Source: a virus. Taken from it: 38,368 nucleotides of DNA. Positions 1 through 38,368 of the stretch are shown here, in pieces. The translations under genes were made by a program, and so were the position numbers. The stretch is taken from IMG/VR virus record IMGVR_UViG_3300042503_002097, positions 1-38,368 of that record; one strand, 5' to 3'. Below the pieces are notes generated by a model. That model was given only the letters and a program-made list of their open reading frames with translations, had not been told where the DNA came from and searched no databases. The stretch's first letter is position 1, and each line of letters begins with the position of its first letter.

Positions 1-765
1 GTCGCATGGGCCTACAACTGAGGCTTTGCGCGCATATGTTGTTCCGCTTGTTGTGAAGTATCCACAACTGCCGCATGCGTTTGTTGTGTTCGAGTAGGCA
101 ACTCCATTTTCGTAGCATGCTGCCGTGTAGCTGGCGCAAGTATCTGCAGCGTCGTTCTGCGCGCCGGCAGCCACGAAATATGCAAAACAACCAGTTTTTG
201 TGTATGTGCGGTCTTTCTTTAGACGTCTTGTCTTACACTCCCCGCCGTCATAATAGGCAGTGCCGTCCGTATAGGTGGCAAAGCCTGTCGGGTTACGGCA
301 GTCAAGGGTGAGCACTGAACCATAATCTGTTCCTGCTGTATTTACTCCTTTGGCGCGAACTTCCCAGTTTTTGTAAGTATCCGCAACCGTGGCTGTAACT
401 TCGTAGCCAACAGCGCCATCTATGTTGTTTCCAAGACCAGAAGTTGTCGTATTGCTAGTCGTGTAGCTTCCTCCCACTTCACGCAATTCAAACGATGCTG
501 TCGTCAGGAAGTTGTTAGGGTCCGCTGTTCCTGTAAAAGAAAGTACCGTTGCGCTAGTTGCAGCAATAGTAGAAGAAACCATCTGCGGTCTGGCGTTCCA
601 CACTTCAACCCAGTCCGTACCGTTATGAGCATAAACCGCTATTCCGTACTTCCAGCCGTCATTGTTTGGTCCACCAGTGGTGCCATCTTTGCCTAGGGGT
701 ATTCCCGATACAAAATCGTTCGCACCCCTAGCGGCCTTGAAATCATTAGAACCAACGTTTGGCAT
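1..765 (-). CDS. Cys-rich tail fibre/appendage protein (partial, 3' end outside window)
   Basis: The frame is open from an ATG at 765 to the window edge (255 codons, no stop), so only the N-terminal part is visible. Residues about 1-60 look like a short attachment region. Residues about 60-155 form a Ser/Thr-rich, beta-rich segment resembling a fibronectin-III-type domain. After about residue 155 the chain becomes rich in Cys, Tyr and Gly, with clusters such as CGSCGYF. It is the last visible gene of the leftward tail operon and follows the fibre gene by 3 bases. Position and composition suggest a receptor-binding or decorating fibre, but I do not recognise a named family. Many cysteines are unusual in a protein assembled in the cytoplasm, so they may bind metal or form disulfides after lysis. 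No clear Shine-Dalgarno precedes the ATG, so translation is probably coupled to the upstream gene. Confidence 0.75.
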   Translation of the reverse strand, partial: MPNVGSNDFKAARGANDFVSGIPLGKDGTTGGPNNDGWKYGIAVYAHNGTDWVEVWNARPQMVSSTIAATSATVLSFTGTADPNNFLTTASFELREVGGSYTTSNTTTSGLGNNIDGAVGYEVTATVADTYKNWEVRAKGVNTAGTDYGSVLTLDCRNPTGFATYTDGTAYYDGGECKTRRLKKDRTYTKTGCFAYFVAAGAQNDAADTCASYTAACYENGVAYSNTTNACGSCGYFTTSGTTYARKASVVGPCD

Positions 766-768
766 GTC

Positions 769-1635
769 TTACGCCGACACCTTTATCCAGATGTCATGTT
801 GCTTTCCGCCGGTTGGGTTTCCCGTACTAACAGTTTGTTGAGGAACCGATGAATAGTTAATCATGGTATTTGAGACCGAAGAAGTATCTCCAGTTGTTAC
901 TAATGTTCCACTTATGTTTGGAATGGTAATAGTTCTATCAGATGTTGGGTTGACTACCGTAAGCGTTGTTTCAAAATCATCGGCCGAGGAACCCTCAAAA
1001 ACAATGCTTGAGTCGGAAAGATAAAGACCAGAAACTGTTGGGCTCGTCACTGCCGGGCTAGTAACCACTGGGCTAGTTAGTGTCTTGTTCGTGAGGGTTT
1101 CTCCACCAGCAAGGGTCGAAAGCGTTCCAGATACCGGAAGAGTCACCGAAGTGCTTGCACTGGCGTTTATGTTTATCGGGAAAGCTCCAGTAACTTGAAG
1201 AGTAGAGCCATCAGCAAGGGTTAGCGTCGCTCCAGTTGCTGGCTGAGTGACGGTTACCTTGTTTACAGAAGTAGCTGTTGCTACTCCTATGTTTGGGGTT
1301 GTTAGGGTCAGTGATGGCGCAAGTTTTGGCGTATCAACAGTGCCGTCACCAATAGAAAACTGGTCTGAAGACTGCCAAATGCTTCCGTTATAGTACTGGA
1401 CGTCATTTGTGTCTAATAGATAACTAAACTGTCCTGGCAATAGTTTTGGTTTACCTGTGCCGGGAAGTCCTGTCTCGGGGTTTATCTGAGTTATTCCATA
1501 CCCATCACCAAATGCTAAAGTTCGCTCTTCTTCGTCTGCAAACTTCGCGATAACTTGGTCCATTAAATACGTGTTTATATCGCTTGCGTAGGCTACTTCA
1601 CCCGATAGAAAAAGCCTTGTTCCTGTACCAGCCAT
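769..1635 (-). CDS. Tail fibre-like structural protein
   Basis: This is a 288-residue Ser/Thr/Gly/Val-rich protein of low complexity. It has fibre-type phrases: TLPVSGTLSTLAGGETLTNK (about 165-184), then the pentapeptide repeats TSPVV, TSPAV and TSPTV at 187-201. Such repeats are common in beta-structured tail fibre and appendage proteins of tailed phages. The start is well supported by AGGAG 7 bases upstream of the ATG. It lies just after the gpI-like baseplate gene, where P2-like phages carry their fibre gene. It probably forms or anchors a fibre on the baseplate edge. The exact family and receptor cannot be told from sequence. Confidence 0.7.
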   Translation of the reverse strand: MAGTGTRLFLSGEVAYASDINTYLMDQVIAKFADEEERTLAFGDGYGITQINPETGLPGTGKPKLLPGQFSYLLDTNDVQYYNGSIWQSSDQFSIGDGTVDTPKLAPSLTLTTPNIGVATATSVNKVTVTQPATGATLTLADGSTLQVTGAFPININASASTSVTLPVSGTLSTLAGGETLTNKTLTSPVVTSPAVTSPTVSGLYLSDSSIVFEGSSADDFETTLTVVNPTSDRTITIPNISGTLVTTGDTSSVSNTMINYSSVPQQTVSTGNPTGGKQHDIWIKVSA

Positions 1636-1668
1636 TATTTGCTCCTATTTATTAAAATCATTTTATCA

Positions 1669-2877
1669 TTATCCCCAACGGAGGTTGTCCAAAACACCAA
1701 GAGACGGGTCGTCCCAGGTGAAGTAGAACTCGTCAACAGTTGAGTGCACAACCTTGTAGCCAAGCGGCTTCGCTGGCTCCACGGCCTTGAGAACAAGGGC
1801 GGATGTTTCCCCATCCGAGGCATCAATTGTCTCGTTTGTGAGTGTTTGAATTCTAATTGTAAAAGGGTCGCCCAAATACCTGGGGGCAAGAGCAACAGAC
1901 TTCGTGGAAGACTCACCGTCTTTTGTTCTGACTAAAACCTGCTGAACAGCTTCAATCATTGCCTCACGTGTTCCTGCTGCTCTTCCGTAATGGCTTGACC
2001 TAAGTTGCCATTCGGTAAAGTCGCGCACGAGTGCTGCGTTATTAAAGTAGACGTCTCCGTCCCCATATTCAAAGTTTCTTCTAATGAGAGAACCGGTGAA
2101 CTGAGACAACCACGGTATATATTCTTCCTTGACTGCGGCAGGGGACACAAGATTGCTTTGCGCCCAGTATTCTGTCTGAATCCCAGGAGTTGGTAGTTGG
2201 GCATTTTCTGCTGGATACATTGCGTCAAATTCTGCGTTTACTGCGCCAGCCGCTGAGCTTAAAATATCAACTAATCTAAAAAAGGGATTGGTTGGATATT
2301 CATTAGAGGAATCTAGCTCCCAATAAAAATCAGGAAAATAGTTCCGCATCATTCCGACAAATTTATTTGCGTGAAACTCTAGGTCATGTATCAGATGAGG
2401 GTTTGTGACGAATATTGTTGATGCCTGATGATTTGTTATCACCAAAGATATGGTCGCCGTATGCGGCTCATCATCGTCTGGGACTACTACTCTATTTGTC
2501 TGTACCGCATTGTACTGTCCGCTTGAAAATGTTTGTTGATGTGGGGTTATCCCTGAATTATCTCCATCTATAAAAAGACTAGATGAAACGTCAAAGGTTG
2601 AATTAGCTCTTATCTTTAAGTTAAAAGAAAGCACTCTCCCGTTGTCTCTAACGTATAAAGGAACGTTTTCAAGAGTAAGTGTCACTGCTGAAGTGTCTCG
2701 TGGCGAAATAGCTAAAACATAACGTGTATCTACAGCAAAATTATTCGCTGTTACTATCATTTGACTGTTTGGAGAAGATGTCCAATTCGTTGAGTATGCG
2801 CCGATTGTTACTGTGTTATTTTTCTCGTTGGTCCGCAGTAAGGCATCGTTGTAGGGAAGAAGGTTAAATGTTGTCAT
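1669..2877 (-). CDS. Baseplate/tail protein, gpI-like with N-terminal beta domain
   Basis: In this 402-residue protein the C-terminal half (about 170-402) resembles phage P2 tail protein I (Tail_P2_I family). It has an acidic/aromatic region about the founding helices, the phrase EYIPWLSQFTGSL, and a later helix with GTREAMIEAVQQVL. P2 gpI sits at the baseplate edge, next to gpJ, and links to the fibres. The first ~165 residues are beta-rich (many NTT/TSS/VTL strands) and look like an added sandwich domain, possibly sugar-binding. The gene starts directly before the stop of the gpJ-like gene with no spacer, so the two are probably translationally coupled. Gene order gp25, gpJ, gpI, fibre supports the call. 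Confidence 0.8.
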   Translation of the reverse strand: MTTFNLLPYNDALLRTNEKNNTVTIGAYSTNWTSSPNSQMIVTANNFAVDTRYVLAISPRDTSAVTLTLENVPLYVRDNGRVLSFNLKIRANSTFDVSSSLFIDGDNSGITPHQQTFSSGQYNAVQTNRVVVPDDDEPHTATISLVITNHQASTIFVTNPHLIHDLEFHANKFVGMMRNYFPDFYWELDSSNEYPTNPFFRLVDILSSAAGAVNAEFDAMYPAENAQLPTPGIQTEYWAQSNLVSPAAVKEEYIPWLSQFTGSLIRRNFEYGDGDVYFNNAALVRDFTEWQLRSSHYGRAAGTREAMIEAVQQVLVRTKDGESSTKSVALAPRYLGDPFTIRIQTLTNETIDASDGETSALVLKAVEPAKPLGYKVVHSTVDEFYFTWDDPSLGVLDNLRWG

Positions 2878-4365
2878 TTATAAATACCCCGTGTCGGCTA
2901 CAGAGTAGGTGATGTTTATATCGTCAAGGCCGAGTATCGGAAGAGCTCCCTTGTTTAAGAAAAGCACGTCCGGACCAAAGGAGCCTGTAACCGACTGTCG
3001 TGGAAGCCACCCAGGGCCAACCGGCGTTATAGACAATGACTGAACATAAACAACACCGGGGATGGCGCTTATGATTGATATTAACTGACTAGTGCGTATT
3101 CTGTCTTGTGTGTAGGGAAAATTTTCTGGGCTAATGTACTCAAGAAGTGCATTTTCTATCGCCGCCTGTACCGCTTCGGCGTTGTATTGACTACTAATTG
3201 TTACTGCACCATCCAAGGTAAGCAAAAGAAGGTCTGGGTCAAGTATTTCAAAGGACAATCCGGCTACAGATTTATTTCTTATGTCTTCAAGAATGTCTGC
3301 TTTTTCAAGGGTGTTTACAAGATTGTTGATTCCATAAAGAAAGATAGAAACATAGCCAGAAATATCCTGTCCTGCATAAGCTGAGCCGCTTACCGTTGTG
3401 CTCCCAGAGTTTGTTGCAACACGGGAAAAACTGAATGTTGTTTCTCCAGTGCCAGTAATTTCATATTCACCATTAAATGTGGCACTAGCTGCGTTATTGA
3501 ATATTTGAATGTCAACGACATCACCAGTTACAAACAGATGGGGTGCGTTTGTTTGTATCGTAGCTAAGTTGTCTACAAGGTAAGTGTTCACAATTCCAGC
3601 GGTTCTGGGTACCGATATGTCGCCGCCAGCATCATCACCATTTGTTAGGTCGTATGTTTTTGCTCTACTAATAATATTTGGATAAGCAGATACAAGATAT
3701 GAATCCATCTGCGACGATGTCGTCAGAGAAGAAGAAAGAGAGCGAAGGTACGTTGTAGCTTTCGATAAATATTCTGCATCTAGGTCTTCATTTATGCCAT
3801 TTGCAAAGTTTATTGGCGACGCTGTAATAACAGAAAATATGTCAGTTCCAGAGGAGACTATTGATAGTTCCACACCTTCGCCTATCGGTGGTATTACTCC
3901 TGGTTCCAGGCAGGTGACGGTTACGATTTCTGAAGGATAATCTGTAGAAACCTCAAAGTCTGTTTCAGGAACTTCTATCGCTTCCGTTGTTTGAAACGCA
4001 AATTGTTGAACTTCGTCCTCAAATAGGGATTCATACGCAAAAACTGTTCCCGCCGGGATTGTTCCACCATCATAAGTTGACAAAGTGATTTCAACATCCA
4101 TTTCCGCTGGAATAGATTCTTGGCGCTGAAAACCCATTATTGAAACAAGACCGGCCATAAGGCGGCTTGGTATTCTGTTTATTGTTGCGACGTTTAGTGC
4201 GCTTACGTATGCCATGGCCTGGAATATGGCATCTTCTGGAGTTCCTATGCGCAAGTTAAACTCTGGAAGACTTAGTCTGGCTAGCTCTATAGAGTCACGA
4301 TAAATATCGCCAGGTTCCTTGTTAAAAACCTCTAAATTTACGTATTCTGAAAAATCTGCTGGCAT
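2878..4365 (-). CDS. Baseplate J-like wedge protein (gpJ/T4 gp6-like)
   Basis: This 495-residue protein matches the baseplate J family, which forms the baseplate wedge ring. Recognisable parts are the N-terminal helix region with GTPEDAIFQAMAYVSALN (about 41-58) and a beta region with GGTIPAGTVFAYES (about 100-113). An INEDLDAEYLSKATTYLRSL helix (191-210) follows, and the end carries IPGVVYVQSLSITPVGPGW. Residues about 262-330 look like an inserted small beta domain (TIQTNAPHLFVTGDVV ... FNGEYEITG), of a type found scattered in phage structural proteins. It lies between the gp25-like and gpI-like genes, the order seen in P2-like baseplates. No separate promoter is seen. Confidence 0.9.
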   Translation of the reverse strand: MPADFSEYVNLEVFNKEPGDIYRDSIELARLSLPEFNLRIGTPEDAIFQAMAYVSALNVATINRIPSRLMAGLVSIMGFQRQESIPAEMDVEITLSTYDGGTIPAGTVFAYESLFEDEVQQFAFQTTEAIEVPETDFEVSTDYPSEIVTVTCLEPGVIPPIGEGVELSIVSSGTDIFSVITASPINFANGINEDLDAEYLSKATTYLRSLSSSLTTSSQMDSYLVSAYPNIISRAKTYDLTNGDDAGGDISVPRTAGIVNTYLVDNLATIQTNAPHLFVTGDVVDIQIFNNAASATFNGEYEITGTGETTFSFSRVATNSGSTTVSGSAYAGQDISGYVSIFLYGINNLVNTLEKADILEDIRNKSVAGLSFEILDPDLLLLTLDGAVTISSQYNAEAVQAAIENALLEYISPENFPYTQDRIRTSQLISIISAIPGVVYVQSLSITPVGPGWLPRQSVTGSFGPDVLFLNKGALPILGLDDINITYSVADTGYL

Positions 4366-4368
4366 TTT

Positions 4369-4680
4369 TTATCCTTCCGCCGTTTTAATGTTGAAAGAAA
4401 CAGAAACACGTGTTGCTCCTGAATTCAGGTCTGGACTTGAGATATCTATGTTTGTCACTTCAACTTCCGGAATAAACTGTGCAGCGTTCATAATAAAAAC
4501 ACTCTTTTCTATGTTTCTAAAAGCTGGGTCATTTGCTCCAAAATTGGGCGTAAACGGATGAATTCCTGGTTCCGTGAGCAGGCATACAGACAAGAGCTGA
4601 GAAAAGTAGTCGTAACTATTTGACCGAAGTTTGCGCAAGCCTGTAGAGTCGAACTCAATAGGGAATTTAATCATGTCCAT
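4369..4680 (-). CDS. Baseplate wedge protein, gp25/gpW-like
   Basis: At 103 residues the protein is the usual size for the gp25/IraD-like family, a small conserved baseplate wedge component that nucleates sheath assembly. It has the family's overall pattern: an N-terminal FPIEFDSTG, a helix with LRSNSYDYFSQLLSVCLLTEPG, then FGANDPAFRN and a C-terminal beta pair ending in SVSFNIK. The usual 'cLlT.pGerp..p.fG' pattern is visible as LLTEPGIHPFTPNFG. The ATG overlaps the end of the OB-fold gene by 10 bases, and the stop is 3 bases before the gpJ-like gene. This supports coupled translation in the baseplate operon. Confidence 0.88.
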   Translation of the reverse strand: MDMIKFPIEFDSTGLRKLRSNSYDYFSQLLSVCLLTEPGIHPFTPNFGANDPAFRNIEKSVFIMNAAQFIPEVEVTNIDISSPDLNSGATRVSVSFNIKTAEG

Positions 4681-5021
4681 ATGCCGAGCTCCAATGCTTG
4701 TACTTTTTCTTCAAGTTCCGATATCCTGGCGATTAGCTCAGAGGTTCCTGTTGTCTCCGGCTTGACCCTCATTGAGCCAAGAACTATGAGTTCCGTAAAG
4801 AATTCATTAGTAAAAGTACATACAACGGGGTCCCCAACAGAATACTGGCTTGGAGATAGAGCGTTTACTGGAAATAATGGCCCATGTCTTGTTTCAAGGT
4901 CGGGCAAGGTTACGTTAATTTGCCCGGAATCAGAAACAGAAGTCACCCTGCCTATGTAAAACCGACCAGGGGCGAGCGGATGCGACGAAGACTTCTCTCT
5001 GTTGATTATGTTCGGCCGCAT
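4671..5021 (-). CDS. Baseplate spike/OB-fold protein (gpV/gp5-like N domain)
   Basis: This 116-residue protein has an OB-fold core (about 18-85: RFYIGRVTSVSDSGQINVTL, then GDPVVCTFTNE). That fold is typical of the N-terminal domain of P2 gpV, T4 gp5 and related spike proteins. A short C-terminal coiled coil follows (ELIARISELEEKVQALEL). The protein lacks the long beta-helical spike, so the membrane-piercing tip must be another protein, or this is a short form. It lies between the hub gene and the gp25-like gene, as expected of a protein that sits under the hub. An AGG sequence about 6 bases upstream of the ATG may serve as ribosome binding site. Confidence 0.75.
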   Translation of the reverse strand: MRPNIINREKSSSHPLAPGRFYIGRVTSVSDSGQINVTLPDLETRHGPLFPVNALSPSQYSVGDPVVCTFTNEFFTELIVLGSMRVKPETTGTSELIARISELEEKVQALELGIWT

Positions 5022-5058
5022 GATTACCTATTTGCTCCAATAAAATATAAACATTTTA

Positions 5059-6783
5059 CTACGTCCAGACACTATCGCTTCCACCAGGGGTGTTAACCAA
5101 GGTTTCAAGGGAAAATCCAGGGATGCGCTTTTCGGTGAGATTTGCAGATTGATAGCTTAAAAGATACGCATAGTCATTGGCATTCATGATTGCATCGGCT
5201 TTTGTTGCACCGCGTAGAACCCCAAGATGCTTGGCTGTTCCTTGATACCCACCTGCAGCAGCATATTTTGCAAGAATTTCAGCTTCCGTTTTTTCTACCG
5301 CTACCCCGTTCTGTGTGTAAATAGTTGGTAATATTATGGCTCTATATTCGGAACCAGCCTGCTCAACTGTTGTTATCGAATAGAGGGTGTGATAGCCAAG
5401 AACTTTTGTTCCAGCTTTATTCGTATATGGCAATATTGGTCTATTCCAGAGGTCAATATTTCCTTTAATAATAAGGCTGTCAGGGTCGTTGGTGCTGAAT
5501 ATCGTCTTGCCGTTTTTGCCCACATAAAACATTCCATATGTCCTTGTAACGTTTGCTCGGGGCATTATTGGATATATGTAGGGAGATGCCGATGTTGGTT
5601 CATTCGGTGGAAGTATTCGTGTGTCTGGTTTGGCCTTTGTAACTATTAGGCCTTTTCTGTCTTTGGCAGCTTGTATTGTTGTAACAAAAGCAGACTCCCC
5701 TATTGTTGTTTGCTGGAAAGTTTTTCCAAGAGCAAGGTCTCGTATCTTGTCTTTTTCTTCATCGCGAGTAAGTGTTCTAAAAGATACGGCAACTGGGTCT
5801 GGGGTCATCTCATTAAAGGAAACGCTCTCAACTATGTAATAGCCGGACATGTTCGGAATTCTTCCTACGTACGCCGTCATTCCTGGACGTATCTGTGTTC
5901 CATTCCTTCTGTCAACAGAGCATGAACCATCTGCTGCATATGGGTCGTTTGCGGATTTGGTTATTGATGGATGTTCCATCAACTCGAAATATCCGGGAGT
6001 TCCAATATACCCTGTTCCACTATTTGGGAATTGAAGAGGAATAAAACGGTTTGGTACTTTCTTTTTCCTTTTCTCTTTAGTTTTAGGATTTATTGTTGTT
6101 TTTTCGCTGTACCTGACATCTGTTCCCCATTTTTTAAAAAGAAATTTTTCTGAAGCAAAAACAAGAACACCGTCAACTTCGAAAAGAAGAAATTTTGCAT
6201 CTTTGGCTAGGTTTTCCATTACTTGCCAAACAGACTCTGCTTGCTTTGAGCCTCCGGCCGTGTTTATGGTTTTTTTCTTAGTTGTTTCTTCACAATAAAA
6301 CTGTAGACCGTACTTGATTGCGGCAGCTTTTACAAAAGCGCTTCCGTTACCTTTTATGTTTTTTGGTTCTCTATCTCGCTTCATCTGCTGTATTGCTTTT
6401 GTCCAGCATTTAACAGAATACGTGACGCTTCCCCCACCTCCCTGAGTTACGTTAACTTGAGCTATTTCGAAAAGTTGACGTACTAGCTTTATTTCTCCGG
6501 TATACGAATTAACAGAACCAATTGTTTGCGTTTCGTATATAATGTCTCGACCCAAAACAAAGTAGTTGTACGCAGACATTGAAAGGTTTTGGTCGACTAT
6601 GTCGAAAGAAATTTCGGAAGCTTCATTCATCGTATAGTTAACGCTAACTTTTGTTACATAATCTGTTATGTCAAAGCGTGCTCCGCCTTGTGCTGGCGTT
6701 GATGCAATAAAAAGTTTTCTTTTAAACGGCCCCTTGTACAGCGTGGAGTCGTTTGTTGTGTCTGGATTAAAAACGCTGGCCAT
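5059..6783 (-). CDS. Baseplate hub protein (gpD/XkdQ/gp27-like)
   Basis: This 574-residue protein resembles the late-control gpD / XkdQ / T4 gp27 group, the trimeric hub at the end of the tail tube. The N-terminal tube-like beta domain carries RFDITDYVTKVSVNYTMNEA followed by EISFDIVDQN. A middle region (about 130-215) has the helical pattern KGNGSAFVKAAAIKYGLQF and VWQVMENLAKDAKFLLF seen in XkdQ-type proteins. The C-terminal ~200 residues are longer than in standard hubs, with Tyr/Gly-rich stretches and no clear peptidase motif. It lies between the XkdP/gp53-like gene and the OB-fold gene, which fits the hub position. Confidence 0.82.
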   Translation of the reverse strand: MASVFNPDTTNDSTLYKGPFKRKLFIASTPAQGGARFDITDYVTKVSVNYTMNEASEISFDIVDQNLSMSAYNYFVLGRDIIYETQTIGSVNSYTGEIKLVRQLFEIAQVNVTQGGGGSVTYSVKCWTKAIQQMKRDREPKNIKGNGSAFVKAAAIKYGLQFYCEETTKKKTINTAGGSKQAESVWQVMENLAKDAKFLLFEVDGVLVFASEKFLFKKWGTDVRYSEKTTINPKTKEKRKKKVPNRFIPLQFPNSGTGYIGTPGYFELMEHPSITKSANDPYAADGSCSVDRRNGTQIRPGMTAYVGRIPNMSGYYIVESVSFNEMTPDPVAVSFRTLTRDEEKDKIRDLALGKTFQQTTIGESAFVTTIQAAKDRKGLIVTKAKPDTRILPPNEPTSASPYIYPIMPRANVTRTYGMFYVGKNGKTIFSTNDPDSLIIKGNIDLWNRPILPYTNKAGTKVLGYHTLYSITTVEQAGSEYRAIILPTIYTQNGVAVEKTEAEILAKYAAAGGYQGTAKHLGVLRGATKADAIMNANDYAYLLSYQSANLTEKRIPGFSLETLVNTPGGSDSVWT

Positions 6784-6786
6784 TAT

Positions 6787-8286
6787 CTAGCTACCCGAAA
6801 CGCATGTATCTACTGTATACATAAGCAAGTCACTGAGAGTTGCATCAATCTTGCATCTTGTCTTGTCTCCCTTGTCGCCACCGCCACCGCCACCAGGAAT
6901 TATTTTATCTCTCCCAATTTTTGGCATAAATATAATTTCCGCAGGAGTAACTCTGACTTCTTGGACTGTCATGTTTACGGTCGCACGACTTATTTGTCCT
7001 TGAACGGAAACATTTGTTGTACTACCACCAGCTTGCGTTCGAACTACAGAACTGACAGTCATGTCTACAATTGCAAATTCATGCGCAGTAGATGGATACT
7101 GAGTTGTTGCTATTGCTTCGGCAAATAACGAGTCAAAATTTGTAAAACTAACTCTTTCTGCGTTTGTTGCCATTCTTCTCAGAAGCAATAGCTCGTCTTC
7201 GCACGATTCATATATGGAAGATATTCCACTACTTTGTTTTTCAACTACAAACTCAAACGAAATTTTCATTAACTTGGGGTTTTTGTAATCGATTAATGGA
7301 AAGTTATTGACTCTTTCAATCGGGACCCAGTTTGCGCCTATTTCTGAATAGTTAATTTTGTTCGGACGTATATGAAAATAAAACCTGTCAACAAGGTCTT
7401 TGGCTCCTGTTACCGGGTTAAATTTTCTTTGATACATCTGTGGAAGAGATGGTTGAGAATCTAAAACGTCGTTGTTTTCCGTGGCTACACCAGTTGCTCT
7501 TGAAATAGTCACAACCCTCGGCGGCCCACTGGCATTTATGGCTGCTTGTACGGCAATGTCGGCTGCGTCTTGAATCTGTCTCCTGGTCCTTGTTTCCGCG
7601 GCAGTCACCACTGCCTCTGCCGCAGATGAACTCGACCCAGTTGATATAAGTTCACGAATTTGAGCGAGCGTAAAGCTTTCTATGTTTAGGTTGAGAGCAT
7701 CTCCAGTAAATGAGCCCCATCTTGTTTGGTCTACCTCGTCAAAATTAGGAAGTTCTTGAATTTCATCAATGTCTGCAAGAACGTAAAATCTTCTAAGCAA
7801 TGGGTGATACCAGTACTGAACCCACACAGCGTTTACGTCTGTTAGTTTTTTCCATTTGCGGATGCGGTTGGACGTGTATGGATTGTTGTTTTGATTAAAC
7901 TCTGTGTCTGTCCAGTTAAAGTAATAATTGGTAGAAACATACACGTCGTTTGCGTAGACAATCCTGTGAAGATACGGGTAGTCCTGGTATTTTCTGATAT
8001 TTGGGTCGGCGAATTGTAAGGCTGGAGGTCGTCTTTCGAGGGTGTCATCCCATGCATACTCATCGCCGGCAACATAAACTATATGATTGTCGTCGTTTTG
8101 CTCAACAGCCTGGAAAGGAAACCAGTAAGAGCTTGTTCCGTATTGTTGATACGAGGTAGGAAATGTCGGAACTCTTGAGCTATCTATTTGTTTGTATTTC
8201 TTTTTTATCGGATAGTTTTTTCTTTTGCTGCCAGCATCCGTTGCTGTGTATCCGGTAGTGAATAGGGTTATATCGCCGTAAGCCAT
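6787..8286 (-). CDS. Baseplate/tail protein, XkdP/gp53-like
   Basis: In this 499-residue protein the C-terminal half (about 290-470) has the signature of tail proteins between the tape measure and hub genes: FYFHIRPNKINYSEIGANW, PLIDYKNPKLMKISFEFVVE and then a beta-rich tail. XkdP- and gp53-like proteins of this kind connect the hub to the tape measure end or to the cell-wall side. The N-terminal ~200 residues are rich in Tyr, Trp and Asn and resemble no family I can name. A Gly-run (GGGGGGDKGDK) lies near the C-terminus. The ATG overlaps the tape measure stop by one base (TAATG), a strong sign of coupled translation. Confidence 0.68.
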   Translation of the reverse strand: MAYGDITLFTTGYTATDAGSKRKNYPIKKKYKQIDSSRVPTFPTSYQQYGTSSYWFPFQAVEQNDDNHIVYVAGDEYAWDDTLERRPPALQFADPNIRKYQDYPYLHRIVYANDVYVSTNYYFNWTDTEFNQNNNPYTSNRIRKWKKLTDVNAVWVQYWYHPLLRRFYVLADIDEIQELPNFDEVDQTRWGSFTGDALNLNIESFTLAQIRELISTGSSSSAAEAVVTAAETRTRRQIQDAADIAVQAAINASGPPRVVTISRATGVATENNDVLDSQPSLPQMYQRKFNPVTGAKDLVDRFYFHIRPNKINYSEIGANWVPIERVNNFPLIDYKNPKLMKISFEFVVEKQSSGISSIYESCEDELLLLRRMATNAERVSFTNFDSLFAEAIATTQYPSTAHEFAIVDMTVSSVVRTQAGGSTTNVSVQGQISRATVNMTVQEVRVTPAEIIFMPKIGRDKIIPGGGGGGDKGDKTRCKIDATLSDLLMYTVDTCVSGS

Positions 8287-11200
8287 TATGCACGCTCCCG
8301 CGAATTGCGTTCTGCTTGTCGTATTTTTTCCATAACCTTGTTTGCAATAGCCTCGGAGTCTCCTCCTGATATTTCAAACGAATAATAGTTCGTAACGCCG
8401 CCGCTCGGTGCAGGAGCGGTAAGGGTAGGGCCTGTTGAACGAGGAGAAGCTGCGTCCCCCATTGCTCCTGGACCTGGAACAACATGAAGATGTCTGTCTC
8501 CCAGTGTTCCGTGGAACTCCGCAAACCCACCATTGGCGTGAACCATTCGCGCGTACATTCCAAGATTCTGACCGGTTAGGTCGTATGCGGAGCCGGTTGT
8601 GTGGTCAGAGTTTATGGAGCCAAGTGCGTAGTCGCGCAAAGAAGATGTGACAGTACGTTTGCCTGTTAGCTGTCCGTCCATCGCCGCATGGCGACCCATC
8701 GTCTGAGAAAGCTTGCTTGTCGTTGTGTCACCAATGTTTCCGGCACGGGGGGTTGATGTGTCTGGCGATTCGCTACCGCCCGAACTCTTGGGTGGCTTCA
8801 GAGTGAGATTGCCATTTTTGTCTTTCTGAACGGCAAGCCCCTTATTCCACCAAGCTGGACCGTCAGTGCCACCAAGCTGGGTACTCATAAAATTACTAGC
8901 GTTTGTATTAAATAAAGTTATAGCTTCGGTAAGTCCAACTGTCGCCTTTTTTTGTTCTTCCGTCATGCTCGCAATGGCGTTAAGTGCCGCGGTGTCTGTC
9001 TGCTCTATTTGGAAGCCTTTTAGTCCGTAATGTTTTTCGAATGCCTTTAACTGTTGTGCTGGGCTTAGTTTACGTTCACCATCAGTGCCGTACAGAATTC
9101 TCTTCATTTGATTTGTTTCTGTATCCCGTGTGGCTGTTGTTCCATCGGGTAGCAGTTGACCTGCTTTGACAATGCTGTCTTCGTCCATACGAGCCAGGTC
9201 GGCATTTACTCTAGAAAGCTGTGCTGGAGTTAGATTTCCCATTGCTGCAGTAAATAGCTCCGAGTCAATGGTGCGCCCGCTTTCACCTGAAAGACGTGAA
9301 CGAATTTGTGTTCCCAATTCACCGCTAACGCCGCCGGTTATCATTTCCATTGATTGTTGGAACGCTTCGTTGTCTGCATCGAAGTATTGTTCCATTCCTT
9401 CAAACTGTTGCCCTTCACCAAATGCAGTGCCGGGCGTAACACCGTCACCAAACAGTCTTGTGTAGGCCTCGAAAGCCTTCATACTGTCTCCACCGGCAGC
9501 TGCAAGTAGAGATGGTATTAACTGCTCCATCTGGGCGTTTATTGACTTGGTCTTCTCTTTCTTGGTTCCTTTACCCCTTCCTATGTCGCTTATTTTTGCA
9601 CCAATACTGTTAAGTGCAACTGCAGCTTCACCTGCTTCTCGTTCTTTTTTGAACGGATTTGCTCCAGCTAAAAACACGTCTGTAAGAGCAGCATTTAGCT
9701 GGTCTTTGTTTTTAATCAGATTGCCAGTAAATTCCTTCATTATGTCGCCATAGTCTTTTGTTACGTCATAAAGGTCAATACCGGTTTCTGCTGCGATTAA
9801 TTCAAGCTCTGCTGCACTTTTGCCGGTGTCTTTTGATAGCTGTTCAAGTCTTTTTTGATTTATTTTTTCAAATTTTTCCAAGTTTTTTGTAACATTAACA
9901 TCCGTGCCCTGCTGTAGTGCTCTTATTGCTCCCACCGGTTTGGCAAGCATTTCTTCTCTTTGTGTTTCTGTTAGTTTTTTTCCAGCCGATGTCTTAAAGT
10001 ACTCGTTTAATATTGCTTTAGGGTCTTTATATTCGTCTTCGTCATAAATGTCGGAAACTTTTGTCTCTCCATAACGCAGTTCTTGGTTTTTTGTTTTTCC
10101 GCCAGTTTTTGCTATTATTCCTTCGAGCTCGGCTCTTTGTGCATTTAAAGACGTATACATCTTTTTATTTACAGCCATAAAAGCGGCAGGACCGGTTAGT
10201 TTTTCACCCTTTTGTGCTTTTTCGGCATTTTTTTGAAGCTGGCTTTGAGCTGAGCTAAGTACACCTGCATACATCGAAGCAAGGCTCGACTTTGCTGCTT
10301 CTTGAGCAAGTTTTAGTTTGTACTTACCTGCGTTAACGGCTCCCGATATTGCGCCAACTAATGCACCGACTCCAGCGCCAATAGCCGCTCCGTAAGGTCC
10401 AAGCATTCCTCCAATTGCTGCTCCACCGGCAGCACCCGAGAGGGCCCCCTTGCCGGCTCCACGAGCAGTTAGGGCTCCACCGATTCCTGCTACCGCAATA
10501 CCAAGGCGGGGGTCAATCTGAGCAGCCATACCACCCAGTGCCATTGCTCCACGCATTTCTTCTGGGGCGTATTGGCTTGCCACGCCCAATGCCATACCGG
10601 CACCCATGCGTCCACCTGTGCTCTTTGCAAATCTATTGTTATAAGCGTTTCCTGCTTTTGAATAGTTTCTACTAACTCTGTTTAGAGCTGAAGCTCTACT
10701 TAATCTGGCACTGAGCCTTCCCATTCTTGTATCTCTGCCGGTTCGAGGGTCGATTTCTTGCTGATATTTTGCGTCAATCTGGTCCCTTATTTCCTTAAGG
10801 TTGTTGTACTGGCCTTTTTCTGGGTCCCAGGCTCCGGAGTTGAGGTATGCCATCGCGCCACGACCTGCACCAACAAGCCTTCTTGCTCCATATTGAGCTC
10901 TGTCAGCCCCAGCTCGCGCCCCTCTTCTTAGGTTCTTGGCGGTATTTCTTGCACCTTCTCCGATTGAAGGTCGTACGCTTTCGTCTTTGTAATCCTCCGC
11001 TCTATACATTGGAGAAGACTGAACAAGCTGAATCAATTGAGCGCGACTCATGTTCTGGGTTATCTGGTCACCCATCCCTGTAAATGTTGCTTGATTTGCT
11101 AAGTCGGCTCTTGATTTTCCTTGGAGAACCCGCATCGCATGAACGTCTGGGTTATCGGCATACGGCCCACCTTTGGTTCCCTGATTCACCAACGCATAAG

Positions 11201-13190
11201 CCAAGCCTCTGCCTGTTGCAAGTTTTTCGTCAAACCTTCTAGCACGTCGTTCTTCAAGGTTGCTGTCTTGAACCTGGATTTGACTACCGCGTCTTACGCT
11301 GTAAAGGAATGAGTTTCTTCCAGTGTTTTGGAGGTCTTCCATTGATTGAGTTCTATTTTGCAGATTATTAGCGTAGGTTTGTGCATCAGTAGTTTTGGAA
11401 ATTGAACCTCCAGTTGTTTTGAACTTCAATCCTGCGTCAGTTGCTGCCGCTGCTCCTGAAGCTAGGCGGCCCGCCTCTCCGCCGCCACCGCCACCGCCGC
11501 CAGGTCCGGTAGGTCCTGCACCTCCGATGACGACATTTCCCGCATTAACGGTCATGTTTTTGGTGTTAAAACCTTCTCCGGTCATCCCTGGAAGGAATCC
11601 ACCCTTAACGCTCGATAGTTTTTTGCTCGCAACATTAAAAGCCATAAGGGGAGCAAGCGCGGTAGCTAAGCCACCACCGGCAAACGGTGTCATCACTTTT
11701 GAAATCAAACCAAAGACGCCAGTCAAGCCACTTATCATGTCATTAATAAATGGAGCCATATCGGCGAACATTCTTTTCATTCCACCAAAAAATTCTGAAA
11801 GCTTGTCGATAAACCCGGCTATTCTTTCGCCGAATTCAGCCATGTCATCTTGGTTGTCTATAAGCAGCGCGCGAAACAACGTTAGGTTGGATGCCCCTCT
11901 TTTGATTGCCCCCCATATGGGGTCCCATGCTTTGTAGATAACTTTTGCGCCGTCTATTAGCGGTCGTGTTTGGTCAAGAACCTCGTTCCAGCCTCTTTTA
12001 AAGTTTATGAACCAGTCGCCCATTCTTCCAAAAGCACCTTGAGCAGCAGGGAGATATTCCCGAATGGTCTTAACCATCCAGTTGCTGACCTTTTCTACAA
12101 CGCTTGCTACACCGTCAAAGTAGCCTTCGCTGCCCATTGTGTACTGAACTGTGCCGAGAATTCTTTGCATGTCTCTTTTAATGACATCAAAAACTTCTGC
12201 AAAAGATTTTTTTAAGGGCTCGAGGAAATAGTCACCAACATCTGCAAATGCTCCACGTAGCTGAGTCATGTACCCTTTTAGTTGCGACATTAGGGTGCTA
12301 TTTACTGCAGCAAACTGTCCGGTAACTCCGCCCTTTTTTGCAAGGTCTCCGGACATAAGAAGTTCTTCAAATTGCTTCTTTGTCTTTACGTTCGCATCCT
12401 TGACTGCTTTTTCCATTTCTGGACCAAGTTTTTTTGCTTCAGTAAGAACGTCGGAAATTCCTTTTTTCTTATCTTTAAGCGTGGAGATAACAACTGCAAC
12501 TTGTTCTAAGCCTTTGGCTGGGTCTTGACCCGCTGAACCAAAATCCATAAGAGCCTTAATTGCTCCAGTACTCTGGTTGAGCTGTACGGTATTCATTGTC
12601 TTCGACATTGTTCCGTAGGCTTTGTTAAGGGCCTCTATACCGAGGGATGCAAGCTCGGCATCACTTTGCATGTTTCGCATGGCCATGCGTGTCTGATTCA
12701 TTGCTGAACCAAAAGCTGGAGCTCCCTTGCCCCTGTATGCATACATAGCGGCTTGTTGTTCTCTTATGGCCGCAGAAAACCCAGCTAACGCCACAGTCGC
12801 AAATGCCGCACCTTGTGCTGCAAGACCCATTGCCCCCTTGTACGCCTTCATAATGTATTGCCCTGCGACAAATAAAGCGTGGACACCGACCATCGTTGCG
12901 CCCAATAGAGCCATTTCGACAACAACACCCTTGATGGCTAATTTCAAGAAACCGCCGAGCATTTTTCCCATCATTTTTGCGCCGGCGTCTACCTGGTCAA
13001 AATGTCTTTTCCACCCACTGGTTACGTTTTTTAGAGCACTTGCAGTTGTTCCAGCGTACTGTTCGACTTTTCTCCCGCTAGAAAAGCGGTTTTCCATCTT
13101 TTTGAGCGCAGACATTTCCGCCACCGCGCTCTTGAGCTCGCGCGTGTTCGCATTAAATTTAATTTTAACGTTGACGGTTTCGTCTGCCAT
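8286..13190 (-). CDS. Tail tape measure protein with C-terminal M15-like peptidase
   Basis: This 1634-residue protein sets tail length and passes through the tail tube. Seen directly are an N-terminal coiled/helical part, hydrophobic segments near residues 75-150 and again around 920-960 (Gly/Ala-rich), a poly-Gly linker around 560, and long Lys/Glu/Ala-rich helical tracts. The C-terminal domain (about 1480-1600) has a DD-carboxypeptidase/VanY (M15-like) zinc site: SDHTTGSAYDL with H1530 and D1537, then HLH at H1567/H1569. That domain would cut peptidoglycan crosslinks during injection. The start chosen is the ATG at 13190, because GGAG lies 7 bases upstream. The longer TTG frame from 13238 has no ribosome site and would add only 16 residues. 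Confidence 0.92.
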   Translation of the reverse strand: MADETVNVKIKFNANTRELKSAVAEMSALKKMENRFSSGRKVEQYAGTTASALKNVTSGWKRHFDQVDAGAKMMGKMLGGFLKLAIKGVVVEMALLGATMVGVHALFVAGQYIMKAYKGAMGLAAQGAAFATVALAGFSAAIREQQAAMYAYRGKGAPAFGSAMNQTRMAMRNMQSDAELASLGIEALNKAYGTMSKTMNTVQLNQSTGAIKALMDFGSAGQDPAKGLEQVAVVISTLKDKKKGISDVLTEAKKLGPEMEKAVKDANVKTKKQFEELLMSGDLAKKGGVTGQFAAVNSTLMSQLKGYMTQLRGAFADVGDYFLEPLKKSFAEVFDVIKRDMQRILGTVQYTMGSEGYFDGVASVVEKVSNWMVKTIREYLPAAQGAFGRMGDWFINFKRGWNEVLDQTRPLIDGAKVIYKAWDPIWGAIKRGASNLTLFRALLIDNQDDMAEFGERIAGFIDKLSEFFGGMKRMFADMAPFINDMISGLTGVFGLISKVMTPFAGGGLATALAPLMAFNVASKKLSSVKGGFLPGMTGEGFNTKNMTVNAGNVVIGGAGPTGPGGGGGGGGEAGRLASGAAAATDAGLKFKTTGGSISKTTDAQTYANNLQNRTQSMEDLQNTGRNSFLYSVRRGSQIQVQDSNLEERRARRFDEKLATGRGLAYALVNQGTKGGPYADNPDVHAMRVLQGKSRADLANQATFTGMGDQITQNMSRAQLIQLVQSSPMYRAEDYKDESVRPSIGEGARNTAKNLRRGARAGADRAQYGARRLVGAGRGAMAYLNSGAWDPEKGQYNNLKEIRDQIDAKYQQEIDPRTGRDTRMGRLSARLSRASALNRVSRNYSKAGNAYNNRFAKSTGGRMGAGMALGVASQYAPEEMRGAMALGGMAAQIDPRLGIAVAGIGGALTARGAGKGALSGAAGGAAIGGMLGPYGAAIGAGVGALVGAISGAVNAGKYKLKLAQEAAKSSLASMYAGVLSSAQSQLQKNAEKAQKGEKLTGPAAFMAVNKKMYTSLNAQRAELEGIIAKTGGKTKNQELRYGETKVSDIYDEDEYKDPKAILNEYFKTSAGKKLTETQREEMLAKPVGAIRALQQGTDVNVTKNLEKFEKINQKRLEQLSKDTGKSAAELELIAAETGIDLYDVTKDYGDIMKEFTGNLIKNKDQLNAALTDVFLAGANPFKKEREAGEAAVALNSIGAKISDIGRGKGTKKEKTKSINAQMEQLIPSLLAAAGGDSMKAFEAYTRLFGDGVTPGTAFGEGQQFEGMEQYFDADNEAFQQSMEMITGGVSGELGTQIRSRLSGESGRTIDSELFTAAMGNLTPAQLSRVNADLARMDEDSIVKAGQLLPDGTTATRDTETNQMKRILYGTDGERKLSPAQQLKAFEKHYGLKGFQIEQTDTAALNAIASMTEEQKKATVGLTEAITLFNTNASNFMSTQLGGTDGPAWWNKGLAVQKDKNGNLTLKPPKSSGGSESPDTSTPRAGNIGDTTTSKLSQTMGRHAAMDGQLTGKRTVTSSLRDYALGSINSDHTTGSAYDLTGQNLGMYARMVHANGGFAEFHGTLGDRHLHVVPGPGAMGDAASPRSTGPTLTAPAPSGGVTNYYSFEISGGDSEAIANKVMEKIRQAERNSRERA

Positions 13191-13197
13191 CGACTTA

Positions 13198-13201
13198 CTC
13201 C
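13198..13201 (-). promoter_or_regulatory. Shine-Dalgarno deciding the tape measure start
   Basis: GGAG on the minus strand lies 7 bases before the ATG at 13190. It favours this start over the in-frame TTG at 13238. Confidence 0.8.
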
Positions 13202-13250
13202 GAGTGATTTTTAAGTCACGTGAGTGTAAGGCGGCCAAGCTTTGGGGTGT

Positions 13251-13966
13251 TTAGCCCTGAGTCTTCGACTTGCGCTCTTGCTCTTCGCGGTCGTTAGTTA
13301 TAACTGTAGCACAGGCAAGTATAATCATCCAGTCAGTATCCGTCGTGTTTAGTATGTCTAACGGATTTAAGCCAAAAGCTTCTGCTATTCGTGCAGCAGT
13401 CTTTATTTTGGAATCTTCGACTAGTTCGTCGAAGACTCCTTCGTAGGGTCCACAGCTGCCACCGTGTCTGAGTACCCAGCAGCGTCAAGAATCGCAAGGG
13501 CTGCTGATTCAACGTGGGGGTCAACACCAAAGAGGGCGCGGACAGCATCGGGAACAGGGCGTGTGGTTTCCGTCATGTCGAGAATCAAAGGGTGACCGAA
13601 CGTCATGTTGTTGCCGTTCTCGTCGAGAATCTCTTCATCATCAATGCAGATTCCGATTGTTGTATGGCCAATAACAAGACATGCAAACTTTGTTGCGTCT
13701 AGGCCGTTTCGTGAATCTTCTCCGGCATTCTTGCGCCAGTTCTTCATCTGTGACTGCGTAATGTTTGGGCTCACCTTAATGCTGATGCCCGGACGCTCTG
13801 TGACAGGAATATGGACAACGTTTCTTTCCACCTTCTTAGTGATGATAGAGCGCAGTCTTTCAAGCTGCGTCTCTTCCTTCACTGCTGGTGAAAGTTGCTC
13901 ACGAACCTTTTTAGGGGCCTTCGAGTCATCTGCGTCGTCTTGGGTGTAAAGGGTGTTATCGCTCAT
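13251..13966 (-). CDS. Tail assembly chaperone, long form by -1 frameshift
   Basis: After the short chaperone's frame, the -1 frame is open from a TGA at 13485-13487 to a TAA at 13251-13253. Past the shift it encodes a well-formed domain: VFDELVEDSKIKTAARIAEA, then GLNPLDILNTTDTDWMIILA and a charged tail ending in SKTQG. This 'TDxDW' C-terminal domain, just upstream of the tape measure gene, is what the G/GT-type frameshift product of tailed phages looks like. The product would be about 238 residues. The crossing must occur between 13485 and 13421, where the zero frame stops at TAG. I see no textbook slippery heptamer there, so the exact site is open. The +1 frame gives no sensible protein. 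Confidence 0.7.
13421..13966 (-). CDS. Tail assembly chaperone, short form
   Basis: This 181-residue protein lies between the tube and tape measure genes, the fixed place for tail assembly chaperones (lambda gpG equivalent). It is acidic at the N-terminus, has a Lys/Arg stretch near 40-50, a mixed core and an acidic tail. Such chaperones coat the tape measure protein before tube polymerisation and are absent from the virion. It ends at TAG 13421-13423, and a -1 shift upstream of that stop would give the long form. The ATG is preceded by AGG at about 8 bases. A small hairpin lies between this gene and the tube gene. Confidence 0.8.
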   Translation of the reverse strand: MSDNTLYTQDDADDSKAPKKVREQLSPAVKEETQLERLRSIITKKVERNVVHIPVTERPGISIKVSPNITQSQMKNWRKNAGEDSRNGLDATKFACLVIGHTTIGICIDDEEILDENGNNMTFGHPLILDMTETTRPVPDAVRALFGVDPHVESAALAILDAAGYSDTVAAVDPTKESSTN

Positions 13967-13980
13967 GCGATAAACCTAGC

Positions 13981-13996
13981 ACAGGGTTTCCCCTGT
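13981..13996 (-). terminator. Hairpin between tube and chaperone genes (attenuator candidate)
   Basis: A 6-base perfect stem (ACAGGG/CCCTGT) encloses a GAAA tetraloop on the minus strand, just after the tube stop and before the chaperone ATG. It has no strong U-run, so it may slow or stabilise the transcript rather than end it. That would fit the need for much more tube than chaperone. Confidence 0.35.
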
Positions 13997-14004
13997 TATT
14001 GCAA

Positions 14005-14508
14005 CTAGGCTATTACTGGTCCAACGTCGGAGATTGCGAATGTAAGAGCAAACGTTGCTGGTGCACCCGAAGATGAGTCACCGTCTGGTTCGGTAAGGCC
14101 GACCAGAAGAGCGTTTGTATAGATACGGTCGTTCGTCGGGTCACGGATATCACAGTCATAAACCGAAACGGTGATGTTGTAATAAGCGGTTCCAACAAAG
14201 CGACGGAGACCCTTTATCTTTTGTCCGATTCCGGCTGCTGTAAGGGCTTCTGCCATATCGTCATCGTAGTGAGCGGTGAGCGTAATGTCACCTATTTCCG
14301 ATGGGGCGCAAAGCACTGTCGGACGACGGGAGCCGCCTTCGTAGATTTTTTCCACAGATGCGGTTATTTCTCCACCAGAAACCTGAGCAAAACGGAAACC
14401 TTGCCATCTTGGAAGGTTTGCTTGTACATTGGTTTGCTGTCTTGCGTTATCCGTAAACGTACTTGGGTTAATTGTTGCCAGTACTTGACGTTGAGCTACT
14501 TTTGCCAT
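14005..14508 (-). CDS. Tail tube protein
   Basis: At 167 residues the protein has the size and composition of contractile-phage tail tube subunits. It sits directly after the sheath gene and before the chaperones, where the tube gene always lies. Seen are a beta-rich N-terminal part (PRWQGFRFAQVSGGEITA), a middle with DITLTAHYDDDMAEAL, and a C-terminal strand pair ending in ATFALTFAISDVG. The phrase PTVLCAPSEIGDITLTAHYD fits tube proteins of this kind. A GGAGG ribosome site 8 bases upstream of the ATG suggests high expression, as expected for a major structural protein. Confidence 0.85.
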   Translation of the reverse strand: MAKVAQRQVLATINPSTFTDNARQQTNVQANLPRWQGFRFAQVSGGEITASVEKIYEGGSRRPTVLCAPSEIGDITLTAHYDDDMAEALTAAGIGQKIKGLRRFVGTAYYNITVSVYDCDIRDPTNDRIYTNALLVGLTEPDGDSSSGAPATFALTFAISDVGPVIA

Positions 14509-14516
14509 TGGTTATT

Positions 14517-14521
14517 CCTCC
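14517..14521 (-). promoter_or_regulatory. Strong Shine-Dalgarno of the tail tube gene
   Basis: GGAGG on the minus strand lies 8 bases before the ATG at 14508. It is the strongest ribosome site noted in the tail operon and is consistent with an abundant protein. Confidence 0.75.
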
Positions 14522-14523
14522 GA

Positions 14524-15987
14524 TTAAACCACTGATGAGGTTAGGTTGGACTTGACGATGTCAATCTCAATCTTGTCACCAACACTGCTGACGCGCACTC
14601 CGACTTTTGCCTTTACAAGGCCCGTAGCTAGTTGTGCTGTTGGATTGAGAGTTGTGTCGCACTTTACCGTGTATCCATCGTCCAGCTGGCGACCGGAAAG
14701 GTCAAAAGCTGGGTAAAGTGCGCCAATTCCGCGCATTACGGAAAGAATCGATATCAGTCGTGATTCGATATTGGAGAAGACTGTGTTGCGGCCGTCTATC
14801 GTGCTGAAAACAACATCCTCAATCGAGCGGTAGCACTCTGTGACGATTGTGTTTACAACGTCCTGCTGGGTAATGTAGCGGAAGTTGTCAGTATCGGAAG
14901 AGCAAGAACGCGCACCGTAGATACGAATTGAATTTTGAATCAATCTAATTGCGTTTACAAAGTTGTCATCGAGGTCATCGCCGACGGTCTTATCGATTGC
15001 GGTCTTGACGCCAGTAACAAACTTTGCCACTGATACAAGACCTGCTGCAGGAAGATGTGGTCCGGTCTGGTTGTGAGCAGCTGCTCGCTTGCCGGCAACG
15101 TAACCGACTGGAGGAACGAATCTTGTAACACCTGGGGTGGCGGTTGGAACCTCAACCCATGGGTAGTACATTCCTGCATGTTCTGCACCGTCAAGTGCTT
15201 GCACTTCTAGCGCTGATGTCTTGACGTCAGCTGCGGATGCTGTTTCTCCTGCGTGAAGAATTGCTACCCTGCTGTATGCATTTGCGTGAGCAACAAGGCC
15301 ATCACGAACGGTGTCGTGTGAACTCTCTGGGCAAGTAACAGCGCCGGTACCGAGAGCATCACCAAATGCCTCAAGAGCTGTTACGTAATCTCCGACTACG
15401 ACAGCCAAACGGTCATCCGCTCCAGCAGTAAGTGCCGTTTTTTCTACGGCGATAGGAAGAAGCGTGGAGGACACAACCGTTGCAGTAACGTATCTTGTAG
15501 CGATGGCGCTTAGGTTTACTCGTCCTGCTGCTTGTGCCGTGCTGGTGACAACGCCGGTTGTGTAGAAAGGAAGGGCGGCATCTGCAAGATAAAGGTTGAG
15601 CTTAAATTTGCCAGCTGAAGGAACTGTAACTTCTGCTTTAACGTCGCTGCTCCAAGCACCGGCGCCGTTTGCTGTCAGCGTCAAGGCTGGGGCAGCACTA
15701 GCAGAGTTGAGGGTCAAGCTACCAGAGGTGGCTGCAGCACCAACAACACGCGAAACTATCGCGCGGGTGCCGCCCTCTTCAAAGAAGGTTTCCAATGTTG
15801 GATGAAGATACGCGTACGACTGATAGCCGCCGAAAATATCCTCAAAAGCCGAAAGGCTTTCTACGACCACTGGCTCAGCTGCAGGTCCGCGCTCTGCGAG
15901 ACCCACAACAAAGAGCTGTGATGATTCACGAACCGTGGCAGTTGAAGGGCCGGTTCTAACTGAAGTTGAAATGACTACGCCAGGCAT
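14524..15987 (-). CDS. Tail sheath protein
   Basis: This 487-residue protein begins MPGVVISTSVRTGPS, the usual sheath N-terminus, followed by QLFVVGLAERGPAAEPVVV and SAFEDIFGGYQSYAYLHPTLETFF with GGTRAIVSRVVG. These are conserved features of contractile tail sheath proteins. The C-terminal half carries AIRLIQNSIRIYGARS and a terminal region with VKAKVGVRVSSVGDKIEI that docks to the neighbouring subunit. Sheath subunits surround the tube and contract on adsorption. GAGG about 5 bases upstream of the ATG is a plausible ribosome site. The gene follows a 118-base spacer, one of the longest in the tail region. Confidence 0.95.
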   Translation of the reverse strand: MPGVVISTSVRTGPSTATVRESSQLFVVGLAERGPAAEPVVVESLSAFEDIFGGYQSYAYLHPTLETFFEEGGTRAIVSRVVGAAATSGSLTLNSASAAPALTLTANGAGAWSSDVKAEVTVPSAGKFKLNLYLADAALPFYTTGVVTSTAQAAGRVNLSAIATRYVTATVVSSTLLPIAVEKTALTAGADDRLAVVVGDYVTALEAFGDALGTGAVTCPESSHDTVRDGLVAHANAYSRVAILHAGETASAADVKTSALEVQALDGAEHAGMYYPWVEVPTATPGVTRFVPPVGYVAGKRAAAHNQTGPHLPAAGLVSVAKFVTGVKTAIDKTVGDDLDDNFVNAIRLIQNSIRIYGARSCSSDTDNFRYITQQDVVNTIVTECYRSIEDVVFSTIDGRNTVFSNIESRLISILSVMRGIGALYPAFDLSGRQLDDGYTVKCDTTLNPTAQLATGLVKAKVGVRVSSVGDKIEIDIVKSNLTSSVV

Positions 15988-16105
15988 GCGACCTCACTGT
16001 TGTTGCGATACGGCTAATCCCGTTTGAGACTCAATTGTACAGAGGGGTAGGGAATATTTGGTGCAACTATGTATTTAACTTGAAAACAAAAGCTTTCACT
16101 AATTA
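15988..16105 (-). promoter_or_regulatory. Spacer upstream of sheath gene with possible promoter
   Basis: Within this 118-base spacer the minus strand has a -10-like TACAAT at 16034-16039, with TTGCAC at 16061-16066. The 21-base distance is longer than usual, so the pairing is weak. A promoter here would raise sheath and tube expression. Nothing else is recognised in the spacer. Confidence 0.3.
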
Positions 16106-16708
16106 TCACAGTGCTGGAATTTCCTGGCCAGCTCCTACAGAGACTGTTTCTATGTCTATTTGCTGAACAATACCAATAGGTTCTCTTGTGACGACTTCAT
16201 CAATGTCAAGAGTGTAGGAAATATATGAACCGGCCATCATTCGGTCCCCCTTAAGAAGAGTGATGTCCGAGTAATCTTCTCTAATGCTTGACTCGTCGAT
16301 AATTGCGCGGAAACTAGTTCTAACGTCGTAGGCCTTTAGGCACGGATAATCAAGCAATGCCGAGCGCACGACTGTTGTCAATCTGTCTCGCATGACGGTT
16401 GCTTCAGCGTTTCCTTCAGTACGAACCCATGTGTAAGTTCTCATACTGTAAGACACTCTGTAGAGTGGGTCTGCTTCAACGAATCCAATTCTCGATAGAC
16501 CGTTCATGGAGACAGCAACGGTGATTACTGTTGGCCATGCGTCTATGGCTTGAGGTTCGTAGGCGATGTATTCTTCTGGGTCTGGCAGGTCTGTACTGTC
16601 CAGATTCCAGCCGTTTCTATATCGAATAAGACGAAGAGGGATGTCCTGTTTAAGGTAGTCGTTCACATATTTTTTTGCAAAGTGAGCACCGTTCATTAAG
16701 TCGCTCAT
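16106..16708 (-). CDS. Putative tail terminator/completion protein
   Basis: This 200-residue protein lies between a virion morphogenesis-like gene and the sheath gene, where contractile phages encode the tail terminator or neck protein. It has an N-terminal helix (FAKKYVNDYLKQDIPLRLIRY), then a beta-rich core with WPTVITVAVSMNGLSRIGFV and YRVSYSMRTYTWVRTEG, then MRDRLTTVVRSALLDYPCL. That alternation, with a helix carrying a paired RD/LR pattern, recalls terminator proteins, but I see no unique motif. The ATG overlaps the upstream stop (ATGA), so it is translated with the preceding gene. The role is called from position and rough shape. Confidence 0.55.
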   Translation of the reverse strand: MSDLMNGAHFAKKYVNDYLKQDIPLRLIRYRNGWNLDSTDLPDPEEYIAYEPQAIDAWPTVITVAVSMNGLSRIGFVEADPLYRVSYSMRTYTWVRTEGNAEATVMRDRLTTVVRSALLDYPCLKAYDVRTSFRAIIDESSIREDYSDITLLKGDRMMAGSYISYTLDIDEVVTREPIGIVQQIDIETVSVGAGQEIPAL

Positions 16709-17199
16709 GTAAGCCTGCTTCCGTGTTTGACGTACTGACCGGCCTTTTTGCCAATCTCCCTATCAAAGTCTCTTGGGATGAAAACAATGGGTCTCGCCGG
16801 CATGTGTCGAGTTCCGTATTGATGAAATTTAGCAATGCTGCTGTCTACGGCCAAAACCACTGTTTGGTCTGTCATTTTGCTTTCAGAGTTAGCCGATATG
16901 TTCTCGATACTTCTAAACAGGCCGCCCGACTGTACGAGCATAGGAGCCCCCGGGAACCTAACAGCCTTCCACGCCCCATAAACAGGGTCCAGTGGCTCCC
17001 AGGCGCCTTTAAGCATCGCTCTGGCTGACATCAGGCCCATCATCGTGAAGTTCTCCGAAAAAGCTCTCTCAAGCTTTTCTGCACCCCATTTAAGAACTGG
17101 TCTCATATTGTCAACCCTGTCGCCCATTGCTTCAAGTCTGTCGAAGGCCTCGTCTGACCTAACATTGACAACAATCGAATACTTAACCTGACGAGCCAT
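16705..17199 (-). CDS. Virion morphogenesis / tail completion protein (HK97 gp10/Mu gpG-like)
   Basis: This 164-residue protein has the pattern of the HK97 gp10 / phage virion morphogenesis group. An N-terminal helix contains DNMRPVLKWGAEKLERAFSE. A middle part has WEPLDPVYGAWK and PMLVQSGGLFRSI, and the end has KFHQYGTRHMPARPIVFIPR. 'LxxSGxLxxSI' and 'QYGT...PARPF/I' are family hallmarks, and both are present. Proteins of this type help close the tail top and join it to the head. It lies 5 bases after the connector gene and overlaps the next gene by 4 bases, so the three head-tail joining genes are one translational unit. Confidence 0.82.
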   Translation of the reverse strand: MARQVKYSIVVNVRSDEAFDRLEAMGDRVDNMRPVLKWGAEKLERAFSENFTMMGLMSARAMLKGAWEPLDPVYGAWKAVRFPGAPMLVQSGGLFRSIENISANSESKMTDQTVVLAVDSSIAKFHQYGTRHMPARPIVFIPRDFDREIGKKAGQYVKHGSRLT

Positions 17200-17204
17200 T
17201 ATTT

Positions 17205-17849
17205 TTAGACTCTAACTCTTCTGTATTTTCTAATTGTAGAAAGTTCTGTATCCAGAAATCCGGTAACTAGTGGACCAACATTTCTGGTGGTTAGGTCTTT
17301 TACGCCAACTACGTCATCATGCATGTTCTGCATTTCTCTAGATGCTGCCCTAATAATGAGCATTCTAAAAACAGGCATAGCAGCGCCATCTAGTCCAGCT
17401 GTATATGTAAAGGTCAAAAGGTCGTCCGCATATCCGTAGTAGTAATCAATACCGTAGGGACGAACAATGTAGTCGGTTTCTTCGGTCAGGATTTTTTCAT
17501 CACTGAAGAGCGATTTAACCCTAACTTCCGAAACTTCAATTATTGGGGTGTTTTTGAAATAAATAGCAGGAGGAGGAGTCGCCCATGTTGTCATGTCGTT
17601 TCTTGGACTACTTGAAAAAGACGTGTTGTAGGTGTGGTCGTTGGCTGTAAGGAATGTTCCCATAGGGACGCCGACATGATTAGATTCAAGTCTCTTCTGT
17701 TCAACAAACTCCTGAACCTCGATGGGTCTGTTGAGGAATGCCTCAAGCTCGCCCTGAAGGCCGGCGATAACGAGCTCGGCTGCGTCTTCTTGGCGTGGGG
17801 ATAATCTAATATCCATATATGTCGTAACTTCGTTTACTGAGACAATCAT
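17205..17849 (-). CDS. Head-tail connector/adaptor protein (gp6-like)
   Basis: With the start used here the protein has 214 residues. It resembles head-tail adaptors of the HK97 gp6 type: a helical N-terminus with SPRQEDAAELVIAGLQGELE and FLNRPIEVQEFVE, a beta-rich middle, a hydrophobic strand around DDLLTFTYTAGLDG, and a helix with FRMLIIRAASREMQNMHDD. Such proteins form a ring under the portal. The frame opens at an ATG at 17867, but GGAG lies 5 bases before the in-frame ATG at 17849, and the upstream ATG has no ribosome site. The shorter form is therefore preferred. It is the first gene of the tail part of the leftward operon. Confidence 0.72.
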   Translation of the reverse strand: MIVSVNEVTTYMDIRLSPRQEDAAELVIAGLQGELEAFLNRPIEVQEFVEQKRLESNHVGVPMGTFLTANDHTYNTSFSSSPRNDMTTWATPPPAIYFKNTPIIEVSEVRVKSLFSDEKILTEETDYIVRPYGIDYYYGYADDLLTFTYTAGLDGAAMPVFRMLIIRAASREMQNMHDDVVGVKDLTTRNVGPLVTGFLDTELSTIRKYRRVRV

Positions 17850-17854
17850 TTCAA

Positions 17855-17858
17855 CTCC
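17855..17858 (-). promoter_or_regulatory. Shine-Dalgarno deciding the connector start
   Basis: GGAG lies 5 bases before the ATG at 17849. The alternative ATG at 17867 has no ribosome site. Confidence 0.65.
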
Positions 17859-17889
17859 GGTCCACATATGGGTTAATTGCTGACCCCAA

Positions 17890-17895
17890 ATTTTA
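17890..17895 (-). promoter_or_regulatory. Possible -10 of a leftward tail-module promoter
   Basis: TAAAAT (5 of 6 to consensus) lies on the minus strand in the divergent gap before the connector gene. No good -35 is seen 16-18 bases upstream. A promoter is expected here because the plus-strand acidic gene separates the tail genes from the block to the right. Confidence 0.3.
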
Positions 17896-17929
17896 ACATT
17901 ACTAGAGAATTGATACGGTTAGGGGTTCG

Positions 17930-17958
17930 TTGACCGCCAAAAGGCTCTGGTGTACTGT
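17930..17958 (+). promoter_or_regulatory. Promoter for leaderless acidic gene
   Basis: TTGACC (17930-17935), a 17-base spacer, and TACTGT (17953-17958) form a sigma-70-type promoter with a TANNNT -10. The distance from the -10 to the A of the ATG at 17965 is 6 bases, which places the start of transcription at or next to the start codon. No ribosome site could then be present, so the mRNA is probably leaderless, as is frequent in Actinobacteria. Confidence 0.55.
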
Positions 17959-17964
17959 TCTTGA

Positions 17965-18336
17965 ATGAGCAATAAAATCTCTCCAGAGCAAAAAAAAGAC
18001 GCAACAGTTGACATTCTCAACCACATCACAGAAGTCCTTTTTTACTTCTTTGAAGAGCAGGAAGAGAACTTGGAGGACGACGGGGTCCTCAATGACTTCG
18101 TGGGCACAATGTGGGACATTGCCATCGTAGCCATGGCTTCATGCGGCATGAACGTCAAAGACGTGGCAGAGGACGGAACCTACACCGTTTCTTTTAAGCC
18201 AGCGAAGAGCGTGAAGGAATTCCTCTTGCAGCAAGACTACGCAGAAGAAGACCAGACATTTTTTGAAGATGTCGTAGAAGAGCTTCCTGGAGAACCAGAA
18301 CTAGGCGTTCACGAAGAAACTCTCCTAGCTGACTAG
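17965..18336 (+). CDS. Small highly acidic protein of unknown function
   Basis: This 123-residue protein contains 30 Asp/Glu against 7 Lys and no Arg, for a net charge near -23. It has an N-terminal helix (DATVDILNHITEVLFYFFEE), an acidic turn, a hydrophobic middle (GTMWDIAIVAMASCGMNV), and a C-terminal acidic tail. I recognise no family. It is the only plus-strand gene between 1 and 27.1 kb, has its own apparent promoter and is probably translated from a leaderless mRNA, so it may be made early and independently of the structural genes. Strong acidity and separate control are features of DNA-mimic and other host-takeover proteins, but that is an inference only. Its stop is 4 bases from the stop of the convergent basic gene. 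Confidence 0.8.
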   Translation: MSNKISPEQKKDATVDILNHITEVLFYFFEEQEENLEDDGVLNDFVGTMWDIAIVAMASCGMNVKDVAEDGTYTVSFKPAKSVKEFLLQQDYAEEDQTFFEDVVEELPGEPELGVHEETLLAD

Positions 18337-18340
18337 TTGG

Positions 18341-19099
18341 TTATTTCTTCTTTGCCCTGACTGGCTTGGAAGGCGTTTTTGGCTTGCTGGGTCCAGTTGA
18401 AGAGGTGTTGCCGGCTCCTTTTCCTGCACCCTTGATGCTGCTTTCTCTAGTTCTTTGAGATGCTCTTGCGGCAGACTTTGCCTTCGGCGGTCTGATTGTT
18501 GAGCCTGTTCTTGCAGAGCCTCTTGGTCCATCAATTCCGGGAAGGAATTTTCCTGTTCTCGCAATGTTCAGAGAGTCAATTCCAGCAGCATCAGATGTCC
18601 TGACCTTGGCTTTTCCTACCTGCACGCCATTTTTGCGGGCACGTCTATATGACTTTGCAGCCAAAGCATCGAATCTTTTTGTCTTAGTACGGCCCAGGTA
18701 TGTTGCGCCACCAAATGGGTCAGAAGTGTCTGGCCCGAGCTGACGACCCTTTGGCCCCTCGCCTCTAATGACATACTCGTCACGAAGTTTTCTTTTCATG
18801 ACTTTACCAGTTCGCCAGCTTTTAGCCATTTTCGCACGACTATATGGCTTTCCTTTAGGGTTTCTTCCTGCAACGGAATACTGAGCCAAGGAGCCTAGGT
18901 CACCAAAACGGCCTTTGTCAATGTCTTTTTGATTCACTCCAAAGATGTCTTTAGCAAGTTTGAGCATCTTTGTTTCCCTAAGAGCATCAGCCTTTGAGAT
19001 TTTTTGACCTTTTTTGCGCATGTCTCTAATCTGGACAAGATTGTTCATAATGAATGCAGCGTCATCTGCAATGTCTGGACCGTAGCGAACGCCGGGCAT
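18341..19099 (-). CDS. Basic protein of unknown function
   Basis: This 252-residue protein is strongly basic. An N-terminal helical part (about 1-60) is followed by long Lys/Arg/Gly/Ser/Pro tracts, and the last ~80 residues are low-complexity (KPKTPSKPVRAKKK at the end). It has no membrane segment or catalytic motif. A GGAG 7 bases upstream of the ATG supports the start. It lies between the ParB-like gene and the head-tail connector gene and may be a virion or DNA-packing protein, but I do not recognise it. It faces the acidic gene with a 4-base gap between stops. No terminator hairpin is obvious between them, so the two transcripts may overlap. Confidence 0.78.
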   Translation of the reverse strand: MPGVRYGPDIADDAAFIMNNLVQIRDMRKKGQKISKADALRETKMLKLAKDIFGVNQKDIDKGRFGDLGSLAQYSVAGRNPKGKPYSRAKMAKSWRTGKVMKRKLRDEYVIRGEGPKGRQLGPDTSDPFGGATYLGRTKTKRFDALAAKSYRRARKNGVQVGKAKVRTSDAAGIDSLNIARTGKFLPGIDGPRGSARTGSTIRPPKAKSAARASQRTRESSIKGAGKGAGNTSSTGPSKPKTPSKPVRAKKK

Positions 19100-19150
19100 A
19101 CGTGACTCCTCTGGGGTCTTTTTTAAAAGAATACCAGAAAATAGCTTTAA

Positions 19151-19708
19151 CTACCTGTCAGGATTGGGAGGTCTTTCAATTGAAAAGCTTTCACCAGTGC
19201 TTCCAGAAGGCGCCTCAATTGGAACCCAGGCTCTAGCGTAGTTGTGTTCTTTTATCTTTCTTGCCTTAAAAACACTTCCATCAAGCATTAACGAAAGTTC
19301 CTCGTTGCGCATGCACAAAGCGTCTTCAAAGATTCCAGACCCATATTTTCCAGAACGCTTTACATGGCGAACGATGTTTGACAGCTTCGCTGCCACCACC
19401 TGAGATGTTCCTCTATTGAGGCGCACATGGAGAAGCATGGCATCAACTGCGTCTAGGTCGTGGTAAACAACAGGGATTAGACCTGCTGTGTGGTCAAGAA
19501 TCTGACGAAGATTTGTGGCAAGAAGATATCTCTCTGAACCGTCAATTATCTCCCCAGTGGACTTGCGCACATGGATTGGCTGTATGAAACCATACTGAGA
19601 AAGAGAGGCAGAAATAACTAGCATCTCAGGACGGAGCGTATATGTTGCTTTCCATTCAGGAACAGAAAGAACCGAAGGGTCAACGTATTCTATTTCAATT
19701 TTGTTCAT
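19151..19708 (-). CDS. ParB-like domain protein (IbrB-like)
   Basis: This 185-residue protein has a ParB/Srx-type N-terminal domain. It contains ISASLSQYGFIQPIHVRK (33-49) and the box EIIDGSERYLLA (53-64), then LLHVRLNRGTSQVVA (92-106), a phrase common in ParB-like proteins paired with PAPS-reductase-like partners. The C-terminal ~65 residues are extra and basic. It overlaps the PAPS-reductase-like gene by 14 bases. That order, ParB-like plus PAPS-reductase-like, is the arrangement of E. coli IbrB/IbrA and of similar pairs in phages. The domain can bind or cut DNA, or use CTP. Which activity applies here cannot be told. Confidence 0.8.
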   Translation of the reverse strand: MNKIEIEYVDPSVLSVPEWKATYTLRPEMLVISASLSQYGFIQPIHVRKSTGEIIDGSERYLLATNLRQILDHTAGLIPVVYHDLDAVDAMLLHVRLNRGTSQVVAAKLSNIVRHVKRSGKYGSGIFEDALCMRNEELSLMLDGSVFKARKIKEHNYARAWVPIEAPSGSTGESFSIERPPNPDR

Positions 19709-20834
19709 CTTGATATTCCTCTATCTCCATCGACCTAATCGTATAAGCCCTTGTCTTCGGACCAACTGGCGTCGGTGAGTTCACGTCTATTTCATTGAGC
19801 ATGAGGTTACGCACTAGCCAGCTGATTGGGTATCCATGAGGGTCGGTAATATGTTTTTTTCTAAATTTAGAGATATAAACACGAGCTTCCATTTGTCTTC
19901 TTTCCCCAATAAGGTAGTCGTCAACAAACCGCGATGCTCCATCAAAACCTTCTCTTGCATACTGCTCAATGAGTTTTTCTACGTCGAATTCTGGCCATAA
20001 GCGTCTTTGGGCGTCAATGTATGGGAAGCACTCATATAGACGGTCATAGAACTCTGGTTCCGTAGCGATTACGTCACCAATCCTTCTAATCGCTGTTGCA
20101 TGAAGAGGTATTCCGATTCTTGTGTTGCTGCCAGTTGCAGAAGCCAGGTCGTAGTACTCGCAATAGTCGGCACCATGTTCTTCGATAATAAACTTAAATA
20201 CGTCGTTGGTGTTCCAGTCGTAAATAACTTTTGCAAACTTTAAAGGTATCCCTCTTTTGAGCTTGTAAGGGGTGTTGATGTAATTCTCGTGCAGTTTTTG
20301 AACTACGGAACGGTAGCGAACCATTGATTCACTTGCTCTAACCCCAGTCAAGAAGGCAACAGTGCCCTTCTTTCCTTGCATCGTGTAATAGTCAGTTTGT
20401 TCAGGAAGAGATACGCTGTGAGTTAAGCCAAAATTGTTTCCAGAGATAGCCCAAGGAGGCATATCCCTAACCCACCTGTCCTGTTCAAACCTTTCCTGGC
20501 TCCACAGAATTGTTGTAAGCCTGTGTCCAAGAACCCATACTTCAGCTGGATATGGAAGGCAATACCACTCCATGTCAACCCAGTCATAGTTTCTTACTTG
20601 TTCAACGTACTTAATGGTCGCAGGGCTGACCATTTCTTCGTCTCTAAAGATAACTTTTACTGGTCCGAGCCCACGTTCTTCATGAACTTCTTTCGCTAGA
20701 AGAAGAACAGCGGTACTGTCCTTTCCTCCGGAAAACTGAACACAGACGGTATCGAAAGTGTCATAAACATGACGAATTCTTTGCCTGGCTGCATCAACGC
20801 AGGACATGTCTAAAAAAAGACGCTGTCTTGTCAT
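19695..20834 (-). CDS. PAPS reductase-like PP-loop protein (IbrA/DUF3440-like)
   Basis: This 379-residue protein has the PP-loop SGGKDST (35-41) of PAPS reductases and related N-type ATP pyrophosphatases. GVRASESMVRYRS (164-176), the family's R-ES motif, follows. KVIYDWNTNDVFKFI (202-216) and the C-terminal region with RRIGDV match the IbrA/DUF3440 group. In the PP-loop superfamily ATP is split to activate a substrate. In phages such proteins have been linked to nucleotide or tRNA sulfur chemistry or to regulation, but the substrate is unknown. It overlaps the ParB-like gene, so the two are probably made in equal amounts. No catalytic Cys pair of classical PAPS reductase (ECGxH) is seen, so sulfate reduction is unlikely. 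Confidence 0.85.
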   Translation of the reverse strand: MTRQRLFLDMSCVDAARQRIRHVYDTFDTVCVQFSGGKDSTAVLLLAKEVHEERGLGPVKVIFRDEEMVSPATIKYVEQVRNYDWVDMEWYCLPYPAEVWVLGHRLTTILWSQERFEQDRWVRDMPPWAISGNNFGLTHSVSLPEQTDYYTMQGKKGTVAFLTGVRASESMVRYRSVVQKLHENYINTPYKLKRGIPLKFAKVIYDWNTNDVFKFIIEEHGADYCEYYDLASATGSNTRIGIPLHATAIRRIGDVIATEPEFYDRLYECFPYIDAQRRLWPEFDVEKLIEQYAREGFDGASRFVDDYLIGERRQMEARVYISKFRKKHITDPHGYPISWLVRNLMLNEIDVNSPTPVGPKTRAYTIRSMEIEEYQDEQN

Positions 20835-21032
20835 TTAGTATCTTGCAATCTGACTCAGTCTTGCATTTTCGGCTTTAAGTTCACTATTTTCGCTCAATGC
20901 ATTTTCTGCAACTTGCTTCCAATATCCTGCCTCCGAAATGCGTGTATCCAAAAGATTTAGCACCTGAGCGCAGTCTTCTTTTGAAATCTTGCCGCGTGAC
21001 AATAGATATCTAAGTTTTTGTTCTAATTCCAT
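20835..21032 (-). CDS. Small coiled-coil protein
   Basis: This 65-residue protein has an N-terminal helical part (LRYLLSRGKISKEDCAQVLNL) and a C-terminal heptad pattern (ALSENSELKAENARLSQIA) that should form a coiled coil. GAGA lies about 6 bases upstream of the ATG. Its stop directly touches the start of the PAPS-reductase-like gene and it starts 1 base after the stop of the second ParB-like gene, so it is embedded in one translational unit. It may be a subunit or adaptor of the ParB/PAPS-like proteins. No family is recognised. Confidence 0.65.
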   Translation of the reverse strand: MELEQKLRYLLSRGKISKEDCAQVLNLLDTRISEAGYWKQVAENALSENSELKAENARLSQIARY

Positions 21033-21033
21033 A

Positions 21034-21915
21034 TTAAATCTCGATGTGTTGGTTGATGAAGTCGATTATTTTTTCTGCTGTTGTCGTTCCGGCAACTGCA
21101 GGGTCGGTGCGGAGCCATTTAATGAACTCGTACCATCTTGCCTGCTGTTGAGTGTTGTCAAAAACAATCGTATATTGGACAACAGCCTGTGGCGCAGAAC
21201 CCGGGGTAACAGTCGTGGAGCCTCTAATGACTGCGTCATTTTGGTCGACCCCTTCTCTCACATTTATCTGCTGATTTCCGTCTCTGTCTCTAGTAATGGA
21301 AACGGTGTTCATGTCGATTGATGGAGAAGGGCGCTGCGGTTCATCGTATGTCTCGTCGTCTTCATCTTGTTCTTCATATTGAAGAGGAGAATCTAGGCGT
21401 GCACTAGTAAAGCCATTACCGCTTGTTTCGGAAACAACAGGGGGAATATAGGCGCTTCCAGCCTCCACTACCTGATTGTCGTCGCGAATTGAGCGTTGTT
21501 CAATTTCGGCCATCTCAAATTCATCCCAGCCAAGCCCTTCAACAAGTTCTGGATAGAATTCATTAATCTCCATAACCATGTCGTTAAGAAGTTCTGGCTC
21601 GGTGTAACCAAGCTCCATTGTTCTATTGTCGGCAAGAGCAAAGGCAATGGCGCGCCTGTTGTCGACATCGTATTGAACAACAGCAATCTTGTCCCAGCCA
21701 AGCTTTTTTGCAGCCTGCAATTGGTGATTTCCTGCAATTACTGTCGCCGTTCCGTCTCCGTTTGGCCGAACAACAATCGGTTTTATCTGACCAAATTCAG
21801 CGTAAGAAGAGACGATTGCATCGACGTCTCCTTTGCGGGGGTTGCCCTCAAGCGGTTCAAGAGAGTTGATGTCAACAGCTAGAGACAGAAGTGATTCATG
21901 TATTCCGTTTGGCAT
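21034..21915 (-). CDS. ParB/Srx-like domain protein
   Basis: With the start used here the protein has 293 residues. The N-terminal domain (about 15-115) matches the ParB/sulfiredoxin superfamily: LEPLEGNPRKGD (20-30), YAEFGQIKPIVVR (38-50) and TVIAGNHQLQAAKKLGW (58-74), with GNH where many have GHG or GNR. The rest (about 130-293) is polar and acidic with a disordered middle, then a C-terminal helix pair with ARWYEFIKWLRTD. The frame starts at an ATG at 21942, but the ATG at 21915 lies directly after the upstream stop with AGG about 6 bases before it, so it is favoured. Similar proteins accompany phage methyltransferases or terminases. The role here is unclear. Confidence 0.78.
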   Translation of the reverse strand: MPNGIHESLLSLAVDINSLEPLEGNPRKGDVDAIVSSYAEFGQIKPIVVRPNGDGTATVIAGNHQLQAAKKLGWDKIAVVQYDVDNRRAIAFALADNRTMELGYTEPELLNDMVMEINEFYPELVEGLGWDEFEMAEIEQRSIRDDNQVVEAGSAYIPPVVSETSGNGFTSARLDSPLQYEEQDEDDETYDEPQRPSPSIDMNTVSITRDRDGNQQINVREGVDQNDAVIRGSTTVTPGSAPQAVVQYTIVFDNTQQQARWYEFIKWLRTDPAVAGTTTAEKIIDFINQHIEI

Positions 21916-21916
21916 T

Positions 21917-22252
21917 TTATACCTGGGCCCTAATATTTGCATTAAGTGTTCTTATGGCATCCATCGATGTTCGTACAGATGATAGTTTTTCTCTTTTTGA
22001 TTTGACAAGAGCTTCTGCACATTTGTATTCAAAACTTTGCTGGTCCATCTTGTAGTCAGCCCAAGCTTCGCGCTCTTTGATTGAACCTTTTGCCGAAAGA
22101 TACTCTTTTGCCCAGTTCGTTTTGTAAAGAGCTTCCTTTTTTGCATGGTCAAGAGCCAGGGTCTCAAACTGCTCGGTCTCGCGTTCAAGTATGTCCATGA
22201 GTCTTAGGAGTTCTTTTTCGATGTCTATCTGGCTAATTGGTGCATTGCGCAT
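21917..22252 (-). CDS. Coiled-coil protein of unknown function
   Basis: This 111-residue protein is almost wholly helical and charged, with long heptad-like stretches (DIEKELLRLMDILERETEQF, then KMDQQSFEYKCAEALVKSK). It starts directly at the stop of the RuvC-like gene and ends 1 base before the preferred start of the ParB-like gene, so translation is coupled on both sides. Its place next to a resolvase and a recombination block hints at a DNA-processing accessory role. I do not recognise the family. Confidence 0.7.
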   Translation of the reverse strand: MRNAPISQIDIEKELLRLMDILERETEQFETLALDHAKKEALYKTNWAKEYLSAKGSIKEREAWADYKMDQQSFEYKCAEALVKSKREKLSSVRTSMDAIRTLNANIRAQV

Positions 22253-22780
22253 CTATGACCCTTTCATAATGCTGTCAAGTGGTGCCCAGTCTACTTTGTC
22301 TAAGGCGGATAACTGCTCTTTCGTCCAAGACCATTGAGATTTATTTATTCTGGTCATCCCCATTTGTTCAAGTACCCATGCATCGCATTCATCGTCTGCT
22401 CCTCCTCCAGAAAAGACGGTTCCAGTTCGTGAGGATACGGCTGATATAACTTCACCTTTTCCAGCATTTCCCTTGCCTGTTGCAAACTTTGCTCTCGATG
22501 TTGGAGGAACCTCGATGTAAGGTATTTTGCATTCCCATAAAGTCATACGGATACAGCCCCCAAGCTCTCCAATACTGTGGGCCTGTGAGTTTCGTGACGC
22601 AAACGAGTACCCTTCAACAACAACGCATTCAACATCATTGTCAAGGCAAAACTGTAATACCAGTTTGGTTATCGTAGAAAGTCTCTCTGGGCCTTTGGCT
22701 TTTGTGGAGAATATTCCAGTATTGCCGTGAAGTGAATATCCGGTAGAAGTTAAAGATAGGTCTAATCCAAGAATATTCAC
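22253..22780 (-). CDS. RuvC-like Holliday junction resolvase
   Basis: This 175-residue protein has a RuvC/RNase H fold. The first acidic residue is in ILGLDLSLTSTGYS (D7), the second in CVVVEGYSFAS (E56), and the third set is GADDECDAWVLEQ (D129, D130, D133). KFATGKGNAGKGEV (98-111) is the substrate-side helix typical of phage RuvC-like enzymes. It resolves branched DNA made by recombination or replication, which is needed before packaging. The start is a GTG with no strong ribosome site. A strong terminator lies just upstream at 22803-22840, so it may have its own promoter or depend on read-through. Confidence 0.87.
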   Translation of the reverse strand: MNILGLDLSLTSTGYSLHGNTGIFSTKAKGPERLSTITKLVLQFCLDNDVECVVVEGYSFASRNSQAHSIGELGGCIRMTLWECKIPYIEVPPTSRAKFATGKGNAGKGEVISAVSSRTGTVFSGGGADDECDAWVLEQMGMTRINKSQWSWTKEQLSALDKVDWAPLDSIMKGS

Positions 22781-22802
22781 AGGCCAAGACTATAGCAAAA
22801 GA

Positions 22803-22840
22803 CGCAGGAGCAGGGCTAGTTTCCCAACCCTGCTCCTGCG
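22803..22840 (-). terminator. Strong intrinsic terminator after the HNH gene
   Basis: A perfect 13-base GC-rich stem (CGCAGGAGCAGGG and its complement) with a 12-base loop is followed on the minus strand by TCTTTTGC. It should end the leftward transcript that starts at the terminase gene, after the HNH gene and before the RuvC-like gene. On the plus strand there is no T-run. Confidence 0.75.
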
Positions 22841-22841
22841 C

Positions 22842-22860
22842 CTATAACGGTCCTAAGGTA
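22842..22860. other. 19-base 23S rRNA helix 69-71 sequence (I-CeuI core)
   Basis: CTATAACGGTCCTAAGGTA on the plus strand is, by recall, identical to the universally conserved E. coli 23S rRNA region of about nt 1914-1932 (helix 69 to 71). It also contains the core of the I-CeuI homing endonuclease site. Flanks (GCGC before, TTTATA after) do not match rRNA. On the minus strand, which carries the surrounding genes, it reads as antisense to the rRNA. It lies 11 bases after the HNH endonuclease stop and 1 base before the terminator stem. A chance 19-base match to such a core is very unlikely. Confidence 0.85.
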
Positions 22861-22871
22861 TTTATATTCTA

Positions 22872-23228
22872 CTACTCATCCCACGCGTGTTTTGCTAGTC
22901 CTAAATCAAATGCTAATTTTGGATAATTTCCAATCCTCGTATGGCACGGACGACACACTGCAATAACGTTTTCGTCTTTAAGGATTGAACCGCCTTGTGA
23001 GCGACGAACTAGTTCATGAACATCATGGCTTTGATTCTGAACATAAATTGACTTGTTGTCATATTCGGCAAAAACTGGACATGCTTGACACAGAGGGTTT
23101 TCAGAAAGGATGCGTTCAACAAGCTTACGCCGCTCTACATAAGCCGACTCTGTTTTTTTACTTCGCTTGGCTATTGGTTTTGTTCCGCGTTTAATGGGCG
23201 TTCTTTTTATTGGCTTTTTTCGCTCCAT
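22872..23228 (-). CDS. HNH endonuclease
   Basis: This 118-residue protein has an N-terminal Lys/Arg tail (RKKPIKRTPIKRGTKPIAKR) likely to bind DNA or RNA. The HNH domain follows: a zinc pair C47/C50 (CQAC), the catalytic HDVHELVRR (H68-H71), an Asn near N87, and CRPCH (C92, C95, H96). This matches small phage HNH endonucleases found near terminase or as homing enzymes. It lies in the recombination block just upstream of the 23S-like sequence and terminator. Roles considered are DNA cutting during packaging, homing, and attack on host DNA. No clear ribosome site is seen. Confidence 0.88.
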   Translation of the reverse strand: MERKKPIKRTPIKRGTKPIAKRSKKTESAYVERRKLVERILSENPLCQACPVFAEYDNKSIYVQNQSHDVHELVRRSQGGSILKDENVIAVCRPCHTRIGNYPKLAFDLGLAKHAWDE

Positions 23229-23247
23229 AAACAGAACGTAGCACTAA

Positions 23248-23757
23248 TTAGAGATTGTCGCCGTTTACTGAGTCAAATGTCCACTTGTTATCAAGGGCAT
23301 CCCACAGTGAGCGGTCTATGGCGGTGTCTTCTAGGTCAAAGTCGCGAAGCATTGCCCGATGTGTAATAATCGCACGCTTTAGAAAATCAACTTGAGACCA
23401 TCCATCTTCGGTGATTGTCTCTCCTGTTTCCATCATTAAAGCAACCTCGTCAAGGCGCTTGTCAACATGAAACTTAAATCTCTTGATGCGAGTAGCTTTT
23501 GTTTCGTAGTGCATGCGAGACTCTTTTACGAGCTTTGCTCCAGAGCCTCCAAGCGATGAGTATCGCTCTGCATCCGACTCAGAATCTGCCTCAATGTTCT
23601 CAATCTGGTCTTGAAGGTTTTCAGACAAAGCCAGAAGAGCATCTTTCCATCTCGACCAGTTTTCTGTCTTCATCAACTCTTGCCTATGAAGAGGAGATAG
23701 TTTGTTTTTGACTTCTTCTGCGACCATGCGCGCAAAAGTATCATCGTTCATTTTCAT
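23248..23757 (-). CDS. Conserved-looking helical protein of unknown function
   Basis: This 169-residue protein is mainly helical and charged (HRQELMKTENWSRWKDALLA, KRFKFHVDKRLDEVALMME), with an acidic end. It lies between the Cas4/RecB-like nuclease and the HNH endonuclease in the same leftward operon, with short gaps. No catalytic motif or membrane segment is seen. It is probably part of the phage recombination or replication set, but I do not recognise it. Confidence 0.72.
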   Translation of the reverse strand: MKMNDDTFARMVAEEVKNKLSPLHRQELMKTENWSRWKDALLALSENLQDQIENIEADSESDAERYSSLGGSGAKLVKESRMHYETKATRIKRFKFHVDKRLDEVALMMETGETITEDGWSQVDFLKRAIITHRAMLRDFDLEDTAIDRSLWDALDNKWTFDSVNGDNL

Positions 23758-23773
23758 TTAGTTCCCTTTCGAA

Positions 23774-24544
23774 CTATTGCCACGCAGGGCAGAATTTTTT
23801 AAATCCACACCAATTGCACAGGATTGTTTTGTTTGGCTCAAATTCGCCACTAATGCATCGGCTTTCTATTCCAGCCCGCACTTCTTGAATAACTGAAACA
23901 ACCTTATTGATGTCCTGTTCAGTAATTTCCTTGACAAACTGAACGCCATCTTTAAGAAAAAGAAGCTCAACGGAAACACGTTCTGGGTTTACATCAATGC
24001 TTTTAAGAAGTTGAGTGTAAATTATTAACTGAAAAAACTTGTCGTCGACGTATTGTTTTTTTGGCGTTTTACCAGTTTTGTAGTCACATACGCGTGCTTC
24101 TGTTCCATCAAACATGAGTCTGTCGATGTATCCGTGAAGCTTGATTCCGCCAATTTCTCCCTCAACATGGTCTTCAATTGACCACGGAGAAAGTTCTTGA
24201 GGATTTTCAATAAGCCAAAGATTCTCTACACACCACCACGCTGTCCATCTGAACATTTTAAGCTCGCGCTCGCCATGAATTAAGTTTGAGGCTTCTTCTT
24301 CCCACTTGTCTGCCCAGAGCTGGCGAGCAAGTTCTTTTGCCTGCGGTTGTGTTCTCATTTCCGATGGAAGCTTGTACATAGCTTCAAGAATCTCATGTAC
24401 AAAGTTTCCTAAAACAGTTGCTTCTGTTGGAGAGTCTCTTAGCCCATCAATCTTGCTGTACTTGAACTTAAGAGGACATTGTCGAAAAGTCGAGATTGAC
24501 GAGGGGGAAAGAAATTCCGGAGCAATTAATACTTGCTCAGTCAT
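23774..24544 (-). CDS. Cas4/RecB-like PD-(D/E)XK nuclease
   Basis: This 256-residue protein has the RecB/Cas4 nuclease set: FRQCPLKFKY with C23, GNFVHEILEAMY (H50), HGYIDRLMFDG (D141), VCDYKTGK (D154 and K156), and a QxxxY-type motif near 172-176. The C-terminal cysteines C243, C246 and C252 (CNWCGFKKFC), with C23, make the 4Fe-4S cluster site seen in Cas4 and AddB nucleases. It would process DNA ends and lies just after the Rad52-like gene, overlapping it by 8 bases, so the two likely form an end-resection and annealing pair. No CRISPR repeats or cas1/cas2 are nearby, so a CRISPR role is not indicated. Confidence 0.9.
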   Translation of the reverse strand: MTEQVLIAPEFLSPSSISTFRQCPLKFKYSKIDGLRDSPTEATVLGNFVHEILEAMYKLPSEMRTQPQAKELARQLWADKWEEEASNLIHGERELKMFRWTAWWCVENLWLIENPQELSPWSIEDHVEGEIGGIKLHGYIDRLMFDGTEARVCDYKTGKTPKKQYVDDKFFQLIIYTQLLKSIDVNPERVSVELLFLKDGVQFVKEITEQDINKVVSVIQEVRAGIESRCISGEFEPNKTILCNWCGFKKFCPAWQ

Positions 24545-25211
24545 TTTTGTCCTCTAAAAGTCGTCCTCCACCGAACTGAAGGCGAAGGCCCTCAATAATC
24601 AATGCATCAAGGTCTTCTTTTGTAGCTGTTGATTTTGTTGGCTTTGGTCGCCCGTTGGAATATCCAGCCCAAAATGTGTTGAGTTCTTCTTTTTGCTCTT
24701 TGCTCAATCCCTTTGTGATTTCAACAAAAGAGTTCCACTGCTCTTCGTTTTCTGAAACAGGTTCTTCAACGTATGGACCGGCGCTCAAAGCGTCTTCTGC
24801 ATCGAGAGCATCAGCAGAACGAGCAAGGTAAAGACCAATTCCAAACTGCTGTGCTGCCTTCTTGAGAGCGTCAGATACAGCACCTTTAAAGTCGTTGCCA
24901 AGGTCAACAGGCTTATTGTCTTTCTTCATGCGCTTAACACTCTGGCCGCCTATTCCATGCTTAACGATGGTGGCTTCCCCGATGGTGGCGATGAGGTTTA
25001 CGTGAGCAATGATTTCGTCCGTGTCAATTTCATCTCGCTTGACTGAAATGATTTCAAAAGACCAAGCGTTTACTCCAAGTACCTTGTTTAGGCGAGCAAT
25101 GACCTCACTAATTGGCAGATAGATGAGGCTGACGCCACTCTTAACGAGCGTCTTTTCCATCTCTACGGGGAATGGCTCTGCGAGCTGTTTGTAAATTTCT
25201 GAAATATCCAT
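24537..25211 (-). CDS. Rad52/22-like single-strand annealing protein
   Basis: This 224-residue protein has the Rad52/22 family core: an N-terminal helix, LIYLPISEVIARLNKVLG (29-46) with WSFEIISVKRD (50-60), strands with IAHVNLIATIG, then GGQSVKRM and the hallmark GNDFKGAVSDALKKAAQQFG (105-124), closing in GLYLAR. The end is acidic and less ordered. Such proteins bind ssDNA and anneal complementary strands in phage recombination. It lies between an unknown protein and the Cas4/RecB-like nuclease it overlaps, so resection and annealing are linked. Confidence 0.9.
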   Translation of the reverse strand: MDISEIYKQLAEPFPVEMEKTLVKSGVSLIYLPISEVIARLNKVLGVNAWSFEIISVKRDEIDTDEIIAHVNLIATIGEATIVKHGIGGQSVKRMKKDNKPVDLGNDFKGAVSDALKKAAQQFGIGLYLARSADALDAEDALSAGPYVEEPVSENEEQWNSFVEITKGLSKEQKEELNTFWAGYSNGRPKPTKSTATKEDLDALIIEGLRLQFGGGRLLEDKND

Positions 25212-25220
25212 GATTTCCTC

Positions 25221-25721
25221 TTACTGGTTCTTCTTTGATTTGCGGACAATGATACTGGTCTTTAACTCGCCAACCTCACAGAAGTTGTCAGGGTTAATTC
25301 CGATTGCGTTGAGTGGCTTAATCTTCCAATAAGCGGGCGAACAGTAAGAAAGCATGTCTGCAGCAATCTCTTCTGGAGAGCGCTCAACTTCGCCGGTGTC
25401 CATATTGACAGCCATCTGAGCAAGCTTGCGTGCCACCTCAATACCGAGGTCTGCGTGCTTCCATCCCTTTCGGTCGTAAGAAGACTTCTTTTCAATTGTT
25501 GCGCCGTCTGGAAGGGCAACTTCTTCGACGGTATCCATTAAGTCAGCAACTGACTTTGCGAAAACGTCATAAACAGAAGACAGGTCTCTTTTTAGAAAGT
25601 TAAATTCAGCCAAAGACTCACAGGCGTCTTCTAGTGATGGTGTTGATTTGATGAAGTTAGAAACTTCAGTATCGAGGTCCATAATCAGAGCCTGTAGCTC
25701 TTTGATTTTTTCCAAGGACAT
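25221..25721 (-). CDS. Protein of unknown function in recombination operon
   Basis: This 166-residue protein has helical N-terminal and middle parts (LEKIKELQALIMDLDTEV, RKGWKHADLGIEVARKLAQM) and a mixed C-terminus ending KSKKNQ. It lies between the terminase gene and the Rad52-like gene with gaps of about 10-30 bases, so it belongs to the same operon. No motif is recognised. Small proteins in this position often modulate annealing proteins in phage genomes, but that is only a guess. Confidence 0.72.
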   Translation of the reverse strand: MSLEKIKELQALIMDLDTEVSNFIKSTPSLEDACESLAEFNFLKRDLSSVYDVFAKSVADLMDTVEEVALPDGATIEKKSSYDRKGWKHADLGIEVARKLAQMAVNMDTGEVERSPEEIAADMLSYCSPAYWKIKPLNAIGINPDNFCEVGELKTSIIVRKSKKNQ

Positions 25722-25751
25722 TTAGTATTTCCTTTTTGTAGGTTGCTAGTT

Positions 25752-27065
25752 CTAGATGAGTATAGAGACTCGTCCTCGCTGTGGCAACCCTAATCCTGTC
25801 AGAAATGTAAAAGCTCCTACTGCGGAGTCAACTTGGTCGTCGTGGTTTGCGGATTCAGGGAAAGAGGAGAACTCGTCAAGCCAATCGCTCAGCCATGGAG
25901 CCCTGACTAGACGGACATTTCCGTTGGCAGCAGCTGCGGCAAACGGTCTAGCTCTTGTCACCTTGTCGCCGGTTGGACGCATGGCCCCAAAGTCGTAGCC
26001 GGGAACAACATACCTCGCGTACTGGTCTGCTAAAGCTTTTCCCGAAGAGCCCGGTTCCTGCTCCATTCGAATTGCTACGCCGTGACCATCTTCCGCTGCT
26101 GTTTGGGCTATTAGTTGTTCAACTTTTTCGCCCCTTGCGCGCACTTTACGCACGTCAAGAATGTATGCGATTCCCGCATCAAACATCATTAGTGTTCCGA
26201 CCGTCCAGTCGGGGTCAGGATTACCCTGTGTTGGCTCTGTTGCTGCAAGGTCCCAGTATCTAACAACTTGCGCTGAATTCGATATTTGTGGGATTTCGTG
26301 GCCGTCTATGACTACAAAAGAAGTTCTATCAAAGAGGCTTCCTAACGTGGTAATCCACCAGTCACCTTCTTCCAGGCGCCTTCTTTCAATTGGGTCTAGG
26401 GCCGAAAGGGCTTGACGGTATGAATCTGCGTCGATTCCAGGGTTATCCTTGAGCGTGGACGGCACAAATATCCTTCCCTCGGTTTTGCCTTCAACAATAA
26501 ATCTCTGTCTAACCCAGTTTGGAGCAGGGTTGGAAGCGCATCTCATTCTTAGCGGAATCTGAGCCACGGGACCATTGGCCGGACGGCGGAGACGAGAGAA
26601 GAGGTATCTGTAGTCAGATTCGCGAATTTCCGTAACTTCGTCCATGCCAATAAACTGAAATTCTGAACCTTTGTAGCGAAGATAGTCATTGGCATTGTTT
26701 AGATAACCAAACGATATTCTTGCCCCAGAAGGGAAGGTAGCGATGAACGTATTCCTGTTCCAGTGAACGTCGTCGTAGTTGGACATCCACGAAACAAAGC
26801 GGTCCATGAGTGCTCCAGGAAGCGATAGGTCGGCGTAAGTTCTACGGAAAAGGATGGCTGAGTACCCAGGAATGTCTACATACTGCAAAGCGGCCATGAG
26901 AAGAGCTGAAGACTTTCCTCCTCCAGCAGCTCCACCAAAAAGAGCTTCTATGGAGTTTGTACGCAGAAAAACCTTCTGGTTTATGGACGGCTCTTCAGGG
27001 CAAAAAGGCGTTTCTTTTGGAGTCAGGTACTGAAGAACCTCGTTCCAGTCGGGTTTCTTAGTCAT
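25752..27065 (-). CDS. terL: Terminase large subunit
   Basis: This 437-residue protein has the ATPase/nuclease pair of large terminases. Walker A is FGGAAGGGKSS (43-53) and Walker B FIGMDEVTE (138-146), followed by coupling motifs (CASNP, 176-180). The nuclease domain carries YWDLAATEP (D272), RMEQEPG (E335) and NHDDQVDSAVGAF (407-419), the last catalytic cluster. It cuts concatemers and drives DNA into the prohead. The ribosome site is probably GAGA about 8 bases upstream of the ATG. It is the first gene of the leftward operon that continues into recombination genes, and it is divergent from the portal. No small terminase gene is recognised in the window. Confidence 0.95.
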   Translation of the reverse strand: MTKKPDWNEVLQYLTPKETPFCPEEPSINQKVFLRTNSIEALFGGAAGGGKSSALLMAALQYVDIPGYSAILFRRTYADLSLPGALMDRFVSWMSNYDDVHWNRNTFIATFPSGARISFGYLNNANDYLRYKGSEFQFIGMDEVTEIRESDYRYLFSRLRRPANGPVAQIPLRMRCASNPAPNWVRQRFIVEGKTEGRIFVPSTLKDNPGIDADSYRQALSALDPIERRRLEEGDWWITTLGSLFDRTSFVVIDGHEIPQISNSAQVVRYWDLAATEPTQGNPDPDWTVGTLMMFDAGIAYILDVRKVRARGEKVEQLIAQTAAEDGHGVAIRMEQEPGSSGKALADQYARYVVPGYDFGAMRPTGDKVTRARPFAAAAANGNVRLVRAPWLSDWLDEFSSFPESANHDDQVDSAVGAFTFLTGLGLPQRGRVSILI

Positions 27066-27101
27066 AAAAATTTCTCGTCATAGGTTTGTTTTTAGCACTT
27101 A

Positions 27102-27130
27102 TTGGCAATTTGTGCGCTACTGTATGTTAT
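27102..27130 (+). promoter_or_regulatory. Candidate rightward promoter of the head module
   Basis: TTGGCA (27102-27107) lies 17 bases before TGTTAT (27125-27130), or TACTGT (27118-27123) lies 7 bases before the ATG at 27131. The second hexamer is the same as the -10 of the acidic gene at 17953, with almost the same spacing to ATG. Which pair is used is unclear. The gap also must hold the leftward terminase promoter. Confidence 0.4.
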
Positions 27131-27388
27131 ATGCCCCAGGCCTCCCCAAAGACAAGAAAAAAGCAGAAGAGCACATTGTCTCGCTCTGTCAATAAAGTTA
27201 CAACACGAACCCGGAATATCACTCGGCGACTTGCTGCCAAGATGAATCGTGGTTCTTTCGCATATATTTTAATGGTTTCCTTTATACTATGTACTAGTAT
27301 TGGAGCAGGAATGGTATATCCGCCTGCCGGTTGGGTGGTTGCTGGTGTCGCTTCTGGAATATTTGGCTTTTTGCTGGGGCTTGAGTAG
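27131..27388 (+). CDS. Small membrane protein with two TM helices
   Basis: From the ATG at 27131 the product has 85 residues. Its N-terminus is strongly basic (KTRKKQK ... TRTRNITRRLAAK), followed by two hydrophobic helices (FAYILMVSFILCTSIGAGM and AGWVVAGVASGIFGFLLGLE). The frame extends to a TTG at 27086, but this has no ribosome site. The ATG itself also has none, and a TACTGT -10 lies 7 bases before it, so the mRNA may be leaderless. Small two-helix proteins occur near the portal gene in phages of Actinobacteria, and some are called holins, but a holin role is not shown. Its stop is 7 bases before the portal start, so translation may be coupled. Confidence 0.7.
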   Translation: MPQASPKTRKKQKSTLSRSVNKVTTRTRNITRRLAAKMNRGSFAYILMVSFILCTSIGAGMVYPPAGWVVAGVASGIFGFLLGLE

Positions 27389-27395
27389 ATAAAAA

Positions 27396-29468
27396 ATGGG
27401 CTGGAACTCGTCTCAAAACAAATCAGTCGGACCTAGCGCCGCTAAAAATCTTGGCTACGGAGCCCCCGTATCTACAAACCCGTCACTGGTCGGCAAGTCA
27501 TATAGAGACTCGTGGGACATTGAGCGGGCATACCGAGAGGGTATGTCGAAGATTACGTGGGTCAACCGCTGTATCGATGCGATTGCTGGAAACCAGGCAA
27601 GACTCCCCATCATCCTGAGGAAAGACAACTCCAATAAGGGTGAAATAATCACCGGCAGAGAAGCAAATCGCTCCTCATTGCTTGAAATTCTTAACTCAAA
27701 AGCAAATATTGCTGAAAACTCGTTTGTTTTTAGATACAGAATGTCTGCCCAGTTGCTTCTTGGAACTCGCGGTGTTTTTATTGAAAAAATCAGAGGCCGA
27801 GATGGCGGAATTATTGGTTTAAACCTGCTTCCTCCACAGTCGACAGCTCCCATACCTCACCCCAAAACCTTTGTTTCCGGCTACGAAGTAACTATGCCTT
27901 ACGGGCAAAAAACGATACTCAAGCCTGAGGATGTCTGCTGGATTCGCCGGCCACACCCTTTAGACCCATATTTGTCTCTAACCCCCTTAGAGGCCGCTGG
28001 TGTCGCTATTGAAATCGAAAACCTGGCAAAGCTTTACAACAGAAACTACCTGCTTAATGACGGACGTCCGGGCGGTCTTTTGGTTGTTAGAGGCCAAATA
28101 GACGAAGACGACAAAGAAGAACTACGCAGTAGATTCCGTGGCAATCTGGGCAAAACAGGTCAAACAACGGTTATAGCCGCTGATGATGGAGTTGACTTTG
28201 TTGACACCTCTGCGAACCCAAGAGACGCTGCATATATCCAGATGCGCCAAATAACTAAAGAGGAAATTCTTTCATCCTTTGGTGTTCCAGAGTCCGTTAT
28301 CGGCAATGCCGCTGGTAGAACTTTTAGCAATGCATCCGAAGAAATTAGAGTTTTCTGGATGGAAACAATGCTCCCTCATTTGGAGCCAATCGCCAGAGCG
28401 CTTGATGAGCTGGACGATAAAAACTATGTTGACTTTGACACCTCGGAAGTGCCTATTCTCATGCTTTACAAGCAAGAGAGGGACCGGTATTTGATGCAGG
28501 AATTCCAGGGCGGCTTGATTAGCGCGAACGAGTACAGAACAGGTTCGTCACGCAAAGAAGTGGAAGCAGACCTTGCAGATTCGCTTTTGGCTAATCCGAA
28601 CCTCATTCCAATCGCTAACACGAAAAAGAAGATGGAAGAGAACGCCGCTCAGGTGCAAGGCGGAGTACCGGGAATGCCTCCTGGAATGCCCGGAATGCCC
28701 CCTGGGATGCCCGGAATGCCTCCGATGCCCGGAATGCCTACTGACGCCCCTCTCGACCCGAATACGATGCAGGGGGCTCTTGCGGCCTCGGCAGGCGGAG
28801 CACCAGCTGACGTCGCTCAGACAACCCTCCCTCCGGAAGCAGCAGGCATGGCGCCACAAGCAGCGATACCACCTCTTCCCGGAACAATGGCTAGTGCCAA
28901 CGACGGGCCAATGGAAACAAAATCTCTGTCGTACGAGGAAAAAACAGAAACCGCAATTGAGCGGTGGACGGAAATATTGTCGCGAGGACTTGAGAGAGTA
29001 ATCGAAAGACAACAAAGAGTAGTTCTTGAAAAAGTGGGCGGCGCCAAGGCCAAGAAGGGCCTGATGGCTGGAACTCTGGATATAGAAGGAATTATGTCCG
29101 TCGATGTCTGGAACAGGCAGATGGACGAAGACATAAAGCCAGTCATCTCCGCAATCATTAACGACTCACTAGAGAACCGTCATGGACGCTCGGCAAAAAT
29201 TGGGATAAGAGTAAAATCTATCCCTGCCAGAGACGTAATGAAGGCTGTCGAGTCTCACATGAACGCTTTAAAGAGCATAAACTCAGAAAACTTCGCTGAA
29301 GTAAATTCTTTGATGCTTAAGTCTTTCTCTCATGTTGATGAAGATGAAAGATTCTCTACATTTAGAGAAGGCTTGGTTGATATGTATACAAACTTCATGG
29401 CCAAGGAACAGCGTGAAATGGCCGAGAATGCATGCCGCGGTGCCTGGAACTTTGCTCAAACAGCATAG
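27396..29468 (+). CDS. Portal protein (HK97-type)
   Basis: This 690-residue protein matches HK97-type portals: VNRCIDAIAGNQARLPIILR (N-terminal stem region), PEDVCWIRRPHPLDPYLSLT with LEAAGVAIEIENLAKLYNRN, GGLLVVRG and later KEEILSSFGVPESVIGNAAG, the family hallmark. The core covers about residues 40-400. The C-terminal extension of about 290 residues has a Gly-Met-Pro run at 426-448, a low-complexity Pro/Ala/Gly linker, and a helical end. The portal makes the 12-mer through which DNA enters, and the extension may lie inside the head. The ATG follows the membrane protein gene by 7 bases. It is followed by a 109-base gap and the giant protein gene. Confidence 0.92.
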   Translation: MGWNSSQNKSVGPSAAKNLGYGAPVSTNPSLVGKSYRDSWDIERAYREGMSKITWVNRCIDAIAGNQARLPIILRKDNSNKGEIITGREANRSSLLEILNSKANIAENSFVFRYRMSAQLLLGTRGVFIEKIRGRDGGIIGLNLLPPQSTAPIPHPKTFVSGYEVTMPYGQKTILKPEDVCWIRRPHPLDPYLSLTPLEAAGVAIEIENLAKLYNRNYLLNDGRPGGLLVVRGQIDEDDKEELRSRFRGNLGKTGQTTVIAADDGVDFVDTSANPRDAAYIQMRQITKEEILSSFGVPESVIGNAAGRTFSNASEEIRVFWMETMLPHLEPIARALDELDDKNYVDFDTSEVPILMLYKQERDRYLMQEFQGGLISANEYRTGSSRKEVEADLADSLLANPNLIPIANTKKKMEENAAQVQGGVPGMPPGMPGMPPGMPGMPPMPGMPTDAPLDPNTMQGALAASAGGAPADVAQTTLPPEAAGMAPQAAIPPLPGTMASANDGPMETKSLSYEEKTETAIERWTEILSRGLERVIERQQRVVLEKVGGAKAKKGLMAGTLDIEGIMSVDVWNRQMDEDIKPVISAIINDSLENRHGRSAKIGIRVKSIPARDVMKAVESHMNALKSINSENFAEVNSLMLKSFSHVDEDERFSTFREGLVDMYTNFMAKEQREMAENACRGAWNFAQTA
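28671..28739 (+). repeat. Gly-Met-Pro repeat in the portal C-terminal region
   Basis: GGAATGCC-type units repeat in tandem and encode GMP/PGMP repeats (residues 426-448), ending in PMPGMP. This low-complexity stretch separates the portal core from a helical C-terminal domain. Confidence 0.8.
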
Positions 29469-29577
29469 TTTCTTTAAATCTTTTCTTTATACAATCACAT
29501 AAAACGCCAATTCTTGCACTAGAGCGCGTAAATGTTGGTTATTATCGGTCTTACGCCACAGGAAGGTTTGTTCCCCT
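29469..29577 (+). promoter_or_regulatory. Gap before the giant gene with ribosome site
   Basis: AGGAAGG lies at 29560-29566, 11 bases before the ATG at 29578, and supports that start. TTGCAC (29514-29519) and TATTAT (29540-29545) are promoter-like but 20 bases apart, so a promoter is only possible. Confidence 0.4.
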
Positions 29578-30117
29578 ATGTCATCAGACGCGCTCGAATA
29601 CAAAGCATCATCGCTAGGCTCGTTTGAGTCCAAAGGTGCAGGAATAAACCTAGATGAGGCTCAAGGTATCGTTGAGTGCTTCGTGTCGGGAATCGGCAAC
29701 AAGGACTCCGTGGGCGACATTGTTTCCACGGGGGCTTTCACAAAGAGCCTCATGCGTCGCAAGCCTCGCGTTGTTTGGGGACACAACTGGAACGACCCCA
29801 TCGGCAAGGTTTTGGAGATTTACGAAGTCCCATCTACCGACAACAGGCTACCTCTAAAAATGAAGATGGCTGGAATTGGCGGCCTATTCGCTCGCGTCCA
29901 GTTCAACCTTCAGTCCGAAAAGGGTAGAGAAGCGTTTGCAAACGTAGCTTTCTTCGGTGAAGAGCAGGAATGGTCAATCGGCTACAAGACGCTCCGTGCT
30001 CAGTATGACCAGAAATCTCAAGCAAACGTAATTTTTGAACTTGAGCTCTACGAAGTAAGCCCAGTTCTTCATGGGGCAAATCAGCTGACAGGAACAATCT
30101 CTGTCAAGTCCGACATG
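29578..30117 (+). other. Domain: prohead serine protease of the giant protein
   Basis: Residues 1-180 match the HK97-type (S78) prohead protease. They contain GNKDSVGDIVSTGAFTKSL (40-58), VVWGHNWNDPIGKV with H69, QEWSIGYKT with S133, and LYEVSPVLHGAN (157-168). It should cut scaffold and other head proteins at maturation. LSSM at 185-188 closes the domain. Confidence 0.9.
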
Positions 30118-33100
30118 CCAGCAGGGGCTCTTTCTTCAATGAACGAGGAAGACATGACTCCGCTGGATAGAGAAGAGCTTGAAAAGCAACTGTCTCTCAT
30201 GTTGGGCTCAAAAGTTTCATTGATGGACATAACCGAGGATGAGATTACTTTTGCAAAGCCTTCAGCCGAAGGCGTGAAGCGCTATAAGTGCCATTACGGA
30301 AGAAATAATGGCCAATTCATGTTTGGGCCACCTCGTCAATTCGAGGCGCCAAGCATGCACCCTACGTCTTCCCCTGTCATGCCGATGCCACCAAATCAGC
30401 CACAAAGAATAGTGCGTCCATCACAGATGCCGTCGATGCCAATAGCTGTTAAGCCCGGTCAGAACGGAATCACAATGGTTCCTCTTCCTGCTGTTAGATA
30501 CGAAGAAAACACAGAAAGACAAAAGCCTTTCGACCCAACAAATCTGGACCAAGAAGAAACTGACCTTCGCGACGCTTTGTTGAAGATTACAAAAAGACAC
30601 GGAAAATTCAACGAAGACTCTGATGGAGTATGGGCTGCATATACCCCAGCCTCTAGAAATGAAGTGGCAAACATCGGCGTCAAGTGCGCAAACTGCGTAT
30701 TCTTCCAAGGTGGCAATAGCTGCAAGATTATAGACATGGAAATAGAGTCCGAAGGTAAGTGCAGATTCGCTGTCATACCAAAGGGTGTCGTTACCGGCAA
30801 TATAGTTGTGCGCAAATCAGCAGAGTACGGAATGGACATTGACCAGGAAAACTACCTGCACGAAATCGAATACAAGTTCCCCAATGACCTTGCAGTAACA
30901 AGCCTGAGAGGCGCTATTGGCAGAAGCCGCCGCGCTCGCCGCAAGTATAAGGACATTTCAGAATTCGGTATGCCCGGCGATGAGTACGACGGAAAGTCAT
31001 ACTGCCTTCCAGTAATGCCAGAGGTCGCATTCAAGGTAAAGCAAGCCCTTGACCCCATCTTTGAATTCCATGGAGCAGAAACATTTGTTGACCCAGATGG
31101 AATCGTTTTTAAGTCTGGAGTGTCTCTTGAGCTCATCGAAGCAATCGATACTGCGCTTGACAATCTAAAAAAAAAATCCTTAGGTGAGGATTTAGAAGAA
31201 AAAGCCGGATATCGGCTCGGTAGAGCCATAGGAAGCCGCATGATTGACCGCCCCACTATTGGTGGCGAACGACGTCGAAACAGAATTCGAGACATAAACT
31301 TCACTACGCCAGGCGCTCGCCGATTCAACCCATTTACAGCTGTCGACAAAGACAGAGACGGAATGGTTGGCGACGAAGAGTACATGATGGGCCGTCCCCT
31401 GATTCAAAATGACCCAACACCAAATGGTCCTGGTTCTATCAATAATCCAAAACCTTCTCCTGAGCAAGTAGCAAAACTGGAAAACGAAAAAAAGCCTTTA
31501 AGAGTTCGCAAGGAAGAAATAGTTCGGAATCTTCCTCCAGAAAAAAAGCCGAAAAAAAGACCCAAAACATCAAGCAAACTTCCTTCGGACTATTTTGACT
31601 ACCTAAATAAACCAGAAAACAAGCGTTCGGAAAAAGAAAAACTTAAATTTGACGGCCCTCTTTACAAGTACAAAGAAGGTGACATTCTTTCGTCTGGTCG
31701 AGTTCTTGAGCGTGGTGACATGTTGGAAGAAGAGTCACCAGAGCTAAAAGAGTTCTACGCGAACATGACTCAACAGATGATTGAGATGCTCTCGGAAATT
31801 GCCAACAATCCGAACAAAAAGAACTGGACTCTCCCATGGAGAGACCCAGAGCATTACGCAAGAAATCCAATAACCGGACGCGTGTATCAAGGTTCAAACC
31901 AGTTGACCCTCATGCTCACAGCAAAGGCAAGAGGATACGAGGTCAACAGATGGGCTGGAGCTTCTCAGTGGAAACGCCTCAAAGGCAAGATTTCAAAAGA
32001 CGCCCGTCCGATGCCTGTTCTTGTTCCAATGGATGTAACGCAAACTGATATTGACGGTAAACCATTTAGTGAGCGCAAATACAAAGTTGAAATTGTTTAC
32101 AACATTTCGGACGTTCTCGGTCTACCAGAAGAGATGTACAAGGGTGTAGACGTTAATCAGATATCTGAAGAGGAACGCCTACAGAACCTGGAAGATGTTA
32201 TTAAGGAAATTGGACCGTCCATAAAAGAAACGTCCGGTTCTAGCGCCTTCTATCGCCCATCTACGGATGCTATCCATATGCCGGCGTTCACCCAGTTCAA
32301 TGACTCAACCTCTTACTATGCAACGCTCATGCATGAGACTGTTCACTGGACTGCGCACCCATCTCGTCTCAACCGAAAAGAAGCCAACATGGCTGTGCGG
32401 TTTGGGGATGAAAACTATGCTTTTGAAGAACTTATTGCTGAAATAGGCGCAGCTTTTGCTCTTGGTTCAATGGGCATTACTCCAACAATTAGAGAAGACC
32501 ACGCTATATATGTTTCTGGCTGGATGGAGAAACTAAAAACAGACCCAACAGCACTGCACAGAGCGCTTACTCAGGCACAGCAGGCAAACGACTACTTGTT
32601 GAACAAGTCTGCAACAATGAGAAGGCTCGCTGGAATTCCAGATGACGAGCGCAAGGGCAAGCGAGATGTTTGGACCGAAGTTCCAGGAATTATGGGCTAC
32701 GCCGATTCTCCATTGGTTCCGCCAACTAACACCATTTATGGACCAATTGAGGACCTCTACGATATTGATGAAGTAGATATTGACCCATCACTTATTCCAA
32801 ACCCAGAGGGTGAACTTTCTTACGACGAAAAACTCATCACGGCGACAGAATTCCGTGGCGATGTCGTAAAGACCGGACGTGATGGCTCTGTTATCGGTGC
32901 TGACGGACGTCTGTCTAGCGGCAAAGATTCTGGCCCAATTCGCGGAGTAGAGGGTAAGAAAGGCGTCCCCGAGGTCAAACGTGGGGATAGGTCTATTTCT
33001 TATCGCCGTGTATTCAAGCTTAAAGTGGAACCAACCGCTGAACAGAAAGACATCCTGGACCTGACGCTGCACCTCATTCGCAACAAAGACCCCCGCGTCG

Positions 33101-36100
33101 TGAGTGTTCTGGCTGGTGCAGGTACCGGAAAAACAACTACTCTTAAAAACATTGCATGGGCTCTTGAACGTGAATTCGACGTTCCAGATTCTGGAGAAGC
33201 AAGAATAGAGCACCTCAAATACCTGACTGATAGATATGGTATTTCTTTTGACAAGATGAGCGTCGATGAAGTGAACGCCGCCGTAAAAGAGCTTGCCAAG
33301 AAATACGAAATTGGCGACATGTACTACGCCGTTTTCGGAAAGAAAAATCAGCAAGAAGCAGAACTCGAATTCCCTGGCAATACGGGAGTCGCAACAACAT
33401 CAAAAATGTGGTATTGGTCGCTCGCTCTTGGTCAAGGAGACGAGAAGTACGGTAAAGAATTCAGAAGAAAACTTTCTGTTTCAAAGATGTCTCGTGACGG
33501 TTCAAAGACAACCAATTTAAAGAAGAATCCAGCTGCCGCAACTGACCCAGATGCTCCACCATTAATTCCACACGACTACACCGAAACAACTTTTGACGGA
33601 AAAACAGAAACATTCTCTGGCAGAAAACCTGGATTTGAAGAACTTGGGTGGAGAAGACTTGACGACGGCTCTAACTGGAAAGAATTTTTAAAACTTGCCG
33701 ATAGAGCAGACAAGATAATCATTACAAGACAGGAAAAAGTCAAGGGCGGCAAAAAGGACCAAGTACAAGAAGTCAAGATGGAAGGCTTTAGACTCCCTAA
33801 CGGAGCAGAAGTCACCGTCGATGAATTTGGAGACTTGTTCAACAAGGCAATGAGAAGATGGTCTCTCTCTGCTGACGAAAAAGCCACAAAAGAGATGTTT
33901 ACTTTGTCTGAAGTTGAGCTAGAGCAAAATGCTAGCGAAAAAGGCAAAAAGAAAATTAAAACTGGGGAAATAAGCCCAGTAGACGCTGATTTTGAAGTAA
34001 AAGAAGTCCCCCAAGAGTGGGTTGACATGCTTCAAGGGGCAATCGACGAGGTAATAGACAGAAATTCAAACATGCTGCCCACTAGAGAGATGGGTCCAAA
34101 GCTGTGGATGATGACAAATCCAGATTTGAGAACTGACCCAGGCTTAATTGGTCATTCAGCTACTTCGCTAATTATAAACAAAACAATTCCGAACACTTAC
34201 GGCGTAGGTGACACCTATGAAATAGACGGTGTTCAGTGGGTTGTTTCTTCAGTAAGCAAGCCTAGTAAGGCAAATAAGGGGACGCACATGGCCAAACTGG
34301 CCAAACCTTATGCAACAAAAGATAAACCACTAAGTGCGTTCTTTGTGGACGAAGGACAAGACTCAAACCCAATCATTGAAGAAGTCCTAAAGCGCAACAG
34401 AGAAAACCTTCCAATCATTCTTGTTGGAGACGACCGTCAAGGCGTGTTTGCTTTCAACAACGCAAAAAACATTTTGGCCTCAATGGAGCCAGACTATGAA
34501 CTTGAAATAACACAATCTTTCAGGTACGGAGACGTTGTAGGCCACTTGGGCAACCTTGTTTTGGCAAAGCAGAACATATATCTCACCAGCCAGGGCGTTC
34601 CTCAACCGCCATGGAAACACGTCAAGGGTGAGGCACAAAATACTGTATATAAAAACTTCGACGACCTTTTGCCGGAAGATGTAAGAGTTCTCAAGGACCT
34701 TCCAGAGCTTTCGCCAGAAGAAAGACGTGAAAAGATTCTCCACGTCGAAAGAACTTATTCAACTCCTGACAGGCAACTTGACATTGTTGACCTCCCTCTT
34801 GAAGAGCAAACAAAAGCTCTTTTGTCCCTGAGAGATGAACTAGCAGCACCAAAAGCTGGAAGAATCGTCGATGCAGATGAAGAAATCAAAAAAGGCAACC
34901 TGCCAACAATGATTCTCACAAGAAGCAATCGTCAAATCATCAAAGAAGCATCGGCCTTCCTTATGGCTTTCCTTGCTTCTCCGTCCGGAAAAGACAAAGA
35001 CGGCAAGGCGGTTTTGCCAGAAATTATTATTCCTGCCCAAAAACACAAAGAAATGATTGAGTTCGCCGAGCATCTCAAATACATTTTCCTCAGCCCCTCT
35101 CAAAGAAAAGATTATGAAACAAAGCGTGGCGGTCGACCTGTTGCTTCGTCAATCATTGGCCCGGTGTGGACGAGAGGCGAAGTAACACGCAAACTCAATC
35201 AGTCGCAGTATACGCAGCTAAGAACAATGTACAAGCTCATTATGGAGAAAGACCCAAACGACCCAAATAGCACTGCGCTTGGTGTTAATGGTCTTCTTAC
35301 TCTCCTAAATGGAGCCGTCAAGAGAGAAACTGACGACAAAGGCAAATCGAAGCTAAGAGTAATACCCCCAACACTCATTGCTGAACGTGAAACATTAACT
35401 TTGCCAAAATTTGCTGTCAGCGTTGACCAAGTGAAAAACGCAGCAAATGCAAAAACGGTAAAGAAAAACGTTAGGGCAGGACAAGATAATCAGCTAGAAA
35501 AATTCCTTATTCTTCCACCTAGCGACAATAAGGATAAACACGGAGTTTACGCTCAGTTGGAAATAATTGGAGGAAGCGAAAAATCCCCCGGAAAAGCCAC
35601 TGGAAAAATATTTATAACTGGAGACGGAGCCGATACTGGCCGCCCAACAATTCTTGCAGACGGAACCGAAAAACCAATTTCCAGAAAAGGAAACGGAAGA
35701 TACAGAAGAGATTTGGAAAAGGCAATTGAACGCCTCGGCCTAACGGATAAAGTTAAGCCAGGAGAACAGCTCGCCCATGCCAGAGCGGACAGAATAGACA
35801 GGTCGTATGACGGCTTTGTAATTGATGCTGGTTCTATTGAGGAAAACTCAAAAATACTTGCTCAGCTTGGAGATGCCTTGCGTGAAGCCGCAAGAACGAC
35901 TGGCGGAGACGTTGAAATAACCACAGCACAGTTGGCAAAGGGACGCGAGTCTCGTTTTGTAAAACTAGCCGAAGACTTCATGGACCCCATGGAGGTCTTT
36001 GCGGAGAAGCCGCGAGGAATGTCGGCCATCAACTGGATGGAGGAAACAAACCTTGTATATGTTGCCCTCACTCGCGCTCAGGAAATGATTGACCCAGGTA

Positions 36101-38202
36101 GCCAGGTATTCAAGATTTACCTTGCCGACAATGTAACCGAAAACCAAAGAAAAGAAATGGCCGCCGCTGCAAAACGTGGCGACTTGCCTGAAGACCTTGA
36201 TAAGGGCGCTTTTGCTGATGGAAAAATTTCTTTGCCTGAAAAGTACAAAGCAATCAATGAAGGAAGAAACACAGCCGGAAGTCCTCCAGAAGAAGATAAT
36301 GAAAAAATCGTCATCCCCGACTCCATTGGGGAAACAGAAGAAATTGACGATGTCGAAATCCCGAAAGACGAAGAAGAACTGGTATTGCCAGAAGGTGAAG
36401 AAAACATTGACGACGTCATAGACCAAGAAGATGAAAGTGAAATTCTTGACTCAACGGACGATGGCGAAGAAGACGACAATATTGACGACTTTGATGCAGT
36501 GCTTGAGGAGTTTGATGGTCTTTCATCTGGTCGTGCGTCTGCTGCCTCGGCATCAAGGTTGTCTAGCGGACAAACGGGCGGACGCTCGTCTCGTCGAGTA
36601 TCTCGTTCAGGCCGTGTAAAGACCTCTGGAGGTCGCCCAAGCCCAAGAATGATTGCAGGATTCAGGTTAAGCGGACAGGACAGTGAAGGAAACCCAACGA
36701 ACCCTGCAAACAATCCTCGTTTGCGTAGAGCTCTTGGATTTGCAATGAACGTCTGGGATGAATTTAGAAAGACAGGAATCGTTCTAGATACTGACTCACA
36801 GAAAACCAGCATGGGTCGCCGCGATTCAATCAAGACGGGCATGAACAACGTCAAAAACAGAATTGGCAAAAAGCCAAACATCTCTGTTGGCAACGTTCTT
36901 GATAACGAAAGAAACGAAAACCCATCTGCAGCTACATGGATGCTTTCCGTAGACAAGCTCAGAGACACGATAAGAATCCCAACCGAATATTCCGTTGTCG
37001 AGAGATATGGTGAATTCTCTGGACAAAGAGACATCGCTTGGACTCAGTCTCGCCCAATATCGGTAGAAGAGCTTGCTGACATGCTGAGTCTTGACGGCGA
37101 AAATGCAAAGAAGTTAGGCGAGCCTAACGCTGGCATTAGCCACGATGCAGTGAGAACCCTCATTGGTGAAATAGGACGAGAAGAAGCTTTCCCAGGTTGG
37201 AAGCTTTTCTCTCCCGTTACCCCCAACGATAAGGTGACAGAAATTGACGACGCCGGCGAAGAGGTTGAGCGCGCGCTAACTGATGCTGAAAAGATGGAAG
37301 AAGTTCTCGGCAGAGCAAATATGCGTGACAGATTCATTGTCGAAACATTTGGCTCTGACGCATATCCGTTCTGGTGGGATACCGACGAAAGTCGAGCAAT
37401 GACCCCCGAGGAATACAGAGACCTCGGAGAGGTAAGTGCTGCTTCGAAGTTTATGGCGGGCGGAATGTTTGACAAAGATGACCCCGTAGCTGGGGACTCA
37501 GATGTTGAAGCCGACTATTACCTTGAAGGGTTTGAGGGTGTAGACATCCCTGCTGTTGAGGAAAACGTAACAGCAGAAGAGCTAAAAGCAGACAAAACCT
37601 CTCGCAAGGACTTTGAGCTTTCCAACCTTCTTGGATATCTCGGAATAAGCAGAGACGAGTGGGCCGCGACCCTGAAAGAGCGCCTAAAAGGCTCTTTTGG
37701 AATGGAAGACGTAGGACTCAATAGCACGGAAGCTGTTAAGAGTTGGGAAAATGAAGGCGTCCCCATTGCCTACATTAGTCAAATGATAAAAACTGGACTC
37801 ATTCCTAGCGCTGGAACAATTTGGGGCGGGAAAACTGGTTCTGATGGAAAGAAGACTGGCCCTGGCATTCGACTAGACACAGAGCTTTCTAGAAAGAAAT
37901 ACGTTGTGTACCAAGCTCTAGCCGACTTCCTGAATAAGACATCCCCTGGGAAAGTCAGCCGTGACGTGCGCAAAGAGATATCCGGAGAAAGCGGAATCGA
38001 TACCGTGCTGGATGCAGCGAAAAAGGCCAAGGGAGCAGGGTTCTCCGCCAAAAAAGGAGACGAACCTCGCTTCAGCGACAATCAACTGCAAGAGATAGTC
38101 AATCGTTTTAACAAAAGATTTGACACCAACTACACGATTGAAGACATCTTCAGCGCTGAACAGCTAGAAGCCGCACGCAAGAAAATAGAAGAAGCAGAAT
38201 AA
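29578..38202 (+). CDS. Giant polyvalent protein: prohead protease, ArdC-like, SF1 helicase
   Basis: This 2874-residue protein is far longer than the usual ~200-residue prohead protease. In order it holds an HK97-type serine protease (about 1-180; H69, S133, E159 or H165), a Pro/Met-rich linker, a four-Cys motif (C370-C395), an EF-hand loop (590-601), an ArdC-like antirestriction module (about 722-1045; HETVH at 919-923), a UvrD/Fbh1-like helicase (about 1140-2200), an acidic linker (about 2245-2312), a Ser/Arg/Gly-rich stretch and an unknown C-terminus (about 2341-2874). LSSG motifs at 704, 1112, 2315 and 2328 lie between the parts. The gene lies directly after the portal, the standard protease place. 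It is inferred to be a precursor that the protease domain may cut, so that parts are carried in the head and injected. Confidence 0.9.
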   Translation: MSSDALEYKASSLGSFESKGAGINLDEAQGIVECFVSGIGNKDSVGDIVSTGAFTKSLMRRKPRVVWGHNWNDPIGKVLEIYEVPSTDNRLPLKMKMAGIGGLFARVQFNLQSEKGREAFANVAFFGEEQEWSIGYKTLRAQYDQKSQANVIFELELYEVSPVLHGANQLTGTISVKSDMPAGALSSMNEEDMTPLDREELEKQLSLMLGSKVSLMDITEDEITFAKPSAEGVKRYKCHYGRNNGQFMFGPPRQFEAPSMHPTSSPVMPMPPNQPQRIVRPSQMPSMPIAVKPGQNGITMVPLPAVRYEENTERQKPFDPTNLDQEETDLRDALLKITKRHGKFNEDSDGVWAAYTPASRNEVANIGVKCANCVFFQGGNSCKIIDMEIESEGKCRFAVIPKGVVTGNIVVRKSAEYGMDIDQENYLHEIEYKFPNDLAVTSLRGAIGRSRRARRKYKDISEFGMPGDEYDGKSYCLPVMPEVAFKVKQALDPIFEFHGAETFVDPDGIVFKSGVSLELIEAIDTALDNLKKKSLGEDLEEKAGYRLGRAIGSRMIDRPTIGGERRRNRIRDINFTTPGARRFNPFTAVDKDRDGMVGDEEYMMGRPLIQNDPTPNGPGSINNPKPSPEQVAKLENEKKPLRVRKEEIVRNLPPEKKPKKRPKTSSKLPSDYFDYLNKPENKRSEKEKLKFDGPLYKYKEGDILSSGRVLERGDMLEEESPELKEFYANMTQQMIEMLSEIANNPNKKNWTLPWRDPEHYARNPITGRVYQGSNQLTLMLTAKARGYEVNRWAGASQWKRLKGKISKDARPMPVLVPMDVTQTDIDGKPFSERKYKVEIVYNISDVLGLPEEMYKGVDVNQISEEERLQNLEDVIKEIGPSIKETSGSSAFYRPSTDAIHMPAFTQFNDSTSYYATLMHETVHWTAHPSRLNRKEANMAVRFGDENYAFEELIAEIGAAFALGSMGITPTIREDHAIYVSGWMEKLKTDPTALHRALTQAQQANDYLLNKSATMRRLAGIPDDERKGKRDVWTEVPGIMGYADSPLVPPTNTIYGPIEDLYDIDEVDIDPSLIPNPEGELSYDEKLITATEFRGDVVKTGRDGSVIGADGRLSSGKDSGPIRGVEGKKGVPEVKRGDRSISYRRVFKLKVEPTAEQKDILDLTLHLIRNKDPRVVSVLAGAGTGKTTTLKNIAWALEREFDVPDSGEARIEHLKYLTDRYGISFDKMSVDEVNAAVKELAKKYEIGDMYYAVFGKKNQQEAELEFPGNTGVATTSKMWYWSLALGQGDEKYGKEFRRKLSVSKMSRDGSKTTNLKKNPAAATDPDAPPLIPHDYTETTFDGKTETFSGRKPGFEELGWRRLDDGSNWKEFLKLADRADKIIITRQEKVKGGKKDQVQEVKMEGFRLPNGAEVTVDEFGDLFNKAMRRWSLSADEKATKEMFTLSEVELEQNASEKGKKKIKTGEISPVDADFEVKEVPQEWVDMLQGAIDEVIDRNSNMLPTREMGPKLWMMTNPDLRTDPGLIGHSATSLIINKTIPNTYGVGDTYEIDGVQWVVSSVSKPSKANKGTHMAKLAKPYATKDKPLSAFFVDEGQDSNPIIEEVLKRNRENLPIILVGDDRQGVFAFNNAKNILASMEPDYELEITQSFRYGDVVGHLGNLVLAKQNIYLTSQGVPQPPWKHVKGEAQNTVYKNFDDLLPEDVRVLKDLPELSPEERREKILHVERTYSTPDRQLDIVDLPLEEQTKALLSLRDELAAPKAGRIVDADEEIKKGNLPTMILTRSNRQIIKEASAFLMAFLASPSGKDKDGKAVLPEIIIPAQKHKEMIEFAEHLKYIFLSPSQRKDYETKRGGRPVASSIIGPVWTRGEVTRKLNQSQYTQLRTMYKLIMEKDPNDPNSTALGVNGLLTLLNGAVKRETDDKGKSKLRVIPPTLIAERETLTLPKFAVSVDQVKNAANAKTVKKNVRAGQDNQLEKFLILPPSDNKDKHGVYAQLEIIGGSEKSPGKATGKIFITGDGADTGRPTILADGTEKPISRKGNGRYRRDLEKAIERLGLTDKVKPGEQLAHARADRIDRSYDGFVIDAGSIEENSKILAQLGDALREAARTTGGDVEITTAQLAKGRESRFVKLAEDFMDPMEVFAEKPRGMSAINWMEETNLVYVALTRAQEMIDPGSQVFKIYLADNVTENQRKEMAAAAKRGDLPEDLDKGAFADGKISLPEKYKAINEGRNTAGSPPEEDNEKIVIPDSIGETEEIDDVEIPKDEEELVLPEGEENIDDVIDQEDESEILDSTDDGEEDDNIDDFDAVLEEFDGLSSGRASAASASRLSSGQTGGRSSRRVSRSGRVKTSGGRPSPRMIAGFRLSGQDSEGNPTNPANNPRLRRALGFAMNVWDEFRKTGIVLDTDSQKTSMGRRDSIKTGMNNVKNRIGKKPNISVGNVLDNERNENPSAATWMLSVDKLRDTIRIPTEYSVVERYGEFSGQRDIAWTQSRPISVEELADMLSLDGENAKKLGEPNAGISHDAVRTLIGEIGREEAFPGWKLFSPVTPNDKVTEIDDAGEEVERALTDAEKMEEVLGRANMRDRFIVETFGSDAYPFWWDTDESRAMTPEEYRDLGEVSAASKFMAGGMFDKDDPVAGDSDVEADYYLEGFEGVDIPAVEENVTAEELKADKTSRKDFELSNLLGYLGISRDEWAATLKERLKGSFGMEDVGLNSTEAVKSWENEGVPIAYISQMIKTGLIPSAGTIWGGKTGSDGKKTGPGIRLDTELSRKKYVVYQALADFLNKTSPGKVSRDVRKEISGESGIDTVLDAAKKAKGAGFSAKKGDEPRFSDNQLQEIVNRFNKRFDTNYTIEDIFSAEQLEAARKKIEEAE
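30685..30762 (+). other. Domain: four-Cys motif in the giant protein
   Basis: C370-x2-C373-x8-C382-x12-C395 lies in KCANCVFFQGGNSC...EGKC. The pattern recalls the small iron-sulfur (HiPIP-like) or zinc modules sometimes found beside phage prohead proteases. Which metal binds is unknown. Confidence 0.6.
31345..31380 (+). other. Domain: EF-hand-type calcium loop in the giant protein
   Basis: DKDRDGMVGDEE (590-601) fits the 12-residue EF-hand loop with D at 1, 3 and 5, G at 6, V at 8 and E at 12. It stands alone and may bind calcium. It lies in the linker before the ArdC-like part. Confidence 0.6.
31687..31701 (+). repeat. LSSG motif 1 (LSSGR, residues 704-708)
   Basis: It lies 14 residues before the ArdC-like domain, in GDILSSGRVLERGD. 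It is a candidate processing site or linker repeat. Confidence 0.55.
31741..32712 (+). other. Domain: ArdC-like antirestriction module
   Basis: Residues 722-1045 match ArdC-type proteins. The N-terminal ssDNA-binding part has FYANMTQQMIEMLSEI, then TLPWRDPEHYARNPITGRVY and GSNQLTLML. The zincin part has MHETVHWTAHPSRLNR with the HETVH zinc site (919-923) and YAFEELIAEIGAAFA (947-961), with the third ligand among its Glu residues. ArdC proteins protect entering DNA from restriction in plasmids and phages. Confidence 0.85.
32911..32925 (+). repeat. LSSG motif 2 (LSSGK, residues 1112-1116)
   Basis: It lies between the ArdC-like part and the helicase in GADGRLSSGKDSGP. It is a candidate processing site or linker repeat. 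Confidence 0.55.
32995..36177 (+). other. Domain: UvrD/Fbh1-like SF1 helicase
   Basis: Residues about 1140-2200 hold SF1A motifs: a Q-motif (Q1156), Walker A GAGTGKTTT (1180-1188), VDEGQD (1590-1595), LVGDDRQGVFAF (1615-1626), QSFRYGD (1646-1652), a motif V-like AQLAKGRESR (near 2115), and VALTRAQE (2162-2169). About 400 residues lie between Walker A and B, roughly twice the usual, with extra beta-rich insertion near YEIDGVQWVVSS. It should translocate on ssDNA. Confidence 0.88.
36520..36534 (+). repeat. LSSG motif 3 (LSSGR, residues 2315-2319)
   Basis: It lies after the acidic linker in EFDGLSSGRASAAS. It is one of two tandem copies before the C-terminal part. Confidence 0.55.
36559..36573 (+). 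repeat. LSSG motif 4 (LSSGQ, residues 2328-2332)
   Basis: It is the second copy of the tandem pair in SASRLSSGQTGGRSS. A looser RLSGQDSEG follows at 2363-2371. Confidence 0.55.
36598..38199 (+). other. Unknown C-terminal part of the giant protein
   Basis: Residues about 2341-2874 follow the last LSSG motif. They are polar, with helical stretches (LRRALGFAMNVWDEFRKTG; LSNLLGYLGISRDEWAATLK), a Trp/Tyr-rich stretch (DAYPFWWDTDESRAMT) and a charged helical end (FSAEQLEAARKKIEEAE). No known family is recognised. A scaffold-like or second antidefence role is possible. Confidence 0.5.
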
Positions 38203-38324
38203 ATATAATCAAATAAAGGTGCTACTATTGCTAATTCACGCTTCACCGGCGTGATAGGTTATAATTTAAAGACGTTTACGGTTAATGACGCTGTTTGGTC
38301 ATTACCTGCACAAACAGGAGCTCT
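38203..38324 (+). promoter_or_regulatory. Gap with possible promoter and ribosome site
   Basis: TATAAT at 38260-38265 is a perfect -10. TTCACG (38235-38240) is 19 bases before it, so the -35 is weak. A 6-base hairpin (38236-38254) overlaps this -35 and could be an operator or a weak terminator. AGGAG at 38316-38320 serves the next gene. Confidence 0.4.
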
Positions 38325-38368
38325 ATGGACTACGACGAGAAAACCACGCTAAGCATTGACGGAGACGG
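38325..38368 (+). CDS. Start of a further head gene (partial)
   Basis: An ATG at 38325 follows AGGAG by 4 bases, and 14 codons (MDYDEKTTLSIDGD) are open to the window edge. Its place after the protease gene suggests a scaffold or capsid gene, but too little is visible to decide. The good ribosome site and the perfect -10 upstream fit an abundant product. Confidence 0.6.
   Translation, partial: MDYDEKTTLSIDGD

Follow-up and report, generated by a model that had tools for sequence, protein, structure and literature searches.

The window analysed here is the whole 38,368-nucleotide stretch of DNA of the IMG/VR virus record IMGVR_UViG_3300042503_002097, which comes from a virus whose terminase and resolvase are less than 60% identical to those of their closest named relatives. 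The locus of interest lies between two genes that are both encoded on the minus strand: in reading direction, a small HNH endonuclease gene (22,872–23,228; phrog_15522, 1.9e-09), whose stop codon is found at 22,872, and a RuvC-like resolvase gene (22,253–22,780; phrog_159, 1.1e-38) that starts with GTG at 22,780. A hexamer TATAGT is present on the minus strand at 22,789–22,794, 8 nucleotides before this GTG codon, and the arrangement suggests that the transcript of the RuvC-like gene may be leaderless or near-leaderless, beginning right behind the small RNA terminator described below. Elsewhere, the window carries a PAPS-reductase-like auxiliary gene (PF01507; 19,695–20,834, minus strand), and one open reading frame (ORF) of 2874 amino acids occupies its right end (29,578–38,202, plus strand).

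Window positions 22,842–22,860 read CTATAACGGTCCTAAGGTA on the plus strand. This 19-nucleotide sequence is present as a single copy in the window, is identical to positions 1914–1932 of Escherichia coli 23S rRNA (position computed on the rrlH sequence), and is found in none of 100 dinucleotide shuffles of the window, even with three mismatches allowed, which confirms its recognition in the original prediction as the 23S core. Both neighbouring genes being on the minus strand, the segment is, as had also been proposed, antisense to the rRNA on the coding strand, where it is complementary to the loop and 3′ strand of helix 69 (H69) and to the adjoining linker. An Rfam scan of the window gave no matches, large subunit rRNA included, and no rRNA homology was detected beyond the segment, as other matching words of 12 or more nucleotides up to 700 nucleotides away lie dispersed and, by our estimate, are no more frequent than expected by chance. 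The sharp ends ascribed to the match are real in the window, at 19 nucleotides; most of the clade conserves a shorter part of 17 nucleotides (22,842–22,858).

On the minus strand, this segment forms the beginning of a predicted small RNA of approximately 62–63 nucleotides (22,797–22,859) that is conserved in relatives and has the layout 5′-(A)CCUUAGGACCGUUAUAG-hairpin-UCUUUU. The hairpin has a stem of 20 base pairs (22,800–22,843, minus strand) and leads into the U-run of an intrinsic terminator, TCTTTT in its DNA form (22,797–22,802, minus strand); the computed fold of the 70-nucleotide stretch has an energy of −42.9 kcal/mol. A strong terminator had been placed one base behind the segment: the terminator does adjoin it, but its hairpin begins within the last bases of the segment, and its T-run is only modest. 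Among 14 relatives of equal length (13 of them distinct), pairing within the stem is kept in 98.5% of cells, and seven stem pairs are altered on both sides, resulting in 20 double-change cells compared with 5.8 in shuffles and 0–4 in slid controls. Of 78 hairpins, 69 have the lower fold energy as antisense RNA and nine as sense RNA, and 67 distinct hairpins contain 190 G.U pairs when read as antisense against 29 when read as sense, a strand comparison that is independent of the partly motif-based selection of the hairpin set. These two biases indicate that the RNA corresponds to the antisense strand, which is also the strand on which the terminator hairpin and U-run are found.

A -10-like box, TAGAAT (22,866–22,871, minus strand), directly follows the HNH stop codon and precedes the segment by 7 nucleotides, with no recognisable -35 element upstream. 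A distance of 6–7 nucleotides is that of a sigma-70-type -10 box with transcription starting at the first base of the segment. TANNNT occurs at this distance in 26 of the 29 relatives that carry the element with at most one change (retrieved with the RuvC-like protein, see below). When counted over sequence clusters, a spacing of exactly 6 nucleotides is seen in 13 of 29 (41 of 69 distinct sequences), one of 7 nucleotides only in the window itself (1 of 29) and each other offset in at most three, and the hexamer is absent at 6–7 nucleotides from 15 of the 29. Inspection by eye of divergent families revealed one group (L186, L187 and L190) in which the core is truncated on its 3′ side and instead extended 5′ into UCGCUACC, antisense to 23S positions 1929–1936, with a box TATCTT located 6 nucleotides before the extended segment, and another (the L003, L006 and L053 families) where TATACT is followed by a small 5′ hairpin and then by the segment. 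The clade of L185, L188, L195 and L198 is without a -10 box and carries a U-to-C change opposite A1916. Because of its own -10 box, the RNA predicted in the window's clade is more likely a free-standing transcript than a 3′-UTR product, so that the layout of a 3′-UTR-derived small RNA, as first proposed, holds for the segment and terminator and is disfavoured for the origin of the transcript. Families devoid of the box may be 3′-UTR elements.

Conservation was assessed using the neighbouring RuvC-like protein as bait, which avoids selection on the motif itself; 80 loci were kept of 579. The 17-nucleotide segment is unchanged in 17 of them, carries one change in 12, two in 2, three to four in 11 and five to six in 4, and in the remaining 34 it shows 7–8 mismatches, equivalent to absence of the element. 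Conservation in related phages, which the original prediction had named as a check, was observed for the 29 of 80 loci in which the segment differs at no more than one position, while some relatives have lost or degraded it. Judged from these sequences, part of the clade has kept the element, the other members having lost it or never acquired it, and its absence from 34 of the 80 loci indicates that it is dispensable.

The exact 19-mer is found in nine viral stretches of IMG/VR, one of which (L008) is real 23S rRNA; a hairpin adjoins it in most of the other eight. At least 119 viral stretches contain a 16-mer, TATAACGGTCCTAAGG, which, together with the loci collected earlier, gave 61 distinct contexts among the matches listed; most of these share the architecture of the window. 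An 18-mer (BCTATAACGGTCCTAAGG) was recovered from only 10 stretches in 257 Gb of cellular genomes, and prophages or hosts therefore hardly carry an element of the window's type. Note also that two Myxococcus genomes and a deltaproteobacterial MAG (L247:2492, L250, L248:4150–4167) contain, outside rRNA, antisense H69 segments of 22–24 nucleotides resembling GYUGCUACCUUAGGACCGUUAUAG, possibly cellular relatives of the predicted phage RNAs. Prior to the counts reported in the following, we left out true rRNA (L008, L140, L273), rRNA contexts (L244 and L245), a duplicate of the window (L027), near-identical contexts as judged by flank identity and, for the UCGYUAC and ORF-location tests, the other cellular loci.

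Differently built antisense segments in other phages slide over 23S positions 1906–1977, i.e. H69–H71. They cover positions 1908–1924 in Staphylococcus phage SpP (L139) and in L344 and L347, approximately 1907–1934 in L345, 1926–1941 in Rhodococcus phages Trina, Dorin and others, 1929–1953 in Staphylococcus Sextaecvirus phages, and 1937–1953 in Pseudomonas phages phiPMW and SYP and about 12 further contigs. All 10 non-rRNA viral matches to the 17-mer 1908–1924 are antisense segments, and a hairpin comes after nearly all of them. Some segments are moreover bipartite: of the 16 contexts of the 1926–1941 segment, 8 have upstream of it a second piece antisense to 23S positions ~1950–1977, and in six of these the piece is at least 11 nucleotides long, e.g. 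CGCCATTCGTG (the 8-nucleotide match of L276 belongs to one long match). No such piece was found downstream in the 16 contexts, and random sequences gave 83 of 3000. Between the 23S stretches matched by the two pieces lies the H71 hairpin; the RNA either leaves it out or carries a hairpin of its own instead, as in Trina (L253) and also in L300, of the 1938–1953 class. Similarly, UCGYUAC, antisense to 1931–1937, is present within 100 nucleotides on the 3′ side in 7 of 27 anti-H69 contexts and on the 5′ side in none, as compared with 62 of 5000 random cases; it sits inside the terminator hairpin in L344 and L052, and its occurrence at +60 in L028 may be due to chance.

Several further arrangements were noticed. 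In one set of loci (L257, L259, L288, L290, L292, L301, L306, L307, L309, L314, L319, L329 and L340), a hairpin of almost constant sequence, ACAAUUACCCGACAAGGAAUUGU, has a loop that is antisense to 23S H71. It is located upstream of a terminator in many of these loci and beside tRNA genes in some, and may represent a kissing-loop version of the same class. L332, L336 and L342 have a terminator-like hairpin whose large loop appears to hold a 24-nucleotide anti-23S segment, and L294 and L338, which bear IMG identifiers in the style of isolate genomes, contain antisense copies of approximately 45 nucleotides of 23S 1912–1958 with small indels. In a marine viral contig (region of L276:3443–3458), an ORF of 344 amino acids includes a near-perfect antisense-to-23S stretch of ~38 nucleotides, which may be a chimera or a true insertion.

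Among named phages, the non-rRNA matches to H69–H71 queries are mostly unannotated and located between genes. The carriers are five Vibrio phages, Rhodococcus Trina and Dorin, Staphylococcus SpP, Pseudomonas phiPMW and SYP, and three Sextaecvirus phages together with a near-identical sequence labelled as an Arcanobacterium phage. The match in Trina overlaps the start or end of a 123-nucleotide hypothetical gene, and those in Roseobacter phage CRP-7 and Serratia phage WSPA fall inside genes; additional matches were seen in Kagunavirus 536P11, two fecal records named Bacteriophage sp. and two Salmonella records. With E-values of 1 to 8 these short matches are not significant alone, and their weight comes from position, strand and conservation. 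Pseudomonas phage Vasula (19 of 21 nucleotides) was dropped as a probable chance match, since its gene strand is the sense strand. Apart from rRNA, the records retrieved with the L261 element were from Streptococcus and a Fusobacterium phage, and they matched the terminator part of the query alone.

The architecture was quantified over 76 distinct contexts. An antisense-strand terminator was found within ~90 nucleotides in 28 of them and a sense-strand one in 3, compared with 11 of 600 random stretches, using a strict test that misses, for example, hairpins with a short T-run. The antisense-strand terminators are distributed over the three 16-mers used as queries (1915–1930, 10 of 28; 1926–1941, 9 of 16; 1938–1953, 9 of 32), with one sense-strand case for each. 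Fifty-seven of 74 contexts from four classes are intergenic, and the closest 5′ ORF within 300 nucleotides of these 74 is on the same strand in 30 cases and on the opposite strand in 5. The 1938–1953 class is mixed, as 13 of its 32 contexts, probably chance matches, are located in ORFs. For a control 16-mer (23S 2445–2460), no terminator was detected in seven contexts, four of which lie inside ORFs. A control 36-mer from 23S (2441–2476) hit three non-rRNA records, all in genes, and another from 16S rRNA (515–550) hit one record in a gene and one short contig of uncertain nature, so that the antisense pattern is absent from these control rRNA regions. Two other candidate targets were discarded: a 16-nucleotide match of L006 to 23S 2445–2460 recurs in 23 stretches that are mostly coding and share no architecture, consistent with chance, and for the matches of L062 and L033 to the 530 loop of 16S rRNA the bases lie within a GC hairpin, the 16S control giving almost no non-rRNA phage match.

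The computed energy of the duplex between the window segment and 23S rRNA is −32.1 kcal/mol, compared with −7.2 kcal/mol for isolated H69. In 23 distinct contexts (16 viral and seven from the cellular scan), in-register complementarity extends beyond the 16-nucleotide core by a mean of 3.74 nucleotides, G.U pairs allowed; random flanks gave 1.04, and the highest mean in 2000 draws was 2.00. Complementarity to 23S rRNA thus exceeds chance, and this includes the sliding and bipartite segments of unrelated phages. Mismatches are compatible with wobble pairing in Vibrio and Staphylococcus and incompatible in L176 and L218; few independent changes are available, and the target is nearly invariant. 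The flank complementarity, the sliding segments, the bipartite pieces and UCGYUAC together indicate that the constraint is pairing with 23S rRNA and not a fixed motif. Strand, promoter, terminator, covariation and bipartite complementarity bear out the original idea of an antisense RNA acting on 23S rRNA and ending in an intrinsic terminator, and we regard it as highly probable that the predicted elements are anti-23S RNAs.

Our best explanation, which we hold to be somewhat better than an even bet, is that a phage RNA expressed from its own -10 promoter pairs with H69–H71 and thereby hinders 50S maturation or subunit joining; for the effect on maturation or joining taken separately, we see the chances as balanced. 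The window would be transcribed on the minus strand from this promoter, yielding 5′-(A)CCUUAGGACCGUUAUAG followed at once by the strong intrinsic terminator. The single-stranded 5′ end would pair with 23S positions 1914–1930/32, that is, the 3′ half of H69 and the linker toward H71, and the RNA would belong to a large set of phage RNAs, each built independently, that target positions 1906–1977. It would bind H69–H71 while these are exposed, either on free 50S subunits or on pre-50S particles late in assembly, and might hinder docking of H68–H71, 50S maturation or joining of the 30S subunit in favour of host takeover. Existing 70S ribosomes, in which the subunit interface covers H69, would escape. 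We infer transcription, pairing in the cell and the ribosomal effect from sequence comparisons. Both H69 and H71 show flexibility in pre-50S particles that have not undergone docking; the limiting step towards the end of 50S assembly is docking of H68, and large subunits in which H68 is flexible are unable to join 30S subunits (PMC11260487). Growth of E. coli is inhibited by a synthetic antisense peptide nucleic acid (PNA) against H69 (Kulik et al., 2017, as summarised in PMC7038079). Given this flexibility, the limiting role of H68 docking and the PNA inhibition, an RNA on 1906–1977 could trap immature or free 50S subunits. Counting against this explanation, H69 is folded in mature ribosomes and buried in the 70S ribosome, and, because phages themselves depend on ribosomes, impairing them would require a reason.

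The alternative that survives best, although we consider it unlikely, is pairing with 23S rRNA that does no damage. Here, the RNA would mask H69–H71 from a host defence nuclease, a modifying enzyme or a hibernation factor, or would tether phage RNA to the 50S subunit; without a -10 box, it would be an mRNA 3′-UTR element docking on the 50S subunit released at the stop codon just upstream. Consistent with this, the target is fixed by region (1906–1977) and not by exact place, and in several families the segment lies a few to tens of nucleotides past the stop codon with no visible promoter. However, the window's clade has the layout of a free RNA with its own -10 box, and we know of no single cleavage or modification site that is common to all segments.

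Far less probable is that an RNA from the sense strand mimics H69–H71 and acts as a decoy, either of ribosome-binding proteins or, as the original prediction had considered, of an rRNA-directed nuclease or methylase. The sequence does equal rRNA, and the L052 and L344 families can form an H69-like hairpin, but terminators (28 versus 3 of the 76 contexts), G.U pairs, -10 boxes and neighbouring genes all mark the antisense strand, and most segments comprise only one strand of H69. We have rejected the sense-strand decoy on the basis of the terminators, G.U pairs and -10 boxes.

A site acting at the DNA level, i.e. an I-CeuI-like homing or recombination target for the HNH enzyme or an integrase, is more improbable still. 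The 19-mer lies within the I-CeuI recognition region, the I-CeuI homing site in 23S overlaps it in DNA sequence, and an HNH gene adjoins the segment in the window. Differently from the I-CeuI site, the phage elements have no linked endonuclease gene, and their fixed orientation, promoter and terminator indicate an RNA function. The HNH gene is present in 76 of the 80 RuvC loci: all 29 that carry the element have it, as do 47 of the 51 that lack it. When HNH itself served as bait, 10 of 17 loci were without the element within four mismatches. Being similarly common with and without the element, HNH is judged to be a bystander; many other families have different neighbours and segments that slide along 23S, and the homing-site proposal was abandoned. 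Recent transfer from a ribosomal operon was rejected as well, since rRNA homology is limited to a segment whose position along 23S and whose length differ from one family to the next. Least credible of all is chance, contamination or an assembly artefact: a few matches are indeed real rRNA (L008, L273) or coding coincidences (a family of 615-amino-acid ORFs), but the control 16-mer and two control 36-mers are without such a pattern and isolate genomes from different laboratories show the same layout, which refutes an assembly artefact for the class.

Like trans-acting bacterial and phage small RNAs with intrinsic terminators, the window RNA is predicted to be short, with its own -10 box and a single-stranded seed beside a Rho-independent hairpin, but its seed matches a universal 23S segment, where those of the trans-acting RNAs meet mRNA leaders. 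The box C/D and H/ACA guides of archaea and eukaryotes are small RNAs that pair with rRNA, sometimes in two places around a stem, a feature shared with the phage RNAs; no such boxes were noticed in the latter in an informal look, and we know of no C/D or H/ACA guide machinery in bacterial hosts. Outside modification guides, no natural antisense RNAs targeting rRNA itself have, to our knowledge, been described. Rfam includes other non-coding RNAs of phages (drum, GOLLD, ROOL), some of them likewise beside tRNA arrays, yet cmscan of the window and 19 loci assigned no Rfam family to the elements except for the true 23S rRNA of L008. One contig with the 16-mer also contains a drum RNA in a phage tRNA array (L137:6878–6987). 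The growth-inhibiting anti-H69 PNA is antisense to the same helix and man-made, whereas the predicted phage RNAs are natural, many of them also targeting the linker and H71 (Kulik et al., 2017, as summarised in PMC7038079). We found no report of a phage or bacterial small RNA against 23S rRNA in the open literature searched, to which subscription journals and bioRxiv are mostly external, and none in the accessible part of PMC8545117.

The presence in many unrelated viruses of predicted RNAs directed at the same 23S stretch suggests an undescribed route of ribosome interference. We give an even chance to the more general proposal that unrelated lytic phages have repeatedly evolved antisense RNAs against H69–H71, some clamping both sides of H71, which would block 50S maturation or 30S joining while sparing engaged 70S ribosomes, and would thus constitute a general, RNA-only form of host shutoff. 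The class is open to study in cultured phages, namely Vibrio phage PWH3a-P1 (V. natriegens), Rhodococcus phage Trina and Pseudomonas putida phage phiPMW. A recurrent class converging on one rRNA region would represent a new route of host takeover, show where 50S assembly is naturally vulnerable and provide antisense leads against a universal bacterial target.
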